Below, piece after piece: positions 1 to 64,000 of a DNA stretch of 64,000 nt (position 1 is its first letter; the number at the start of each line of letters is the position of its first letter). This stretch comes from Sphingomonadaceae bacterium. Its GTDB lineage: Bacteria > Pseudomonadota > Alphaproteobacteria > Sphingomonadales > Sphingomonadaceae. A model generated the notes under the pieces. That model saw only the letters and a program-made list of their open reading frames with translations. It was not told the DNA's origin and did not search any database. The translations under genes were made by a program, and so were the position numbers. The stretch covers positions 124,001-188,000 of the forward strand of contig JAFAZF010000063.1 in the NCBI GenBank assembly GCA_019239915.1. Reading direction: 5' to 3'.

Positions 1-472
1 GCGCCGCGGTGACGTAGAGCTCGTGTCGCATCAGGATCGAGGGCACGCCCGCGGTGATGTCGCGGATGATGCCGCCGAGGCAGGCGGTGATGACGCCGGC
101 GGCGGCCGCCGGGATCGGCGCGATGCCGACATGCAGCGCCTTGCCCGCGCCATAGACCGCATAGGCGGCGAGCCCGACCGCATCGAACCATTCGAGCGCG
201 CGCTCCGGCCACCAGCGCAGCGGGATCGCCCACGCCGCGACGGCGACCGCGATGCACAGGATGACGGGCGTCGCATCGTGCATCCAGAACACCGGCGCAC
301 CGATCAGCAGATCGCGCAGCGTGCCGCCGCCGGTCGCGGTGATCAGTGCGAAGAAGCAGGCGCCGACGAAATCCAGCCGCTTGCGCACCGCCGCCAGCGC
401 GCCCGACGCCGCGAATACGGACAGCCCGGCGACGTCCAGCCACGGCAGCCATGTCTCGAGCGGGACGACCAT
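1..472 (-). CDS. Trimeric intracellular cation channel / UPF0126 family protein (3' end outside window)
   Basis: An inner-membrane protein of the UPF0126 (YicG/TRIC) family, whose characterised members are small monovalent-cation channels. The protein is read on the minus strand from an ATG at 472 and runs off the left edge after about 157 codons; the usual length is about 205 residues. Hydrophobic helices alternate with two copies of the family signature: GGGTLRD near residue 45 and GGIIRD near residue 132, matching the two-fold repeat of the family. The start is the ATG immediately before VVPLETWLPW, the first that gives a complete first helix. No SD is obvious. The gene stands alone, next to a repeat-rich gap. 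Seen: both signature motifs and hydrophobicity. Known: channel role for family members. The ion carried is not predictable. Confidence 0.85.
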   Translation of the reverse strand, partial: MVVPLETWLPWLDVAGLSVFAASGALAAVRKRLDFVGACFFALITATGGGTLRDLLIGAPVFWMHDATPVILCIAVAVAAWAIPLRWWPERALEWFDAVGLAAYAVYGAGKALHVGIAPIPAAAAGVITACLGGIIRDITAGVPSILMRHELYVTAA

Positions 473-558
473 GGCGCCGCATAGGACGGCGGGGGTCGGC
501 CGTCACCTAGGCCCGCCTTCATACTGCGCGATCCAAAGCCGCGAGATCACCGGCAACC

Positions 559-691
559 CGTTCGTGTCGGCCCTTCGACGGCCTGCCCAAGCAGGCGCTC
601 AGGATAAACTTCGATCCTTCGCATCGGAGTCGAGACACGTTGGACGAACCGTCCGCGGCACGTCCCTCGACTTCGCTCCCGACGAACGGAA
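559..691. repeat. Intergenic inverted repeat, GTTCGT-family copy 1
   Basis: The left end reads GTTCGTGTCGGCCCTTCGAC and the right end is its diverged mirror, ending CCGACGAACGG. Inside is a smaller hairpin, CTGCCCAAGCAGG. The same building blocks (GTTCGT, GAAGTCGAAG, GCTCAGGA, GCCTGCC..GGCAGGC) recur at about 2826, 8140, 14963, 31378 and 57353. Likely a non-coding hairpin element of the type scattered between sphingomonad genes; it may terminate transcription. Part of the 390-base gap 473-862, in which no gene is supported. Confidence 0.7.
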
Positions 692-710
692 CGCTTGCGG
701 CCAGATCGAC

Positions 711-797
711 CTGCCGGTGCTCCGGCGCAGGCCGGAGCGCTGGCGGCAGGTGCGGCATTCCATTCTCAGCGCTCCGGCCTGCGCCGGAGCACGGCAG
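711..797. repeat. Near-perfect inverted repeat, stem of about 30 bp
   Basis: Arm 711-742 (core GTGCTCCGGCGCAGGCCGG) is mirrored by arm 767-797, with one inserted G and a spacer of about 24 bases. Each arm also contains its own mini-palindrome, CCGGCGCAGGCCGG. Lies downstream of arfB (minus), so it could act as a terminator or mRNA-stabilising hairpin. There is no long T-tract. Confidence 0.75.
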
Positions 798-862
798 CCT
801 TGAAAAGCATCGTGGCGGATGGCGAATGTCCGAAACTGCGATAGAACTTTGACCGAGGGGGC

Positions 863-1276
863 CTAATCCAGCGGGATCTTGCCGCGGCCTTTCTTGATCG
901 CGCCGCGCTGCGCCTTGGCCTCGACGCGGCGCTCCTTGGCGGCGCGGGTCGGCTTGGTCTTGATCCGCCGCGCTTCGCGGACATGCGCCTCGGCGACGAG
1001 CGCGGCCATGCGCCGGCGCGCCTCCACGCGATTGGCCTCGCGGGTGCGGTGCGCCCGGGCGGTGAGCACGATCTCGCCGCCCTCGACCCAGCGGCTGCCG
1101 GCAAGCCGCTTCAGCCGCGCGAACACGTCGGGCGCGAGCCGCAGCGCATAAACGTTCAGGCGAAGCTGCACCGCGGTCGCGACCTTGTTGACGTTCTGCC
1201 CGCCGGGGCCTGTCGCCGCCAGGAAACGCTCCTCGAGCGTGTCTTCGGGAAGCGTCGGCGGCTCAGGCGACGGCAT
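863..1276 (-). CDS. arfB: Alternative ribosome-rescue factor ArfB (YaeJ-type peptidyl-tRNA hydrolase)
   Basis: Releases peptides from stalled ribosomes by hydrolysing peptidyl-tRNA in a codon-independent way. The 137-residue protein has the release-factor GGQ motif near residue 25 (ATGPGGQNVNKVAT) and a long, very basic C-terminal tail rich in K and R (KTKPTRAAKERR..KKGRGKI). That tail is the hallmark of ArfB; it inserts into the empty mRNA channel. The domain that reads stop codons in RF1/RF2 is absent. Start chosen at ATG 1276, giving MPSPEPPTLP; a longer frame reaches 1336 but only adds sequence antiparallel to the pseudouridine synthase. The gene overlaps the end of the upstream pseudouridine synthase by 14 bases, implying translational coupling. 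Confidence 0.9.
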   Translation of the reverse strand: MPSPEPPTLPEDTLEERFLAATGPGGQNVNKVATAVQLRLNVYALRLAPDVFARLKRLAGSRWVEGGEIVLTARAHRTREANRVEARRRMAALVAEAHVREARRIKTKPTRAAKERRVEAKAQRGAIKKGRGKIPLD

Positions 1277-1952
1277 CGCCCGTCTCTTCCGCCATTCCGG
1301 CGTACGGGGCGAACCGCTCAGGGAGCGGCGCGACACCGGTTATCAACGGCTTGCCGGCGCGCGGAAGCGTTAAGCGCCAGGCGTGGAGCATCATGCTTCC
1401 GTTACCATGGGCGTAAACCGACCCGTAAACCGGATCCCCTGCGATCGGCAGGCCCAGCCCTTCCGCCGCGTGGACGCGCAGCTGGTGCGTGCGGCCGGTG
1501 CGCGGCGCGAAGCGGACGAGTGCGCGACCGCCGATCTCGCCAAGCAGCCTCCAGTCGGTGACGGCGGCCTTGCCGCGCCGGCAATCGCCGACGATCCACC
1601 AGCCGGCTTCGCGGGTCGAGACCTTGGCGAGCGGCAATTCGATGGTGCCGCCGCGCTCGGCGGGAACACCGTCCAGAACAGCGAGATAGACCTTCTCGAC
1701 CGCGCCGGCCTCGAACGCGGCGGCGAAGCGCTTGTGCGCCTTGGGGTTGCGTGCGAGCAGCAGGCAGCCCGACGTATCCTGATCGAGCCGGTGCACGATC
1801 GAGGGCGGCCGCTGGAAACCGAAACGCAGGGTTTCGAGCGCATCCTCGACGGACGGACCACCGGCGCGCGGCCGCGTCACCGGCAGCCCGGCGGGCTTGG
1901 CGATCATCAGCGCCTCGCCGTCCATGAAGAGGATTTCGTCCAATTCGATCAC
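1263..1952 (-). CDS. RluA-family RNA pseudouridine synthase
   Basis: Isomerises uridine to pseudouridine in rRNA or tRNA. The motif HRLDQDTSG, with the catalytic aspartate, lies about 55 residues in. It is followed by RNPKAHKRF and the conserved RTGRTHQLRVH block near residue 155. About 229 residues, with no S4 domain, so it belongs to the short single-domain branch. The start is uncertain. No in-frame ATG precedes the catalytic domain except ATG 1925, which trims strand 1. GTG at 1952 gives VIELDEILFMDG and matches usual family N-termini. TTG at 1979 would extend it by 9 residues towards the CtrA box. The target site cannot be told from sequence. Transcribed divergently from ctrA, so its promoter shares the CtrA-box region. 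Confidence 0.85.
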   Translation of the reverse strand: MIELDEILFMDGEALMIAKPAGLPVTRPRAGGPSVEDALETLRFGFQRPPSIVHRLDQDTSGCLLLARNPKAHKRFAAAFEAGAVEKVYLAVLDGVPAERGGTIELPLAKVSTREAGWWIVGDCRRGKAAVTDWRLLGEIGGRALVRFAPRTGRTHQLRVHAAEGLGLPIAGDPVYGSVYAHGNGSMMLHAWRLTLPRAGKPLITGVAPLPERFAPYAGMAEETGDAVA

Positions 1953-1992
1953 GTCCGGATTTTCACCCCATTTCAACAATTGTTGACCGCCT

Positions 1993-2007
1993 TAACCTCC
2001 ATTTAAC
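1993..2007 (+). promoter_or_regulatory. CtrA-binding box (TTAA-N7-TTAA) upstream of ctrA
   Basis: TTAA at 1993-1996 and TTAA at 2004-2007 are separated by exactly 7 bases (CCTCCAT). This is the consensus full CtrA site of alphaproteobacteria. It lies 87 bases before the ctrA ATG and just upstream of the divergent pseudouridine synthase, so CtrA autoregulation is expected. A TTGACC (1984-1989) beside it could serve as a -35. No GANTC (CcrM) site is seen between 1980 and 2093. Confidence 0.8.
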
Positions 2008-2054
2008 CTTTTCCCTTCATTCCTGTATTGGTTAATAGGGATGTCCGCCGGGTG

Positions 2055-2070
2055 GCAGGCGCTTGCCTGC
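2055..2070 (+). promoter_or_regulatory. Hairpin in the ctrA 5' untranslated region
   Basis: GCAGGC (2055-2060) pairs perfectly with GCCTGC (2065-2070) around the tetraloop GCTT. It sits 23 bases before the ctrA start codon, just upstream of the G-rich stretch TGGGGG that may serve as the SD. It may influence translation or mRNA stability; that is inference only. Confidence 0.4.
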
Positions 2071-2093
2071 GGGTGGTCCATGGGGGTTCGAAC

Positions 2094-2795
2094 ATGCGCG
2101 TGCTGCTGATCGAAGACGAGCCGACGACCGCCAAGGCGATCGAGCTGATGCTGACCGGCGAGGGCTTCAACATCTACACGACCGATCTGGGCGAGGAAGG
2201 CCTCGATCTGGGCAAGCTCTACGATTACGACATCATCCTGCTCGATCTCAACCTGCCCGACATGCACGGCTACGACGTGCTGAAGAAGCTTCGCGTCGCC
2301 AAGGTGCAGACGCCGGTGCTCATCCTCTCGGGCATCAACGAGATGGATTCGAAGGTCCGCGCGCTCGGTTTCGGTGCCGACGACTATGTCACCAAGCCGT
2401 TCCATCGCGAGGAGCTGATCGCCCGCATCCATGCGGTGGTGCGTCGCTCCAAGGGTCATTCGCAGTCGGTCATCCGCACCGGCAAGCTCGCCGTGAACCT
2501 CGACGCCAAGACGGTCGAGGTCGACGGCGCCCGCGTCCACCTGACGGGCAAGGAATATGCGATGCTGGAGCTGCTCTCGCTCCGCAAGGGCACGACGCTC
2601 ACCAAGGAAATGTTCCTGAACCACCTCTACGGCGGCATGGACGAGCCCGAGCTCAAGATCATCGACGTGTTCATCTGCAAGCTGCGCAAGAAGCTCAGCC
2701 TCGCCTGCGGCGGCGACAATTACATCGAGACCGTCTGGGGCCGCGGCTACGTGCTGCGCGATCCGGAAGAGGGCCAGGTCGCGCAGGTCGCGTAA
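2094..2795 (+). CDS. ctrA: Cell-cycle response regulator CtrA
   Basis: OmpR-type response regulator of 233 residues that controls cell cycle, motility and envelope genes in alphaproteobacteria. The receiver domain (1-118) carries the acidic pair E7-D8, phospho-acceptor D51 in [13 protein letters not shown] and K in VTKPF. The winged-helix DNA-binding domain (about 125-228) has the near-invariant CtrA stretch [17 protein letters not shown] and ends with [13 protein letters not shown]. Start at ATG 2094 ([10 protein letters not shown]), as in characterised CtrA proteins; the frame upstream to 2028 has only a TTG. The CtrA box at 1993-2007 argues for autoregulation. The extreme C-terminus (QVAQVA) recalls the small hydrophobic tail that marks Caulobacter CtrA for ClpXP, though it is not the classic AA end. 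Confidence 0.97.
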
Positions 2796-2825
2796 CGCGC
2801 GCTACCTCTACCCGATCAAAAGAAA

Positions 2826-2964
2826 CCCGTTCGCACTGAGCGAAGTCGAAGTGCGTGCCGCGAGCACACCGTTCGCTGCACGTCCTTCCACTGCGATCCG
2901 AAAGATCGCAGTTTATCCTGAGCGCCTGCCCGAGCAGGCAGCCGAAGGGCTCAGGACGAACGGG
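2826..2964. repeat. Intergenic inverted repeat, GTTCGT-family copy 2
   Basis: Begins CCCGTTCGCACTGAGCGAAG and closes with GGCTCAGGACGAACGGG, so the outer 8-10 bases are mirror images. Inside are two further hairpins: GCGATC..GATCGC near 2900, and GCGCCTGCCCGAGCAGGC near 2925. Lies between ctrA and hpnJ, both plus strand, and may limit read-through. No gene is supported in the 271-base gap. Confidence 0.75.
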
Positions 2965-3066
2965 TCATTCGTATCGGGCGGTAGAGCCGCCACACTGAAC
3001 GGCTTTTCACGCGCGTTCCGCCCGCCCCACTGGAAACCGTGCCCGTCACACTGTACCTGACCGCCC

Positions 3067-4512
3067 ATGCTCAGGACACTCTTCCTTCAGGCCCCCTCCT
3101 TCGACGGCTATGACGGCGGCGCCGGCGCGCGCTACCAGATGAAGCGCGAGGTCAAATCCTTCTGGTATCCGACCTGGATCGCGCAGCCCGCCGCGATGAT
3201 CCCGGGATCGAAGCTGATCGACGCGCCCGCGCACGACCTCAGCTGGGACGACATCGCGCACGAGTTCGACGATCGCGATCTCGTCATCCTCCACACTTCG
3301 ACGCCCTCGTTCAACCAGGACATCCGCACCGCGCGGCTGATCAAGGAGCGCAATCCGGCGATCAAGGTCGGCTTCGTCGGCGCCAAGGTGATGATCGAGG
3401 ATGAGAAGAGCCTCGCCGCCTGCGACGCGATCGATTTCGTCTGCCGCGAGGAATATGACTTCACCTGCGTCGAGCTGGCGCAGGGCCGCCCGTTCAGCGA
3501 AATCGACGGCATCACCTGGCGTTCCCCGAGCGGCGATCTCATCCGCAACAAGGATCGCGCGCAGATCGAGGACATGGACGTCCTCCCGATGGTCAGCCCG
3601 ATCTACAAGCGCGACCTCGATACCTCGAAATATTTCGGTGGGTACCAGCGCCACCCCTATATCAGCTTCTATACCGGGCGCGGCTGCAAGAGCCGCTGTA
3701 CCTTCTGCCTGTGGCCGCAGACGATCAGCGGACATCGCTATCGCCACCGCACCGTGCCGAAGGTCATCGAGGAAGTGCAGTACATCCTGCGCGAGATGCC
3801 CGAGATCAAAGAGATCTTCTTCGACGACGACACGCTGGCCGACGCGCATGATTTCGTCGTCGAGCTGTCCGGCGAGCTCGCCAAGCTCGGCTTCGGCAAG
3901 CCCGGCTTCCCGGTCACCTGGGGCTGCAACGCCAAGGCCAACGTGCCGCAGCCGGTGCTCGTGGCGATGAAGGCGGGCGGCTGCCGCGTGCTGCTGGTCG
4001 GCTACGAGAGCGGCAACCAGAAGATCCTGCATAACATCAAGAAAGGTCTGCGCACCGACGTCGCGCGCCAGTTCACCAAGGACGCGCACGCGCTCGGCCT
4101 GACGATCCACGGCACCTTCATCCTCGGCCTGCCGGGCGAGACGCTCGAGACGATCGAGGAGACGATCCGCTACGCGATCGAACTGAACCCGCACACCATC
4201 CAGGTGAGCCTCGCCGCGCCCTATCCCGGCACCTTTCTCTATAAGCAGGCGGTCGAGAACAACTGGTTCGACGGCAGCGATCAGCTGCTGACCGACGGCG
4301 GCAACCAGATCGCGCAGCTCAGCTATCCCCACCTTTCGTCGGCGGTGATCTTCGACAAAGTCGAGGAGTTCTACAAGCGCTTCTACTTCCGCCCGCGCAA
4401 GATCGGCGCGATCGTCGGCGAGATGGTCCGCGACTGGGACATGATGAAGCGCCGCCTGCGCGAGGGCGTCGAGTTCTTCGACTTCCTGCGGCGGCGTAAG
4501 GAAGCAGCGTAA
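3067..4512 (+). CDS. hpnJ: Hopanoid biosynthesis radical-SAM protein HpnJ
   Basis: B12-binding radical-SAM enzyme of 481 residues. HpnJ homologues are required to make the cyclitol-ether head group of composite hopanoids, acting on glucosaminyl-type bacteriohopanetetrol. The N-terminal cobalamin-binding-like half begins MLRTLFLQAPSFDGYDGGAG, close to family consensus. The [4Fe-4S] cluster cysteines are C207, C211 and C214 (GRGCKSRCTFC), followed by the TIM-barrel segment with FFDDDTLADA and the SAM-contact region GCRVLLVGYESG. ATG 3067 is the family start; no strong SD precedes it. No other hpn gene lies nearby: the gene stands alone between repeat-filled gaps. Assignment is strong at family level; the exact product in this organism is inferred. 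Confidence 0.9.
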   Translation: MLRTLFLQAPSFDGYDGGAGARYQMKREVKSFWYPTWIAQPAAMIPGSKLIDAPAHDLSWDDIAHEFDDRDLVILHTSTPSFNQDIRTARLIKERNPAIKVGFVGAKVMIEDEKSLAACDAIDFVCREEYDFTCVELAQGRPFSEIDGITWRSPSGDLIRNKDRAQIEDMDVLPMVSPIYKRDLDTSKYFGGYQRHPYISFYTGRGCKSRCTFCLWPQTISGHRYRHRTVPKVIEEVQYILREMPEIKEIFFDDDTLADAHDFVVELSGELAKLGFGKPGFPVTWGCNAKANVPQPVLVAMKAGGCRVLLVGYESGNQKILHNIKKGLRTDVARQFTKDAHALGLTIHGTFILGLPGETLETIEETIRYAIELNPHTIQVSLAAPYPGTFLYKQAVENNWFDGSDQLLTDGGNQIAQLSYPHLSSAVIFDKVEEFYKRFYFRPRKIGAIVGEMVRDWDMMKRRLREGVEFFDFLRRRKEAA

Positions 4513-4522
4513 GGCCGGGGCA

Positions 4523-4597
4523 GTGCTCCTGCGAAAGCAGGAGCCCGAGCCTCAGGCACGATGTTCGCGGCTCCGGCTCCTGCTTTTGCAGGAGCAC
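4523..4597. repeat. Inverted repeat GTGCTCCTGC..GCAGGAGCAC
   Basis: Arms 4523-4551 and 4569-4597 are mirror images apart from a few bases. Each arm is itself a hairpin (GCTCCTGCGAAAGCAGGAGC and GCTCCTGCTTTTGCAGGAGC). It lies 10 bases after the hpnJ stop, a position fitting a factor-independent terminator although there is no clear U-tract. Confidence 0.75.
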
Positions 4598-4630
4598 GAT
4601 TGCGCTGGATGGGATGAAGCCCTCATACAT

Positions 4631-4726
4631 CGTCATCCCCGCGAAGGCGGGGATCCATTCATACTGTGCGGTCGCGACTGAGGCGCAACGCTGCGGTTAT
4701 GGATTCCCGCCTTCGCGGGAATGACG
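4631..4726. repeat. Inverted repeat CGTCATCCCCGCGAAGGCGG
   Basis: The left arm CGTCATCCCCGCGAAGGCGG (4631-4650) is mirrored by the right arm ending CCGCCTTCGCGGGAATGACG (4707-4726). This arm is a frequent intergenic element in proteobacterial genomes. Lies between convergent hpnJ (plus) and the NTF2-like gene (minus), after the repeat at 4523. Confidence 0.8.
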
Positions 4727-4760
4727 GTCGGGTGGGGTGAGCGGCAGGCTCCGCTTCGCC

Positions 4761-5387
4761 TCAATCATAGTCGAGCAACGCCATCGCCTCAGGCGATTTC
4801 TTTCGCGCTTCGCGACGCTGCGCGAGGATCGGATCGACATGCCCGAAGCGATCCGGCCGGATCTCCAGCGGGCGCTGATAGGAGGGGTCGCTGCGATCGC
4901 GCGTCGACGGCTCCATGTCGGCGATCGCCGCATTCTCGGCATGAGTGAGGCCGTCGGCGCGGCCGCCGGTGGTCCAGTCCATCAGGCATTTGCGCGCGAC
5001 GATGCCCCAGCGTCCGTCCCGCTTCTCGAGCCGGTCGACATAGCGGCCGCCGCCCATGCTGTAGGGCTGGCCGGTGCGGTTCATGCCGACATACATCCAG
5101 TAGGTCTCGGCATGCGCGGTATCGCCGTCGAGATCGCAGACATGGTTGGTGATGATGTGCTGCGTGATCGTGTTGTTCTCGGCGTGCATGGAAAGCGCGC
5201 ACTCGGCGAACTGCTGCGGATCGCCGACATAGCAACCATGATCGTCAACCGCGTCGGCGTGGTAGACCGAGAGCAGCAGATCCTTGTCCAGCCGATCGAC
5301 GGCGCGGCCGTAGCGGCTCATCAGATCGCGGATCTCCATGCGGTCCTTGATCTCGGTGACCGTCGCGGCGAGCTCTTCCAGCGTCAT
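4761..5387 (-). CDS. NTF2/SnoaL-like protein
   Basis: Protein of 208 residues with the cone-shaped NTF2 fold common to SnoaL cyclases, ketosteroid isomerase-like proteins and small dehydratases. Typical features are IRDLMSRYGRAVDRLDKDLL (helix 1), YHADAVDDHG, HIITNHVCDLDGDTAHAETY (central strands) and GRYVDRLEKRDGRWGI, followed by a C-terminal extension of about 60 residues ending in DPILAQRREARKK. Such proteins are abundant in sphingomonad catabolic regions and often have unknown substrates. H, D and Y residues line the expected pocket, but no catalytic pair can be named. Divergent from nothing; it sits downstream of the cys operon with a 58-base gap and could be co-transcribed with it. Confidence 0.75.
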   Translation of the reverse strand: MTLEELAATVTEIKDRMEIRDLMSRYGRAVDRLDKDLLLSVYHADAVDDHGCYVGDPQQFAECALSMHAENNTITQHIITNHVCDLDGDTAHAETYWMYVGMNRTGQPYSMGGGRYVDRLEKRDGRWGIVARKCLMDWTTGGRADGLTHAENAAIADMEPSTRDRSDPSYQRPLEIRPDRFGHVDPILAQRREARKKSPEAMALLDYD

Positions 5388-5445
5388 CCTCTGCTCCTGG
5401 CATTCTTTCTGACCATGCGGATGATGTGCCCGTCGGCGCGCGACC

Positions 5446-6216
5446 TCAAGCGGAAGTCGCGCGTGCGGCCGCTTCCTTCGTCAGCCGCAGGATCTTCTCT
5501 GCGAGCTCGGGCCGGCAGATCAGCAGATCGGGCATGTAGGGGTTTTCGCCGTTGTAGATCAGCGGCGAGCCGTCGACGCGGCTGACGTGAAGTCCGGCCG
5601 CCTTGGCGACGGCGACGGGTGCGCAGCTGTCCCATTCATATTGGCCGCCGGTGTGGAGATAGATGTCGGCCTGGCCGCGCACCACCGCCATCGCCTTGGC
5701 GCCGGCCGATCCCATCGGCACGAGATCGGCATCGAGCGAGCCCGCGACCGACACCGCCTCCGCCGCCGGCCGCGTCCGGCTGACCAGCATGCGCAGCTTT
5801 TCGGCGGCTTCCGGCGCCGGCGGGCAGCCGGCGGTGCAGAGCGTCAGCGGCACGCCGGGCAGCGCCACCGCGCCGACCTCGGGCTTGCCGTCGACGGCGA
5901 GCGCGACATGCACCGCCCAATCGTCCCTGCCCTCGCCATATTCGCGCGTGCCATCGAGCGGATCGACGATCCACACGCGCTTCGCGTCGAGCCGCTCGGC
6001 CGAGTCCTTCTCCTCTTCGGAGAGGATGGCGTCGTCCGGCCGGGCATGGCGCAGCGCCTCGATGATGAAGGCGTTGGCGGTGCGGTCACCGGCCTTGCCG
6101 AGCGCCTTGCCCTCGAACAGGCCGGAGCGGCGCAGCGTCAGCAGCAGTTCGCCCGCGGTCTCGGCGATGCGGCGCGCGAGCGCGGCATCGATTTCGCCGG
6201 TCTTATCCTCGCTCAT
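5446..6216 (-). CDS. cysQ: 3'(2'),5'-bisphosphate nucleotidase CysQ
   Basis: Removes the 3'-phosphate of PAP (and PAPS), recycling the by-product of PAPS-using reactions. Inositol-monophosphatase superfamily, 256 residues. The metal-binding motifs are LSEEEKD (near residue 65), the signature DPLDGTREY (near 85) and [22 protein letters not shown] near the C-terminus. GDRTANAF corresponds to the substrate loop. Its ATG overlaps the stop of cysNC by four bases (ATGA), so the two are translated together. The operon context and the REY extension after DPLDGT favour CysQ over inositol monophosphatase. Confidence 0.9.
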
Positions 6217-8129
6217 CCCTCGCGCTCCAGCAGCCGCTCGACGATCAGGTCGGCCGCCTGCTCGGCAGTCATGTTGGTCGTGTCGACGCGGATCTCGGGG
6301 TTCTCCGGCGGCTCATAGGGGCTGTCGATGCCGGTGAAGTTCTTGAGCTGGCCAGCACGCGCCTTGGCATAGAGCCCCTTCACGTCGCGCTTCTCGGCCT
6401 CGGCGAGCGGCGTGTCGATATGCACCTCGATGAACTCGCCCTCCGCCATCATCTGGCGGACCAGCGCGCGCTCGGCGCGGAACGGCGAGATGAACGCTGT
6501 GAGCACGATCAGCCCCGCGTCGGTCATCAGCTTCGCGACCTCGCCGACGCGGCGGATATTCTCGACGCGGTCGGCCTCGGTGAAGCCGAGATCCTTGTTG
6601 AGCCCGTGGCGCACATTGTCGCCGTCGAGCAGGAAGCTGTGACGGTTCATGCGCGCCAGCTTGCGATCGACGAGGTTGGCGATCGTCGACTTGCCCGCGC
6701 CCGACAGGCCGGTGAGCCAAACCACGGCCGGCTTCTGGTTCTTGAGGCCGGCGCGCTTCTCGCGGCCGACGTCGAGCGCCTGCCAGTGGACGTTCTCCGC
6801 ACGCCGCAGCGCGAAGTGGAGCATGCCGGCGGCGACGGTGGCGTTGCTGATCTTGTCGATCAGGATGAAGCCGCCGAGCGTGTGGTTGTCGCCATAGGGC
6901 TCGAACACGATCGGCCGGTCCGTCGAGAGGTTGGCGATACCGATCGCGTTCAGATCCAGCGTCTTCGCCGCGAGATGCTCCATCGTGTTGACGTTGACCT
7001 GATATTTCGGCGCCTGGATCTGCGCGCTCACGGTCTGTGTGGCGAGCTTCAGCCAATAGGAGCGGCCGGGCAGCATTTCCTCGTCCGCCATCCACACGAT
7101 CGTCGCCTCGAACTGGTCGGCGGCCTGCGGCGGGCTGTCGGCGACCGCGATGACGTCGCCGCGCGAACAATCGATCTCGTCGGCGAAGGTAAGCGTGACC
7201 GACTGGCCGGCGACCGCCTGATCGAGGTCGCCATCCAGCGTGACGATGCGTGCGACGGTCGAGGTCTTGCCCGAGGGCAGCACGCGGATCTTGTCGCCCG
7301 GCTTGACCGTGCCGCCGGCGATGAGCCCGGAGAAGCCGCGGAAATCGAGATTGGGGCGGTTGACCCACTGCACCGGCATGCGGAACGGCTTGGCCTGGTC
7401 CGAGACCTGATCGAGCTCGACCGTCTCGAGATGCTCGATCAGCGCCGGACCTTGGTACCACGGCGTGTTCGGGCTCGGGCCGGTGATGTTGTCGCCCTTG
7501 AAGCCGGAAATCGGCATCGCGACGAAGCTCTCGATGCCGATCGAGTCTGCGAATGCCTTGTAGTCGGCGACGATCTCGTCGAACCGCGCCTGGCTATAGT
7601 CGACCAGGTCCATCTTGTTGACCGCGAGCACGATGTGCCGGATGCCGATCAGGTGCGCGAGATAGCTGTGCCGCCGGGTCTGGACGAGCACGCCCTTGCG
7701 CGCGTCGGTCAGGATCACGGCGAGATCGGCGGTCGACGCGCCGGTCACCATGTTGCGCGTATATTGCTCGTGGCCGGGCGTATCGGCGACGATGAACTTG
7801 CGCTTCTCGGTGCCGACGAAGCGGTAGGCGACGTCGATCGTGATGCCCTGTTCGCGCTCGGCGGCGAGGCCGTCGACAAGCAGCGCGAAGTCGATCTCCT
7901 GCCCCTGGGTGCCGACCTTCTTCGAATCCGCCTCCAGCGCGGCGAGCTGATCCTCGAAGATCATCTTCGAATCGTAGAGCAGCCGGCCGATCAGCGTCGA
8001 CTTGCCGTCGTCGACCGACCCGCAGGTGATGAAGCGCAGCAGCGTCTTGTGCTGATGGACCTCGAGATAGGCGTCGATGTCCTCGGCGATGAGCGCGTCG
8101 GTCTTGTAGATGGGATCGGCGTTCGTCAT
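6213..8129 (-). CDS. cysNC: Bifunctional sulfate adenylyltransferase subunit 1 / adenylylsulfate kinase CysNC
   Basis: Fusion protein of 638 residues. The N-terminal CysN part is a translational GTPase that drives APS formation with CysD: P-loop GSVDDGKST at 37-45, [12 protein letters not shown] switch II, NKMD, then two beta-barrel domains. The C-terminal CysC part (from about 445) phosphorylates APS to PAPS: P-loop [27 protein letters not shown] and [14 protein letters not shown] fusions are common in alphaproteobacteria. Start ATG 8129 ([18 protein letters not shown]). The SD is weak, and an inverted repeat begins only 11 bases upstream, separating the gene from cysD. Overlaps cysQ by four bases. 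Confidence 0.96.
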
Positions 8130-8139
8130 TTCTGGAATT

Positions 8140-8224
8140 CCCGTTCGTCCCGAGCGAAGTCGAGGGACGTGCAGACTGAAGCAGCGGTTGCGTTGCGTGC
8201 CTCGACGACGCTCGGCACGAACGG
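8140..8224. repeat. Intergenic inverted repeat, GTTCGT-family copy 3, between cysD and cysNC
   Basis: Left arm CCCGTTCGTCCCGAGCGAAG, right arm ending CGACGCTCGGCACGAACGG; the outer 8 bases pair exactly and the GCTCGG blocks also pair. It occupies most of the 121-base gap inside the cysD-cysNC operon and ends 11 bases before the cysNC start codon. It could lower or uncouple cysNC expression relative to cysD. Confidence 0.75.
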
Positions 8225-8250
8225 AAACGCGCTGATGGACGCGCCGCCCA

Positions 8251-9168
8251 TCAGAAATACCCCTGCTGCTTCTTCACTTCCATACCGGCGCCGCCGGCAT
8301 CCTTGTCGATCACGCGGCCCTGCCGTTCCGACGTGGTGGTGAGCAGCGTTTCCTGGATCACCTCGCTGAGCGTCTTCGCCTCGCTCTCGACCGCGCCGGT
8401 CAACGGGAAGCAGCCGAGCGTCCGGAACCGGATCGAGCGTTCGGTGATCTCGGGTTTGTGGCCCAGCGTCTTTTCCAGCCGCTCGACGTCGTCGGCCATG
8501 AACAACTGGCCATCATGGACATAGGTCGGCCGCGTCGCCGCGAAATAGAGCGGCACGATCGGCACGTCGTTGAGCTGGATATATTGCCAGATGTCGAGCT
8601 CGGTCCAGTTCGAGATCGGAAAGACGCGGATGCTCTCGCCCTTCGCCTTGCGGGCATTGTAGAGGTTCCAGAGCTCGGGGCGCTGGTTCTTCGGATCCCA
8701 GCCGTGGCTCGCAGTGCGGAACGAGAAGATACGCTCCTTGGCACGGCTCTTCTCCTCGTCGCGCCGCGCGCCGCCGAACGCCGCGTCGAAGCCGTAGAGG
8801 TTGAGCGCCTGCTTCAAGCCCTCGGTCTTCCACATGTCGGTGTGGAGCGCGCCATGGTCGAACGGGTTGATGCCCCGCTCCTGGGCTTCGGGGTTATGGT
8901 AGACGAGCAGCTCCATGCCGCTCTCCTTCGCCATGCGGTCGCGCAACTCGTACATCGCCTTGAACTTCCACGTCGTATCGACGTGGAGCAGCGGAAACGG
9001 CGGCGGCGACGGATAGAAGGCTTTGCGCGCCAGATGCAGCATCACGGCAGAATCCTTGCCGACGCTGTACAGCATCACCGGCTTCTCGGCCTCGGTGACG
9101 ACCTCGCGCAGGATGTGGATCGATTCCGCCTCAAGCCGTTCGAGATGGGTGAGACTTCCCGTGGTCAA
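8251..9168 (-). CDS. cysD: Sulfate adenylyltransferase subunit 2 CysD
   Basis: Catalytic ATP-sulfurylase subunit that adenylates sulfate with CysN. 305 residues. PP-loop SVGKDSAVM near residue 35, then [38 protein letters not shown] and the C-terminal [12 protein letters not shown] block are all as in the family. The start appears to be TTG at 9168: the frame is closed upstream by a stop and contains no ATG or GTG before the catalytic core. A GGAG lies 7 bases before the TTG, which supports it. First gene of the cysD-cysNC-cysQ operon; its control region must lie in the gap 9169-9503. Confidence 0.95.
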
Positions 9169-9251
9169 TATCGTGCTCCAGTTCGAGATGCTCGATCAGT
9201 CGGAGTTTCGGGGCGGCGTTGCAGCCCCCATTTGGGAATGAGCTAGATTTG

Positions 9252-9270
9252 GGCAGGAGCGGCTCCTGCC
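9252..9270. promoter_or_regulatory. Palindrome GGCAGGAGC-G-GCTCCTGCC upstream of cysD
   Basis: Perfect 9-bp arms around one central base, 82 bases upstream of the cysD start. Could be a regulator site or a hairpin. The surrounding 335-base gap (9169-9503) holds no other recognisable element except the small ORF at 9367. Confidence 0.4.
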
Positions 9271-9366
9271 GCGTCGCGCCCAGGGCCAGCTAGACTACTG
9301 CTCGACGTTCGCCACCCGCGCCGCTCTCCAAAAACTATTTATGGTCATAAGGAAGGAGCGGCGGCT

Positions 9367-9459
9367 ATGCTGCGCCTTCGCCGCTATGTGCGCAAATTAA
9401 CGGCACGTATCAAGCGGGCGTCCGTAGGCGCGCCGCCAACATTTTCTTTAGTGCGGTAG
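9367..9459 (+). CDS. Possible 30-residue basic peptide with strong SD
   Basis: A short frame starts at ATG 9367 and stops with TAG at 9457-9459. A near-perfect SD (AAGGAAGGAG) sits about 9 bases before it. The product begins MLRLRRYVRKLTARIKR and is strongly basic. It ends 44 bases before the convergent crotonase stop and is divergent from cysD. I recognise no family. The last third overlaps a short motif also found near 61123, which weakens the case for coding. Confidence 0.35.
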   Translation: MLRLRRYVRKLTARIKRASVGAPPTFSLVR

Positions 9460-9503
9460 CGAACGGAGCGCCGGCGCGCGGGAGATCGCGGTGCGGGTGG
9501 GCT

Positions 9504-10289
9504 CTACTTGCCTTCGAACCGCGGCGTGCCGCGCTCGAGGAAGGTCGCGATCGCACCGCGCGCGTCGTTCGTGGCCATGGCGTCGGCGATCGCCGCCGCC
9601 TCGGCCTCGAGTTGCGTCGGCAGGTCGGCGGCGAAGGTCGCGCCGAGCAGCCGCTTCATCCGGCCGAACGCGAAGGTCGGCCCCGTAGCGATGCGCGCGG
9701 CGAGCGCCCGCGCCTCCTCGTGCAGCGCATCGTCGTCCGCGAGCCGCGTCACCAGGCCGAAGTCGAGCGCATCTTCGGCGGACAAACGGCGGCCGGCATA
9801 AGCGAGCTCCTGGGTGCGCCGAAGCCCGATGAGCCGCGGCAGCAGCCAGGTCGCACCGCCGTCCGCGACGAGGCCGATCCCCGCATAAGCCATCGAGAAG
9901 TTCGAGGAACGTGCCGCGATCACGAGATCGCCGCCCGCGACCAGGCTGAGCCCGGCCCCCGCCGCCGCGCCCTGCACCGCGACGATCACTGGCGCTGCGA
10001 TGCCGGCGAGCAGCTCGATGCCCTCGTGCAGCCGACGCGCCAGCCGGCCGATGAAGCCGCTGGGATCGGGCTCGCTCGCGAACTGGCGGATGTCGCCGCC
10101 GACGCAGAAATGCTTGCCCTCGGCCGTGATCAGCACCGCGCGCACTTCGGGCTCGCGCGCGATCGCGGCGCAGGCGTTCGAGAAGGCATCGATCAGCGAC
10201 CAGCTCATCGCGTTGCCCGCTTCGGGCCGCGCGAGCGTGAGCGCTGCGATGCCGTCGCGCGCGATATCGAGCCTGATCTCGTCGGCCAT
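9504..10289 (-). CDS. Enoyl-CoA hydratase/isomerase (crotonase) family, PaaG-like
   Basis: Acts on an enoyl-CoA or related CoA thioester. 261 residues, normal for crotonases. Oxyanion-hole segments are KHFCVGGDI (59-67) and GAAAGAG (107-113). GLVADGGATWLLPRL carries an Asp (D143) where PaaG-type isomerases/hydratases have their acid residue. Start ATG 10289 (MADEIRLDIARDG). The longer frame upstream overlaps the divergent dehydrogenase gene and is not plausible. Divergent from the MDR gene at 10363 with a 73-base gap. First of eight crotonases in the catabolic region. The exact reaction is not assignable. Confidence 0.85.
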   Translation of the reverse strand: MADEIRLDIARDGIAALTLARPEAGNAMSWSLIDAFSNACAAIAREPEVRAVLITAEGKHFCVGGDIRQFASEPDPSGFIGRLARRLHEGIELLAGIAAPVIVAVQGAAAGAGLSLVAGGDLVIAARSSNFSMAYAGIGLVADGGATWLLPRLIGLRRTQELAYAGRRLSAEDALDFGLVTRLADDDALHEEARALAARIATGPTFAFGRMKRLLGATFAADLPTQLEAEAAAIADAMATNDARGAIATFLERGTPRFEGK

Positions 10290-10362
10290 GCGATGCTCCC
10301 TTGCCGTGTCGATGCGAACGCCCATAGGACGGCCGACGAACACAGGCAAAGGAGCTTCCCGC

Positions 10363-11370
10363 ATGAAAGCTGTCAGGCTTCGCGCCCCGGGTGGGATCGA
10401 CCAACTCGAGGTGGCCGAGCTGCCCGACCCCGGCGCGCCCGGCGCCGGCGAGATCGTCGTGCGGCTGCGGGCGAGCTCGCTCAACTATCACGACTACAAG
10501 GTCGTGCTGGGCGACATCCCGACCGAGGACGGCAGAATTCCGATGTCGGACGGCGCCGGAGACGTGATCGCGATCGGCGCCGGCGTCACCGACTTCAAGC
10601 CCGGCGATGCGGCGCTCTCGCTCTTCTTCCCCAATTGGCCGGACGGCGCGCCGATCGAGGGTGGCTTCTCGGGCGTGCCGGGCGACGGCGCGGACGGCTA
10701 CGCCTGCGAGCTGGTGCGTGCCCCCGCCTCCGCCTTCACCCGCGTGCCCAAGGGCTACAGCCATGCCGAGGCGGCGACGCTGACCTGCGCGGGGCTCACC
10801 GCCTGGCGCGCGCTCGTCGTCGAAGGCCATCTCAAGGCCGGCGACCGGGTTCTGGTGCAGGGCACGGGCGGCGTCTCGATCTTCGCGCTGCAGTTCGCCA
10901 AGGCGATGGGCGCGACCGTGATCGCGACCTCCTCATGCGACACCAAGCTCGATCGGCTGAAGGCGATGGGCGCCGATCACGTCATCAACTACAAGACCAC
11001 GCCGAAATGGGGCACGGCCGCGCGCGCCTGGACCGGCGGCATCGGCGTCGATCATGTCGTCGAGGTCGGCGGCGCCGGAACGCTGCCCCAATCGCTCTCG
11101 GCGGCACGGGTCGGCGGCCACATTTCACTGATCGGTGTGCTGGAGGGGCTGGAAGGGCCGATCCCGACGGCGCTGATCATGCGCAAGCAGGTGCGGCTCA
11201 TCGGGATCACCGTCGGCACGCGCCGTTCCCAGCTCGACATGATCGCCGCGATCGAGGCGAACGGCATCCGCCCGGTAATCGACAAGCATTTCCCGCTCGA
11301 AGAGCTCGGCGACGCCTTCCGCTATCAGGAGTCGGGCCGGCACTTCGGCAAGATCGCCGTCGACATCTGA
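10363..11370 (+). CDS. NAD(P)-dependent zinc-independent alcohol dehydrogenase / quinone oxidoreductase family
   Basis: Medium-chain dehydrogenase/reductase of 335 residues. The N-terminal GroES-like domain (RASSLNYHDYKVVLG) lacks zinc-binding cysteines. The Rossmann domain has VQGTGGVSIFALQFAKAMGA, typical of quinone oxidoreductase or enoyl reductase branches, followed by LGADHVINY-type residues. Starts at ATG 10363 with AAAGGAG upstream. Probably reduces an activated C=C bond or oxidises an alcohol with NADP(H). Paired divergently with the crotonase at 9504, so the two may share regulation. Confidence 0.85.
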   Translation: MKAVRLRAPGGIDQLEVAELPDPGAPGAGEIVVRLRASSLNYHDYKVVLGDIPTEDGRIPMSDGAGDVIAIGAGVTDFKPGDAALSLFFPNWPDGAPIEGGFSGVPGDGADGYACELVRAPASAFTRVPKGYSHAEAATLTCAGLTAWRALVVEGHLKAGDRVLVQGTGGVSIFALQFAKAMGATVIATSSCDTKLDRLKAMGADHVINYKTTPKWGTAARAWTGGIGVDHVVEVGGAGTLPQSLSAARVGGHISLIGVLEGLEGPIPTALIMRKQVRLIGITVGTRRSQLDMIAAIEANGIRPVIDKHFPLEELGDAFRYQESGRHFGKIAVDI

Positions 11371-11385
11371 CCGTCGACGCCGATC

Positions 11386-12300
11386 TCAGGCGACGAGTGC
11401 CTTCACGGCGGTGACGAAGGCGATCGGCTGATCGAGCATGAGGTGGTGCGCGGCTTCGGGCATCTCGACGAAGCGGGTGCCGGCGGGCGCGAAGGCACGG
11501 GTGCGGTCGTCCACCTCCGGCCCCATCAACGAGGAGAGCGCTCCCCACAGGAAGGCGAGCGGGATGCGCGCCGCCGCCATCACCGGCCCGAGATCGCGCC
11601 CGAAGATGCCGTCTCGCTTGGCATCGAGCTCGGGATCGAAGCACCAGTGCCAGCGCCCGTCGTCGCGCTCGACCAGCGATCGCATCGCGATATATTCGAG
11701 CAGGAAAGTGTTCGCGCAGGGCTGCGGCGGGCGCAGCCGAAAGCGCGACACCCCTTCGATCAGCGACTCATAGCCCCGGCGCGGCTCCGGCGGCGCCGCT
11801 TCGGGCTGCCATTGCGGTCGCGGGACGCGTGCGCCGTTGTCGACCACGATCAGCCCCGCGAAGCGCTCGCCCTCGCTGCTCGCCGCGACGTGCAGCGCCG
11901 GCCAGGTCGCGAAGCTGTGGGCGACGATCCACGGCTTGCGGTCGCCATCGAACAGACCCAATGCCGCCGCACCCTCGATCAGCTCGCGCTCGTAAAGCTC
12001 CATCGTATAGCTGTCTCGCCAACCCGATCGGCCCATGCCGGACCAGCTGAGCGCTGCGACGCGGCGATCGTTCGCCAGCATCGGCGCGAGCGGACACCAC
12101 CAATCGGCGTGCGAGCCGTTGCCGTGGAGCAGCAGCAGCGGCGCCTCGCCGGATCGCCCCCAGCTCAGCGTCTCGATCGCCGTGCCGGCGACTTCGACGC
12201 TGCCGCGCTCAGGCTGATCATCGATCGCTTCGAGAAACCATTCCGGATATTGGGCGGCGAGCGGATCCTGCGGCGCCTCGGCTTCGTCCTCCCACTCCAC
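11386..12300 (-). CDS. Alpha/beta hydrolase
   Basis: Hydrolase of about 304 residues. LLLLHGNGSHADWW (near 55-68) forms the oxyanion segment and the nucleophile elbow is AHSFA (S129), a departure from the usual GxSxG. The likely acid lies in the GALSSLMGPEVDD region, and the histidine is in EAAHHLMLDQP near the C-terminus. Start taken at GTG 12300 (VEWEDEAEAP) with GGAG about 11 bases upstream. An open frame continues to 12402 but is basic, low-complexity and overlaps the operator between this gene and the TetR gene. Convergent with the MDR gene (16-base gap). It may cleave an ester, lactone or C-C bond; unknown. Confidence 0.75.
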   Translation of the reverse strand: MEWEDEAEAPQDPLAAQYPEWFLEAIDDQPERGSVEVAGTAIETLSWGRSGEAPLLLLHGNGSHADWWCPLAPMLANDRRVAALSWSGMGRSGWRDSYTMELYERELIEGAAALGLFDGDRKPWIVAHSFATWPALHVAASSEGERFAGLIVVDNGARVPRPQWQPEAAPPEPRRGYESLIEGVSRFRLRPPQPCANTFLLEYIAMRSLVERDDGRWHWCFDPELDAKRDGIFGRDLGPVMAAARIPLAFLWGALSSLMGPEVDDRTRAFAPAGTRFVEMPEAAHHLMLDQPIAFVTAVKALVA

Positions 12301-12323
12301 TGATCCCGATCTCCGTCGCCATC

Positions 12324-12345
12324 TTGCACGAAAGCGTTTGTGCAA
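12324..12345. promoter_or_regulatory. Probable TetR-family operator, TTGCAC-N10-GTGCAA
   Basis: Perfect 6-bp arms TTGCAC (12324-12329) and GTGCAA (12340-12345); the interior (GAAAGCGTTT) is also partly symmetric. It lies in the 131-base gap between the divergent hydrolase (start 12300) and the TetR gene (start 12432), where an autoregulating TetR would be expected to bind. Confidence 0.6.
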
Positions 12346-12431
12346 TCCGCATATTGAATGCAAGCGCGCTGCCGGTGCCGCGCGCAGTTTTCGTTTGGAC
12401 ATGGATTACAGCGTTATCTATGCTTGCCGCC

Positions 12432-13058
12432 ATGCCTACCTTGCTCACCGAGCTGCAGGTCGCCGAGGGGCGCGAGCGGATTCGCCGCGTCGTCGAGCGG
12501 CAGGCGTCGGAGCGCGGGATCGAGCGCGTCTCGATGCACTCGATCGCGCAGGAGCTCGGCTGCTCGGCAACCGCGCTCTACCGCTACTACGAGAACAAGG
12601 ATGCGCTGCTCGCGGCGACGCGCACCGCCGCGCTCGATCGTTTCTCCGAAGCGCTCGAAGCGGTTATGGCCGGGCCGGGCGACATCTGGCAGCGCTCTCG
12701 CGAGATCGGCAATGCCTATATCGATTTCGCGGTGAACAGCCCGGACACCTACCGGCTCCTGTTCGCCTCGGAGCAGCCGGACAGCTCGCGCTATCCGGAA
12801 CTCGCCGCCGCGGTTGCCCGCTCGCAGCGCAACTTCACCGCCTATGCCGAGGAGATGGTGGCCGACGGCAAGCTCGACATCGAGCCGAAACTTCTCGCCC
12901 ATATCTTCTGGGCACAGCTGCACGGGTTGATCTCGCTGCAGATGATCGGCCGACTCCATCCCGACGGCCCCGACTTCGAGACGATCAGACACGAAATGGT
13001 GCGGCGGATCGTCCGCAGCGCCCGCCCCTCCAACGACCAGCAGGACAAGATCACATGA
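12432..13058 (+). CDS. TetR/AcrR family transcriptional regulator
   Basis: Ligand-responsive repressor of 208 residues. The N-terminal helix-turn-helix is MHSIAQELGCSATALYRYYENKDALLAA (about residues 36-63), with the typical TetR YxYYxNKxxL hallmark. The C-terminal half is an all-helical ligand-binding domain (DFAVNSPDTYRLLFA..). Start ATG 12432 (MPTLLTELQVAEG); ATG 12420 in frame is an alternative. Its stop overlaps the ATG of the alcohol dehydrogenase by four bases, so it is in an operon with 13055 and 14134, which it likely controls via the palindrome at 12324-12345. The ligand is probably a pathway intermediate or CoA thioester (inference). Confidence 0.9.
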   Translation: MPTLLTELQVAEGRERIRRVVERQASERGIERVSMHSIAQELGCSATALYRYYENKDALLAATRTAALDRFSEALEAVMAGPGDIWQRSREIGNAYIDFAVNSPDTYRLLFASEQPDSSRYPELAAAVARSQRNFTAYAEEMVADGKLDIEPKLLAHIFWAQLHGLISLQMIGRLHPDGPDFETIRHEMVRRIVRSARPSNDQQDKIT

Positions 13059-14119
13059 CCCAAGCTCTCGGATACGCCGTCAAGGACAGCAGCAGCCAGC
13101 CCGCTCCGTTTTCGTTCGAACGCCGCGCGCCGCGCGCGAACGACGTCGCGTTCGACATCAAATATTGCGGCATCTGCCATTCGGACCTCCATCAGGCCCG
13201 CAACGATTGGCACAACTCGCTCTACCCGATGGTACCGGGGCACGAGATCGTCGGCATCGTCAGCGCGGTCGGTGAGGATGTCACCAAGTTCAAGGTCGGC
13301 GATCGCGTCGCGGTCGGCTGCCTGGTCGACAGCTGCCTAAGCTGCGACCAGTGCGAGAAGGGGGAGGAGCAGCTCTGCCGCAAGCACCCCACCCCGACCT
13401 ATAACGGCAAGGAACGCGACAGCGGCGCGCTCACCTTCGGCGGCTATTCCGATCATATCGTCGTGCGCGAGGAGTTCGTGCTCAAAGTGCCCGACTCGCT
13501 CGATCTCGCGCGGGCGGCGCCGCTGCTGTGCGCGGGCATCACCACCTATTCGCCGCTGCGGAAGTGGAACGTGCAGCCGGGCACGCGCGTCGGCGTCGTC
13601 GGGCTGGGGGGGCTCGGCCACATGGCGGTGAAGCTCGCCGCCGGCATGGACGCGCAGGTGACGGTGATCACCACCTCGCCCTCGAAGGAGAAGGATGCGC
13701 TCGCGCTCGGGGCGCACAAGGTGCTGATCTCGACCGACAAGGCCGCGATGAAGTCTGCCTTCGCCAGCTTCGACCTGATTATCGACACGGTGCCGGTCGG
13801 CCATGACATTGCGCCCTATCTTGGCCTCCTCGACGTCGACGGCACGATCGTGCTGGTCGGCGCGATCGAGCCGCTGCCGAGCTTCCACTCGGGCATGCTG
13901 CTGGGCGGCCGCAAGCGCGTCTCCGGGTCGCCGATCGGCGGCATCGCCGAGACGCAGGAGATGCTCGATTTCTGCGCCGAGAAGAACATCCTGCCGGAGA
14001 CCGAGATGATCGAAATGCAGGAGGTCAGCCACGCCTGGGAGCGCATGGAGAAGGCTGACGTGAAGTATCGGTTCGTCATCGACATAGCCAGCCTCGCCAA
14101 GGACAAGGCGGCGGCCTGA
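13055..14119 (+). CDS. Zinc-dependent NADP alcohol dehydrogenase (CAD/YahK-like)
   Basis: Interconverts an alcohol and its aldehyde. 354 residues. Catalytic zinc ligands are C38 (YCGICHSD) and H63-E64 (PGHEIVG). The structural zinc site is C94, C97, C100 and C108 (CLSCDQCEKGEEQLC). The cofactor motif is GVVGLGGLGHMAVK, and the absence of an acidic residue at the end of strand 2 favours NADP. Closely resembles YahK/AdhA aldehyde reductases of the cinnamyl-alcohol-dehydrogenase branch. Second gene of the TetR-ADH-crotonase operon (ATGA overlap upstream, 14-base gap downstream). Confidence 0.92.
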   Translation: MTQALGYAVKDSSSQPAPFSFERRAPRANDVAFDIKYCGICHSDLHQARNDWHNSLYPMVPGHEIVGIVSAVGEDVTKFKVGDRVAVGCLVDSCLSCDQCEKGEEQLCRKHPTPTYNGKERDSGALTFGGYSDHIVVREEFVLKVPDSLDLARAAPLLCAGITTYSPLRKWNVQPGTRVGVVGLGGLGHMAVKLAAGMDAQVTVITTSPSKEKDALALGAHKVLISTDKAAMKSAFASFDLIIDTVPVGHDIAPYLGLLDVDGTIVLVGAIEPLPSFHSGMLLGGRKRVSGSPIGGIAETQEMLDFCAEKNILPETEMIEMQEVSHAWERMEKADVKYRFVIDIASLAKDKAAA

Positions 14120-14133
14120 GCGGAGACGGGACG

Positions 14134-14925
14134 GTGGCGACCGCCTACGAGCATATCCTGTTCGAGCAGGCCGAGGGCGTCGTCACCGTCACGATCAATC
14201 GCCCCGACAAGCTCAATGCGCTCTCGCCGCATTCGCTCGGCGAGCTCTCCCACGCGATGGATCGAGTTCGCGACGAGGGCAGCGCCCGCGCCGTGCTGCT
14301 CACCGGCGCGGGACGCGCGTTCTGCTCGGGCGCCGACCTCTCCGCGACGCGAAACGACGACGGCCCGATCGACATGGGCGCGGGGCTTGAGACTGGTTTC
14401 AACCCGTTGCTCGAGCGCATTCGCCGGCTGCCGGTGCCGCTGGTGACGGCGGTGAACGGCGCCGCCGCCGGCGGCGGCTGCGGCTACGCGCTCGCCGGCG
14501 ACATCGTGATCGCGGCGCGCTCGGCATATTTCCTGCAGCCGTTCGCCAACATCGGCCTCGTGCCGGACGTCGGTTCGACCTGGCTGCTGCCGCGCCTCGC
14601 CGGCCGCGCACGGGCGACGGCGATGATGATGCTGGGCGAACGCATCTCCGCCGAACAGGCGCTCGACTGGGGGATGATCTGGCAGGTCGTCGACGATGGC
14701 GAGCTGATGACGGCAGCGCGCGCCATGGCGCTGCGCCTCGCTGCCGGACCGACCGTCGCCTACGGGCTGATGCGACAGGCGATCACCGACGGACTGTCGA
14801 CGACGCTCACCGAGAGCCTCGCCCGCGAGCGGCGCGATCAGTTCGTCGCCGGCCGCTCCGAGGATCATGGCGAGGGCGTCCGCGCCTTTCTCGAAAAGCG
14901 CAGGCCCGCGTTCCGGGGGCGGTGA
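14134..14925 (+). CDS. Enoyl-CoA hydratase/isomerase (crotonase) family, PaaG-like
   Basis: Crotonase of 263 residues. Oxyanion segments are RAFCSGADLS (61-70) and GAAAGGG (109-115). GLVPDVGSTWLLPRLAG places Asp 145 at the PaaG-type catalytic position. Start GTG 14134 with GGAGA about 9 bases upstream; no ATG fits. Last gene of the operon begun by the TetR regulator, followed by an inverted repeat that may terminate it. Probably a 1,2-epoxyphenylacetyl-CoA-isomerase-like or enoyl-CoA hydratase activity; the substrate is unknown. Confidence 0.88.
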   Translation: MATAYEHILFEQAEGVVTVTINRPDKLNALSPHSLGELSHAMDRVRDEGSARAVLLTGAGRAFCSGADLSATRNDDGPIDMGAGLETGFNPLLERIRRLPVPLVTAVNGAAAGGGCGYALAGDIVIAARSAYFLQPFANIGLVPDVGSTWLLPRLAGRARATAMMMLGERISAEQALDWGMIWQVVDDGELMTAARAMALRLAAGPTVAYGLMRQAITDGLSTTLTESLARERRDQFVAGRSEDHGEGVRAFLEKRRPAFRGR

Positions 14926-14962
14926 GCGGGGCTGGCGCGCGATCCCGCCCCCTCCCGCAACA

Positions 14963-15135
14963 TCCGTTCGCCCTGAGCCCTTCGACTGCCTGCAGGGCAG
15001 GCGCTCAGGACAGGCTGGCCCTTTGGGCCAATCGAAGGGCACACGCTGCGGCTGGGCTTCGACTTCGATCCGCAGGATCGAAGTTTATCCGGAGCGCCTG
15101 CCTCGGCAGGCCGTCGAAGGGCTCAGCCCGAGCGG
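14963..15135. repeat. Long intergenic inverted repeat, GTTCGT-family copy 4
   Basis: Starts ATCCGTTCGCCCTGAGCCCT and ends GGGCTCAGCCCGAGCGG. Nested hairpins lie inside: CTGCCTGCAGGGCAGG near 14989, TTGGGCCAA near 15024, CTTCGATCCGCAGGATCGAA near 15055 and GCCTGCCTCGGCAGGC near 15094. It fills most of the gap between the convergent genes at 14134 (plus) and 15155 (minus). Likely a compound of two repeat units acting as a bidirectional barrier. Confidence 0.8.
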
Positions 15136-15154
15136 CCGATCGATCGGAAGTGAT

Positions 15155-16090
15155 TCAAGCCGCCAGCCGCGCGAGCGCGGCGCGATATTCCTCCGCCAGC
15201 CGCTCGATCCGCCGTGCGGCGGGCACGATGTCTCGGATCGCGCCGACGCCCTGCCCGCAGCCCCAGATGTCGCGCCATGCCTTCTTGCCGTCGGTGAGCG
15301 CGGCGAAGTCCATCTTCGAGGGGTCCGAAGTCGGCAGCGCGGTCGGATCGAGCCCGGCGCGGACGATGCTCGGCTTCAGATAGTTGCCGTGCACACCCGT
15401 GAAGAGGTTCGAGTAGACGATGTCCTCGGCCTCCGCCTCGACGATCATTTGCTTGTAAGCCTCGTCGGCCACAGCTTCCTCGGTCGCGATGAAGGCCGAG
15501 CCGATATAGGCGAGATCGGCGCCGAGCGCGCGTGCCGCGACGATCGCTCCGCCACTCGCGATCGAGCCCGAGAGCGCCAGCGGCCCGTCGAACCAGTCGC
15601 GGATCTCCTGCACCAGCGCGAAGGGCGAGATGGTGCCGGCATGCCCGCCCGCGCCTGCCGCCACCGCGACGAGACCGTCGGCGCCCTTCTCCACCGCCTT
15701 GCGCGCGAACGCGTTGTCGATCACGTCGTGAAAGACGATGCCGCCATAGCTGTGGATCGCTCGGTTGATGTCCTCGCGCGCGCCGAGCGAGGTGATGATC
15801 ACCGGCACCTTGTATTTCACGCACAGCGCGACATCCTCGTCGAGACGGGGATTGGTTTTGTGGACGATGAGGTTGACCGCGAACGGCGCGTCGCGGTCGC
15901 TCAGCGTGCCGGTCAGCCGCTCGAGCCATTGCTCGAACACACCCGACGGCCGCGCGTTGAGCGACGGGAAGGATCCGACCACGCCGGCACGGCATTGGGC
16001 GATGACCAGCTCGGGCTGGGAGATGATGAACAGCGGCGAGGCGATCGCCGGGATAGAAAGGCGGCCTTCGAACAGCGCAGGCATGCTCAT
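15155..16090 (-). CDS. Nitronate monooxygenase family flavoprotein (2-nitropropane dioxygenase-like)
   Basis: FMN-dependent TIM-barrel protein of 311 residues. N-terminal PAIASPLFIISQPELV and VAVAAGAGGHAG (catalytic-region His, near residue 150) are characteristic, as are LSGSIASGGAI and ADLAYIGSAFIATEE in the phosphate-binding part. Family members oxidise nitronates, but many in catabolic clusters act as enone or trans-2-enoyl reductase-like enzymes, so the name is by family only. Last gene of a six-gene minus operon: SDR, two acyl-CoA dehydrogenases, crotonase, SDR and this one (20862 down to 15155). Confidence 0.85.
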   Translation of the reverse strand: MSMPALFEGRLSIPAIASPLFIISQPELVIAQCRAGVVGSFPSLNARPSGVFEQWLERLTGTLSDRDAPFAVNLIVHKTNPRLDEDVALCVKYKVPVIITSLGAREDINRAIHSYGGIVFHDVIDNAFARKAVEKGADGLVAVAAGAGGHAGTISPFALVQEIRDWFDGPLALSGSIASGGAIVAARALGADLAYIGSAFIATEEAVADEAYKQMIVEAEAEDIVYSNLFTGVHGNYLKPSIVRAGLDPTALPTSDPSKMDFAALTDGKKAWRDIWGCGQGVGAIRDIVPAARRIERLAEEYRAALARLAA

Positions 16091-16111
16091 GAAATCGACG
16101 TTCCTTCCCGT

Positions 16112-16894
16112 TCAGTCGAGCGTGGCCCGGCCGCCGCCGACCGGGATGGTGACCCCGGAGAGCCACGCGCCCGCGCGCGACGAGAGGTAGATCACCGCGC
16201 CCGCGATATCCTCGGGCGTGCCGAGACGATTGCCGACGGGCGAACCCATCTCGCCGACCTCTTCCGGGCTGTCGAGATCGACGACCGTGGCCAGCATGCG
16301 CGACGGGAAAGCGCCCGGCGCGATCGTGTTCACCGTAATATGATTGTCCGCGAGGAACTTGCCCATGTGGCGGCCCATGTGGATCAGCCCCGCCTTGGTC
16401 GCCGAATAGGGATAGCTTTCCCACAACGGCACCTTGAAGCCGTCCAGCGACGAGATGTTGATCACGCGTGCGGGATCGTCCTGCGCGCCGCCCGCCCGCA
16501 GCGCCGGCAGCAGTGCGCGGGTGAGATCGAACGGCGCGAGCAGGTTGAGCTTCAAGACCTTTTCGAAGCCTTTGCGGGGGAAGTGATCGATCGGCTCGCC
16601 CCAGGTGGTCCCGGCATTGTTGACGAGGATGTGAAGCGGACCGGCGGCGTTCACCGTTTCCGCCACTTTGACGATGCCGTCTTCGGTGCCGAGATCGGCG
16701 GCGACCGCATCGGCAACTCCGAAGGCGGACAGGCGCCGCGCTTCGGCCTCGACGTCCGCTGCCTTGCGCGAGACGATCGTCACCGCGACGCCGGCGCATA
16801 CCAGTCCCTCGGCGATCATCTGGCCGATGCCCGCCGAGCCGCCGGTCACCACCGCGCGCTTGCCGGCCACGTCGAACAGTCTGGCGATGTCCAT
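16112..16894 (-). CDS. Short-chain dehydrogenase/reductase (SDR)
   Basis: NAD(P)-dependent oxidoreductase of 260 residues. Cofactor motif TGGSAGIGQ near 18-26, NNAG near 92, and catalytic S..Y-x3-K in NISSLDGFK..YPYSATKAG. The C-terminal GVTIPVGGGRATLD closes the substrate pocket. SRK after strand 2 suggests NADP. Most similar in layout to beta-oxidation-type 3-hydroxyacyl dehydrogenases and related SDRs. Tightly packed in the minus operon (13 bases after the crotonase, 21 before the NMO-like gene). Confidence 0.88.
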   Translation of the reverse strand: MDIARLFDVAGKRAVVTGGSAGIGQMIAEGLVCAGVAVTIVSRKAADVEAEARRLSAFGVADAVAADLGTEDGIVKVAETVNAAGPLHILVNNAGTTWGEPIDHFPRKGFEKVLKLNLLAPFDLTRALLPALRAGGAQDDPARVINISSLDGFKVPLWESYPYSATKAGLIHMGRHMGKFLADNHITVNTIAPGAFPSRMLATVVDLDSPEEVGEMGSPVGNRLGTPEDIAGAVIYLSSRAGAWLSGVTIPVGGGRATLD

Positions 16895-16907
16895 GCCGCC
16901 GCTCCCG

Positions 16908-17705
16908 TCAGTTGTTGTCGTAGACCGGCCGGCGCTTCTCGACGAAGGCAGTGATGCCTTCGTGGAAATTGGCGTCGCGCGAGCAGAGTGTCTGGTTGCG
17001 GTCCTCGATTGCGAGCACCGCCTCGAGTCCTACCGCATCGATCGCGTAGTTGAGCGCGTCCTTGGTCAGCCTGAGACCGATCGGCGAGGCGTGCAGCATC
17101 TCGCCAACGAAATATTGGCCGGCCGTCTCGATCTCGTCGGGCTGGACGAGTCGGCTCGCCAGCCGCAGGTGGAGCGCCTCGTCGGCGGTGATGAAGCGGC
17201 CGGTGAGCATATAGTCCGCCGCCACCGCGCTGCCGACCATGCGCGGCAGGAAGTAGCTGACGCCGATGTCGCAGGCTGAGAGGCCCAGGCGGATGAAGGC
17301 GGCGTTCATCTTGGTGCGCGGCGTGACGATGCGGATGTCGCAGGCGAGCGCGATGGCGAAGCCGCCGCCGGAGGCCGGCCCGTCGACAAGCCCGACGATC
17401 GGCTGCGGGCAGCGCCGCATCGCGTTGACGATCTCGGCGATCCTGCGCTGGCTGACGAGCGCCTCGGTGACGGTGCGCTCGTGCGGTGCCTTGCGGTCCT
17501 GCTTGAGATCGAGGCCGGCCGAGAAGGCGCGCCCCGCCCCCTTCAGCACGACGACGCGTATGTCCGTCCGCCAGAACAGCGATACGAACAGCTCGCGCAG
17601 CGCGTCGACCAGCGCGGGGTTGAGCGCGTTGAGCTGATCGGGCCGGTTCATCGTCACGTTCAGGACGGCGCCGTCCTGTTCGACGATCAGGCAATCATCC
17701 GACAT
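16908..17705 (-). CDS. Enoyl-CoA hydratase/isomerase (crotonase) family
   Basis: Crotonase of 265 residues. Oxyanion segments are AFSAGLDLKQD (near 60) and GPASGGGFAIALACDI. LGLSACDIGVSYFLPRMVGS replaces the usual catalytic Glu region, giving a pattern seen in crotonases that act on larger CoA esters. Ends in FVEKRRPVYDN, a common C-terminus of the family. Sits directly downstream of the acyl-CoA dehydrogenase pair (10-base gap), as expected for a hydratase that uses their enoyl-CoA product. Confidence 0.87.
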   Translation of the reverse strand: MSDDCLIVEQDGAVLNVTMNRPDQLNALNPALVDALRELFVSLFWRTDIRVVVLKGAGRAFSAGLDLKQDRKAPHERTVTEALVSQRRIAEIVNAMRRCPQPIVGLVDGPASGGGFAIALACDIRIVTPRTKMNAAFIRLGLSACDIGVSYFLPRMVGSAVAADYMLTGRFITADEALHLRLASRLVQPDEIETAGQYFVGEMLHASPIGLRLTKDALNYAIDAVGLEAVLAIEDRNQTLCSRDANFHEGITAFVEKRRPVYDNN

Positions 17706-17715
17706 GCTTCATCTC

Positions 17716-18954
17716 CTACCGGCCCGCGCTCGCAGCGGTCGGGATCTGGTTGAACGGCAGGTCCTTGTCGACGCGAATGTCGGCGGGCAGCCCCAGCACA
17801 CGCTCGGCGATGATGTTGCGCAGCACCTCGTCGGAGCCACCCTCGATGCGCGTGGCGGGCGAGCGCAGCAGCATCGCCTGGAAGCGACCGCCGTCTACCG
17901 CAAGGCCCGGCTCCTCGATCAGCCCCGCCTCGCCCTCGAGATCGAGCGCGAACTGCGCCACCTCCTGCATCAGCGTGCCGGCGACGAGCTTGCCAATCGA
18001 ATTCTCCGGCCCCGGCTGTTCGCCGCGCGATAGTGCGGAGATCGAGCGGAAGGCGGAATAGCGCAGGCCGCTCGCCCGCATCGCGAATTGGGCGAGGCGC
18101 GAGGCGACCGCCGGATCGTCGAGCACGCCCAACTCGCGGCACAGCTCGAACAGCTCGGGCACGCCGGTGGGCATGCTGCCGCCGATCGACATGCGCTCGT
18201 TCATCAATGTGGTGAGCGCCACCGTCCAGCCTTGCCCCGGCGCGCCGAGCCGCTGCGCGTCGGGAATGCGCACGTCGGTGAAATAGACCTCGTTGAAGAC
18301 GCTCTCCTCGTTCATCTGCCAGATCGGCCGGATCTCGACGCCGGGCGACTTCATGTCGAGGAAGAACATCGTCAGGCCGCGGTGCTTGGCGACGGTCGGA
18401 TCGGTGCGGGTAATGAGCAGGCCCCAGTCCGCGTCGCGGGCCCCCGAAGTCCAGATCTTCTGACCGTTGATCACCCACTCGTCGCCCCGTTTCTCCGCCT
18501 TGGTGCGGATGCCCGCGAGATCGGAACCGGCAACCGGCTCCGAAAAGAGCTGGCACCAGATGTCCTCACCCGAAGCCAGGCGCGGCAGCAGGTGGCGCTT
18601 CTGCTCCTCGCTCGCCCAGGCCATTACGGTCGGGCCGCACATGCCCATGCCGATCGAGAATGGACCGGAAAGCTTGGAGTAGACCCCCTCTTCTTCCTGC
18701 CAGATCACATATTCCATGGGCGAAACGCCGGCGCCGCCATATTCCTTCGGCCACCGCGGCGCCGCCCAGCCGGCGTCGAACTTCTTCCTCTGCCAGGCTT
18801 TCGCCGCTGCGATGCGATCGACCGAGTGGAGGTGGAGATGGCCGAAGCCCGAGAGCTTGAGCTCGGCCTCCAGCGCGCGCGGCGCATTCTCGGCGATCCA
18901 CGCGCGCGCGCGGGCACGGAAGGCGGCTTCCTCGGGCGTATCGTCGAAGTTCAT
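17716..18954 (-). CDS. Acyl-CoA dehydrogenase, subunit with EGG-type catalytic loop (pair A)
   Basis: FAD flavoprotein of 412 residues that oxidises an acyl-CoA to the 2-enoyl-CoA. N-terminal helical domain (EEAAFRARARAWIAENAP), beta domain (WCQLFSEPVAGSDLAGIRTKAE..GQKIWTSGA) and C-terminal domain with RIEGGSDEVLRNIIAERVLG, where the catalytic-base segment of the family lies. Start ATG 18954 (MNFDDTPEEAAF), overlapping the stop of the companion gene by four bases. The adjacency of a long and a short, divergent acyl-CoA dehydrogenase is typical of heteromeric alpha2beta2 enzymes acting on steroid or isoprenoid side chains; that use here is inference. Confidence 0.9.
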   Translation of the reverse strand: MNFDDTPEEAAFRARARAWIAENAPRALEAELKLSGFGHLHLHSVDRIAAAKAWQRKKFDAGWAAPRWPKEYGGAGVSPMEYVIWQEEEGVYSKLSGPFSIGMGMCGPTVMAWASEEQKRHLLPRLASGEDIWCQLFSEPVAGSDLAGIRTKAEKRGDEWVINGQKIWTSGARDADWGLLITRTDPTVAKHRGLTMFFLDMKSPGVEIRPIWQMNEESVFNEVYFTDVRIPDAQRLGAPGQGWTVALTTLMNERMSIGGSMPTGVPELFELCRELGVLDDPAVASRLAQFAMRASGLRYSAFRSISALSRGEQPGPENSIGKLVAGTLMQEVAQFALDLEGEAGLIEEPGLAVDGGRFQAMLLRSPATRIEGGSDEVLRNIIAERVLGLPADIRVDKDLPFNQIPTAASAGR

Positions 18955-20057
18955 GCGGCCCTCCCATAAGCGGCGACCAGCTTGCGTTCCCACAGCGGCG
19001 ACGTCCCCAGCACCGATGCCAGGTAGCGCGCGCGCCGATAGTGGAGATGACAGTCGAATTCCCAGGTGAAGCCCATGCCGCCATGGGTCTGGATATTGTT
19101 GGCGGAGCAGAGCTTGTAGGCCTGGATCGCCGCCACCCGCGCGGACGCAGCGGCAAGCGGCAGCTGCGGCGCGTTAGTCGCCAGCGCCCAAGCACCGTAA
19201 TAGGCGTTGGATCGGGCGAGCTCGAGCGAGACGTACATGTCGGCGAGCATATGCTTGATCGCCTGGAAGCTGCCGATCGGGCGCCCGAAGGCATAGCGTC
19301 CGAGCGCGTAGTCGCGTGCCATGTCGAGTGCCGCCTGCGCGCCGCCGATCTGCTCGAACGCGACCAGCACCGCGGCGCGATCGCGCATCGCGGAGAGCAG
19401 CGCCCAGCCCTCGCCGCATGCGCCGAGCAGCTCGCAGCGCGCGCCGTCGAAGCGGATCTCCGCCTGCTTGCGTGATGGATCGACGGCCTTGAGCGGCCGC
19501 CGCTCCACGCCCGGCGCGGAAAGGTCGACGAGGAACAGCCCGATGCCGTCGAGAGCCTGCGCGACGACGATCGCCACATCGGCAGCAAGACCGTCCGACA
19601 CCGGCCGCTTGATCCCCGAAAGCCTGCCGTCGGAGACGCGCGCCGTGATCGTCTCGGGCACAGCCTCGCCGACGGCTTCCGCGACCGCGATGGTCGCGAT
19701 GGTGGCACCGCTCGCCAGCCTCGGCAGCCATTCCTGCTTCTGCGCATGGCTGCCCGCGATCATGATCAGTTCGGCGGCCTGATAGATGGAGGAGACCGCC
19801 GGCAGCGGCGCGAGTACGCGTCCTGCCTCCTCGGCGACCAGGCAGAGCTCGAGATAGCCCGCGCCGACGCCGCCCATGTCTTCCGGAATGGCGGCCGCGA
19901 GGAAGCCCTGCTCCGACACCTGCTTCCACAGCTCCGCGTCATGGCTCGCATCCGATGCGATCAGCGCCCGCACCGTGGAGACCGGGCAGGCGCGCTCGAA
20001 GAATCGTCGGACCTCGCCTTGGAGCGCGCGCTGCTCCTCGGAAAAATCGAACTGCAT
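18951..20057 (-). CDS. Acyl-CoA dehydrogenase, partner subunit (pair A)
   Basis: Divergent acyl-CoA dehydrogenase-like protein of 368 residues. N-terminus QFDFSEEQRALQGEVRRFFE and PEDMGGVGAGYLELCLVAEEAG are standard. The middle domain is poorly conserved and lacks the canonical FAD/substrate motif. The end is GGMGFTWEFDCHLHYRRARYL without the YEGT/EGG segment of catalytic subunits. This suggests it forms the structural half of a heteromer with the product of 17716, to which it is translationally coupled. Start ATG 20057. The stop-to-start distance from the upstream SDR is 4 bases. Confidence 0.88.
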   Translation of the reverse strand: MQFDFSEEQRALQGEVRRFFERACPVSTVRALIASDASHDAELWKQVSEQGFLAAAIPEDMGGVGAGYLELCLVAEEAGRVLAPLPAVSSIYQAAELIMIAGSHAQKQEWLPRLASGATIATIAVAEAVGEAVPETITARVSDGRLSGIKRPVSDGLAADVAIVVAQALDGIGLFLVDLSAPGVERRPLKAVDPSRKQAEIRFDGARCELLGACGEGWALLSAMRDRAAVLVAFEQIGGAQAALDMARDYALGRYAFGRPIGSFQAIKHMLADMYVSLELARSNAYYGAWALATNAPQLPLAAASARVAAIQAYKLCSANNIQTHGGMGFTWEFDCHLHYRRARYLASVLGTSPLWERKLVAAYGRAA

Positions 20058-20061
20058 GGCC

Positions 20062-20862
20062 TCACCTCTCCGCGGGCTTGTTGAAGCTCGCCTGCGATCC
20101 ACCGGTAAGCTGCGAGCCGCCGTCGCAGCGAACGATCGCGCCCGTGATGTAGCGGGCATGATCGGTGCACAGGAACACCGCGAGATCGGCGATATCGCGC
20201 TTCTCGCCATAGGTGCCGAGCGGGATCGTCGCCTTGTAGGCGGCTTCCATCTCGCCCGTCGGCGTGAGGCGGCGCATGCCTTCGGTGTCGGCGATCGGGC
20301 CGGGCGAGATGCCGTTCACGCGAATGCCCTCCGGTCCCCATTCCATCGCGAGGCACTGCGTCACCATGTTGACGCCCGCCTTGGCGGCGCAGGCATGGAC
20401 CTGGTTCAGCATCGGCTGCTCGGCCTGCCCCGCCGTGATCGCGATCAGCGAGGCGCCCGGCTTGCGAAGATGCGGGTAGCTCGCGCGGAAGACGTTGAAG
20501 GTGCCGAGCAGATCGATGTCGACCACTGTCTTGAAGCCGTTGGCGGAAAGCTGACTCGCGGGCGCGACGAAATTGCCGGCGGCGCCGGACAGCACGATGT
20601 CGACCGGGCCGTAGCGCTTCACGGTCTCGCCCAAGGCGACATCGATCGCCGCGAAGTCGCGGACGTCGGCGGCGAGCCCGAACGCTTCGTGGCCCGCATC
20701 GCGAAGCCCCTGCGCCGCCGCCTCGATCTTGTCGGCCGAGCGACTGATCAGCGCGACCTTCGCGCCTGCCTCGGCGAACCCCAGCGCCACGCCCAGGTTG
20801 ATCCCGCTCGATCCGCCGGCGACGAACGCGACCTTGCCGGATAGACTGCTTTCCAATGCCAT
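20062..20862 (-). CDS. Short-chain dehydrogenase/reductase, 2,4-dienoyl-CoA reductase-like
   Basis: SDR of 266 residues. Cofactor motif AGGSSGINLG near 15-24 with SRSADK after strand 2 (NADP-type). The catalytic tyrosine typical of SDRs is not in a Y-x3-K setting: where YxxxK is expected the sequence is QVHACAAKAGVNM, as in peroxisomal-type 2,4-dienoyl-CoA reductases and related SDRs. GAAGNFVAPASQLS also matches that group. Start ATG 20862 with AGGAG upstream. First gene of the six-gene minus operon; divergent from the nitroreductase, with a palindrome between them. Confidence 0.85.
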   Translation of the reverse strand: MALESSLSGKVAFVAGGSSGINLGVALGFAEAGAKVALISRSADKIEAAAQGLRDAGHEAFGLAADVRDFAAIDVALGETVKRYGPVDIVLSGAAGNFVAPASQLSANGFKTVVDIDLLGTFNVFRASYPHLRKPGASLIAITAGQAEQPMLNQVHACAAKAGVNMVTQCLAMEWGPEGIRVNGISPGPIADTEGMRRLTPTGEMEAAYKATIPLGTYGEKRDIADLAVFLCTDHARYITGAIVRCDGGSQLTGGSQASFNKPAER

Positions 20863-20897
20863 CGGGAATCTCCTCTTCCTTCGCCCGCAAATCATAG

Positions 20898-20910
20898 ATA
20901 ATGGCATTAT
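20898..20910. promoter_or_regulatory. Palindrome ATAATG-G-CATTAT between divergent operons
   Basis: Perfect 6-bp arms around one base, in the 80-base gap between the SDR-led minus operon (start 20862) and the nitroreductase-led plus operon (start 20943). Markedly AT-rich in a GC-rich background. A candidate operator for a shared regulator of both operons; none is encoded directly beside it. Confidence 0.5.
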
Positions 20911-20942
20911 GCACGCGAAATATTTTGCTTCGGGAGATTAGA

Positions 20943-22621
<1,679 letters not shown>

Positions 22622-22631
22622 GGACGCGATC

Positions 22632-23366
22632 ATGGCGCTCGTCCTGCTCGCGATCGAGGATGGCCTTGCCCGGCTGACCCTCAACCGGCCCGAGAAGCTC
22701 AATGCGCTCTCCGGCGAAGCCTTCCACGAGATCGACGCGCACCTCTGCGCGATCGAGCAGGCCGAGGTCGGCTGCGTGCTGCTCTCCGGCGCGGGCCGCA
22801 GTTTCTGCGCCGGCCACGACCTCGACGGCATCGCCGGCGGATCGGAGGGGATCGAGGTCGGGCGCCATGAGAGCGCGGTGATCGAACGCCTGGCGGCGCT
22901 GCCGATGCCGGTGGTCGCGGCAGTGCGCGGCCATTGCCTCACCGGCGGGCTCGAGCTCGCGCTCGGCGCCGACATCGTCATCGCCGCTGAGGACGCCAAG
23001 TTCGCCGACACCCACGCCAAGTGGGATCTGGTGCCGATCTGGGGCCTGTCGCAGCGGCTGCCGCGCCGCGTCGGCCTCGCCAAGGCCTATGAGATGGTGT
23101 TCGCGTCGCGCACCTACTCGGGCGTCGAGGCGGTGGCGATGGGCCTTGCCAACTTTGCGGTTCCCGCCGATCGCCTCGACGAGGAGGCGACGCGCTTTTG
23201 CCGCGACATCCTCGCCAACGCCGGGCGCGCGAACCGTGCGTTCAAGACGCTGGTGGCGAAGACCGAAGAGCTGACCCTCGCGTACGGCCTGCGCTATGAA
23301 CTCGATCACACGGAAGGGCGCGGTCCGGAGATGGCCGAACGCATCGCGCGCATGCGCAAGAAATAG
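22632..23366 (+). CDS. Enoyl-CoA hydratase (crotonase), DTH/WGL-type
   Basis: Crotonase of 244 residues. The first catalytic Glu is retained (TGGLELALGADI), but the second catalytic position (PEI in rat mitochondrial hydratase) reads ADTHAK. It is followed by VPIWGLSQRLPRRVG instead of IPGAGGTQRL. The same pattern occurs in the crotonases at 24305 and 30625, so these form a subgroup. Starts ATG 22632, 10 bases after the NMO-like gene. Possibly a hydratase for branched or polycyclic enoyl-CoA. Confidence 0.88.
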   Translation: MALVLLAIEDGLARLTLNRPEKLNALSGEAFHEIDAHLCAIEQAEVGCVLLSGAGRSFCAGHDLDGIAGGSEGIEVGRHESAVIERLAALPMPVVAAVRGHCLTGGLELALGADIVIAAEDAKFADTHAKWDLVPIWGLSQRLPRRVGLAKAYEMVFASRTYSGVEAVAMGLANFAVPADRLDEEATRFCRDILANAGRANRAFKTLVAKTEELTLAYGLRYELDHTEGRGPEMAERIARMRKK

Positions 23367-24288
23367 GGGCGGAACGACGTCGACTCTTCTCACCGACGCG
23401 GTCCTGAGCGAGATCGGCCGCAGCACGGCGCCGCGCCACGGCCTCGTCACCGCCGATCAGATCGCGAAATTCTGCGCGGCGGTCGACGATCGCAACCCGC
23501 TCTATCTCGATGCCGCCGCGGCGCGGGCGGCCGGCCATGCCGACGTCATCGCGCCGCCGCTGTTCGCGGCCGCGGCCACGCGCCCGGTGCCGGCCCGCTC
23601 GGGGCTGCTCGCCGACGGCCAGTACGACACGCTCGCGCCGCCGGGCCTCACCCATCTTCAGACGATGCTCGCCGGCCAGCATTGGGAGATCTGCCGCCCC
23701 GCCGTGGCCGGCGAACGGGTGATCGAGGAAGGCACCACGCGCTCGATCACCGAACGGCAAGGCGCCACCGACCCGGTCGTGTTCGTCGAGAAGGAGGCGG
23801 TGATCCGCAGCGCCGATCGCGGAGACGCGATCGAGAGGAGCGTCGCCACGCTGATCCTGCGCGACCCGCCGCTGCCGCTGCCGCCCGTTGCCGGCGAGAC
23901 CGCGACGAAGGGAAGCGCGGGCGCGGCAACGAGCCGCCTGCCCGACGGCAGCCTCGTCAAACGGCCGGACATGATTACGCTCTTCATGTTCGCCGCGACG
24001 ATCTGGGCGGTGCACCGCATCCATTGGGACGCGCCCTATGCCCGCAGCGAGGGTCTGCCGGCGCCGGTGCTGCCGGGCTGGATGCTTGCGAGCTATCTGG
24101 CGCAGCGCGCTCGGGGCGCAGCACCAGAAGGGAAGCATCTCGCCGGGCTGGCGGTGCGCTATCGCGCGATCGCCCACCCCGACGACATCCTTACCTGCCG
24201 CGCCACCAGCGAGGCCGAACCCGAGCTGACGATCACCAACCAGCACGAGACCGTAGTCGTGAACGGCAAGGCGACCTTCGCGCGCTGA
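23296..24288 (+). CDS. Hotdog-fold (FAS1-like/MaoC-type) acyl-CoA hydratase; start uncertain
   Basis: Two-hotdog protein of about 305-330 residues. The N-terminal half has DDRNPLYLDAAAARAAGHAD and VIAPPLFAAA. The C-terminal half has HWDAPYARSEGLPAPVLPG, where His/Asp of MaoC-type hydratases lie. Probably hydrates a 2-enoyl-CoA. The start is puzzling: homology begins at about TSTLLTDAVLSEIG (near 23374), yet there is no ATG, GTG or TTG there. The first ATG in frame (23296) lies inside the upstream crotonase. A non-canonical start (ACG 23374 or 23377, after GGGGCGGA) is possible. Confidence 0.75.
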   Translation: MNSITRKGAVRRWPNASRACARNRGGTTSTLLTDAVLSEIGRSTAPRHGLVTADQIAKFCAAVDDRNPLYLDAAAARAAGHADVIAPPLFAAAATRPVPARSGLLADGQYDTLAPPGLTHLQTMLAGQHWEICRPAVAGERVIEEGTTRSITERQGATDPVVFVEKEAVIRSADRGDAIERSVATLILRDPPLPLPPVAGETATKGSAGAATSRLPDGSLVKRPDMITLFMFAATIWAVHRIHWDAPYARSEGLPAPVLPGWMLASYLAQRARGAAPEGKHLAGLAVRYRAIAHPDDILTCRATSEAEPELTITNQHETVVVNGKATFAR

Positions 24289-24304
24289 CCGCTACTGCGT
24301 GCGG

Positions 24305-25087
24305 CTACTGCGTGCGCCCGCGCGCCTGCACCGCGGCGCGGCGCTGCTCGACCGCTTCGGGTGTGACCTTCGAATTGGCGCTCGACGAACGCTCATGCTC
24401 GAGCGCCATCGCATCGCCGAAGCTGCGGCTGTAGCCGTCATTGATGAGCTGCTTGTAGGCGACCGAAAAGGCGGAATCGATCGTCGCCATGTCGGCCGCC
24501 AGCCGCCGGCAGGTCGCGAGCAGCTCGTCGGCCGGCACGACGCGGTTGACGAGCCCCCAGCGCTCGGCGGTGGCGGCGTCGAGGAAATTGCCGGACAGCG
24601 ACAACTCCTTGGCCCGAGCGATGCCGATCAGCCGCGACAGCTTCTGCGACAGTCCCCAGCCCGGCATGATGCCGACGCGCGCATGGGTATCGGCGAAGCG
24701 CGCATTCTCGGACGCGATCAGCACATCGCAGGCGAGCGCGACCTCGAAGCCGCCGGTGATCGCGACGCCGTTGATCGCCCCGATCACGGGCTTGCGGCAG
24801 GTCTCGATCGCCTTGACGGGGTTCTCGTCGGCGCCTTCTGCATTGGCGGCGCCGAGCGCGCCCGGTTCGGACCCGAGCTCCTTCAGATCGAGCCCGGCGG
24901 TGAACGCCTTCGTGCCTGCGCCGGTAAGGATCACGACGCGCACCTCGTCATCGCGGTCGAGCGCGGTCATCACCTGGTAGAGCTTCGAGCGCAGCGCCTT
25001 CGAGAGTGCGTTCATCGCGTTCGGCCGGTTGAGCGTGACGAGCGCCACGCCGTCCTCCTTCTCGACCAGGATGATGTCGTCGCTCAT
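24305..25087 (-). CDS. Enoyl-CoA hydratase (crotonase), DTH/WGL-type
   Basis: Crotonase of 260 residues. GGFEVALACDV keeps the first catalytic Glu. ADTHARVGIMPGWGLSQKL shows the His substitution and WGL motif shared with 22632 and 30625. AFTAGLDLKELG forms the other half of the oxyanion hole. Start ATG 25087 (MSDDIILVEKEDG); the frame upstream is non-coding. A single gene, convergent with the plus operon 20943-24288 (16-base gap) and divergent from the decayed region at 25226. Confidence 0.88.
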   Translation of the reverse strand: MSDDIILVEKEDGVALVTLNRPNAMNALSKALRSKLYQVMTALDRDDEVRVVILTGAGTKAFTAGLDLKELGSEPGALGAANAEGADENPVKAIETCRKPVIGAINGVAITGGFEVALACDVLIASENARFADTHARVGIMPGWGLSQKLSRLIGIARAKELSLSGNFLDAATAERWGLVNRVVPADELLATCRRLAADMATIDSAFSVAYKQLINDGYSRSFGDAMALEHERSSSANSKVTPEAVEQRRAAVQARGRTQ

Positions 25088-25225
25088 TCGATGCTCTCCC
25101 GCTGACCGCGCCTGCCGCGCCGCACGGTAGGGAGGCGTCTCCGGCGAGGCAACCGCCGGCTTGCGGTTCGCTCGGCCACCGTTAGGCTGACGGCGCGACC
25201 CGGCGATAGCGGGCGCGCAGGAGAC

Positions 25226-25320
25226 CAAACGCATGTAGCGTACGGCCAAGTCGTTCTGCCGCATCTGCGCTGGCTTCTGCGGCATGGTGCCGACGATCGA
25301 CGAGGACGAGCGGGTCACCG
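25226..25320 (+). pseudogene. Remnant N-terminus of a molybdopterin oxidoreductase
   Basis: After CAGGAG (an SD) and ATG 25233 comes an immediate TAG, then codons for RTAKSFCRICAGFCGMVP and TIDEDERVT. The C-x2-C-x3-C of FCRICAGFC is the [4Fe-4S] ligand motif that opens formate-dehydrogenase/NarB-like molybdopterin oxidoreductases. Only about 30 codons survive before the reading is lost near 25320. The stop directly after the start, together with the truncation, marks it as dead. Confidence 0.7.
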
Positions 25321-25524
25321 CGACACCATGGCCAAGCTCGCGCATCCGAAGCGAGTTGCCGCCAGCTTGCCGATCCATACGATGGCGGCTTTGGTTTTGC
25401 CGAGGAGTATGACATCGAGCGCAAGTTCCGCGAGGCGCGGCGCTACCAAGTGGCGCCGATCTCGACCAATCTCATCCCGAGCCATGTCGCGACGCATGTG
25501 CTCGGCTTGCCGAAGAGCTTCTGA
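25321..25524 (+). pseudogene. Remnant C-terminus of an acyl-CoA dehydrogenase
   Basis: From 25381 one frame reads DGGFGFAEEYDIERKFREAR and RYQVAPISTNLIPSHVATHVLGLPKSF then stop at 25522-25524. This is the typical last 45 residues of an acyl-CoA dehydrogenase. Upstream pieces (MAKL at about 25328, ASEAS at about 25342) match the preceding helix but fall in different frames, so there have been frameshifts and small deletions. About 65 of some 380 codons remain. It abuts the molybdopterin remnant, implying that a deletion fused the two. Confidence 0.75.
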
Positions 25525-25527
25525 ACG

Positions 25528-26697
25528 ATGACGAGCACACCCGATCTTTCCGCCCTGTTCTCGCCATTCGCGCTGAAGTCGCTGCGCTTGCGCAACCGTA
25601 TCGTGATGTCGCCGATGACCCGGCAATTCTCGCCGGGCGGCGTGCCGATCGTCGACGTCGACGGCTATTATGCGCGCCGTGCGGCCGGGGGCACCGCACT
25701 CGTCATCACCGAGGGCATAGCCGTCGACCATCCGGTGTCGCATTATTCCGCGAAGATCCCGCACTTCTATGGCGATGGCCCGCTCGCGCGCTGGCGCTCG
25801 GTCGCGGCGGCGGTCCATGGCGAGGGCGGCGCGATCGTTCCGCAGCTCTGGCATGCGGGCCCTGCGCGACGCCGCAGCCACACCCACAATCCAGACTCCG
25901 ATTCGATGTCGCCATCGGGCCTCGCCGAAGAAGATCTCGGCAACGACAAGCCCGCCGCTGACCCAGCCAAGAAGCGCCGCCCGCCGGCGACAATGACGGA
26001 CGCGGACATCGAGGCGGTGATCGAGTCGTTCGTGGCCGGCGCGGTGACCGCCAAGGAGATCGGCTGCGACGGCGCCGAGATCCATGGCGCCCACGGCTAT
26101 CTGCTCGACCAGTTCTTCTGGGAGCGGTCCAACCGTCGTGCCGACGCGTGGGGCGGCAGCCTCGAGAACCGCATCCGCATCGGCGTCGAGATCGTCCGCC
26201 GCACGCGCGCTGCGGTGGGCGAGGATTTTGCGATCCTCTATCGCTTCAGCCAGTGGAAGAGCGCGGACTACAGCGCGCGCCTGGCCGAGACGCCCGCCGC
26301 TCTCGAGCGCATCCTCGGCCCGCTCGCCGATGCCGGCGTGGACATCTTCGACGCTTCGACGCGCCGCTTCTGGCTGCCCGAATTCGAAGGCAGCCCGCTC
26401 AACCTCGCCGGCTGGGCGAAGAAGCTCACCGGCAAGGCGAGCATGACGGTCGGCTCGGTCGGCCTCGAAGGGCCATTGGCGCTCGGCGTCGGCGAACCTG
26501 CGAGCGGAGTCGCGCTGGAGAATCTCGCCGTCCTCGCAGAGATGCTAAACCGCGATGACTTCGATCTGGTCGGCGTCGGCCGTGCGCTGCTCTCGAACCC
26601 CGACTGGGCCGATCTCGTGCGCTCCGGCAGGTTCGACGGGCTCGCCGCCTACAACCCCGCCGCCTTCGCCGACACGCTCGAGGCCGCGGACACCTGA
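25528..26697 (+). CDS. NADH:flavin oxidoreductase, Old Yellow Enzyme family
   Basis: FMN TIM-barrel reductase of 389 residues that usually reduces activated C=C bonds (enones, enoates). Motifs are LRNRIVMSPMTRQFSPGG, IVPQLWHAG, AEIHGAHGYLLDQFF (His-Gly-Ala-His substrate ligands), RADAWGGSLENRIR and VGVGRALLSNPDW for the phosphate site. Starts ATG 25528, three bases after the acyl-CoA dehydrogenase remnant, so it may once have been part of the same operon. Leads into the acyl-CoA dehydrogenase pair B. Confidence 0.92.
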   Translation: MTSTPDLSALFSPFALKSLRLRNRIVMSPMTRQFSPGGVPIVDVDGYYARRAAGGTALVITEGIAVDHPVSHYSAKIPHFYGDGPLARWRSVAAAVHGEGGAIVPQLWHAGPARRRSHTHNPDSDSMSPSGLAEEDLGNDKPAADPAKKRRPPATMTDADIEAVIESFVAGAVTAKEIGCDGAEIHGAHGYLLDQFFWERSNRRADAWGGSLENRIRIGVEIVRRTRAAVGEDFAILYRFSQWKSADYSARLAETPAALERILGPLADAGVDIFDASTRRFWLPEFEGSPLNLAGWAKKLTGKASMTVGSVGLEGPLALGVGEPASGVALENLAVLAEMLNRDDFDLVGVGRALLSNPDWADLVRSGRFDGLAAYNPAAFADTLEAADT

Positions 26698-26735
26698 GCG
26701 GACGCAGCGCCCTCTTCCCGCAGTCCGTCAAAAAG

Positions 26736-26765
26736 TATGGACATTATCAGTCGCCTCTATCCATA
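26736..26765. promoter_or_regulatory. Inverted repeat TATGGA-N18-TCCATA upstream of acyl-CoA dehydrogenase pair B
   Basis: Arms at 26736-26741 and 26760-26765. A second small repeat, CGCCT (26752-26756)/AGGCG (26765-26769), overlaps it. It lies in the 125-base gap after the OYE gene, 58 bases before the start at 26823. A possible operator or processing hairpin. Confidence 0.35.
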
Positions 26766-26822
26766 GGCGAGGAACGTGACGGGCCGCGCTGCCGCCGACT
26801 CGTCCAGCGAGAGGGTGCAGCG

Positions 26823-27959
26823 ATGGATTTCGATTGGACCGCCGACGACGTCGCCTACCGGAACGATGTCCGCAATTTCCTGGCCGAGCAGCTGCCGCCG
26901 GGCTGGAACGGCTACGACAAGCACGACCTGCCCCGCTACAAGAAGGAAGCGAAGGCATTCTGCACGGCGCTCGCCGAAAAGGGCTGGCTCACGCAGAGCT
27001 GGCCCAAGGAATATGGCGGCGGCGACGCCTCGCCGTGGCGCGCCGCGATCCTATCCGAAGAGCTGTGGCCGATCGGCGAGCCGCGCGGCTCGCAATATAT
27101 GAACGCCAACTGGATCGGGCCGGCGATCATGTTCGCGGGCACGCCCGAGCAGAAGGCCTATCATATCGGCCGCATGTCGAAGGGCGACGTGTTCTGGTGC
27201 CAAGGTTTCTCCGAACCCGATGCGGGCTCCGACCTGCCGGCGCTGCGCACCCGCGCGGTGCGCGACGGCGACGAATACGTCATCAACGGATCGAAGATCT
27301 GGACCAGCCACGTCGGCATCGCGGACTATATCTTCCTGCTCGTGCGTACCGATCCCGACGCGCCCAAGCGGGAGGGCATTTCCATCCTGCTCTTTCCGAT
27401 CGATACACCCGGGCTCGACATCCGTCACATTGACGGGTTCGTCGGCGAGCAGGCGTTCCACCATCTGATCTTCGAGGACGTCCGCGTGCCGGTCTCGTGC
27501 CGGTTGGGCGAGGAAAATCGCGGCTGGCCGATCGTTCAGCGCGCACTATCGTTCGAGCGCATCGGCGCCGCACACTACGAGACCGCGCGGCTGATCCTGG
27601 AGGACGCTGTCGCCACGGCCCAGCGCAACGGCCGGATCGAGGATCCCGAGGTGCAGACCCGCATCGGCGAGGTCACCGCGCTGATCGAAGCGGCACGCAT
27701 GCTCACCTACAAGGTGGTCGACCTGCGCGCACAGGGGCTGCCGCCGACGGCCGATTCGAACGTCGCCCGCGTCGCACAGACAACCGCGCTCCAGGAAGTC
27801 GGCATGCTGGCGGCTGACCTCCACGGCAGCGCCAGCCTCGAGTCCGGCAATGATGCCGACGTCCGCAACGTGCTCGCGTACTCGGTCGCGGCCGGCGCCA
27901 CCGAGATGCAGCTCGATCAGATCGCATCGCGCTGGCTCGATCTGCCGCGCTCGAAATAA
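26823..27959 (+). CDS. Acyl-CoA dehydrogenase, large subunit (pair B)
   Basis: FAD protein of 378 residues. N-terminal DDVAYRNDVRNFLAEQLPPGW, core FWCQGFSEPDAGSDLPALRTRA and NGSKIWTSHVGIADYIFLLVRTD. The C-terminus YSVAAGATEMQLDQIASRWL has AGATE where catalytic subunits often have EGT/EGG, so the base may be elsewhere or supplied by the partner. Starts ATG 26823 after GCGAGAGGGTGCAGCG. Followed after 11 bases by the shorter partner at 27971. Confidence 0.9.
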   Translation: MDFDWTADDVAYRNDVRNFLAEQLPPGWNGYDKHDLPRYKKEAKAFCTALAEKGWLTQSWPKEYGGGDASPWRAAILSEELWPIGEPRGSQYMNANWIGPAIMFAGTPEQKAYHIGRMSKGDVFWCQGFSEPDAGSDLPALRTRAVRDGDEYVINGSKIWTSHVGIADYIFLLVRTDPDAPKREGISILLFPIDTPGLDIRHIDGFVGEQAFHHLIFEDVRVPVSCRLGEENRGWPIVQRALSFERIGAAHYETARLILEDAVATAQRNGRIEDPEVQTRIGEVTALIEAARMLTYKVVDLRAQGLPPTADSNVARVAQTTALQEVGMLAADLHGSASLESGNDADVRNVLAYSVAAGATEMQLDQIASRWLDLPRSK

Positions 27960-27970
27960 GGACTGCTGCG

Positions 27971-28897
27971 ATGGAACTGAGACTGAACGAGATACAGCAG
28001 CAGATCGTCGACTCGATCGACCGCATCGTCGATCGCGCCGGCGGCACCGCGCACCTGGTGAAGGTGGTGGACGAGAGCGGCTTCGATCGTGCGATGTTCG
28101 ACGAGCTAGCGCAGGCAGGCTTCCTCGGACTCGCGCTTGATCTGTCGCCGCTCGACGCGACGATCGCCACCGAGCGGCTCGCCTATCACGGCGCCTATGT
28201 GCCCATGGGCGCGACCGCGCTCGTCTATCCTATGGTAACAGGTAAGGCGGCCGCAGGCCCGGTCGCGCTGGCCCCCGGCGACGACGGTGCGATCTTCCGC
28301 TACGGTCAGAACGCGAAGCATATCCTGATCGACGACGGCGACGAGGCGCTGCTGCTCGACGTGGCCGACGGCGACGTCACCGTCGTCGACAATGATCGCG
28401 CCGGCACCCCGCTCGCTCGCCTCGCGGGTAATGCCAAGGGGCGTGCGACGTCACTCGGCGCCGGATCGGGCGACAAGCTCCGCCAGTGGTGGCGGCTGGC
28501 GATCGCAGCCGAGGCCGCCGGTACGGTGCGCGGCGCGCTCAAGCTGACCGCGCGCTACCTCACCGACCGCATCCAGTTCGGCCGTCCGCTCGCGACCTTC
28601 CAGACGCTCCAGCACCGCATGTCGCACATCGCCGTGCAGAGCGAGGGCGCCTATTGGCTGGCGATGGAGGCCGCCGCGCGTCCGGACAGCCCGTCACACG
28701 CCGCGATCGCCGCCACGCGCGCGATCATGGCCGCGCGCCTCGCCTTCCGCGAGACCCACCAGATGCACGGCGCGATGGGCTTCACCCGCGAATATCCGCT
28801 GCACCTCTGGTCGATGAAGCTGCCCGCGCTCCAGCAGGAGCTCGGCGGCGCCACCGGCCACGCCCGCGCCGTCACCGCCGAGCGCTGGGCGGCGTGA
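27971..28897 (+). CDS. Acyl-CoA dehydrogenase, short partner subunit (pair B)
   Basis: Short acyl-CoA dehydrogenase-like protein of 308 residues (usual 370-400). The N-terminal and beta domains are reduced. The C-terminal helical domain is well kept: TDRIQFGRPLATFQTLQHRM, then MHGAMGFTREYPLHLWSMKL, without the YEGT segment. This is the same architecture as the partner subunit at 18951. The pair probably forms a heterotetramer in which FAD and substrate sites are shared between unlike chains (established for ChsE-type steroid enzymes; inferred here). Confidence 0.87.
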   Translation: MELRLNEIQQQIVDSIDRIVDRAGGTAHLVKVVDESGFDRAMFDELAQAGFLGLALDLSPLDATIATERLAYHGAYVPMGATALVYPMVTGKAAAGPVALAPGDDGAIFRYGQNAKHILIDDGDEALLLDVADGDVTVVDNDRAGTPLARLAGNAKGRATSLGAGSGDKLRQWWRLAIAAEAAGTVRGALKLTARYLTDRIQFGRPLATFQTLQHRMSHIAVQSEGAYWLAMEAAARPDSPSHAAIAATRAIMAARLAFRETHQMHGAMGFTREYPLHLWSMKLPALQQELGGATGHARAVTAERWAA

Positions 28898-28907
28898 CGC
28901 CGCGCGC

Positions 28908-30086
28908 GTGAACCGGCCCCAGCCCTTCCGCATCGCGATCGACCAGGCGGCGCTCGACGATCTCGCAGCGCGATTGGCGCATCCGCGCTGGCCGCCGACG
29001 TTCGGCGGCTGCTGGACCGACGGCATCGACGACGCGCATTGCCGCGCGCTGGTCGAGGCGTGGCGCGCCCTCGACTGGCGCGCGGTGGAGGAGGATCTCA
29101 ACGCCTTCCCGCAATTCCAGATCGATGTGGATGGCGAGGCGATTCATTTCGTCCACCTCAAAGGCAAAGGGCCGGCGCCCAAGCCGCTGATCCTGAGCCA
29201 CGGCTGGCCCTCGAGCTTTTCCGAGTGGTTGCGCATCGGGCCGATGCTCGCCGATCCGGGCGCGCACGGCGGCGATCCCGCGGACGCATTTGACGTGATC
29301 ATCCCCTCGCTGCCGGGCACGGGGTTCTCGGACATTCCGCGTGCGGCGGGCACCTCGCCGCGCGTCGTCGCAGGCAAGTGGGTGAAGCGGATGGCGGCGC
29401 TCGGCCATGATCGCTTCTTCGCGCATGGCTGCGACTGGGGCTCCTACGTCACGTCGCTGCTCGGCCTGCAGCATCCCGAACATGCCGTCGCGATCCACAC
29501 CGGCATGGTCAGCCTCGCTGCCCCCCGCGACGGCAGCGAGGGCGAACCGTCGCCGCACGATCGTGCCTATGCCAAGGCGCGCAAGCGCTGGCAGGAGGAA
29601 GAGCTCGGCTATATCGGCATCCAGGGCACGCGCCCGCAGACGCTCGCTTATGCCCTCACCGACAGCGCGGTCGGCCTCGCCGCCTGGATCGGCGAGAAAT
29701 GGCATCGCTGGGTCGATCCCGAGACCCCGATCGACAGGCGCGCGGTGCTCACCAACATCGCGATCTACTGGTTCACCGGCACCATCAACAGCGCCAACCG
29801 CTATTATTTCGAGAGCCGGCGCGATCCGGTGTCGCTGGCGCCCGGGCAGAAGGTCGAGGTGCCGAGCGGCTTCTTCCTCGAGCGCGCGTCGGGCGAGCGC
29901 GGCCAGTCGGTGGCGGGCCTGCCGGATCGCGCCGGCGCGCCCTCCCGCGAACGGGCCGCACGCGCGTTCAACGTGCAGCGCTGGTTCGAGGCGCCGCGCG
30001 GCGGGCATTTCCCCGCGCTCGAGGTGCCGGACCTGCTCGGCTTGGAGTTGCGCGACTTCTTCCGGCCTTATCGTGACCGGCTATAG
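28908..30086 (+). CDS. Epoxide hydrolase (EHN-domain, microsomal type)
   Basis: Alpha/beta hydrolase of 392 residues with the N-terminal EHN domain (FRIAIDQAALDDLAARLAHP..) typical of microsomal and juvenile-hormone epoxide hydrolases. Oxyanion loop HGWP (98-101), nucleophile D176 in HGCDWGSY, and histidine H367 in GGHFPALE. Two lid tyrosines would be in the NRYYFE region. Converts an epoxide to a diol. Start GTG 28908 (VNRPQPFRIA), 10 bases after the acyl-CoA dehydrogenase stop. It implies an epoxide or epoxy-acyl intermediate in the pathway or detoxification of one. Confidence 0.9.
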   Translation: MNRPQPFRIAIDQAALDDLAARLAHPRWPPTFGGCWTDGIDDAHCRALVEAWRALDWRAVEEDLNAFPQFQIDVDGEAIHFVHLKGKGPAPKPLILSHGWPSSFSEWLRIGPMLADPGAHGGDPADAFDVIIPSLPGTGFSDIPRAAGTSPRVVAGKWVKRMAALGHDRFFAHGCDWGSYVTSLLGLQHPEHAVAIHTGMVSLAAPRDGSEGEPSPHDRAYAKARKRWQEEELGYIGIQGTRPQTLAYALTDSAVGLAAWIGEKWHRWVDPETPIDRRAVLTNIAIYWFTGTINSANRYYFESRRDPVSLAPGQKVEVPSGFFLERASGERGQSVAGLPDRAGAPSRERAARAFNVQRWFEAPRGGHFPALEVPDLLGLELRDFFRPYRDRL

Positions 30087-30089
30087 CGC

Positions 30090-30554
30090 ATGAACGAAGG
30101 GCCACGTCGTGTCGTTACCGGTCTGGATGCGGGCGGACGGTCCTGCATCCTCATCGACGATCGCCGCCCGATCGCCTTTCCGGGCGGGCAGTTCGTGTGG
30201 CGCAGCCGCACCTCGCCTGCCGACAACAGCGGCAACGAGGACGCGGGCGCAGAGCCCTTCAATCGCTCCGCCATCCATGATCGCGAGGGCAGCTCGTTCG
30301 CACTGTTCACGTTCAAGCCCGAGGATGGCCTGACCGAAGTCGGCATGCACGCCACCGACACGATCGACTATGTCGTCGTGCTCCAAGGAAGGATCGAGTT
30401 CTCGACGGAAACGGGCAAGGTCGAGCTCGCGGCCGGAGATCTGCTGGTCGATCGCGGCGTCGTCCATGGCTGGCGCGCGATCGGTGACGAACCGGCGATG
30501 ACGGCGGTGGTGATGGTGCCCGCCAATCCGGTCGGCAAGGGCGGCACGCTTTAG
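30090..30554 (+). CDS. Cupin-domain protein
   Basis: Single-cupin protein of 154 residues. Motif 1 region GMHATDTIDYVVVLQGRIEF (His, Asp and downstream Glu) and motif 2 region AAGDLLVDRGVVHGWRAIGDEP (His) could hold a metal, but ligands are incomplete compared with cupin dioxygenases. An N-terminal part with GGQFVWRSRTSPADNSG precedes it. Starts three bases after the epoxide hydrolase stop, so it belongs to the same transcript. The role may be small-molecule sensing, isomerisation or lactone chemistry; unknown. Confidence 0.8.
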   Translation: MNEGPRRVVTGLDAGGRSCILIDDRRPIAFPGGQFVWRSRTSPADNSGNEDAGAEPFNRSAIHDREGSSFALFTFKPEDGLTEVGMHATDTIDYVVVLQGRIEFSTETGKVELAAGDLLVDRGVVHGWRAIGDEPAMTAVVMVPANPVGKGGTL

Positions 30555-30624
30555 AGCGCTGTTCGATCAACCTGAATCGCCTCAGCCGCTCGGGGAATGG
30601 TGATCGGTCAGGTCGAAAAAGGCG

Positions 30625-31335
30625 CTAGCCGCGCGGCCGCACGTAATCCGCTTCGAACCGCGCACCCTCGTCCAGAAAGTGATTTTGGGCGCCGGCGTAC
30701 AAAGCCTTGTAGATCGGCAGCGAGCGCGCGCTGTTCGCGAGGATTGCCGCGACGAGCGCATCGACCCGCGCGTCGAGCTGCGGAGCGGGCACGGATTCCA
30801 GCGCGAGGCCGATCGCCGCCGCTTCCCGCCCGCCAACCATCCGCGCGGTCAGCGACATCTCGCGTGCGCGCTGGATGCCCACGCGCCGCGGCAGTCGTTG
30901 GGTGAGGCCCCAGCGCGGTCGAAAGCCGATCTTCGCGTGGGTGTCGGCGAACTGAGCCTCGTCCGCCGCGACGATCAGGTCGCAACCGAGGGCGACTTCC
31001 AGCCCACCCGTGAGACACAGCCCATGAACCTTGGCGATCGTCACCTGCGCTACCGTGCCGAGCATATCGACGAAGCGCACGGCGTGGCGCTGAAAGGCAC
31101 CGTCGTCGGTCTTCCGGAACTCGGGATCGGACAGGACCTTGAGATCGGCGCCCGCCGAGAAGGCGCGCCCGGCGCCGGCGACGACGATCACGCGTACCTC
31201 CTCCGGCATCGCCTCCAGAGCGTCACCCGCTTCCCGGAAGAGCGCCGGCGACAGCGCGTTGAGCTGATCCGGTCGGTTCAGCGTGAGCGTCGCGACGGGG
31301 CCGGCGATGTTCACCCGGATGTTGGCGTAGGTCAT
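30625..31335 (-). CDS. Enoyl-CoA hydratase (crotonase), DTH/WGL-type
   Basis: Crotonase of 236 residues. AFSAGADLKVLS and TGGLEVALGCDL form the oxyanion hole with the first Glu. ADTHAKIGFRPRWGLTQRLPRRVG shows His in place of the second catalytic Glu, as in 22632 and 24305. The start is ATG 31335 (MTYANIRVN); further upstream the frame passes through a repeat arm at 31378 and is not coding. Convergent with the cupin gene. Confidence 0.87.
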   Translation of the reverse strand: MTYANIRVNIAGPVATLTLNRPDQLNALSPALFREAGDALEAMPEEVRVIVVAGAGRAFSAGADLKVLSDPEFRKTDDGAFQRHAVRFVDMLGTVAQVTIAKVHGLCLTGGLEVALGCDLIVAADEAQFADTHAKIGFRPRWGLTQRLPRRVGIQRAREMSLTARMVGGREAAAIGLALESVPAPQLDARVDALVAAILANSARSLPIYKALYAGAQNHFLDEGARFEADYVRPRG

Positions 31336-31377
31336 GCCGACGAGCCTTGGGGGAAGCGAAACCGGTATGCAATCATC

Positions 31378-31406
31378 GCCGCTCGTGCTGAGCTTGTCGA
31401 AACACT
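31378..31406. repeat. Solo arm of the GTTCGT-type repeat
   Basis: GCTCGTGCTGAGCTTGTCGA plus AACACTG matches the left arm of the inverted repeats found elsewhere in the window. The matching right arm (about 31419-31445) is badly decayed. Lies upstream of the crotonase gene and downstream of the amidohydrolase, both minus strand, in a 146-base gap with nothing else visible. Confidence 0.5.
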
Positions 31407-31481
31407 GTACTTCTTCTCGACCAGAAGAGAAGGACGACACTTCAACGAGCCCGGTGTGATCGGAGTGAGGAAGCGGCGTCG

Positions 31482-33212
31482 CTACGCCGCCTCCAGCACC
31501 TGCGCGCCACGCACCAGCCGGCCAGGAAGCGCGCCGCTATGCTCGCCGTCGCGATAGGTGACGACACCCGACTTGATCGTCGCGATATAGCCTTCGGCGG
31601 TCTGCCGCAGCCGCTTGCCGCCGCTTGGCAGATCGGCGACCACCGTCGGTGCGCGCAGCCGCAGCCGCTCGAGATCGATCACGTTGACGTCGGCCTTGGC
31701 GCCGACGACGAGCCGACCGCGATCGCCGAGCCCGACCGCGTCCGCAGGCTCGCTCGTGAGCGCCGCGATCGCCTTGCCGAGCGCGATGCGCTGCGCCCCC
31801 GCTCCCTCGCGCGTCCACCGCTCGAGGAAGAAGGTGGGAAAGCTCGCATCGCAGATCATGCCGTAGTGCGCGCCGCCGTCGGCAAGGCCCACGATCGTGT
31901 CCGGATGCGCGAGCATCGTGTGGACCGCATCCAGGTTGCCGTCGCGGTAGTTCGCGCCGGGCTGGTAGAGAATCGCGCGCCCGTCGCGTTCGAGCAGCAG
32001 GTCGTAGGCATATTCCTCGGGCGTCACGCCCAGCGCCGCCGCCTTGGTGTCGATACGGTCGGCAAGATCGGGCTCGTAATTGGGCGGATCGCCCATCGGA
32101 TAGGCGAAGCGGAACGCCTTCACCGTCTTCACCGAGACGGGGTTGGTATCCTCCGGCTCCTCGGACAGCAATTTCGCGCGCAGCGCGGGATCGCGCATCG
32201 CCGCGACCTTCTCGGCCAGCGGCAGATCGAGCAGCGGCCGGAAGCTCGGGTGCAGCGAGAAGGGATGAAAGCTGAGATCGAGGCCGTAGAGCATACCGAC
32301 CGGACGCGGCGCGACCTGGGCGCGGATCGGCAGCCCGTCCGCCGTCGCCGTGGCGAGCGCATCGAGCGACGCCTGCACCTCGCCGCGCTCGCCCGTCGGC
32401 ATCTGCATCAGCGAGTAGGAGAGCGGCCGCTCGGCGGTTTCCGCTATGCGCCGCATCAGCGCGAACTCGTCGACCGCAGGCCCGGTCACGCGCGGGATGA
32501 TCTGATAGACGCCGGTGCCGGCGTCGCGCAGCCCGGCGGCGAGCGCCAGCAGCTCGTCCTCCTCGGAGAATAGGCTCGGCGCGAGATCGCCCGCCTTCGT
32601 CCTGTGCATCATGTTGCGCGAGGTACTGACGCCGAGCGCGCCGGCGCGAATCGCCTCGGTGGTGAGCGCGCGCATCCGCTCGAGATCCTCGGCATTGGGC
32701 GGCTCGTAGCCCGCCGCCCGCTCGCCCATCACGAACACCCGCAGCGCCGAATGCGGCAACTGCGTTGCGACGTCGATATCGAGGCGGCGCTGGTCGAGCG
32801 CATCGAGATATTCGGGGAAGGTCTCCCAGTTCCACGGCAAGCCCTCGGCCATCACTACCTCGGGCACGTCCTCGACGCCTTCCATCACCGCGACGAGGAT
32901 GTCGCGCTGATCGGGTTTGCAAGGAGCGAAGCCGACGCCGCAATTGCCCATCAGCACCGTCGTCACGCCATGGTTGGACGACGGCGCCATGCGCGTCTCC
33001 CACATCGCCTGACCATCGAAATGGGTGTGGACGTCGACGAAGCCTGGCGTGACGAACTTGCCGGCAGCATCGATCTCCTCGGCGCCGCGACCATCGACCG
33101 CGCCCACGGCCGCGATCGCGCCGTCCTTGATCGCGACATCGGCAACCCGGCCGTCGCCGCCGAGGCCATCCACCACCGTGCCGCCGCGGATGATGAGATC
33201 ATAGTCGTTCAT
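31482..33212 (-). CDS. Amidohydrolase family, N-acyl-D-amino-acid deacylase (D-aminoacylase)-like
   Basis: Metal-dependent hydrolase of 576 residues. Composite barrel: N-terminal DYDLIIRGGTVVDGLGGDGR strand domain, metal motif HTHFDG near residue 68, then SNHGVTTVLMGNCGVGFAPC where a Cys metal ligand of D-aminoacylases is expected, and LADGGAHYGMICDASFPT with the catalytic Asp region. The C-terminus returns to the strand domain (IKSGVVTYRDGE). Start ATG 33212 with AAGGAGAGG upstream. Divergent from the Crp/Fnr regulator. The substrate may be an N-acyl amino acid or another amide; context is mixed. Confidence 0.88.
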   Translation of the reverse strand: MNDYDLIIRGGTVVDGLGGDGRVADVAIKDGAIAAVGAVDGRGAEEIDAAGKFVTPGFVDVHTHFDGQAMWETRMAPSSNHGVTTVLMGNCGVGFAPCKPDQRDILVAVMEGVEDVPEVVMAEGLPWNWETFPEYLDALDQRRLDIDVATQLPHSALRVFVMGERAAGYEPPNAEDLERMRALTTEAIRAGALGVSTSRNMMHRTKAGDLAPSLFSEEDELLALAAGLRDAGTGVYQIIPRVTGPAVDEFALMRRIAETAERPLSYSLMQMPTGERGEVQASLDALATATADGLPIRAQVAPRPVGMLYGLDLSFHPFSLHPSFRPLLDLPLAEKVAAMRDPALRAKLLSEEPEDTNPVSVKTVKAFRFAYPMGDPPNYEPDLADRIDTKAAALGVTPEEYAYDLLLERDGRAILYQPGANYRDGNLDAVHTMLAHPDTIVGLADGGAHYGMICDASFPTFFLERWTREGAGAQRIALGKAIAALTSEPADAVGLGDRGRLVVGAKADVNVIDLERLRLRAPTVVADLPSGGKRLRQTAEGYIATIKSGVVTYRDGEHSGALPGRLVRGAQVLEAA

Positions 33213-33274
33213 GACGGCATCCTCTCCTTGTGCTTTCCTTCTACCGCACGCCGCTGGTCCGAAATGTCGCCTGG

Positions 33275-33304
33275 TTGACAATTGGCCGCGCGGTGGGCGA
33301 AAAT
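33275..33304 (+). promoter_or_regulatory. Probable promoter of the Crp/Fnr gene, TTGACA-N18-GAAAAT
   Basis: A consensus -35 TTGACA at 33275-33280 and GAAAAT at 33299-33304 as a fair -10 (four of six). The expected transcription start is at about 33311, the ATG of the regulator itself, so the mRNA may be leaderless. This fits the lack of any SD. Confidence 0.45.
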
Positions 33305-33309
33305 TTTCG
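33298..33309. promoter_or_regulatory. 12-bp palindrome CGAAAATTTTCG overlapping the -10
   Basis: Perfect palindrome at 33298-33309, directly over the proposed -10 and one base before the regulator ATG. Binding there would block transcription, as expected for an autorepressor or a regulator of the divergent amidohydrolase. It does not match the classical Crp (TGTGA-N6-TCACA) or Fnr (TTGAT-N4-ATCAA) sites. Confidence 0.45.
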
Positions 33310-33310
33310 A

Positions 33311-33982
33311 ATGGATCGGCTCGACCTGCTGCGGCTCGAACGGGACAGCTGGTTCGGCGCGCTGCCGGGCGAGCGCCGCGCCGCGCTGCTTGCGCGTCTC
33401 CGCACGCGCGACACGGATCACGGCACGCGGATCTACCGGCTCGGCGATCGGCCAAACGGCCTCCACGTCGTGCTCGACGGACGCGTGCAGTTGGTCAGCT
33501 ATTCCGCCGACGGCGGAGAGATGGTCGGCATGATCGTCAAACCCGGGCGCTGGTTCGGCGAGCTCTCCGTGCTCGACGGCAAGCCGCGGCCGCACGATGC
33601 GATCGCGGTCGGTACCACCCGCCTCGGACACCTTCCCATCGCCGAGATCGCCGCGCTCGCGGAGCGTGCGCCGCTATTCTGGCGCGAACTCGCGCTGCTG
33701 ACCTGCGCGCATCAGCGGCTCAGCATCAGGGATACGGCGCGGACACGCTCGCAGCCGGCCATCGTGCGCCTCGCCATCCTGCTCGCCGGCAACGCCAGCC
33801 CGGCGGATCCCATCGTGCGGATCACGCAGGACGAGCTCGCCCGCACCGTCGGCATCTCGCGACAGCATGCCAATCGCCTCCTCGCCCAGCTCGGCGAGCG
33901 CGGACTGGTGCGCCGCGTCTATGGGGCTATCGAGATCGCCGATCCGCAGGGGCTGCGCGATTTCGCCGATCAAGCCGACTGA
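33311..33982 (+). CDS. Crp/Fnr family transcriptional regulator
   Basis: Regulator of 223 residues. The N-terminal cyclic-nucleotide-binding-like domain has GTRIYRLGDRPNGLHVVLDGRV and KPGRWFGELSVLDGKPRPHDA. The RxSxx pattern for cAMP contact is not intact, and there are no Fnr cysteines, so the signal is unknown. The C-terminal winged helix is ITQDELARTVGISRQHANRLLAQLGERGLVRR. Start ATG 33311; GTG 33293 is an alternative. No SD, see the promoter entry. Next to the amidohydrolase (divergent) and the transketolase operon, which begins 91 bases downstream and may be its target. Confidence 0.87.
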   Translation: MDRLDLLRLERDSWFGALPGERRAALLARLRTRDTDHGTRIYRLGDRPNGLHVVLDGRVQLVSYSADGGEMVGMIVKPGRWFGELSVLDGKPRPHDAIAVGTTRLGHLPIAEIAALAERAPLFWRELALLTCAHQRLSIRDTARTRSQPAIVRLAILLAGNASPADPIVRITQDELARTVGISRQHANRLLAQLGERGLVRRVYGAIEIADPQGLRDFADQAD

Positions 33983-34073
33983 AATCGTACGCTGGGCCGA
34001 TTGCATTGCGCGCGATCCTTCTGCACATCCTGCGCGATCGGATGGCGCATAATGAACCGGGAGCGGGACGGTC

Positions 34074-34928
34074 TTGGATAACGCGATACTTCCACGCAAT
34101 CGGGATGCCGACATCCGCCAGCTCGAGCGCAAGGCCGACTGGATCCGGCTGGAGACGATCCGCCTCGTCGAGATCGCCAAGAGCGGCCATTATTCGAGCG
34201 TCTTCTCCTGCGCGGAGATGTTCGCTGCGCTCTATTACCACACGCTGCGGCTAAAGCCGACGGAGCCGGGCTGGGCCGACCGCGACCGCTTCCTGCTCGG
34301 CAAGGGCCATGCCGCGATCGGGCAGTATCCGATCCTCGCGGAGCTGGGATACTTCCCCACCGATTGGCTCGATACCTACACGCGGCTCGGCTCGCCGCTC
34401 GGCGACCATCCCGACATGAACAAGGTGCCGGGCTGCGATTTCTCGTCGGGATCGATCGGGCACAATCTCTCTGTCGGCGTCGGCATCGCGCTGGCGGCGA
34501 AGATGCGCAGGCAGGATTATCTTACCTGGGTGATGATCGGCGACGGTGAGCTCGCCGAGGGCCAGGTGTGGGAAGCCGCGATGGCCGCCGCGCAATACGG
34601 CCTCTCCAACCTGATCGGCATCGTCGACGCGAACGGCATGGGGCTCGACGGCGACATGCCCGACGTGATGGGCATCGAGCCGGTGGCGGCGAAGTTCGAG
34701 AGCTTCGGCTGGTCGACCGACGAGATCGACGGGCATGACATGGAAGCGGTCATCGCGGCGTTCGATCGCGCGCAGGCGGCGACCCGCCCGCACATGATCG
34801 TGGCACGCACCAAGAAGGGCAAGGGCGTCGGCTTCATGGAGACGACCCCCTATTGGCATCTCGGCTTCCTCGGCCCCGCCGACAAGGCCATGGCCGTCGC
34901 CGAAATCCAGGCGAGGATCGACGCATGA
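34074..34928 (+). CDS. Transketolase, N-terminal (TPP-binding) subunit
   Basis: First half of a split transketolase, 284 residues. TPP/Mg motif GDGE (156-159) to N187 (DAN) with the usual spacing; GHAAIGQYPILAELG, GSIGHNLSVGVGIA and KKGKGVGFME are standard. Start TTG 34074 (LDNAILPRN) with GGGAG about 11 bases upstream; no ATG is available in frame. Overlaps the C-terminal subunit gene by four bases (ATGA). Cotranscribed with an SDR and an MDR dehydrogenase, which points to a dedicated sugar or polyol pathway rather than the housekeeping pentose-phosphate enzyme. Confidence 0.9.
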   Translation: MDNAILPRNRDADIRQLERKADWIRLETIRLVEIAKSGHYSSVFSCAEMFAALYYHTLRLKPTEPGWADRDRFLLGKGHAAIGQYPILAELGYFPTDWLDTYTRLGSPLGDHPDMNKVPGCDFSSGSIGHNLSVGVGIALAAKMRRQDYLTWVMIGDGELAEGQVWEAAMAAAQYGLSNLIGIVDANGMGLDGDMPDVMGIEPVAAKFESFGWSTDEIDGHDMEAVIAAFDRAQAATRPHMIVARTKKGKGVGFMETTPYWHLGFLGPADKAMAVAEIQARIDA

Positions 34929-35917
34929 CCGTGACCGCACCCGATTCCGTGCTCGATCCGACGAGCTGGAACATCCTCACCTCGATGCCCAAGCTCTCCG
35001 CGCTGACGATGAGCGCGGAGCTCGAGGCGCTGGCCGCGACGCGCGACGACATCGTCGTGCTGACCGCCGACCTCGCCTCCTCGAACGGGCTCGACGCCTT
35101 CCAGCGCGCTTATCCCGACCGCTTCGTCAACACCGGCATCGCCGAGCAGAACATGATGTCGATCGCCGCCGGCATGGCGTCGACCGGGCTGATCGCGTTC
35201 GTCTCGACCTTTGCGAGCTTCGCCTCGCTGCTGTGCGCCGAGCAGCTCCGCACCGATCTCGCCTACACGAAGATGAAGGTGCGCGTGCTGGCGCATCATG
35301 CCGGCATCTCGATGGGCTTCTACGGCACCTCGCACCATGCGGTGGAGGATATCGCCGTTACCCGCGCTATGGGTAACATGACGGTGGTGTCGGCCTGCGA
35401 CGGCAACGCGATCCGCGGGCTGATCCGATCGACGCTCGATATCGACGGGCCAGCCTATATCCGCATCGGCCGCGGCGCCGAGAAGCCGGTCTACGACACG
35501 ATCCCGAACTTCGAGCATGGCCGCTTCGTTCGCCTGCGCGAGGGCCGCGACGCGACCCTGATCGCGACCGGCATCGGCGTGAAGGCGGCGCTCGACGCGG
35601 CGCTCGCGCTGGAGGGAGACGGTCTGGCGGTGCGCGTGCTCGACGCCGCCTACATCAAGCCGCTCGACACCGATGCGATCCTCGCCGCGGCGCGCGAGAC
35701 CGGCGCGATCCTCACGGTCGAGGAGCATAATCCCTATGGCGGGCTCGGCTCGGCGGTGGGCGAAGTGCTGGCCGAAGCTGGTGTCGGCATTCGTTTCGCC
35801 AAGAAGTCTCTGCCCGACGATTACGCGCTGGTGGCGCCGCCGACCCACCTCTACCGCCATTACGGCCTGACCGGCGAAGGCGTTGCCACCGCGCTCAAGC
35901 AGCTGCTCGCGCGATGA
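34925..35917 (+). CDS. Transketolase, C-terminal subunit
   Basis: Second half of the split transketolase, 330 residues. The pyrimidine-binding domain has VVLTADLASSNGLDAF and the catalytic Glu in NTGIAEQNMMSIAAGMA (E74). It continues with HHAGISMGFYGTSHHAVEDIA and PAYIRIGRG, and a C-terminal domain with VEEHNPYGGLGSAV. With 34074 it forms the active enzyme transferring two-carbon ketol units. Starts at ATG 34925 by overlap with the upstream stop, and in turn overlaps the SDR by four bases. Confidence 0.92.
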   Translation: MTVTAPDSVLDPTSWNILTSMPKLSALTMSAELEALAATRDDIVVLTADLASSNGLDAFQRAYPDRFVNTGIAEQNMMSIAAGMASTGLIAFVSTFASFASLLCAEQLRTDLAYTKMKVRVLAHHAGISMGFYGTSHHAVEDIAVTRAMGNMTVVSACDGNAIRGLIRSTLDIDGPAYIRIGRGAEKPVYDTIPNFEHGRFVRLREGRDATLIATGIGVKAALDAALALEGDGLAVRVLDAAYIKPLDTDAILAAARETGAILTVEEHNPYGGLGSAVGEVLAEAGVGIRFAKKSLPDDYALVAPPTHLYRHYGLTGEGVATALKQLLAR

Positions 35918-36771
35918 CGGAACCTCTGGGATCGATGCGTCGCTTCGCGGGCAAGGCCGTCGCGATCACCGGCGCTGCCTCGGGCATCGGCGCCGCCGCC
36001 GCCGCGCGCTTCGCGGCGGAAGGCGCGCGGCTCGCGCTGTGCGACCTCAACGCGGACCGGCTGAACGAAAGCTCCGCCGCGCTTGGGCTGGCGGAGGCGG
36101 ACCTGTTCGTCCGCGCCGTGGACGTGTCTGACGGTGCGGCGGTCGAGGCTTTCGTCGCCGATGCCGCCGCCGCACTCGGGGGGCTCGACGTACTGGTGAA
36201 CAATGCCGGCATCGGCTGCTTCGGCCATGTCGACGAGATCACCCCGGAGCAATGGCGCCGCACGCTGGCAGTGGATCTCGACGCGGTGTTCTTCGGCAGC
36301 CGCGCCGCCCTTCCCTATCTGCGCGAGAGCCAGGGCTGCATCGTCAACACCGCCTCGATCTCGGGCGCGTTCGGGGATCCGGGCCTGGTGGCTTACAATG
36401 TCGCCAAGGCCGGGGTCATCAACCTCACTCGCAACATGGCGGTGGATCACGCCGACGACGGCATCCGCGTCAACTGCATCTGCCCCGGCGGCGCGGCGAC
36501 GACCATGATCAAGGCGCACACGCGCGACGAGCCGATCATGGCCGAGTATGAGCGGCTGGTGCCGATGGGCCGGCTCGGCACGCCGGAGGAGATGGCCGCC
36601 GGCATCGCCTTCCTCGCCTCTGCCGACGCCTCTTACATCACGGGTCACGCGCTGACGATCGACGGCGGCGTCACCGCGCAGACCGGCCAGCCCAATTTCG
36701 ACCGCATCTATCGCGAGCGCGGCTGGGACAAGAAGATGCTCGCGCGCAAGCCCGAGCCGGAGGGACGCTGA
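35914..36771 (+). CDS. Short-chain dehydrogenase/reductase (SDR)
   Basis: SDR of 285 residues. TGAASGIGAAAAARF cofactor motif, CDLNADR after strand 2 (Asp, so NAD-type), NNAGIG near 93, catalytic NTASISG..YNVAKAG. The C-terminal GHALTIDGGVTAQTG is followed by an extra tail FDRIYRERGWDKKML. Joined on both sides by stop/start overlaps to the transketolase and the MDR dehydrogenase, so all four proteins probably work in one route on a hydroxylated short-chain substrate. Confidence 0.9.
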   Translation: MTEPLGSMRRFAGKAVAITGAASGIGAAAAARFAAEGARLALCDLNADRLNESSAALGLAEADLFVRAVDVSDGAAVEAFVADAAAALGGLDVLVNNAGIGCFGHVDEITPEQWRRTLAVDLDAVFFGSRAALPYLRESQGCIVNTASISGAFGDPGLVAYNVAKAGVINLTRNMAVDHADDGIRVNCICPGGAATTMIKAHTRDEPIMAEYERLVPMGRLGTPEEMAAGIAFLASADASYITGHALTIDGGVTAQTGQPNFDRIYRERGWDKKMLARKPEPEGR

Positions 36772-37805
36772 TGCGCGCTGTTGTGCTGCGCAACGGCGAG
36801 CTGGTCGTCGCAGAACAGCCCGAGCCGGTACCGGGCAAGGGCCAGCTGCTCGTCGGCACGCGCACCTGCGGCATCTGCGGCACCGACCTGCACGCGCGCC
36901 ACCATATCGACGGCTTTCTCAACGGCCTGAAGCGCTCGGGCTCGCCGCTGCCCACCGACCCCCAGCGGGACGTCGTGTTCGGTCATGAGTTCTGCGGCGA
37001 AGTGCTCGATAACGGACCGGAGACCGCGGGTACGTTCAAGCCCGGTACTCTCGTCGTCGGCCTGCCCTATGTCACGGGTCCCAAGGGCGCCGACTATGTC
37101 GGCTATTCCAACGATTATCCCGGCGGCTTCGCGGAACGCATGGTGCTGACCGAGCGGCTGCTGTTCGCGGTGTCCAATGGTCTTTCGCCCGAACATGCCG
37201 CGCTGACCGAGCCGTTCGCGATCGGCGAGCATGCCGTCGAGCGTGCGCGCGTGCCGGAGGGCGCGGTGATCCTCGTCATCGGCTGCGGGCCGATCGGGCT
37301 ATCGGTGATCGCCGCGCTCAAGAGCCGCGGCCTCGGCCCCGTCGTCGCGACTGATTTCTCGCGCGCGCGGCGGCGGTTCGCCGAGGCGATCGGCGCCGAC
37401 GAGGTGGTCGATGCCGCGCGTGAGACGCAGGCCGAGATCTGGGCGCGCCTCAAGCCGAACCGCAGCCGCCGCGCGGTTGCCTTCGAATGCGTCGGCCGCC
37501 CCGGCGTCGTCCAGAAGGTGATCGACGAGCTGCCGCGCAACGCGCTGATCGTCGTCGTCGGCAACGTGCTGGAGGAGAGCCACATCGACCAGGTGGTCGC
37601 CTTCAACAAGGAGATCGATATCTGCTTCACGCAGAACTATCATCCGGCCGAGTTCAAGGCGACGCTCGACAACATCGCCGAAGGCCGCATCGACGTTGCG
37701 CCGGTGCTGACCGGAGTGGTCGCGCCCGAGGGCGTGGCGGACGCCTTCGAGGCGCTTGCCGATCCCGAACGCCACGCCAAGATCGTCGTGACGTTCGATC
37801 GCTGA
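36771..37805 (+). CDS. Zinc-type alcohol dehydrogenase lacking the structural zinc loop
   Basis: MDR protein of 344 residues. Catalytic zinc ligands C33 (RTCGICGTDLH) and H72-E73 (GHEFCGE). The four-cysteine structural-zinc lobe is replaced by GLPYVTGPKGADYVGYSND, with no cysteines. Rossmann motif VIGCGPIGLSVIAALKSRG, then ATDFSRARR (Asp, NAD preference). Its ATG shares one base with the SDR stop (TGATG). Last gene of the split-transketolase operon; a long inverted repeat follows. Probably a polyol, sugar or diol dehydrogenase. Confidence 0.87.
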   Translation: MRAVVLRNGELVVAEQPEPVPGKGQLLVGTRTCGICGTDLHARHHIDGFLNGLKRSGSPLPTDPQRDVVFGHEFCGEVLDNGPETAGTFKPGTLVVGLPYVTGPKGADYVGYSNDYPGGFAERMVLTERLLFAVSNGLSPEHAALTEPFAIGEHAVERARVPEGAVILVIGCGPIGLSVIAALKSRGLGPVVATDFSRARRRFAEAIGADEVVDAARETQAEIWARLKPNRSRRAVAFECVGRPGVVQKVIDELPRNALIVVVGNVLEESHIDQVVAFNKEIDICFTQNYHPAEFKATLDNIAEGRIDVAPVLTGVVAPEGVADAFEALADPERHAKIVVTFDR

Positions 37806-37825
37806 TCGTCGGGGCGGCGTCGCCC

Positions 37826-37891
37826 GGCCTTGCGCTATCCCCGGCGGATCAGCAGCGGCTTGGCGGCGGGATGTGTCGATAACGCAAGGCC
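37826..37891. terminator. Bidirectional terminator-like inverted repeat between convergent genes
   Basis: Arm 37826-37839 (GGCCTTGCGCTATC) pairs with arm 37878-37891 (GATAACGCAAGGCC) at 13 of 14 positions; the loop is 38 bases. It sits in the 129-base gap between the converging MDR gene and the hydrolase at 37935. No U-tract is present, so it may act as a transcript-end stabiliser. Confidence 0.5.
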
Positions 37892-37934
37892 TGCGAAGTC
37901 TGGAGGACTCGGATCGCCCTGCCGGGGAACGATC

Positions 37935-38933
37935 TCATGTCGCCTGCTGCTCCGCCTGCCAAGCGGCGCGAATGCCCGATGCCCAATTCTCGAGCCGCTC
38001 CCACAATATCGTCCGGGTGCCGGCGAAATTGTGCATGTGGGACGAGCGCGGCAACACCATCGTGGTGATGTCGGGCGCGCGCGGATAGGCTGCGGGCTCG
38101 GCCCGCGGATCGGGCACGGTGTCGATCTCGCCGTTGCCGATGAAGACCGGCACGTCGATCGCCGCCGCCTCGTCGACGACGACGCCGGGGCCGAGAGGTC
38201 CGCGCTCCGGCGCGAAATGAGGCCCGCCGGGCATATAGGGCGTTCCCCAGGAGGGAACCGGCACGCCGATCCGGGCGGGATATCCCCGGAGGTCCTCGGC
38301 CACGATCTCCTCCGGAACGTCATCGAAATGGAAGGATCGGCGATAGGGATGGCGCAGGCCGTCGTTCAGCGCCTCCGCATCCCGCATTTCTGCGGGGGTT
38401 GGCACGTTACCCGCGCCGGAACTGGTCTTCACCTGAGTGCAGATGCCGCTCCATCCCAGCATCGCGACCCCTTTGAAGACGCGATGCTCCGCCTGCAGGT
38501 GCGTCAGCAGCAGGCCACCATAGGATTGTCCCATCGCAACCGGAAAGAGGTCGCGCAGGGGAGGCAGGCCGGCGTCCACCTCGCCGTTCCGCAAATCCGC
38601 GATGATCGCCTGTGCGGTGGCCGCGTTGATGCCGGCAATCTGCGAATGATTGAGCGCCGCCGTCGGAATCGACGAGTCCCCGACGCCGATATGATCGCAT
38701 GTCACGAAGATCGCGCCTCTCCCGGCGTGGAATTCCGCCTGGCTGTAGCCGGGGCGGCCGGGAAGCTGCAGGTCGAAATATCGACGATTATAGCCGCCGC
38801 CCGGCCAGGCGAAAAAGACGATCGGATCTTTCGCCACCGCATCGGGATCGAATATCATGGTGACCGCCGTCGACCCGCCGTCGCCCCGTGACAGGGACGG
38901 ATCGATATCGATCCTCCGATCGATCCTGCGCAT
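37935..38933 (-). CDS. Alpha/beta hydrolase
   Basis: Hydrolase of 332 residues. FFAWPGGGYNRRYFD (40-54) is the oxyanion strand-loop, GQSYGG (S137) the nucleophile elbow and SSHMHNFAGTR near 300 likely supplies the histidine. PVFIGNGEIDTVPDP provides the acid region. Start ATG 38933 with GGGAGGA about 9 bases upstream; the much longer open frame beyond it runs antisense to the LLM gene. No signal peptide. Possibly an esterase or carboxylic-ester hydrolase of the catabolic region. Confidence 0.8.
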   Translation of the reverse strand: MRRIDRRIDIDPSLSRGDGGSTAVTMIFDPDAVAKDPIVFFAWPGGGYNRRYFDLQLPGRPGYSQAEFHAGRGAIFVTCDHIGVGDSSIPTAALNHSQIAGINAATAQAIIADLRNGEVDAGLPPLRDLFPVAMGQSYGGLLLTHLQAEHRVFKGVAMLGWSGICTQVKTSSGAGNVPTPAEMRDAEALNDGLRHPYRRSFHFDDVPEEIVAEDLRGYPARIGVPVPSWGTPYMPGGPHFAPERGPLGPGVVVDEAAAIDVPVFIGNGEIDTVPDPRAEPAAYPRAPDITTMVLPRSSHMHNFAGTRTILWERLENWASGIRAAWQAEQQAT

Positions 38934-39046
38934 GCCTTGTCTCCTCCCGAAATGAGGTTTCCTATTTTTACCGGCCGGGCGGCGGGTCGCGCTCGGGATC
39001 GGCGCCGCGCTCCGGACGCCGGCAGCCCCGAGCCCTGGCGCGGCCG

Positions 39047-40051
39047 CTATCCGAACGCCGGCATCACCGTTTTCGCGAACAGCCTCAGCTCGCGGATATA
39101 AAGCTCGGGATCGTGCAGGCCGACCGGGGTGAGCATGATCGAATCCGGCTGCACCGCGTCGCGTGTCGCGGTCAGCTCGCGGATGCAGTCGTCGGGCGTG
39201 CCGGCGACGGCGCGATTGGGGACATATTCGTCGATGGTCGGCGTGCGCTCCTCGTCGAGGCTGTCGTTGCTGATGCTGGCGCCCTGGCTGCGATAGGCGC
39301 GGTTGATCGCGATCACCCCCTCCAGCCAGCGCGGATCGACCGCCGCGCGCGTTTCCGCGATATGGAACTCGCGCATCAGGCAGAGCGTCGTGCTGTTGCC
39401 CGTTCCGGCGGCGGCCTCGCGATAGAGCTTCATGTAGGCGGCGATGTCGCCGATCGAATAGGGATAGCCGGCGAGCCACCCGTCCGCCTTGGCCGCCGCC
39501 CGGCGCAGCCCCGCCTCGCTGTTCGCGCCCATCCAGATCGGCGTCGTCGTGCCGGCCGGGCGCGGCGGCGTGATCGTCGTCGGCGGGATATTGAAGTGGC
39601 GGCCCTCGTAGTGGAACTCCTCGCCGCTCAGCGCGAGGCGCAGCACGTCGAGCACCTCCTCGAACCGGCTGACCCGGCTCTTGTAGGGAATCTGGACGGT
39701 ATCGAACTCATACTGGCGATAGCCCATGCCGGCGCCGAGGATGAAGCGGCCGTTGGACATCTCCTGCAGCGTCGCGATCTGCTCGGCGACATCGACCGGA
39801 TGATAGGTGGCGACGAGCAGGATGCTGGTCAGCAGCTTGAGCCGGCTGGTATTGGCGAGCAAGGCGGCGAGCATGACGAGCGGCGCCGAGGGCTCGTTGT
39901 TCGAGCGATCCGGCGCGAAGCGATGGTGCCCGATCGCCGAGAACTCATAGCCGAGATCCTCGACCTCGCGCACGAAGTCGTAAAGCTTGCCATAAGGCTG
40001 GTCGGCACCGCGCTGGATCAGCTCGCGCGGGATCGTCGTGCCGAATTTCAT
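39047..40051 (-). CDS. LLM-class flavin-dependent oxidoreductase
   Basis: Luciferase-like TIM-barrel monooxygenase/oxidoreductase of 334 residues that uses reduced FMN or F420. GHHRFAPDRSNNEPSAPLVMLAALLANTSRLKLLTSI and YHPVDVAEQIATLQEMSNGRFILGAGMGYRQYEFD are diagnostic. TTPIWMGANSEAGLRRAA and GTPDDCIREL complete the barrel. Start ATG 40051 (MKFGTTIPRELIQ) after GGAAAGGGGCGCAGCC. No partner flavin reductase is adjacent. Oxidises or Baeyer-Villiger-cleaves an organic substrate by family precedent only. Confidence 0.87.
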   Translation of the reverse strand: MKFGTTIPRELIQRGADQPYGKLYDFVREVEDLGYEFSAIGHHRFAPDRSNNEPSAPLVMLAALLANTSRLKLLTSILLVATYHPVDVAEQIATLQEMSNGRFILGAGMGYRQYEFDTVQIPYKSRVSRFEEVLDVLRLALSGEEFHYEGRHFNIPPTTITPPRPAGTTTPIWMGANSEAGLRRAAAKADGWLAGYPYSIGDIAAYMKLYREAAAGTGNSTTLCLMREFHIAETRAAVDPRWLEGVIAINRAYRSQGASISNDSLDEERTPTIDEYVPNRAVAGTPDDCIRELTATRDAVQPDSIMLTPVGLHDPELYIRELRLFAKTVMPAFG

Positions 40052-40215
40052 GGCTGCGCCCCTTTCCTCCCCGCAGCACCGACCCGGTCGCGGCCGGCGT
40101 TCGCGTTTAGTGCCCTGTTTATAGGCAAGGAGGAGCGACAGCCGCAATCCACATATCGAATTGCCTCAAGCGATGCGGCGCGAGCATCAGGCGCTCCGTC
40201 TCGGCCGCGCGCGGC

Positions 40216-41322
40216 TCAACTCAGCATCGCGACGCTGGTCAGGATGCGCTGGATCAGCTCTCCTTGCCGCGTCGTGCCGGTACGCAGGTAGATCTCCTTC
40301 GAGTAGGTGCGCGCGGTCTGCTCGGTGATGCCGATCTCGCTCGCCGCCTCGGCGAGCGTGCGGCCGTGCGAGAGCAGCATCGCGAGCCGGGCCTGCGTGC
40401 CGCTCAGCCCGAACAGCGCGGCGAGCGGTGCCGAGACGTCGCGATCGGCGGGCGCGCGCGCCGAGAGGTAGACCATCATGCGCACGGACCGCGCGCCCAT
40501 GTCGGCGCGCCGCGCCAACGGCACGATCAGCAGATCGAGCCCGTCGGTGTCGCCGAGATGGAGCGGCTCGACGGCGCTGCCGCGCAAGGCCGTCTCGATG
40601 ATCCGCTGCAGCCGCGCGTCGTCGCGCTGTGCCTGGAGCCGGCCGTTGCGCACGCTGAGCTCGGGAACCTCGGCAATGCGGCGCCGCGCGGCATCGTCGA
40701 GCGCGATCACGCGTCCCTTGCCGTCGAGCGTGATCACGCCGAAGGAAAGCAGATCGGCGGCGCGCCGGTAGATCTGTGCCTCCACCGAACGTTCGAGCAG
40801 CGCCGAGTAGCAGCCCAGCGCCGGCACCAACGCGCGCGCGAGTCGCTCGCACAGCAGCCGGGCGTCATCGTCGAACGGCGCGGCGGCGCGGCCGCGCGTG
40901 ACGGTGATCCAGGCGTTGCAGCCGCCGGGCTCGGTCACCCGGAAGATCAGGAAATGCTCGAGATCGGCCGGCCGGAGATACTCCTCCCGGAACGGGTCGC
41001 GCTCGAGCGCGGCGACGCCGTCGAGCTCATCGTACGCGTAGACGCGTCCCGGCGTCATGTCGAAATAGGGTATCGGGTCGTGCGCCAGAAAGTCCGCGCG
41101 ATAGCGCGAGCGCAGCAGATCGAGCTCGGCCTCCGAATCCTGCACCTCGACCGCATCGCCCAGCGCCGCGTCGGGTGAGCGAAAGATCAGATTGGCGAGG
41201 TTCGCGCCGAGCCGGCTGCGCAGCAAGCTGACGAAGCCGCTCCACGGCCGAGGCTCGAGCGGCCCCGCCTGCACCGCCAACAGCAGCGGTTCGTCAGTCA
41301 CCTCTCCTCCGCCCCTTGCCAT
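40216..41322 (-). CDS. LuxR-family (HTH) transcriptional regulator
   Basis: Protein of 368 residues. The C-terminal LuxR helix-turn-helix (about 305-365) has LFGLSGTQARLAMLLSHGRTLAEAASEIGITEQTARTYSKEIY. The N-terminal 280 residues are a sensor-like region without a recognisable autoinducer or receiver domain; CYSALLERSVEAQIYRRAADLL could be a signalling helix. Start taken at ATG 41322, but GTG 41301 just after GGAGGAG is a good alternative. Divergent from the dehydrogenase-sulfotransferase operon at 41388, its probable target. Confidence 0.83.
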   Translation of the reverse strand: MARGGGEVTDEPLLLAVQAGPLEPRPWSGFVSLLRSRLGANLANLIFRSPDAALGDAVEVQDSEAELDLLRSRYRADFLAHDPIPYFDMTPGRVYAYDELDGVAALERDPFREEYLRPADLEHFLIFRVTEPGGCNAWITVTRGRAAAPFDDDARLLCERLARALVPALGCYSALLERSVEAQIYRRAADLLSFGVITLDGKGRVIALDDAARRRIAEVPELSVRNGRLQAQRDDARLQRIIETALRGSAVEPLHLGDTDGLDLLIVPLARRADMGARSVRMMVYLSARAPADRDVSAPLAALFGLSGTQARLAMLLSHGRTLAEAASEIGITEQTARTYSKEIYLRTGTTRQGELIQRILTSVAMLS

Positions 41323-41387
41323 TTGGGGATGCCGCGCCTTTCTTTGTCATGTCCTAATAGCGGGAACGAGAGACGGAGGGGAGACGC

Positions 41388-42395
41388 GTGAGAGCAGCGA
41401 TTTTCAAGGCGGTCGGCGAACCGCTCGCGATCGAGACACTTCCGGATCCGGAGCCCGGCGAGGGTGAAGCCGTGATCCGCGTCTCGCGCTGCGGCGTGTG
41501 CGGCACCGATCTGCATTCGACCAGCGGACACGGCTATACGCTGCCGGGCGGCTCGCAGCTCGGCCATGAATATGGCGGTGAAGTCGTCGCGGTCGGCAAG
41601 GGCATCGAACGCCTCAAGGTCGGCGACCGGATTGCCGCTTTGCCCTGCGTCGGCTGCGGCCATTGCGAGGCGTGCAAGACCGGGATCGACGTGCTGTGCC
41701 CGAACATGAAGGGCTATGGCGGCGGGCTCGCCGAATATGCGACGGTCAACGAGCGCGGCGTCACGATCCTGCCGTCGACGATGACGCTTGCCGACAGCGC
41801 CCTGGTCGAGCCCTTCTCGGTGGGATTGCGCGCGGTGCGGCTGGCGAACGTCACGCCCGAGACGCGCGCGCTCGTTCAGGGGCCCGGGCCGATCGGTCTG
41901 TCCGTGCTGTTCTGGCTGCGCCAGCTGGGCGTGCGCAACATCGCGGTGCTCGCCAGCAGCACGCGCCGCCAGTCGCTCGCCGAGACGATGGGCGGCGAGC
42001 ATTTCGTCACGGAGGGCGCGGAAGCGCAGCAGCAGATCAACACGATCCTCGGCGGCGCGCCGGACGTGGTGTTCGAATGCGCGGGCGTGCCGGGCACGGT
42101 GGCGCGTGCGATCGAGCTCGTCCGGCCGGCCGGAACCGTGATGGCGCTCGGCTTTTGCATGGTTCCGGACACGATCATCCCCGGCATGGCACTGATCAAG
42201 GACGTCACCGTCCGCTTTTCGCTGATCTACACGCGCGAAGACTATGCCAAATGCGCCGCGGCACTCGACGCAGATGGCGACCGTGCTCGCGCGCTGGTGA
42301 CCGACACGGTCGACCTCGATCGCATGCCCACCGCATTCGAGGAATTCCGCGCCGGCACCGGCGGTGGCAAGCTGCTGATCGATCCTTGGGCATGA
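41388..42395 (+). CDS. Zinc-dependent alcohol dehydrogenase
   Basis: MDR protein of 335 residues. Catalytic ligands C35 (RCGVCGTD) and H60-E61 (GHEYGGE). The structural zinc set is C90, C93, C96 and C104 (CGHCEACKTGIDVLC). The Rossmann motif QGPGPIGLSVLFWLRQLG has a slightly unusual QGPGPIG. Start GTG 41388 with GGAGGGG about 6 bases upstream. The stop overlaps the sulfotransferase ATG (ATGA). First gene of the sulfotransferase cassette, perhaps oxidising the same alcohol that is otherwise sulfated. Confidence 0.9.
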   Translation: MRAAIFKAVGEPLAIETLPDPEPGEGEAVIRVSRCGVCGTDLHSTSGHGYTLPGGSQLGHEYGGEVVAVGKGIERLKVGDRIAALPCVGCGHCEACKTGIDVLCPNMKGYGGGLAEYATVNERGVTILPSTMTLADSALVEPFSVGLRAVRLANVTPETRALVQGPGPIGLSVLFWLRQLGVRNIAVLASSTRRQSLAETMGGEHFVTEGAEAQQQINTILGGAPDVVFECAGVPGTVARAIELVRPAGTVMALGFCMVPDTIIPGMALIKDVTVRFSLIYTREDYAKCAAALDADGDRARALVTDTVDLDRMPTAFEEFRAGTGGGKLLIDPWA

Positions 42396-43546
42396 GCGCG
42401 CAGACGATGACGACATCATGGAGCGCTCGCTTCGACGAATTTCATGAGCGGGCGGCGGCCCAGACCGGCCTCAGCGATTTCGGCGGCAGCGATTATCACG
42501 AGGGCCTCCGCGTCCTGCTCGCAGCGCTCGACGACCGACCGCCGGCGGCAGGCACCAAGACGGCGTCGGCGGAGGGGCTGATCGTCGCGCCGCTCGCCGC
42601 GCGCCTGCATACCGAGGCGCAGTGGAAGGCGAACCCTGACTATGCGCGCCGCGAGATCCCCTCACCACTGATCGTGATGGGCGTGCCGCGCACCGGCACG
42701 ACCGCGCTGCACAATCTGCTGGATCAGGATCCGCAGTTCCAGGGCATCCAGAAATGGATCACCGGCGCGCCGATCGTGCGCCCGCCCCGCGAGGAATGGG
42801 AGACCCACCCGCAATATCAGGCGGCCGCCGCCAACGTCGCGCAGATGGCCGCGATCGCGCCCGACGTCATGACCGCTCATGGTGTTTACGCACATGAGGT
42901 CGACGAGTGTCTGCTGCCGATGGCCCAAAGCTTCACCAGCAACTTCTTTCCCTCGCAGCTCGATATCCCGCTCTACGACCAATGGCTGCTCGGGGCAGAC
43001 GAGACCGAATCATTCCGTCGCTACAAGGATGTGCTGCGGCTCGTCGGGCTGCGTGACGATCGGCGCTGGCTGCTCAAGAATCCCAGTCACGTCTTCGGCG
43101 TCGAAGCGATGCTCGCGGTCTTTCCCGACGCCTGCGTCGTCCAGACCCACCGGCACCCGGCTTCGTCGCTGGCCTCGTTGGTCAACCTGCTCGACAATAT
43201 CATGCGGGCCTATACCGGCGAAGGCACCGATCGCCCGTGGCGTCTGGCACGCGAGACCGCATTCTGGGCGGAGGCGATGCGCCGCACCGTGGCCATCCAA
43301 GATCGCTATCCGGATCGCTTCGTCAACGTGCGCCAGGGCGACATCCGCCAGGATCCACTCGCCGTCGTGCGCCGCATCTACGGCCATTTCGGCATTCCGA
43401 TATCGGAGGAGGCGGAGCGGCGCTTCGCTGCCTGGGCGGGCGCCAATCCACCGGAAGGTCAATCGGCGCACGCTTATGAAGCGGTGAAGGATCTTTCGGC
43501 GATCAACGATGCCTTCGGGCCCTATATCGAGCGCTACGCGCTCTAA
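42392..43546 (+). CDS. Sulfotransferase family protein (PAPS-dependent)
   Basis: Transfers a sulfo group from PAPS to an alcohol or amine. 384 residues. The 5'-phosphosulfate loop GVPRTGTT (97-104) matches the P-loop-like PAPS motif of bacterial sulfotransferase-3/Stf0-type proteins. THRHPASSLASL is the 3'-phosphate site with conserved Arg and Ser. An N-terminal helical part (1-90) and DECLLPMAQSFTSNFF, which may line the acceptor pocket, surround it. No transmembrane helix is seen, so cytoplasmic. Fits with the PAPS-making cys operon at 5.4-9.2 kb. The acceptor is unknown. Confidence 0.9.
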   Translation: MSAQTMTTSWSARFDEFHERAAAQTGLSDFGGSDYHEGLRVLLAALDDRPPAAGTKTASAEGLIVAPLAARLHTEAQWKANPDYARREIPSPLIVMGVPRTGTTALHNLLDQDPQFQGIQKWITGAPIVRPPREEWETHPQYQAAAANVAQMAAIAPDVMTAHGVYAHEVDECLLPMAQSFTSNFFPSQLDIPLYDQWLLGADETESFRRYKDVLRLVGLRDDRRWLLKNPSHVFGVEAMLAVFPDACVVQTHRHPASSLASLVNLLDNIMRAYTGEGTDRPWRLARETAFWAEAMRRTVAIQDRYPDRFVNVRQGDIRQDPLAVVRRIYGHFGIPISEEAERRFAAWAGANPPEGQSAHAYEAVKDLSAINDAFGPYIERYAL

Positions 43547-43564
43547 AAAACTAAGGAGAGCGCG

Positions 43565-44050
43565 ATGTCCCTGCCCGCCTTGTTCGGCGATCATTTCCAA
43601 ATCGCTTATGTGGTGCGCGATACGCAAGCCGCGATCGACGTCTTCACCCGGCGGTTCGGCGTGAAGCAATGGCATGTCATGGACATGGTTGCGGTTCATG
43701 GCGAGCAATCCGCGATCCGCGCCATTTCGCTCGCCTGGTCGGGCGACGTCATGATCGAACTGATCGAGCCCGTTCCCGGCAAGGCTTCGATCTACACCGA
43801 CTACACACCCGCTACCCAAGACGGCATCCGTCTTCACCATTTCGGTTTTCTTATCCCGACGATGGAAGAATTCGAAGAAACGGTGCGGCTGCTCGACGCG
43901 GCCGGCTTCCCGACCGCCGCGGCGGGGCAGTTCGGGGATCAACTCCACTTCCACTATGCCGATACGACACCGGCGCTCGGTCATTATTACGAGCTCATCC
44001 ACCTCCCGCCCGCCGGCGCCAACTTCTTTGCCGCCGTTCCTAAGAACTGA
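43565..44050 (+). CDS. VOC/glyoxalase-fold protein
   Basis: Single-domain vicinal-oxygen-chelate protein of 161 residues. FGDHFQIAYVVRDTQAAIDVFTRRFGV opens the first beta-alpha-beta unit, with metal-ligand candidates H6, E83-type acid in the central strands (LIEPV), H in LHHFGFL and E in YYELIHL. Fits a dioxygenase, isomerase or epimerase fold; no exact function is claimed. SD AAGGAGAG before ATG 43565. Between the sulfotransferase (18-base gap) and DUF1214 genes. Confidence 0.82.
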   Translation: MSLPALFGDHFQIAYVVRDTQAAIDVFTRRFGVKQWHVMDMVAVHGEQSAIRAISLAWSGDVMIELIEPVPGKASIYTDYTPATQDGIRLHHFGFLIPTMEEFEETVRLLDAAGFPTAAAGQFGDQLHFHYADTTPALGHYYELIHLPPAGANFFAAVPKN

Positions 44051-44061
44051 GGAGAATGATC

Positions 44062-45246
44062 ATGTCGACCGGCCCCGCCGTGCCGATGGAGTGGGAACGC
44101 TTCATCGAACTGATCAAGGACGTCGACAAGACGCTCGAACACGTGATCGATCCGAGCGATCCCTGGTTGAAGCAGGAAGCGATCCAGCAGATGGCGATGA
44201 GCCTCGCGCAGGGCTACCACGCCATCGTCCAGCAGGACATTCGCTACCCCTATCTCTACAGCTTCCTCAATCCGATCATCAAATCGGCAGCACCGAATCC
44301 GGACTACATGTATCGCGGCTGCTTCGTGGAGGGCAGCGGCACCTACCGCGTCTCGGGCAAGCGGGGCACCTCCCTGTTCGTCCACTTCGGCGTCGGATCG
44401 GGCTATATCGGTGTCGATGACGTGCCCGGCCCAACTGTCGGCAACATCGATCTGGATGAGGTGACGCTGAGCGAGGACGGCAGCTTCTCGTTCATCCTCA
44501 GCGCCGAGCGCCCCGACGGCTATGACGGCGACTGGTACGAGCTCGATCCGCGCGCGCGCACGCTTGGCATCCGCGAGGCAAGCTACGACTGGGAGAACGA
44601 GGTCGATGCCCGTATTTCGGTCGAACGGCTGGACGACCAGCGGCCCTTCGACCGCGCCACGCCAGAAGAGATCGCCTATCGGATGGAGCGGCTCGCCGGC
44701 TTTCCCGAGCGCTACGCCAAGCTGTTCGTCCATTTCGTCAAGACGATGAAGCAGCATCCGGTCAACACGGTGACGCTCAACACCTGGTCGGACATCGGCG
44801 GTCTCAAGGACCAAACCTATTATGAAGGCCTCTACGAATTCGGCGAGGACGAGGCGCTGATCTTCGAGACCGACGTGCCCGAGAAGGTGCGCTATTGGCA
44901 GGTGCTGCTCGCCGATCCGCTGTTCAACACGATCGAATGGGAGCGCTGCCAATCGAGCCTCAACGGCTTCCAGGCCAAGCGCGACAGCGACGGCCGCTTC
45001 CGCGCCGTAATCTCGATCAAGGATCCGGGCGTGCCGAACTGGCTCGATCCCGCCGGGCACTACAAGGGCGTCGTCCAGGGCCGCTGGTATCAGGCGAGCT
45101 CGGCACCGAAGCCGACGATCAAGCGCGTCAAATTCTCCGAAATCCGCGACCACCTCCCCGCCGACACCCCACATGTCGACAAGGCTGCGCGGAAGGAGAG
45201 CCTGTTGGCGCGGTTCCGCGGCGCCCAATTCCGTCGCAAGTGGTGA
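44062..45246 (+). CDS. DUF1214-domain protein
   Basis: Protein of about 394 residues with a C-terminal DUF1214-like region (WYQASSAPKPTIKRVKFSEI, PEKVRYWQVLLADPLFNT) and an N-terminal part containing APNPDYMYRGCFVEGSGTYR, the DxxYxR block common in the family. The biochemical role of DUF1214 proteins is not established; they recur with sulfotransferases and steroid-type genes in sphingomonads and actinobacteria. Start ATG 44062 is 7 bases after GGAG; ATG 44056 is too close. No signal peptide. Confidence 0.8.
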   Translation: MSTGPAVPMEWERFIELIKDVDKTLEHVIDPSDPWLKQEAIQQMAMSLAQGYHAIVQQDIRYPYLYSFLNPIIKSAAPNPDYMYRGCFVEGSGTYRVSGKRGTSLFVHFGVGSGYIGVDDVPGPTVGNIDLDEVTLSEDGSFSFILSAERPDGYDGDWYELDPRARTLGIREASYDWENEVDARISVERLDDQRPFDRATPEEIAYRMERLAGFPERYAKLFVHFVKTMKQHPVNTVTLNTWSDIGGLKDQTYYEGLYEFGEDEALIFETDVPEKVRYWQVLLADPLFNTIEWERCQSSLNGFQAKRDSDGRFRAVISIKDPGVPNWLDPAGHYKGVVQGRWYQASSAPKPTIKRVKFSEIRDHLPADTPHVDKAARKESLLARFRGAQFRRKW

Positions 45247-45346
45247 TCGCGGGCGTGAGGCGGGCGATCCCCGTTCCGCCCCGCACGATATGATCCGCCG
45301 CGCTCGAGCGGGTCTCGGCCCGCTCGACGCGAGGGGAGTGCTTGGC

Positions 45347-46315
45347 ATGGTTGAAGCATTGCCGGACCTGATGGCGGCGGCGGCCTTCCGCCGCTACGGT
45401 CCGCCCGAGCAACTCGAGCGGCTCAGTCTGCCGCGGCCGACGCCGGGTCCACGCCAGGTGCTCATCGAGGTTGCCTACGCCACGATCAATCCCGCCGACC
45501 TGCTGTTCCGCGAAGGCGCGCTCGCGGCAGTCATCTCGGGCGATCCGCCTTATGTCGCCGGCCTGGAGCTTGCCGGACGCGCCGTCGCCACGGGCACTGG
45601 CTCGCGGTGGCGGCCCGGCGAGCCGCTGGCCGCGATCACCAGCTTCATTCCCGGCGGCCACGGCGCGCACTGCCGTTACGTCGTGGTGGACGACGACTCG
45701 GCGGCCGTCGTGCCGGCGGAAGTGCCGCTCGATCGCGCCGCGGTCATTCCGATGTCCGGGCTTACCGCACAGCTCGCGATCGACCGGATCGGTGCGCTGG
45801 CCGGAAAGTCGATCGCGATCAGCGGCGCGGCCGGGGCGGTCGGCGGCTTCGCGACCGAGCTTGCGGTGCTGGCCGGTGCGGAGGTCATCGCTATCGTCGA
45901 TCCTGCCTATGAGGAGCGCGTCAGGCGGCTGGGTGCGACACACGTCGTCGCTCGTGGCGCGGATTCCGCCGGGGAGGTCCGCCGGATCAAGCCGGACGGG
46001 GCCGACGCACTGATCGACGCCGCCGTCGTCGGCACCGCTCTGCTGCCGGCTGTGAAGGACGGCGGGCGGGTCATGCTCGTCCGCGACAATGTCGTCTCTA
46101 GCGAACGGGGCATCGCCGTCGAGCATGTCAGCGTCGGCGATTATCGGCACGAGCGGTCCAAGCTCGAGCGGCTGCTGTGGCTCGCTGCGACGGGCCGGCT
46201 GACACCGGTGGTGGCACGCCTACTGCCGCCGGAGCGCGCCGCCGAAGGTCATCGCGCGCTGGCCGGGGGCGGCCTGGGCGGACGGATCGTGCTGGACTTC
46301 ACGGGCGCGCGGTGA
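45347..46315 (+). CDS. Quinone oxidoreductase-like MDR protein
   Basis: NADPH-dependent MDR without zinc ligands, 322 residues. Features are FRRYGPPEQLERLSLPRPTPGPRQVLIEV, YATINPADLLFREG, a Rossmann motif SGAAGAVGGFATELAVLAGA, and GATHVVARG. Start ATG 45347 with GGGGAG 8 bases upstream; the frame extends to 45173 without other good starts. Reduces quinones or enones by family precedent. Last gene of the LuxR-linked plus cluster; ends four bases before the convergent SDR. Confidence 0.85.
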   Translation: MVEALPDLMAAAAFRRYGPPEQLERLSLPRPTPGPRQVLIEVAYATINPADLLFREGALAAVISGDPPYVAGLELAGRAVATGTGSRWRPGEPLAAITSFIPGGHGAHCRYVVVDDDSAAVVPAEVPLDRAAVIPMSGLTAQLAIDRIGALAGKSIAISGAAGAVGGFATELAVLAGAEVIAIVDPAYEERVRRLGATHVVARGADSAGEVRRIKPDGADALIDAAVVGTALLPAVKDGGRVMLVRDNVVSSERGIAVEHVSVGDYRHERSKLERLLWLAATGRLTPVVARLLPPERAAEGHRALAGGGLGGRIVLDFTGAR

Positions 46316-46319
46316 CGCC

Positions 46320-47111
46320 TCAGCCGAGCAGCGCGCCGCCATCCACCACGATATCGATGCCGGTGACGTAGCTCGCGGCATCCGAGGCCAGATAGAGCGC
46401 AGCGGCGCCGAGATCGTCGGGCTCGCCGATTCGGCGCAGCGGGATGCCGGCAAGCTCGCGCTCGACGAGATCGGCGCGGTCGGTCAGCACCTGCGTCGCG
46501 GGCGTCCTGATCAGGCCGGGACTGAGCGAGTTCACCCGGATGCCGTAGCGCGCGAAGTCGCGCGCCAGCGCCTTCGTCATGAACAGCAGCCCCGCCTTCG
46601 CGGTGCCGTAGGCGACGAGCCCGGTGGTCGCCTTGAGCTTGCCGACGCGGTGACCGCCGATCGAGGCGACGTTGATGATCGATCCGCCGCCATGCTCCTT
46701 CATATGCCGAGCTTCGGCCCGGCAGCACCAGAAGGGCGCACCGAGGAAGCCGTCGATCGAGCGACGCCAGGCATCGACGGCGCGATCGTCGAACAGGCCG
46801 GACGCGCCCGAAGGCTGCATCGCGTTGTTCACGGCGATGTGAAGGCCGCCGAGTTCCTTGATCACGTCGGCTACGAGTTGATCGACCTGCGCGGGATCGC
46901 GGACGTCGGAGGCAAAGAAGCGCGCCTTGACGCCGAGCGCTTCGAGCTCCGCGACGGTTTCGGCGCCGGCCTCCATGTTGCGGTGGCCGCACACGGCGAC
47001 AGCCGCGCCCGCGGCCGCATAAGCGCGCGCGATGCCGCGGCCGATACCGCTGCTTCCACCTGTGACGAGGGCAACCCGGCCGGTGAGATCGAAGCCAGCT
47101 CCGTCCGTCAT
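46320..47111 (-). CDS. Short-chain dehydrogenase/reductase (SDR)
   Basis: SDR of 263 residues. [15 protein letters not shown] cofactor motif, HRN after strand 2 (basic, NADP preference), NNAMQPSG (variant NNAG), catalytic [28 protein letters not shown] at the end. Start ATG 47111 ([12 protein letters not shown]). Converges with the MDR gene; a 260-base gap without recognisable features separates it from the hotdog gene upstream at 47372. Confidence 0.88.
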
Positions 47112-47371
47112 CCGTCAGACCCTTCCCCAACTCGCTTCAGCACGCGCGACTTCGGCGGCACTGCATCGTCGCCCGCACTTGCGCGCCGCCGGAGACCTCG
47201 GACTGTAGCTTGCGGCTCGACGAACGAACGGCCGCCTCACCGATCGCGATGACCGGTGATCCTCAGAAATTGCTTTGATCGCGAAAGCGCCGCCGAGGGC
47301 CCGGCACCACGGCGGCGACGCATCCCGACGGGCTGGGACGCCGATTAAGCGCCCCAGCCTCTCCGTTCCGC

Positions 47372-48670
47372 TCAGCGGCCCGCTTTGGCCCGCGCGATCT
47401 CGCCGTGGCGCGCCCACATCTCGTAGACGCGGCGCTGGATGTCGGCCGGCACCTTGGGCAGCAGCACCGGGCCCGCTTCCCTGCTCGGCAACGCGATCGT
47501 CGCCTCGCCGCGCACCGTCTCCTGGTCGCGCTGGTTGATCATGCGGAACTCGATGTCGACGAGGAACCGGCCGTCCTCCTCGCGCTTGCCGGTGACCTCA
47601 CCGGACAGCATCTGCGTGTCGCCCATATAGTTGAACTTGCGGATCTCGTCGTGCTGTCGCGCCACCCAGCCATCATCGCCGCACCAGTCGGTAAGATAGT
47701 GGTAGACGTAGTTCTCGCGCATTACGCCGTAATCATAGGCCATCGGATTGCCGATCTGCTGCGCCCAGGCCGGATCCCAGTGCAGCCGCTGCGCGACGTC
47801 GGGGACGCCATATTCGTTCTTGACGTAGAACGGCGCGATCCGCTTGCGGTTCTTGTAGGCCATCCGGCCGACCGTCGGCGCATAGGGGATGAAGCCGTAG
47901 CCGCCGGCATGGAAGCAGACCACGTCGGTGACCGTCAGCGGGCCCTTGGCCTGGACGCCGAGGCTCTGGCCGACGCTGACGTCCTCCCAATAGCGCTTCT
48001 CGGCGCCGCGGACCTGCTCGTTCGCGTAGACCTCGTCGATCTTGGCGATATCCTCATCGGTATATTTCTGCGGCTCGATCGCCGAATATTTGCCCTTGTT
48101 GGCAGCCGTCTTGCGCTCGGTGAGAACGCGCAGCGTACGATAGATGCCGACGACTTCCTGCCGCTGGTTGAACTTTACCTCGCGGCTGACCTGGATGACG
48201 TTGCGGCCGGCGAACTCGGACGGGTTGACCGTCAGGCTCTCCTCGCCTTTGAAGCTGTAGAGCGTGTCACCCGGACGGATCGGATTGTAGAAATCCCAAG
48301 TGCCCCCCGAGACAAAGACGTGGATGCCGCGGAACGTGCTCTTGGTACGCGCCTTGAGCTCGTCCGACAGCGGATCGCCCATCAGCGGCTTGTTCATGAT
48401 GCCGGCCATCATCGTCGGCGCGATCACGCCGCCCCAGCGCGTGTAGCGCGCATATTCGGGATCGCGGTGCAGCGGGTTGTCGTTGCCGACGCCGGCGGCG
48501 AAGTTGCGAATCTGGTCCTCGTTGACCGTGCTCACATATTCCTGGTGCTTGACCGCGAGATCGACGCCGAGGAGCAGCTTGGCACGCTCGATGTCATGAT
48601 CGGTCAGCTCATACTGAGTGGCCTTCTCCCAGTCCTGCTTGACGGCCTCGTCGACTGCCTGCTGTGCCAT
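47372..48670 (-). CDS. Double-hotdog MaoC/FAS1-like acyl-CoA hydratase
   Basis: Protein of 432 residues made of two hotdog domains. The N-terminal one has NDNPLHRDPEYARYTRWGGVIAPTMM (hydratase site). The C-terminal one starts near VSVGQSLGVQAKGPLTVTDVV and contains HYLTDWCGDDGWV and DTQMLSGEVTGKREEDGRFLVDIEF. Longer than the related gene at 23296, which has shorter domains. Likely hydrates or dehydrates an acyl-CoA. Start ATG 48670; the sequence upstream holds an inverted repeat shared with the divergent crotonase. Confidence 0.85.
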   Translation of the reverse strand: MAQQAVDEAVKQDWEKATQYELTDHDIERAKLLLGVDLAVKHQEYVSTVNEDQIRNFAAGVGNDNPLHRDPEYARYTRWGGVIAPTMMAGIMNKPLMGDPLSDELKARTKSTFRGIHVFVSGGTWDFYNPIRPGDTLYSFKGEESLTVNPSEFAGRNVIQVSREVKFNQRQEVVGIYRTLRVLTERKTAANKGKYSAIEPQKYTDEDIAKIDEVYANEQVRGAEKRYWEDVSVGQSLGVQAKGPLTVTDVVCFHAGGYGFIPYAPTVGRMAYKNRKRIAPFYVKNEYGVPDVAQRLHWDPAWAQQIGNPMAYDYGVMRENYVYHYLTDWCGDDGWVARQHDEIRKFNYMGDTQMLSGEVTGKREEDGRFLVDIEFRMINQRDQETVRGEATIALPSREAGPVLLPKVPADIQRRVYEMWARHGEIARAKAGR

Positions 48671-48751
48671 TTTCGTCTCCGTTCGCTTCTTCGTGAGAGG
48701 GCGATAGCACCATCGGATCGCCGCGTCGTCCTCTGCCCCGCTACCGCATTG

Positions 48752-48783
48752 GCAAAATCGTCTAACTAGTCAATTCATTTTGC
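48752..48783. promoter_or_regulatory. Inverted repeat GCAAAAT-N18-ATTTTGC between divergent genes
   Basis: Perfect 7-bp arms (48752-48758 and 48777-48783) flank an interior that contains the palindrome ACTAGT (CTAACTAGTCAA). Located in the 247-base gap between the hotdog gene (start 48670, minus) and the crotonase (start 48918, plus). AT-rich against its surroundings; a good operator candidate. Confidence 0.5.
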
Positions 48784-48917
48784 AGCGGTCGTTACGGCGC
48801 CTCTAAACGGTCAGCGCGATCTTGCTCTCGCCGAATCGGGGTGCTTAATCCGGTATACGATATGGTCCGCAGATTCGACGGCGATCGCGCCTGCCGCCGC
48901 ACCGTCCAAGGGAGAAG

Positions 48918-49751
48918 ATGATGATCGAGCTCGATACCGATGAAGTGCTCTACGAGATCGGCGAGGACGGTATCGCCATTGTCACGCTCAACCGGCCGCA
49001 CGAGGGCAATGCGCTGACGCGGACCATCCACCAAACGTTGCGCAAGGTCTGGCGCGATGTCGACGAGAACCCCGCGGTCAAGGTCGCGATCGTCACCGGC
49101 GCCGGCGAGCGGCATTTCTGCACCGGCGCGTCGGTTGCGGGCCTCAAGACCGACGATGCCGGCGACGGCAGTTCGGGCCTAGAGCAGGGAACGATAGAGG
49201 AGACGCAGCACATGTCTCCTTATCAGAACAAGGTCTGGAAGCCGGTGATCTGCTGCGTCAACGGGCTCGTCAACGGCGGCGGCTTTCACCTCGTCGTCGA
49301 TAGCGACATCATCATCGCCTCGGCCAACGCACAGTTCATGGATACGCACACCACGATCGGCCAGGTCGGCGCGCTCGAGAACATGGGCATAGCGATGCGC
49401 TCGACACTCGGTACGGCGCTGCTTCTCACGCTCGCCGGGCGCGGCTACCGGATGCCTGCCGAGCGCGCCTATCAGGTTGGGCTCGTCGACATCCTCCAGC
49501 CCGATCCCGCCTCGGCGATGGCCGAGGCACGGCGGATCGCCACGATCATCGCGGGCAACTCGCCGAACGCGATGCGCCTCTCCAAGCAGGCGATCTGGGG
49601 GCTGATGGAGCAAGGCTACAGTCACGCGCTCGAGCATGGCTGGGGGCTGCTGCGGCTGCAGTGGGGCCATCCCGATTTCGACGAGGGCCCCGCTTCCTTC
49701 GGCGAGAAGCGCGCGCCGAACTGGAACCTCAACCGCAACGCCCGACGCTGA
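48918..49751 (+). CDS. Enoyl-CoA hydratase/isomerase (crotonase) family
   Basis: Crotonase of 277 residues. RHFCTGASVAGLK and NGLVNGGGFHLVVDSDI form the oxyanion hole. The usual first Glu is replaced (GGGFHLVVDSD) and MDTHTTIGQVGALENMG resembles the DTH subgroup without WGL, so both catalytic acids may be missing or moved. Ends DEGPASFGEKRAPNW. Starts ATG 48918 after AGGGAGAAG (ATG 48921 also possible). Followed eight bases later by an alpha/beta hydrolase, probably cotranscribed. Confidence 0.85.
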   Translation: MMIELDTDEVLYEIGEDGIAIVTLNRPHEGNALTRTIHQTLRKVWRDVDENPAVKVAIVTGAGERHFCTGASVAGLKTDDAGDGSSGLEQGTIEETQHMSPYQNKVWKPVICCVNGLVNGGGFHLVVDSDIIIASANAQFMDTHTTIGQVGALENMGIAMRSTLGTALLLTLAGRGYRMPAERAYQVGLVDILQPDPASAMAEARRIATIIAGNSPNAMRLSKQAIWGLMEQGYSHALEHGWGLLRLQWGHPDFDEGPASFGEKRAPNWNLNRNARR

Positions 49752-49758
49752 TCGCTTC

Positions 49759-50604
49759 GTGGAGAGGATCACCTTCTCGGGCCAAGGCGGCCTCGCCATC
49801 GTCGCCGATCGGGCCGGCCCCGTCGCCGGACTGCCGGTGGTCCTTCTCCATGGCGGCGGCCAGACGCGCGGCAGCTGGAAGAACGGTCAGGCCGCGCTCG
49901 CGCTACGCGGCTACAACGTATTCTCGGTCGATGCGCGCGGCCATGGCGAGAGCGCCTGGGATCCGGCCGGCGACTATGGCCTCGATGCGCAGATCGGAGA
50001 TCTTCGCGCGTTGCTGCAGCAGATACCGCCCCGTGCCGCGATCGTCGGCGCTTCGATGGGCGGCGTCACCGGCCTCGCTACCCTCGGGGCGAGCGATCCG
50101 CCCGACGCACGCGCACTCGTTCTCGTCGACGTGACGCCGAAGCTCGATCTCGCCGGCGCGGAGCGCGTCGGGGCCTTCATGCGCGCGCACATGGAGGGCT
50201 TCTCGACGATCGAGGAGGTGGCGGAGGCCGTCTCCGCCTACAATCCTCATCGCCCACGCCCCAAGGACGTGTCCGGCCTCCGCCGCAACCTGCGCGAGAT
50301 CGAAGGGCGGCTCTATTGGCATTGGGATCCCGCCTTCGTCACCGAAAGGCGGATATCGCCGGGGGCTTTCCAGGCCCGGCTCGAGGAAGCGGCACGCCGG
50401 ATCACGATCCCGATGCTGCTGGTGCGCGGTCTTCAGAGCGACATGGTCGGCGAGGCCGAGGTTGCGCATTTCCGCGACCTCGCGCCGCACGCCGAAACGG
50501 CCGACGTCGCCGGCGCCGGCCACATGATCGCCGGCGACCGCAACGACGCGTTCAATGCCGCCGTGATCGCGTTTCTCGATCGGGTGGACGGCCGGCTGGA
50601 TTAA
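49759..50604 (+). CDS. Alpha/beta hydrolase
   Basis: Hydrolase of 281 residues. LLHGGGQTRGSW (oxyanion loop, 29-40), VDARGHGES, GASMGG (S99, nucleophile) and AGAGHMIAGDRNDAF with the catalytic His are a full set. PMLLVRGLQSDMV gives the acid. The start appears to be GTG 49759 (VERITFSGQGG), seven bases after the crotonase stop; no SD is seen, so translation is probably coupled. A thioesterase, esterase or C-C hydrolase role is possible. Confidence 0.82.
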   Translation: MERITFSGQGGLAIVADRAGPVAGLPVVLLHGGGQTRGSWKNGQAALALRGYNVFSVDARGHGESAWDPAGDYGLDAQIGDLRALLQQIPPRAAIVGASMGGVTGLATLGASDPPDARALVLVDVTPKLDLAGAERVGAFMRAHMEGFSTIEEVAEAVSAYNPHRPRPKDVSGLRRNLREIEGRLYWHWDPAFVTERRISPGAFQARLEEAARRITIPMLLVRGLQSDMVGEAEVAHFRDLAPHAETADVAGAGHMIAGDRNDAFNAAVIAFLDRVDGRLD

Positions 50605-50628
50605 TCGCCGCCGGCGGACAGCCTCTCC

Positions 50629-51408
50629 TCACCGCCCCCGATAGACCGGTTCGCGCTTCTCGCGCAGCGCGGCGCGCGCCTCGCGATAATCCTCGGAGGC
50701 GAACAGCGCCGTCTGGGTGAGGAGTTCGATGCCGATCCCCTCGCGCACGCGGCCGCCGTGGAGATGGTTGGCGAGCTGCTTGCCCATCGCCAGCGCGATC
50801 GGCGGCCGCGACGCCATGTCGGCGGCGAGCGCGAACGCTTCGTCGTCTAGCGACTCGGTCGGCACGACGAGATCGACCATACCCCAGCGCTCGGCGGTAT
50901 CGGCATCGATCATCCGGCCGGTGAGCATCATCAGCTTGGTGCGCGACGGACCGATCAGCGACGTCAGGAACTGGCTCGCACCGGTATCCGGCAGGATGCC
51001 GTACTTGATCTCGGGGATCGACATCTTGGCGTCGCTGGCGGCGATGCGGATATCCGCGGACAGCGCCAGCTCGAAGCCGCCGCCGATCGCATAACCCTTG
51101 ATCGCAGCGACGATCGGCTTGGCGAGCTCGATCGCGCGCAGGTTGCGCTGCTGGTGACGGCGCACGAAATGATAGTCGCTCTCCTGGCGCGCGCGGGTGC
51201 CGAGCTGCGTCGTATCGCGGCCAGCGCAGAACGACCTTCCCTCGGCGCGGAAGAGGACGACCCGCGTCGCCTCGTCGTCGAAGGCATGATCGGCGACCTC
51301 GTGCATCTGATCCGACATATCGTCGTTCAGCGCATTGTGCTTCTCGGGCCGGTTGAGCGTCACGATGCCGACGCCGTCCCGCACTTCGTACTTCACATAG
51401 TCGGCCAT
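50629..51408 (-). CDS. Enoyl-CoA hydratase (crotonase), canonical type
   Basis: Crotonase of 259 residues. RSFCAGRDTTQLG and GGGFELALSADI keep the first catalytic Glu. IPEIKYGILPDTGASQFL keeps a Glu at the second position, so a real hydratase or isomerase is likely, unlike the DTH/WGL group. Start ATG 51408. 26 bases downstream of the acyl-CoA synthetase, hence probably the same transcript. Convergent with the hydrolase. Confidence 0.9.
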   Translation of the reverse strand: MADYVKYEVRDGVGIVTLNRPEKHNALNDDMSDQMHEVADHAFDDEATRVVLFRAEGRSFCAGRDTTQLGTRARQESDYHFVRRHQQRNLRAIELAKPIVAAIKGYAIGGGFELALSADIRIAASDAKMSIPEIKYGILPDTGASQFLTSLIGPSRTKLMMLTGRMIDADTAERWGMVDLVVPTESLDDEAFALAADMASRPPIALAMGKQLANHLHGGRVREGIGIELLTQTALFASEDYREARAALREKREPVYRGR

Positions 51409-51434
51409 TCCGCCTGCCCTCTCCGTTTGGGTGC

Positions 51435-53060
51435 TCAGGCGGCGGCGGCCGCCGTCTCCTCGACCAGCTGCTCGATCAGCTTCGGCTTCACGACCTTGTT
51501 CATCTGGTTGCGCGGCATCTCGTCGCGCAGAAACCAGTGAGCCGGCACCTTGTACTTGGCGAGCGACGATGCGCAGATCGCTTGCACGCGGGCGAGCAGT
51601 TCGGCGCGCTCCGCCGCCGGATCCGGCTGGATCACGGCGGCAACGGTCTCACCGAGCCGCTCGTCGGGCAAGCCGACGACCGCGCAGGCCGCGACACCGG
51701 GGATGTCGAGGATCAGCCGCTCGATCTCCGCCGGATAGACATTGGCGCCACCGCGCAGGATGAGGTCTTTGGCGCGATCCTTGACGTTCACTTCGCCGAA
51801 TTCGTCGAGCAGGCCGACGTCGCCGGTATGCAGCCAGCCGTCTTTAAGTGCCTTGGCGGAGTCCTCGGGGCGGTGCCAGTAGCCGAGCATCGGGGTGTAG
51901 ACGTCGGCCCAGACGCCGTCGCTGACCGCGCGGACGCAGATTTCGCCGGTCTCTCCCTGCGCCACGCGTGCGCCCTCGGCATCGAGGATCGCAACGTCGA
52001 GGTGGACGAAAGGCAGCCCGCTGGAGGCAGCGCGTCGCGGCCGATCGGCACGGGTCGCGCATACCGCTGTCGGTGCCTCGGTGAGCCCGTAGCCGAAAGT
52101 CGATTCGCGACCGAACGCGTCGAAGTAACGCTGGCGAAGGCTGTCCGGCACATGCGCGCCGCCGACGCTGGCGTTCGTCAGCGTTGCGATGTCCTCGCGC
52201 GCAATGTCGGGGCGGGTCAGCAGATCGTAGAGCGTCGGCGGCGCCATCTGCATCGACGAGATCTTCTCCTCGGCGATCCGCCGCGCGACGACCGGTGGGT
52301 GCAGCGTCTCGATACAGACCGAGAGCCCGCCGACACGGAAGCTGGAGAGCGGGCCGAGGATGATCAGGTTGAGGATGGTGAGCGGGAGACCGACACCGTC
52401 GACCGGCTTATATTGATCGGGCGCGCTGGCGAGCCTGCCCTCGAGCACGACGGCCATGTTGTGCTGGCTGTGAACGACGCCCTTGGGAACGCCGGTCGTG
52501 CCCGAAGTGAAGGCGATGGCCGCCGGCGCGAATGGATCGATCTCGACCGCTGGGCGCGGCGCACCGGCATGAGCCGCGAGCGCGGCGCTCCACGCCGACT
52601 CCGCGCCGGCCTCGACCGCGAGAGTCGCGACCGGCGCGGCGAGCTGCGGCAGCACCGCCTCGATCGTCTCCGCCTCGGCGATCAGCAGGCTGACCCCGGC
52701 CGTCTCGATCAGCTTCGCCTTCTCCGCCGCCGCGAGCGCGAGGTTGATGCCCACCCATATGCCGGCGAGTCGCTGCACGGCGAGGAAGGCAATGACGATC
52801 TCCGGATGGTTGGCGATCGACATCGCGACCCGCACGCCGCGCGCCACGCCGCGCTCGGCCAGTGCCGCCGCCGCCGCGTTCACCGCCGCATCGAGCTCCG
52901 CATAGGTGTAGCGCGCATGCTTGCCGGCGAGCGCCGGCACATTCGGATCGCGATCCAGCTGAAGATCGAGCAGCGTCGCGATATCCTGCACGGGTCCGGG
53001 GATCGGGCGTCGCGCCGGCGGCGGCAGCAGCCCGAGATCGGCATAGTCACGATCGTCCAT
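51435..53060 (-). CDS. Acyl-CoA synthetase (AMP-binding, ANL superfamily)
   Basis: Activates a carboxylic acid to its CoA thioester with ATP. 541 residues. P-loop-like AFTSGTTGVPKGVVHSQ (near 190), STFGYGLTEAPTAVC, GWLHTGDVGLLDEFGEVNVKDRAKDLILRGGANVYPAEIE and the C-terminal lysine region RNQMNKVVKPK. The domain order is standard. Cyclohexanecarboxylate- or steroid-type long synthetases share this layout; the substrate is not predictable. Start ATG 53060 (MDDRDYADLGLLPP). The only acid-activating enzyme in the window. Confidence 0.92.
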   Translation of the reverse strand: MDDRDYADLGLLPPPARRPIPGPVQDIATLLDLQLDRDPNVPALAGKHARYTYAELDAAVNAAAAALAERGVARGVRVAMSIANHPEIVIAFLAVQRLAGIWVGINLALAAAEKAKLIETAGVSLLIAEAETIEAVLPQLAAPVATLAVEAGAESAWSAALAAHAGAPRPAVEIDPFAPAAIAFTSGTTGVPKGVVHSQHNMAVVLEGRLASAPDQYKPVDGVGLPLTILNLIILGPLSSFRVGGLSVCIETLHPPVVARRIAEEKISSMQMAPPTLYDLLTRPDIAREDIATLTNASVGGAHVPDSLRQRYFDAFGRESTFGYGLTEAPTAVCATRADRPRRAASSGLPFVHLDVAILDAEGARVAQGETGEICVRAVSDGVWADVYTPMLGYWHRPEDSAKALKDGWLHTGDVGLLDEFGEVNVKDRAKDLILRGGANVYPAEIERLILDIPGVAACAVVGLPDERLGETVAAVIQPDPAAERAELLARVQAICASSLAKYKVPAHWFLRDEMPRNQMNKVVKPKLIEQLVEETAAAAA

Positions 53061-53202
53061 GATCTCTCCTCGATGCCCAGGCCGGCCGGCAGGGCATCAT
53101 CGTTTCGACGTCCGCTGCGGTGCTTCAACAGCGCCGCACAATCGTCAAACGGTTTTTGGAGGTTCTGCCATTGCCGTCGGCATCGCGCGGCGGCCGCAGG
53201 CG

Positions 53203-53364
53203 CTAGGCGCGCTCGAACACCGGGCTGTCGCCGAGACCGTTCGCGCGGCGCCATATCGCGATCGACGCTTCCTCGGCGACCTTCCGGATCGCCGCGTCAT
53301 CCGTGCGGGCGGCATAGAGCCGCCACTGCATCGCCAATATGCGCAAGGTCTTCTCTTCAGACAT
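53203..53364 (-). CDS. Small hypothetical protein
   Basis: Frame of 53 residues from ATG 53364 (MSEEKTLRILAMQWRLYAAR). It is predicted helical and has two Trp-containing segments (MQWRLYAAR, IAIWRRANGLGD). No family recognised. It follows the hypothetical gene at 53487 in the same direction. A longer start at TTG 53391 is possible. The composition and codon use look coding, but homologues cannot be checked here. Confidence 0.5.
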   Translation of the reverse strand: MSEEKTLRILAMQWRLYAARTDDAAIRKVAEEASIAIWRRANGLGDSPVFERA

Positions 53365-53486
53365 TGGTGCCCCCGTTATCGAGGGCTTCAATAGCGCGCC
53401 GCGCGAACGGTTGCGTCGAATTGAGGGTGAACGCGTGGGTTACGCCGATGTCTGTGGATATGTCCGCTCTGGAAATGCCGGTGCGC

Positions 53487-53933
53487 TTATGCCGCCCGCC
53501 GCGCGGATGGATCGCGTGCCAGCCGATATTCCGCGTCGACATCGACGAGCGGCGCGGCCAGCGCGGTGATGTTGGTGATCTGCCCCCTGATGCGATCGAT
53601 GAACGACAGCGCGGTCGGCTGATATTCCGACCAATGCGCCTCGACATCCTCGAGCGCCCAGCGCCGCGCGTAGAGCCTGAAGCTCTCCGCCAGCGCAATG
53701 CATTCGACCTTCAGCGCCTTGGCATGGCCGACCTGCGCTAACGACCCGCATGCGATGATCGGCTCGAACACCTCACGATGCACGAACAGCTGATGGGCGG
53801 TGATCAGCCGCGCTTGCCGGAGCCGCGCCGCGCCGACCTGGAGCGGGTCGGCGGCCTCGCCGCGCAGATAGGGTTCGACCTGCTCGGTGACGGCGAACAT
53901 CCGGCCGTGAAAGTCGATCAGCTGTTCGATCAT
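53487..53933 (-). CDS. Hypothetical helical protein, possibly hemerythrin-like
   Basis: Protein of 148 residues, almost wholly helical by composition. IDFHGRMFAVTEQVE (H9), THQ-like ITAHQLFVHREVFEPI (H47, H52, E54, E57) and VGHAKALKVE (H70) are spaced somewhat like the ligands of a four-helix hemerythrin-type fold. The exact H/E pattern is not canonical. Start ATG 53933. Upstream of it is the ABC-F gene end. I do not assign a function. Confidence 0.6.
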   Translation of the reverse strand: MIEQLIDFHGRMFAVTEQVEPYLRGEAADPLQVGAARLRQARLITAHQLFVHREVFEPIIACGSLAQVGHAKALKVECIALAESFRLYARRWALEDVEAHWSEYQPTALSFIDRIRGQITNITALAAPLVDVDAEYRLARDPSARRAA

Positions 53934-53969
53934 GCAATTGCTCCCCCACCGCTATTAACGGCGGCCGAA

Positions 53970-55865
<1,896 letters not shown>

Positions 55866-55994
55866 GATGCGGCGCACCTAGCATGGGGGCGGCGCCAAGT
55901 CAGCCGCTCGGATGCAGGGCTCGCGGATCAATGATTTCCTGATGCGCACGGCAGCCCTATGCATGGCGCTCGATCGCCTTGCCGGGGAATTTCG

Positions 55995-56570
55995 ATGCGA
56001 ACGCTGACCGCCGCCTTGCTCCTGCTCGCATCGAGCGCCGCGCCTGCCGCGCCCGATCGGCCGAACGGCGTCGCGGCGCGGCTGCACGATCTGGAAGTGC
56101 AGGTTCGGCAGCTCCGCGCGGACGTGAACAGGCTCAAAGCCGGCAAGGCAAGCGACGCGTCGGCCTCAAGCGACAAGGAACCCGCGGACGCCGCCTATGA
56201 CGCGGCTTACAAGCTGTGGACGCAGAAGAGATATGATCAGGCCGAGACCGCGCTCAAAGCCGTCGTTCGCCGTTATCCGCAGAATCGGCGGGCGAGCTAT
56301 GCGCAGAACCTGCTTGGGCGCGCCTATCTCGACGAAGGCAAGCCCGGCCTTGCTGCCGAAGCCTTCTATCGCAGCTACAAGCGCTTCCCGCGCGGCGAGC
56401 GCGCGCCCGATAGCCTCTACTTCCTCGGGCAGGCGCTGACCCGGCTGGGAAAACCGAGCGACGCCTGCAAGGCCTATCGGCAGGTGGCGGTCGCCAACGG
56501 CAGCCAGGTGCCCGAACGGCTCCAGGCTCAGCTCGCAGCCGCGCGGCGGAAGACCGGCTGCCTCGGCTGA
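55995..56570 (+). CDS. Periplasmic tetratricopeptide protein, CpoB/YbgF-like
   Basis: Secreted protein of 191 residues. Signal peptide MRTLTAALLLLASSAAPAA with likely cleavage near residue 19-20. A short coiled coil (HDLEVQVRQLRADVNRLKAG) precedes three TPR-like repeats (AAYDAAYKLWTQKRYDQAE, YAQNLLGRAYLDEGKPGLAAEAF, SLYFLGQALTRLGKPSDACKAY). This is the plan of CpoB/YbgF, the TolA-associated coordinator. The tol-pal genes are not next to it, so the name is by architecture. Start ATG 55995; the frame upstream to 55959 lacks a signal-peptide-like start. Confidence 0.8.
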   Translation: MRTLTAALLLLASSAAPAAPDRPNGVAARLHDLEVQVRQLRADVNRLKAGKASDASASSDKEPADAAYDAAYKLWTQKRYDQAETALKAVVRRYPQNRRASYAQNLLGRAYLDEGKPGLAAEAFYRSYKRFPRGERAPDSLYFLGQALTRLGKPSDACKAYRQVAVANGSQVPERLQAQLAAARRKTGCLG

Positions 56571-56700
56571 GGCAGCGGACCGATCTTGCGCAAGATGGCT
56601 CGAGCGTCCCACCGCATAACGCGGCGGCGCGATCGATAGTCGTTGCCCGGAACTTGCCGCCGCGGAGAGCGTAGCCGCGAGAGCTCAGCAGGAGGACATC

Positions 56701-57237
56701 ATGGCGCGCACCGCAGCAGGATCCGAGGACACAGACGCGGAGGCGATCGACGCGATCGCGCTGCTCAAGGCCGACCATCGCGCCGTCGAGGAGCTGTTCG
56801 ACGCGTTCGACAAAGCGAGGCGATCGGATCGCAAGGCGAAGCTCGTCGAGCAGATCTGCACGGAGCTCAAGATCCACACAATGATCGAGGAGGAAATCTT
56901 CTACCCGGCGGTCGAGCCGAAGATCGACGATGCGATCGTGCTCGAAAGCTATGTCGAGCATGACGGCGCCAAAGTGCTGATCAACGACCTGCTCGCCTCC
57001 ACACCGAAGGACCGGTTCTACGATGCCAAGGTCAAGGTGCTCTCCGAGGAAATTCGCCACCACGTCCAGGAAGAGGAGAAGTGGCTGCGCGGCATGTTCG
57101 CGCAGGCCCGGCGCACCGACCTCGACATGACGGAGCTCGGCGCCAAGCTCGCAGCGCGCAAGGCCGAGCTCAAGCGAAAGGCCGAGAAGGACGGCCTACC
57201 CGCCGCCAAGCCGACGGCGGTCAAGCCGAAGGCTTGA
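56701..57237 (+). CDS. Hemerythrin domain-containing protein
   Basis: Protein of 178 residues with a four-helix hemerythrin (HHE) domain: H26 (ADHRAVEELF), H59 and E63 (IHTMIEEEIFYP), H86 (YVEHDGAK) and HH in IRHHVQEEEKWL form the di-iron ligand set. It ends in a Lys/Ala/Pro-rich tail (LKRKAEKDGLPAAKPTAVKP). SD AGGAGG before ATG 56701. Likely an oxygen- or stress-related iron protein. A single gene. Confidence 0.9.
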   Translation: MARTAAGSEDTDAEAIDAIALLKADHRAVEELFDAFDKARRSDRKAKLVEQICTELKIHTMIEEEIFYPAVEPKIDDAIVLESYVEHDGAKVLINDLLASTPKDRFYDAKVKVLSEEIRHHVQEEEKWLRGMFAQARRTDLDMTELGAKLAARKAELKRKAEKDGLPAAKPTAVKPKA

Positions 57238-57352
57238 CGCTCCGCCTGCCATGGCGCGCGCCTTCGACCGCGCCATGCGGACGCTGCTCTGGACGCCGGG
57301 GCGACACGGCTGCGGCGCATCTCGAGCATATTCGATGAGTCGGAACCGGCTT

Positions 57353-57427
57353 CATCCGTTCGGGCTGAGCGCAGTCGAAGCCCACGCGTTGTGGATGCCC
57401 TTCGACTTCGCTCAGGGCGAACGGATG
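57353..57427. repeat. Intergenic inverted repeat, GTTCGT-family copy 5 (cleanest copy)
   Basis: Left arm 57353-57383 begins CATCCGTTCGGGCTGAGCGC; right arm 57397-57427 ends TTCGCTCAGGGCGAACGGAT-G. Nearly all of the 31 positions pair. The loop is 13 bases. It follows the hemerythrin gene and probably folds into one long hairpin. Gives the best view of the element's consensus (GTTCG, CTGAGC, AGTCGAAG). Confidence 0.85.
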
Positions 57428-57510
57428 ATGGTGGATCTGTCAGATCGAAACATGCTCGGGTTCGGGCAGATCGCGAGAGACCTGTCGCCGTTGAGCGGGC
57501 CGACGAAACG

Positions 57511-57696
57511 TCAGCGGGTGCCGGCGCGAAGCAACCTGGACAGCCTCTCCAGCCGATGCACATCGCCGCTCAATCGCAGCGCGGTCAGCATCCGCCGGAC
57601 ATCGTCGTCCCCTGCCCGTCCGATAGCCTGATCGTCCATCAGCCGTTCGAGGGCGAACTCGGCATCGGCTTCGCTATGTGCTGCGGCGCTGAGCAC
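57511..57696 (-). CDS. Small hypothetical protein
   Basis: Frame of 61 residues starting at GTG 57696 with a strong SD (TGAGGAG, 8 bases before). The product is acidic to basic along its length (SEADAEFALERLMDDQAIGR then RRMLTALRLSGDVHRLERLSR), likely helical. No family recognised. The ATG that overlaps the SD region gives a different, shorter frame. The rest of the gap 57697-57840 shows nothing clear. Confidence 0.45.
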   Translation of the reverse strand: MLSAAAHSEADAEFALERLMDDQAIGRAGDDDVRRMLTALRLSGDVHRLERLSRLLRAGTR

Positions 57697-57840
57697 GGGA
57701 ACATCTCCTCAGGTTGGAGGTGCTTTGCGCCGTCGCTGGTGAACGGGTGCGGAATGCAGGATGCAGCCTGCGTTCATCGAAGTTGGCCGGCGCGCAATTC
57801 GGCGATCCAATCGATCGCCGCCAAATATGGGACATGGCAG

Positions 57841-58986
57841 CTAGTGTGGCGCCGGCTCGGAACTGCCCATGATCCAGCTCCGCCTTATCTGCCAGTCGTC
57901 ATCCATCAGGACGAGGTCGGCCGAGAGGCCGGGCGCGATCGCACCGATGCGGTCGCCGATCCCGAGGAAAGCCGCCGGCGACGCGGATGCCATGGCGACC
58001 GCCTGACCGAAGTCCGCACCGACTTGCCCGACCATGTTCCGAACCGCCTGCCCCATCGTCAATGTCGAGCCGGCAAGCGTCCCGTCGGCATCGACCAGCC
58101 GTTTCCCGACGCGAGCGATCTCGCGCCCCTGCAGGAGGAAGCGATCGACGCCGGCATCGGTCAGCGCCATCGCGTCCGTCACCAGCATCAGCCGCTCATG
58201 GCCCTTGGCCCTGAGCGCGACGCGCGCGGCGGCCGGATGGACGTGACAGCCGTCGACGATCAGCCCCGCGAAGACGTCCCCGCTCTCCAGCGCCGCGCCG
58301 ACCATGCCTGGAGCGCGGCTGGTCAGGGGAGACATCGCGTTGAACAGGTGTGTGAAGCCGGTCAGGCCTTCGTCGATCGCGCGCCGCACCGTCTCATAGT
58401 CTGCGTCGCTGTGGCCGGCCGCCACGATCACGCCGGCATCGACCAGCGCGGCGATGTCACCCGGCTGCACGCATTCCGGCGCCAGCGTCACCAGCGTGCG
58501 GCCATGCCTTGCCGAGGTCAGCAGGTCGATCGCCGCGCGGTCGAGCGTGCGCAGGCGCGCGCCGTCATGAACGCCACGGCGCGCCTGGCTCAGAAACGGT
58601 CCCTCGATGTGGATGCCGAGAATGCCCGGCACGCCTTGCTCGATCGCGGCGTCGACCGCGGCGATCCCCGCAGCGACGACGTCCAGACTATCGCTGATCA
58701 GCGTCGGCAGGAGACCGGTCGTGCCGAACCGACGATGCGCGGCGGCGATCGTCGCGATCGTCTCGACAGCCGGACGATCGTTGAACAGCACGCCGCCGCC
58801 GCCGTTGACCTGCGTGTCGATGAAACCGGGCAGCAGCATGTCCCCGTCGCAATCGACGATCGAGGCGCCGGCGAGCGGGTCGTCCGTCACCGAGAGGATC
58901 CGGCCGTCGGCGACGTTGACGGCGAGGCCTTCGCACAGCCCCTGCGCCAGCAGCACACGCGCGTTGACGAGTGCGAACGGCATCAC
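57841..58986 (-). CDS. nagA: N-acetylglucosamine-6-phosphate deacetylase NagA
   Basis: Amidohydrolase of 381 residues that removes acetate from GlcNAc-6-P. Metal motif region GFIDTQVNGGGGVLFND (the family Q/N variant), HIEGPFLSQARRGVHD with the metal Glu, VAAGHSDADYETV (His), GFTHLFNAMSPLTSRAPGMVG, and LVTDAMALTDAG with the catalytic Asp. Start ATG 58986 overlaps the stop of the SIS gene by four bases (ATGA). Third gene of the amino-sugar operon; feeds GlcN-6-P to the SIS enzyme. Confidence 0.95.
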   Translation of the reverse strand: MMPFALVNARVLLAQGLCEGLAVNVADGRILSVTDDPLAGASIVDCDGDMLLPGFIDTQVNGGGGVLFNDRPAVETIATIAAAHRRFGTTGLLPTLISDSLDVVAAGIAAVDAAIEQGVPGILGIHIEGPFLSQARRGVHDGARLRTLDRAAIDLLTSARHGRTLVTLAPECVQPGDIAALVDAGVIVAAGHSDADYETVRRAIDEGLTGFTHLFNAMSPLTSRAPGMVGAALESGDVFAGLIVDGCHVHPAAARVALRAKGHERLMLVTDAMALTDAGVDRFLLQGREIARVGKRLVDADGTLAGSTLTMGQAVRNMVGQVGADFGQAVAMASASPAAFLGIGDRIGAIAPGLSADLVLMDDDWQIRRSWIMGSSEPAPH

Positions 58987-60020
58987 CGCGTCTCCGTCAC
59001 TTTCACGAGATGGGGCGGCCTGTCCGGATCGCGGCCGCGGGCGACGGCGAGCGCGTTCGCGAAGCGATAGAAGCTTTGGATCAGCAGGATCGGCTGGATC
59101 AGCGCATCGGCCGCAAGCGCGGGAAGCGCGAGCCCGGGTGCGCCAACCGGCAAGCCGGCAGTGAGCAGGACCGCGTCGCGCGCGCTGAACTCGGCGGCCA
59201 GACCGGCGACGCTGCTCCGCGATTCATCGCTTTGGGCGAAGAGCAGCACCGGAAAGCCGCGCTCGACCAGCGCCATCGGGCCGTGGCGGACCTCCGCCGC
59301 GCTGAACGCCTCGGCATGCAAGCCGCACGTCTCCTTGAGCTTGAGCGCCGCCTCCTGCGCGACGCCATAGCCGTGGCCGCGGCCGACGACGTAGAGGCTG
59401 TGCGCCGCTTTCAGTATCGGCAGCGCCGCGCTCCAATCGAGCCCCCAAGCGCGCTCGAGCGCGTCCGGCAATGCGGCGAGCGCGGCGTCATAGCCGGGTC
59501 TGCGCGTCCACTCGGCGATCAGATGAAGCAGCGCCGCGAGCGCGGCAATGAAGGACTTGGTTGCGGCGACGCTGCGCTCGGGCCCGGCACAGAGCGGAAT
59601 CGCGACGTCCGCAGCGGCGAACAACGGCGACGTCTCGTCGTTGACCAGCGCGACGAGCAGCGCGCCGCGCGCCTGCGCTGCGGTGGCGGACAGCAGCAGA
59701 TCGGGGCTTTGCCCGGACTGCGAGATCGCGAACACCACGGCACCCGCCATCGCCGGCGCCGCGTTGTAGACCGATGCGACCGATGGCGACAAAGACGCGG
59801 CGAGCACGCCAGCATGAGTCTCGATCAGATAGCGACCGAATGTGGCGGCATTGTCCGAGCTGCCGCGCGCGAGCGTCCCGATCGTCGCGGGTGAGAGGTC
59901 GCGCAATCTCCGGCCGAGCGTCGCCATCGCCGCGCCGTTGCGTGCCAATTGCCGGCGCACGATCGCGCCGGCCTCGGCCGCCTCGCGGTACATCAGGCTC
60001 GCTTCGATGCGGTCGTTCAA
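58983..60020 (-). CDS. SIS-domain glucosamine-6-phosphate deaminase/isomerase-like (NagB-II/AgaS type)
   Basis: Two-SIS-domain protein of 345 residues, related to the isomerase half of GlmS. RGSSDNAATFGRYL in SIS-1 and VVGRGHGYGVAQEAALKLKET in SIS-2 bind the sugar phosphate. SQSGQSPDLLLS and GPERSVAATKSF follow. There is no glutaminase domain, which points to deamination of GlcN-6-P to fructose-6-P instead of synthesis. Start is probably TTG 60020 (LNDRIEASLMYREA), with GAAGG 7 bases upstream; ATG 59993 is the alternative. Between the kinase and nagA genes. Confidence 0.87.
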   Translation of the reverse strand: MNDRIEASLMYREAAEAGAIVRRQLARNGAAMATLGRRLRDLSPATIGTLARGSSDNAATFGRYLIETHAGVLAASLSPSVASVYNAAPAMAGAVVFAISQSGQSPDLLLSATAAQARGALLVALVNDETSPLFAAADVAIPLCAGPERSVAATKSFIAALAALLHLIAEWTRRPGYDAALAALPDALERAWGLDWSAALPILKAAHSLYVVGRGHGYGVAQEAALKLKETCGLHAEAFSAAEVRHGPMALVERGFPVLLFAQSDESRSSVAGLAAEFSARDAVLLTAGLPVGAPGLALPALAADALIQPILLIQSFYRFANALAVARGRDPDRPPHLVKVTETR

Positions 60021-60075
60021 CGGCGTGCCTTCATCAGCAGAGCGATACCGTCGCCGGTCGGCAACCGCTGCGCGG

Positions 60076-60954
60076 TCAGCCGGCACCGATCGCCTGACCG
60101 GCCAAGCGGATCGCGCCGTCCAGTGCGTCGCCCCTGGGTTGCGTGACAGCGATGTCGCCGAACTCGAGCCAGGATGCCATGGAAATCGAGAGCCCGCCGA
60201 GAAGGCAGATCCGCTTCGCTCCCGACCGCGCCAATCGGGCGATCATGCCGTCGAGCAGCATGGCGCCGTGGCGAACGATGGCGGTTGCCGTCTCATCGCC
60301 TGCGGACGCCGCCGCGAGCACGTCGGGCGCCAGGCGCGCGAAATCGGCGGGCGTTGCCGATCGCGCCCAACCGATCGTGTTCTGCGAGCTGCCGAGCTTC
60401 TCCCGCAGCGTATGCGTGAACGGCGACCAGGCTTGCCGGCCGTCGACGCACCACAGCATCTGGCGAACCGCCTCGCGCCCCAACCAGTTGCCGCTCCCTT
60501 CGTCCGACACGAGCGCGCCATAGCCTCCGACCGCGAACCGGCGCCCGCCGACGATCGCAAAGCCGACGGAGCCGGTCCCGATCACGAGGACGGCGCCATC
60601 CTCGCCCGCGAACGCGCCGCGCAAAGCGACGAGGGCATCGGTTTCGACGACGCACGAGTGAAACATCTCGAGCGGCCAGTCTGCCGGCGCGCGGGGATCG
60701 AGCGGATCGAGACCCGCCAATCCCAGGCATGCAGCCGTATGCCGACGTTCGCCGGGATCAATCCCCGCCTCCCGATAGGCGATGCTGCCGGCAAGCTCGA
60801 TCGCGCGCCAGCTTGCGTCCGGATCGGAGAAGACATTGGCGGAGCCGGCGCGTCCCTCGCCGAGCAGCCGACCACGCCCGTCGGTGAGCCGCGCGCGGCA
60901 ACTCGTTCCGCCGCCGTCGATCCCCAGCAGCCAGCGCGGCGACGGCGTCTTCAT
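60076..60954 (-). CDS. N-acetylglucosamine kinase (BadF/BadG/BcrA/BcrD ATPase family)
   Basis: Sugar kinase of 292 residues in the ASKHA fold. LLGIDGGGTSCRARLTDGRG is phosphate-1 and VLVIGTGSVGFAIVGGRRFAVGGYGALVSDEGSGNWLG is the phosphate-2/substrate loop. ICLLGGLSISMASWL near 245 is the adenosine motif. Probably phosphorylates GlcNAc for NagA. Starts ATG 60954 (MKTPSPRWLLGID). First gene of the kinase-SIS-nagA operon; no transporter or regulator is next to it. Confidence 0.88.
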   Translation of the reverse strand: MKTPSPRWLLGIDGGGTSCRARLTDGRGRLLGEGRAGSANVFSDPDASWRAIELAGSIAYREAGIDPGERRHTAACLGLAGLDPLDPRAPADWPLEMFHSCVVETDALVALRGAFAGEDGAVLVIGTGSVGFAIVGGRRFAVGGYGALVSDEGSGNWLGREAVRQMLWCVDGRQAWSPFTHTLREKLGSSQNTIGWARSATPADFARLAPDVLAAASAGDETATAIVRHGAMLLDGMIARLARSGAKRICLLGGLSISMASWLEFGDIAVTQPRGDALDGAIRLAGQAIGAG

Positions 60955-61338
60955 GAGCCTGCGCTCCGCTCGTGCCGTCGCTCGGATGGATCAGGGAGAA
61001 CGCCAGACATGCAACACCCGTCGCCGGTGAAGACCGCTCGCAACCGTTTAGCACAAACACAAGCTATCCATGACCACGCCTACGCCGCGCCAAGAGCAGC
61101 GTGAGCGCGCGGGGCCACGCTCCGCCGCCATCATTTTCTTAGCGCGGGACTGGAGCACCGGCAAATCGGAGCCGCGGCGGTTATAGCTTGGGTCGGTCAT
61201 GCCGGCCTGCCACAACGCCTTACCTCTCCCAATAGTCGGGTTCATCGCCGGGTGCGCGGTTGCATCCAAAACGGCCGCTCTTTTTTACCCACAGGCGAGA
61301 TGTGCTGCCATCTTCGATCGGCCTTCGGGGGAAAGTCG
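60955..61338. other. 384-base gap without a supported gene
   Basis: Between the kinase gene (minus, start 60954) and the membrane protein gene (plus, start 61339). Contains a weak hairpin (AGCGTG..CACGCT, 61098-61121) and a 26-nt motif CGCCGCCATCATTTTCTT plus AGCGCGG at 61123-61147, also found near 9431. A short T-run (CTCTTTTTTACC near 61272) occurs. No tRNA, promoter or ORF with a convincing SD was seen on either strand. Confidence 0.5.
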
Positions 61339-62493
61339 ATGTCGATCGCGCAGCTCGCCTCGGTCGAGGGAAACAAGAAAGACAAGAACGGCCAGCCGGT
61401 CGTCTGCGTCTATGTGATCAATCCGCCGATCTACGCCATCTATCGGACCCGGCTGCGCGTCATGATCGAATTCGCGGACGCGGCCCAGGTTGCGGCCGAG
61501 CAGCGAACACGGCTGGCGCCACTTGCTCCGCTGCGCGGGCAGATCAGCGGCCTGATCGACGGCTGGCATGACAATGCGCGCAAGGATCTCAAGGCGCGCG
61601 CCGATCATCTCGATCGTCGTGTCGCCGATGCCCTGACGATAGCGTTGGAAGGTGACGTGCCGAGCGCCGCCGTGCTGCTCACCGAGATTCGCGACGAGAT
61701 CATCGACGATCGGAAATCCAAGGCGCGCGTGCTCTACCTGCTGGCCGCCGTGATAACGAGCACGATGCTCGCGCTCGCCGTGCTGGCTTCCTATGCAAGC
61801 GGGTTTGGGCCGCATTGCGTCGTCACTGCCTCGCATCATCCGGCGAGGGCGCTGGTGCTGTGTCCTTCCGATCCCGCCGCCGGTCTGCTGAACGGCGCAG
61901 GCGGTGGCATATTGGGCGCCTTCTTCTCGATCGCGATCGGCTTGCGCAGCCGATCGATCCTCACCGACTTTCATTGGGTCGACAACGCCAGCGACGCCGT
62001 GCTGCGCGTCGTCGTCGGCGTGATCTCGGCCATCCTGATCACCTGCCTGATCGGGGCGCACATGGTCGCCGGCTTGGCCTTCGGGCCAATGAACGCGACG
62101 GCTGCGGCGGCGGCCGGCGATCCGCTGATGGTGAGCTTCGTGTTCGGCTTCCTGGCCGGCTTCTCGGAACGGCTGATCCCCGACCTGCTCGCCAAAACCA
62201 CCGTGATCGCGTCGACCCCCGGCGCGCCACCATCGGGTGACGCCGCCGCCACGATCGCAGTCGTCAACAAGATCAGCGGCACGCAGCCGCTCATCGCCAA
62301 CGCTGCCGCGATGAAGACAGGCAATGCGGCGCCCGCTGCGGCGCCGGCAGATGGCGCAGCGGACGCCGAGGCAGATGCCGATTCCTGCCTGTGCGACGCG
62401 CCGCCCGTCACCGGCGAGACGGTCACCGCCGACGTCGACCTGCCGGTGGCGGTCGGCGGCGTGTCGGCGGACACGCCGGCACCGGCTCTCTGA
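61339..62493 (+). CDS. Membrane protein of unknown function, paired with a peptidoglycan hydrolase
   Basis: Protein of 384 residues. Cytoplasmic N-terminal region (1-130) with a charged helix (DNARKDLKARADHLDRRVAD). Transmembrane segments at about 131-153, 183-202, 221-247 and 262-278, then PFGP..FLAGFSERLIPDLL (FSERLIPDLL is the most conserved-looking part). A long low-complexity tail (AAAPADGAADAEADADS) ends in CLCDAPPVTGE. Start ATG 61339 with GGGGGAAAG upstream; the frame continues to 61252 without a better start. Sixteen bases before the hydrolase gene. The FSER..PDLL type region occurs in poorly characterised bacterial membrane proteins. Confidence 0.8.
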   Translation: MSIAQLASVEGNKKDKNGQPVVCVYVINPPIYAIYRTRLRVMIEFADAAQVAAEQRTRLAPLAPLRGQISGLIDGWHDNARKDLKARADHLDRRVADALTIALEGDVPSAAVLLTEIRDEIIDDRKSKARVLYLLAAVITSTMLALAVLASYASGFGPHCVVTASHHPARALVLCPSDPAAGLLNGAGGGILGAFFSIAIGLRSRSILTDFHWVDNASDAVLRVVVGVISAILITCLIGAHMVAGLAFGPMNATAAAAAGDPLMVSFVFGFLAGFSERLIPDLLAKTTVIASTPGAPPSGDAAATIAVVNKISGTQPLIANAAAMKTGNAAPAAAPADGAADAEADADSCLCDAPPVTGETVTADVDLPVAVGGVSADTPAPAL

Positions 62494-62509
62494 TCGAGGA
62501 CATCCGCCG

Positions 62510-63820
62510 ATGGTCTATTCGCTCACATGGCTTCCGGCGGTGCTCGAGGATGCCGGGCTGAAGGTCGCCGAATGCCCTGGCTGGCGAACCCGTGGACGCG
62601 GCGACGTCGGCGCCATCAAGGGCGTGATGTGCCACCATACCGCCGGCGCGCAAGCCGGCGTGATGCCGAGCCTGGGCACGATCACCAGCGGACGCCCGGC
62701 GAGCGCGAACGCGCCGGCGCTGCCGGGGCCGCTGGCGCAGCTCGCGCTCGGCCGCGACGGCACCTTTTTCGTCGTCGCGGCAGGCCGCGCCAATCACGCA
62801 GGCGCAGGATCCTGGCAGGGAATCGCCACCGGCAACAGCAGCTTCATCGGTATCGAGGCCGAGAATAGCGGTACCACCGAACCCTGGCCGGACGTCCAGC
62901 TCGATGCCTACCAACGCGGCGTCGCCGCGATCCTCAAGCAGATCGGCGCAGCCGCGATCATGTGCTGCGGCCACAAGGAATATGCGCTGCCCACGGGCCG
63001 CAAGGTCGACCCGGACTTCGCCATGGACGACTTTCGCCATCGCGTCGACACGATCCTTACGGGTGGTGCGCAGGTCCGTCCCCCGATCCCAGCAACCGAT
63101 GCGAGCGGCCGCCCGACGCTGCGGCGGGGCGCAAGCGGGGCGCTCGTCTCCGAGATCCAGCGCGCGCTCGGCATAGCCGCCGACGGCGCGTTCGGTGTGC
63201 AAACCGAGGCCGCCGTTCGTTCGTTCCAGCGCGCGCGTGAGCGGGTGCCCGACGGCATCGTCGGCCCCAAAACCTGGTCCGACATTCTGAGCTCCGCACC
63301 GTCTGCAACGCCTGCGGCGCAGACCGGCGTAGGAACGCCGGCCGCGCCGCATTCAGCGGCTGCAGCAGGGCCCACCGAGCTGAAGCCGAGCGAGGCTTGC
63401 TTCAAGACGATCATGGCCGCGGAGGGCTGCCGTCTCGAAGCCTATCCCGATCCTGCCACCGGCGGCGACCCGTGGACGATCGGCTGGGGCACGATCGGCG
63501 AGGGGATCGCGCGGGGCGTAAGCTGGACCCAGCAACAATGCGACGAGCGACTGGCGAGCGACGTCACCGATTTCGCCGCCGGAGTCGCGCACTTGCTCGA
63601 TGGCTGCTCGACCAGCCAGGCGCAATTCGATGCCTTGACCAGCTTTTCCTATAATCTCGGCCTCTCGGCGCTTGGCGATTCAACGCTGCTTCGCCTGCAC
63701 AGGGCTGGCGATTTCGACGCCGCCGCCGGCGAGTTCGGAAAATGGATCCATGCCAACGGCAAGGTCATGGCTGGCCTCGTCAAGCGCCGCGCGGCCGAAG
63801 CGGCGCTGTATCGCGGCTGA
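62510..63820 (+). CDS. Three-domain peptidoglycan hydrolase (amidase-2, PG-binding, GH24 lysozyme)
   Basis: Endolysin-like enzyme of 436 residues. (a) Amidase_2 domain, about 30-185: zinc ligands in MCHHTAG (H42/H43), GHKEYA (H155) and KVDPDF (D168). (b) PG-binding-1 domain, about 200-262: RRGASGALVSEIQRALG..DGAFGVQTEAAVRSFQ. (c) Ala/Pro linker. (d) GH24 lysozyme, about 296-436: E305 (AAEGCRL), D314 (AYPDP), T323 (WTIGWG); the D-T gap is three residues longer than in T4 lysozyme. No signal peptide or SAR helix, so export needs another route. Start ATG 62510 after GAGGACATCCGCCG. Confidence 0.9.
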   Translation: MVYSLTWLPAVLEDAGLKVAECPGWRTRGRGDVGAIKGVMCHHTAGAQAGVMPSLGTITSGRPASANAPALPGPLAQLALGRDGTFFVVAAGRANHAGAGSWQGIATGNSSFIGIEAENSGTTEPWPDVQLDAYQRGVAAILKQIGAAAIMCCGHKEYALPTGRKVDPDFAMDDFRHRVDTILTGGAQVRPPIPATDASGRPTLRRGASGALVSEIQRALGIAADGAFGVQTEAAVRSFQRARERVPDGIVGPKTWSDILSSAPSATPAAQTGVGTPAAPHSAAAAGPTELKPSEACFKTIMAAEGCRLEAYPDPATGGDPWTIGWGTIGEGIARGVSWTQQQCDERLASDVTDFAAGVAHLLDGCSTSQAQFDALTSFSYNLGLSALGDSTLLRLHRAGDFDAAAGEFGKWIHANGKVMAGLVKRRAAEAALYRG

Positions 63821-64000
63821 GGCCCTCGATGTGCCGGATGCGCGACCGGACGTGACCGCGCGCATGGACCACCCGTCCTTGAGTGCAGCGAACCCGCTTC
63901 GCGCGGCAGAAGGCGTTCTCGCTCGGCAGCGCCTCCGGCGAGCGCGGCAAAGACGCTGTAGGCGGGCGCGTAGCGACGAACGCCGCCGCGTACCACGGCA

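What the first reader, a model, noticed from the sequence alone, without database searches (positions are those of the whole stretch)
61339..63820. Two-gene module: four-helix membrane protein plus amidase/PG-binding/GH24 fusion hydrolase
The hydrolase carries two different cell-wall cutting activities and a wall-binding domain in one chain, but has no signal peptide or SAR helix. The only neighbour is a membrane protein with four predicted helices and a conserved-looking FSERLIPDLL end, 16 bases upstream. No phage structural, holin-annotated or integrase genes are near. This could be a stand-alone lysis or gene-transfer-agent release unit, or a conflict/abortive system in which the membrane protein gates the hydrolase. 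The hydrolase domains are directly visible; the partnership and purpose are inferred.
Basis: partly seen in the sequence, partly recalled or inferred. Interest (0 to 1): 0.65.

Follow-up and report, generated by a model that had tools for sequence, protein, structure and literature searches.

The report
Wall-cutting enzyme with docking-tail partner
Two neighbouring genes encode a phage-type cell-wall-cutting enzyme and a membrane protein ending in a short conserved tail that is predicted to grip such an enzyme; the same tail sits on different partner proteins beside this enzyme in bacteria of several phyla, which suggests a shared, so far unnamed way of holding a lysis enzyme.

Summary
The pair is real. 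The hydrolase (62510-63820) carries Amidase_2, PG_binding_1 and GH24 domains, without a visible signal peptide. The membrane protein (61339-62493) has four helices and no Pfam match. Its true end is not FSERLIPDLL but a tail about 100 residues further on (62362-62466, ...DLPVAVGGV). This tail is the conserved element. It ends the gene directly upstream of the amidase in 73 of 80 genome loci (six phyla), in the window and on three plasmids. The rest of the partner varies: this 4-helix protein, other membrane families, a Tle1-like phospholipase, or only about 40 residues. Only 2 of 80 viral relatives of the amidase have the tail. A tail profile found only the window's copy among 385 class genomes. 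AlphaFold2, run on an in-frame read-through of a relative (L013), places the tail motif at pLDDT 88-97 beside the amidase-PG_binding unit. The two close relatives without an intact tail lack the PG_binding domain. Best reading: a domesticated phage endolysin held by a docking tail, here at the inner face of the membrane, until lysis or release. Docking is predicted; the purpose is inferred. A gene-transfer-agent or known-defence role is not supported.

The parts
61339..62493 (+). 4-helix membrane protein, 384 aa, with soluble N-domain (aa 1-130), four helices and C-terminal docking tail
   Evidence: ORF; no Pfam, NCBIfam or PADLOC match and only chance-level PHROGs hits; 18-member family alignment A6; AF2 model mean pLDDT 75
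61729..61785 (+). hydrophobic segment 1 (aa 131-149)
   Evidence: Kyte-Doolittle scan; helix 107-153 in the model
61882..61938 (+). hydrophobic segment 2 (aa 182-200)
   Evidence: helix 179-201
61996..62052 (+). hydrophobic segment 3 (aa 220-238)
   Evidence: helix 213-239
62101..62157 (+). hydrophobic segment 4 (aa 255-273)
   Evidence: helix 262-291
62362..62466 (+). C-terminal tail; core LPVAVGGV at 62440-62463
   Evidence: best hit of the tail profile in the genome, E 6e-6, next 0.16
62494..62509 (+). 16-base gap with Shine-Dalgarno-like GAGG (62496-62499)
   Evidence: sequence
62510..63820 (+). hydrolase, 436 aa
62612..63013 (+). Amidase_2 domain
   Evidence: model of the relative L013 matches AmpDh2/AmpD/AmiD
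63077..63103 (+). interdomain linker around PPIPATD, proposed docking strand for the tail
   Evidence: isolated bridges in the L013 model (inference); linker motif survey
63173..63277 (+). PG_binding_1 domain
63419..63799 (+). GH24 (phage lysozyme) domain
   Evidence: PDB lysozyme matches, best 9kbq E 2e-26

Best explanation
The hydrolase is a domesticated phage-type endolysin (amidase, wall-binding domain and lysozyme) made without a visible export signal. Its partner carries a conserved C-terminal tail of about 30 residues that docks on the amidase-PG_binding unit, probably by pairing with the linker between the two domains. In this genome the tail is fused to a 4-helix membrane protein with both ends inside, so the enzyme would be held at the inner face of the cytoplasmic membrane, stored or restrained. 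It would reach the wall only when the membrane opens, by the partner itself or by other damage, leading to lysis or release of cell contents. Shown by sequence: gene order, domains, conservation of the tail, change of partners. Predicted, on a relative: docking. Inferred: inside topology, restraint, trigger and lysis.
For: Tail directly upstream of the amidase in 73 of 80 genome loci plus window, L006, L008, L009; L, P and G codons vary synonymously, so conservation is at protein level. Tail gene and amidase gene overlap or are at most 1 base apart in 47 of 77 loci. In the 18 aligned 4-helix proteins the tail is as conserved as the N-domain (mean majority fraction 0.62 vs 0.59) and far above the segment before it (0.35). 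AF2 of an in-frame read-through of L013: tail motif residues 21-30 pLDDT 88 and 31-40 pLDDT 97, connecting stretch 54-62, pTM 0.87; isolated bridges at R37/V40 and I264/T267 fit antiparallel pairing (37+267 = 40+264; inference). [IV]P linker in 68 of 71 parsed tail loci (75 used; the 4 unparsed also show IP by eye). L078 and L081, the two close relatives without an intact tail, have Amidase_2 but no PG_binding match. Met at position 52 in 70 of 73 tail loci versus 1 of the 44 viral loci that could be parsed, of 79. K+R per 10 aa 2.08 / 0.63 / 1.73 / 0.63 / 1.11 along the 4-helix proteins fits both ends inside.
Against: No activity, binding or localisation was measured. The docking model is one relative (L013, whose partner is a short soluble peptide, not a membrane protein), tethered in cis by reading stops as residues; coordinates and PAE were not available, and the pairing partners are deduced, not printed. 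Met52 and linker correlations are not independent of descent. The tail-bearing phages L096 and L097 have Ala at 52; L098 has the linker without a tail; Acaryochloris L010 has Met52, PG_binding and a shortened linker but no tail. One tail-like match, in G159 (E 8e-4), has no amidase motif near it. 26 of 77 partners were classed as short without a membrane part. No holin family and no known fold was found for the 4-helix protein.
Confidence: 0.55

Rival explanations
1. The tail is an inhibitor or chaperone of the amidase (antitoxin-like): it keeps the enzyme silent in the cytosol; the fused domains only decide where the complex sits.
For: The minimal partner is hardly more than the tail, 37-45 residues (L029, L035, L041, L046, L080), so recruitment to a membrane cannot be its only job; 8 short partners carry two copies, one of them with a degenerate first copy; tail gene and amidase gene overlap or are at most 1 base apart in 47 of 77 loci; the docked motif is at high pLDDT in the L013 model.
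Against: Docking site appears to be the interdomain linker, not shown to cover the zinc site; no toxicity data; membrane and lipase fusions are left unexplained.
Confidence: 0.3
2. A holin/endolysin-type release device (Type 10 secretion-like): the 4-helix protein is the hole-former that lets the hydrolase through for non-lytic or lytic secretion.
For: Membrane protein plus endolysin without a visible signal in one gene pair; phage contigs L096/L097 carry a tail peptide beside the amidase, and by reading L097 has a lysozyme-like ORF before it and a small membrane ORF after it.
Against: No holin family match, a large soluble N-domain; spanins were not searched for; relatives of the 4-helix protein occur without a hydrolase of this family.
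Confidence: 0.25
3. The amidase and tail-bearing partner are cargo or lysis factors of contractile injection systems (eCIS); the tail is a loading or pairing signal.
For: eCIS_core (PF13699) in 27 of 50 and Pvc16_N (PF14065) in 24 of 50 genomes with the module (window plus 50 of the loci); among Alphaproteobacteria, sorted by record title, 7 of 22 versus 15 of 289 in a class sample (Fisher p 2.8e-4); eCIS_core within 10 kb on the same contig in L059, L068, L071, L072. An eCIS-associated peptidoglycan hydrolase toxin is reported (PMC8213781, passages only).
Against: 23 of 50 genomes, the window's own among them, have no eCIS_core hit; the other pairs are unlinked or only weakly so (L043, E 8.6e-5); genome size and lifestyle were not controlled; the background sample covers one class only; three of the four linked loci are one genus.
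Confidence: 0.12
4. The neighbours are only accidentally adjacent and the tail is chance or a Shine-Dalgarno by-product.
For: In loci with gaps of 2 or less, GGAGG in the tail codons often lies in Shine-Dalgarno position.
Against: Synonymous variation of the Leu, Pro and Gly codons, also in loci with gaps of 10-105 bases; conserved Thr and Asp positions; near absence upstream of viral amidases.
Confidence: 0.02

Closest known systems
Type 10 secretion systems / domesticated holin-endolysin cassettes (PMC9527704 outline and abstract; PMC10847048 and PMC10109510 search listing only)
   Same: Membrane protein and a phage-derived peptidoglycan hydrolase used outside a phage
   Different: Partner here has no holin family match, carries a docking tail, and is often replaced by soluble proteins; spanins were not searched for
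Phage endolysins with Amidase_2 and PG_binding (PHROG 880; Bradyrhizobium phage ppBdUSDA122-1 amidase, 52% identity over aa 1-201)
   Same: Same amidase core
   Different: 78 of 80 viral-contig relatives show no upstream tail (L166 has only 13 bases upstream); the window enzyme adds a GH24 domain
AmpD/AmpDh2/AmiD amidases (PDB 4bj4, 2y28, 2bh7)
   Same: Same fold of the amidase domain
   Different: Those are recycling or exported enzymes; no tail-bearing partner is known to me (recalled)
Tle1-like T6SS phospholipase effectors (PF09994)
   Same: One tail-bearing partner (L037) is a Tle1-like protein, E 4.6e-85
   Different: Only 1 such partner noticed among 77; the partners were not all scanned

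Membership tests
Phage-type endolysin (Amidase_2 + PG_binding + GH24) | Catalytic and wall-binding domains above curated cut-offs, no signal peptide | tested here: met
   (hydrophobicity only)
Phage-type endolysin (Amidase_2 + PG_binding + GH24) | Lies in a phage or prophage | tested here: not met
   The nine neighbours scanned are ordinary
Holin / Type 10 secretion | Membrane partner belongs to a holin family | tested here: not met
   0 Pfam hits, only chance-level PHROGs hits
Holin / Type 10 secretion | Pore formation and dependence of hydrolase export on the membrane protein | not testable with these tools
   needs experiment
Gene transfer agent lysis unit | GTA structural genes in the genome | tested here: not met
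   PF13547 GTA_TIM absent from the own genome, found in the Caulobacter control; one family only
Known anti-phage defence system | Match to a defence model | tested here: not met
   0 PADLOC hits for both window proteins
Tail-amidase module described here | C-terminal tail on the gene directly upstream of the amidase | tested here: met
Tail-amidase module described here | Tail docks on the amidase-PG_binding unit | tested here: inconclusive
   High-confidence AF2 placement for the relative L013, not for the window pair, no experiment
eCIS-associated toxin | eCIS genes in the genome | tested here: not met
   window genome: 0 hits for PF13699 and PF14065

The most novel reading that the evidence does not exclude
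A portable endolysin-docking tail: a peptide of about 30 residues, first paired with a phage endolysin, has been grafted onto at least five protein families that BLAST does not join (4-helix, 'EVA' and two other membrane families, Tle1-like phospholipase) and also acts alone, forming a cross-phylum system in which bacteria store a wall-cutting enzyme inside the cell under control of interchangeable sensor or membrane-attack modules.
Probability: 0.45. Interest if true: 0.78.

Novelty: new variant of a known kind. Interest (0 to 1): 0.6.

Why it matters
If the tail truly binds and restrains the enzyme, it is a compact natural handle for controlling a lytic amidase. It would explain how bacteria of several phyla keep an endolysin without export signal in the cytoplasm, and it gives a simple sequence marker for self-lysis or release modules that the family libraries searched here do not name. 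It also makes a direct test possible: one peptide, one enzyme, binding and activity.

Tried and rejected
Membrane-protein search alone: only 3 of 98 relatives (own, G069, G090), nothing in genome contigs or phages, 2 plasmids. The amidase search opened the case.

Shine-Dalgarno by-product: rejected as the cause of the tail. General sorting tag: not supported; in 385 class genomes, own included, only the window's own tail was found. Of the 5 tail hits in 296 order genomes, four sit before an amidase (window, G258, G315, G275); the tails of G315 and G275 read the same as those of L059 and L041, so they are not independent. The fifth, G159 (E 8e-4), lies in a longer frame without an amidase motif. 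A 35-position profile is strict, so divergent tails can be missed.

Monophyly of the tail clade: not shown. The quick tree of 118 rows (34 of the 80 viral ones) has low support (19 of 109 branches starred), 4 changes of tail state and 23 of partner class; row L074 is a frameshifted outlier, and the tail-bearing phage rows L096 and L097 were labelled virus. The Fisher value for tail versus linker used hand-made counts with Acaryochloris as lacking the linker (it has a shortened 'VPDN'), and related rows; I do not rely on it.

4-helix fold: no Foldseek match at E <= 0.001 and VIA-align Z below 7; an unlisted fold is not excluded. Separate tail rows could not be aligned to the fused query by MAFFT, so the model used 6 read-through rows and one tail row. 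Insertion-site comparison in the genus led nowhere: the flanking BadF gene has only 29-31% matches in 3 of 9 relatives. Promoter scan: nothing above chance.

Rows dropped: A3 used 65 of 76 tail references; L066, L075 and L085, which lack the Cys, were among the 11 left out, so Cys is not invariant overall. The tail regex itself demands L-P, so its invariance is by construction. L074 and L083 (broken amidase frames) were left out. L078 has a degraded tail-like end (...DADLPKPTS) and was counted as without tail. The first viral scan missed L096; searches show it. In one search one no-tail viral row, L098, has the linker motif. Partner classes rest on BLAST links and a Kyte-Doolittle scan; distant kinship between classes is not excluded.

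Full report
The observation. Both genes exist as described. The hydrolase runs from 62510 to 63820 (436 aa) with Amidase_2, PG_binding_1 and Phage_lysozyme domains, all over their curated cut-offs. The membrane protein runs from 61339 to 62493 (384 aa), has four hydrophobic segments and matches no Pfam family; PHROGs shows only chance-level hits, and NCBIfam and PADLOC none. The nine neighbours scanned are ordinary metabolism.

The element that matters. The membrane protein is rare: 3 of 98 relatives had a match, its own genome and two weak ones, and none of 50,697 phage records did. On an R. etli plasmid a 37% relative sits 14 bases before an amidase that is 58% identical over aa 1-259. On Hymenobacter and Caballeronia plasmids the gene before the same amidase is a different membrane protein, yet all four proteins end alike: a Cys, then ...D..LPxAxGG(V/I). 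A search with the amidase alignment in genome contigs found 129 relatives and kept 80. In 73 of these 80 the gene directly upstream ends in the tail. The seven without it are L078, L081 and the five most distant ones (L087-L091, 47-50% identity); L078 has a degraded remnant. Tail-bearing loci come from Pseudomonadota, Bacteroidota, Cyanobacteriota, Acidobacteriota, Gemmatimonadota and Myxococcota by the labels; many are metagenome bins. The codons of the conserved residues vary synonymously, so the protein is conserved; in loci with gaps of at most 2 bases GGAGG can double as a Shine-Dalgarno site. Tail gene and amidase gene overlap or are at most 1 base apart in 47 of 77 loci.

What carries the tail. 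Of 77 tail-bearing partners (73 genome loci, window, three plasmids), 26 were classed as short and soluble (two cut by contig ends), 21 as the 'EVA' membrane family (my label), 19 as the window's 4-helix family, 4 and 4 as two further membrane families and 3 as others. One of the others, L037, is a Tle1-like phospholipase with the tail at its end. The smallest partners are about 40 residues, hardly more than the tail. Eight short partners have two tails (L014-L017, L019, L023, L030, and L026 with a degenerate first copy). Partner classes change 23 times on the amidase tree, whose support is low. The constant part is thus the tail, not the membrane domain.

Specificity. Of 80 viral-contig relatives of the amidase (best 80 of 203), only L096 and L097, which pair in the tree, have the tail upstream, as short separate ORFs; L166 has too little upstream sequence to tell. 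A tail profile built from 65 of 76 references found only the window's own tail in 385 genomes of the class, own included. In 296 genomes of the order it had 5 hits, own included, 4 of them before an amidase. The tail therefore goes with this amidase, with one weak exception (G159).

Docking. In L013 the tail gene and the amidase gene are in frame. Read through, and aligned with five other read-through rows, one tail and 55 amidases, the window's among them, AlphaFold2 gave pTM 0.87 with the tail motif at pLDDT 88 and 97, the connecting stretch at 54-62 and the Cys region at 53. In the model of the window's membrane protein, without the enzyme, the tail reaches only 60-73. The secondary-structure string has isolated bridges at R37 and V40 of the tail and at I264 and T267 in the linker between amidase and PG_binding; the sums 37+267 and 40+264 are equal, as antiparallel pairing requires (inference). 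Further support: 68 of 71 parsed tail loci have an [IV]P motif in that linker (75 used; the four unparsed ones show IP by eye), and L078 and L081, the two close relatives without an intact tail, match Amidase_2 but not PG_binding. Met52 is found in 70 of 73 tail loci and 1 of 44 parsed viral loci, of 79. Against it: the tail-bearing phages have Ala52, L098 has the linker without a tail, Acaryochloris has Met52, PG_binding and a shortened linker without a tail, and none of these counts corrects for descent.

Topology and mechanism. Positive charges along the 18 aligned 4-helix proteins are dense on the N side and in loop 2, intermediate after helix 4, and sparse in loops 1 and 3, which fits both ends inside. 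The enzyme has no visible signal peptide, so tail and enzyme can meet in the cytoplasm. I conclude that the enzyme is most likely held at the inner face of the membrane. That it waits there for membrane opening, and that the result is lysis or release, is inference. Since the tail also exists alone, it may do more than anchor: inhibition or folding help is the main rival.

Context leads. Genomes with the module often have eCIS markers: eCIS_core in 27 of 50 and Pvc16_N in 24 of 50 (the window's genome and those of 50 loci, two of which share a genome). Among Alphaproteobacteria, sorted by record title, it is 7 of 22 versus 15 of 289 in a class sample (p 2.8e-4 without size matching). Only four loci (L059, L068, L071, L072) have eCIS_core within 10 kb (a fifth hit near L043 is weak), three of them one genus, and the window's genome has none. 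I keep this as a lead.

Known or new. The enzyme domains are well known. For the tail I found no matching family: the tail-bearing partners scanned gave nothing over a cut-off that covers the tail in Pfam, NCBIfam or PADLOC; five short tail proteins had no PHROGs hit up to E 1; there was no PDB match beyond chance. The paper searches listed nothing that names the motif or the arrangement in its title or abstract start; of the papers listed there I opened only PMC9527704, at outline and abstract. The nearest known kind is the domesticated holin-endolysin cassette that this review describes; the pair fails its defining holin test but may work in a similar way.

Noticed in passing
window 57841-60954, - strand: Genes with amidohydrolase, SIS and BadF-type ATPase domains, which I read as an N-acetylglucosamine utilisation set (nagA-like and so on), diverge from the module; the BadF gene has only 29-31% matches in 3 of 9 congeneric genomes.
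   Followed up: partly
L006, L015, L019, L022, L025, L032, L043, L045, L051, L059, L079 and window: 12 of 79 hydrolases of the family have an extra C-terminal region (length over 400 aa), of several unlike kinds; 9 of the 12 have the 4-helix partner. The window's is GH24; five others were scanned (L006; L015, L025, L043, L059) and none had a Pfam match over its cut-off there.
   Followed up: partly
L096 4822-5001 and L097 4798-4992: Two phage contigs carry a short tail peptide beside the amidase; in L097, by reading, a lysozyme-like ORF (4244-4801) precedes and a small membrane ORF (6360-6701) follows, so the tail may have begun in a phage lysis module.
   Followed up: partly
L189, L190, L191 (plasmids of Rhizobium and Paracoccus): EVA-family membrane proteins without tail lie beside a cell wall hydrolase and a metallophosphoesterase or a vanadium haloperoxidase: the family seems to partner several enzymes.
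   Followed up: no
L006 10621-12663; L072 8062-9366; L008 8845-11796: Downstream genes of some modules are papain-like peptidase, patatin phospholipase, and a trypsin/subtilase fusion: a possible wider lytic set.
   Followed up: no
L012, L013, L018, L028: Tail peptides with Lys/Arg-rich extensions.
   Followed up: no
L023, L029, L035, L041, L080, L085 near the amidase: Six loci share another small protein family (rep L035 5139-5762, N-terminal hydrophobic stretch), no Pfam match for that one.
   Followed up: no
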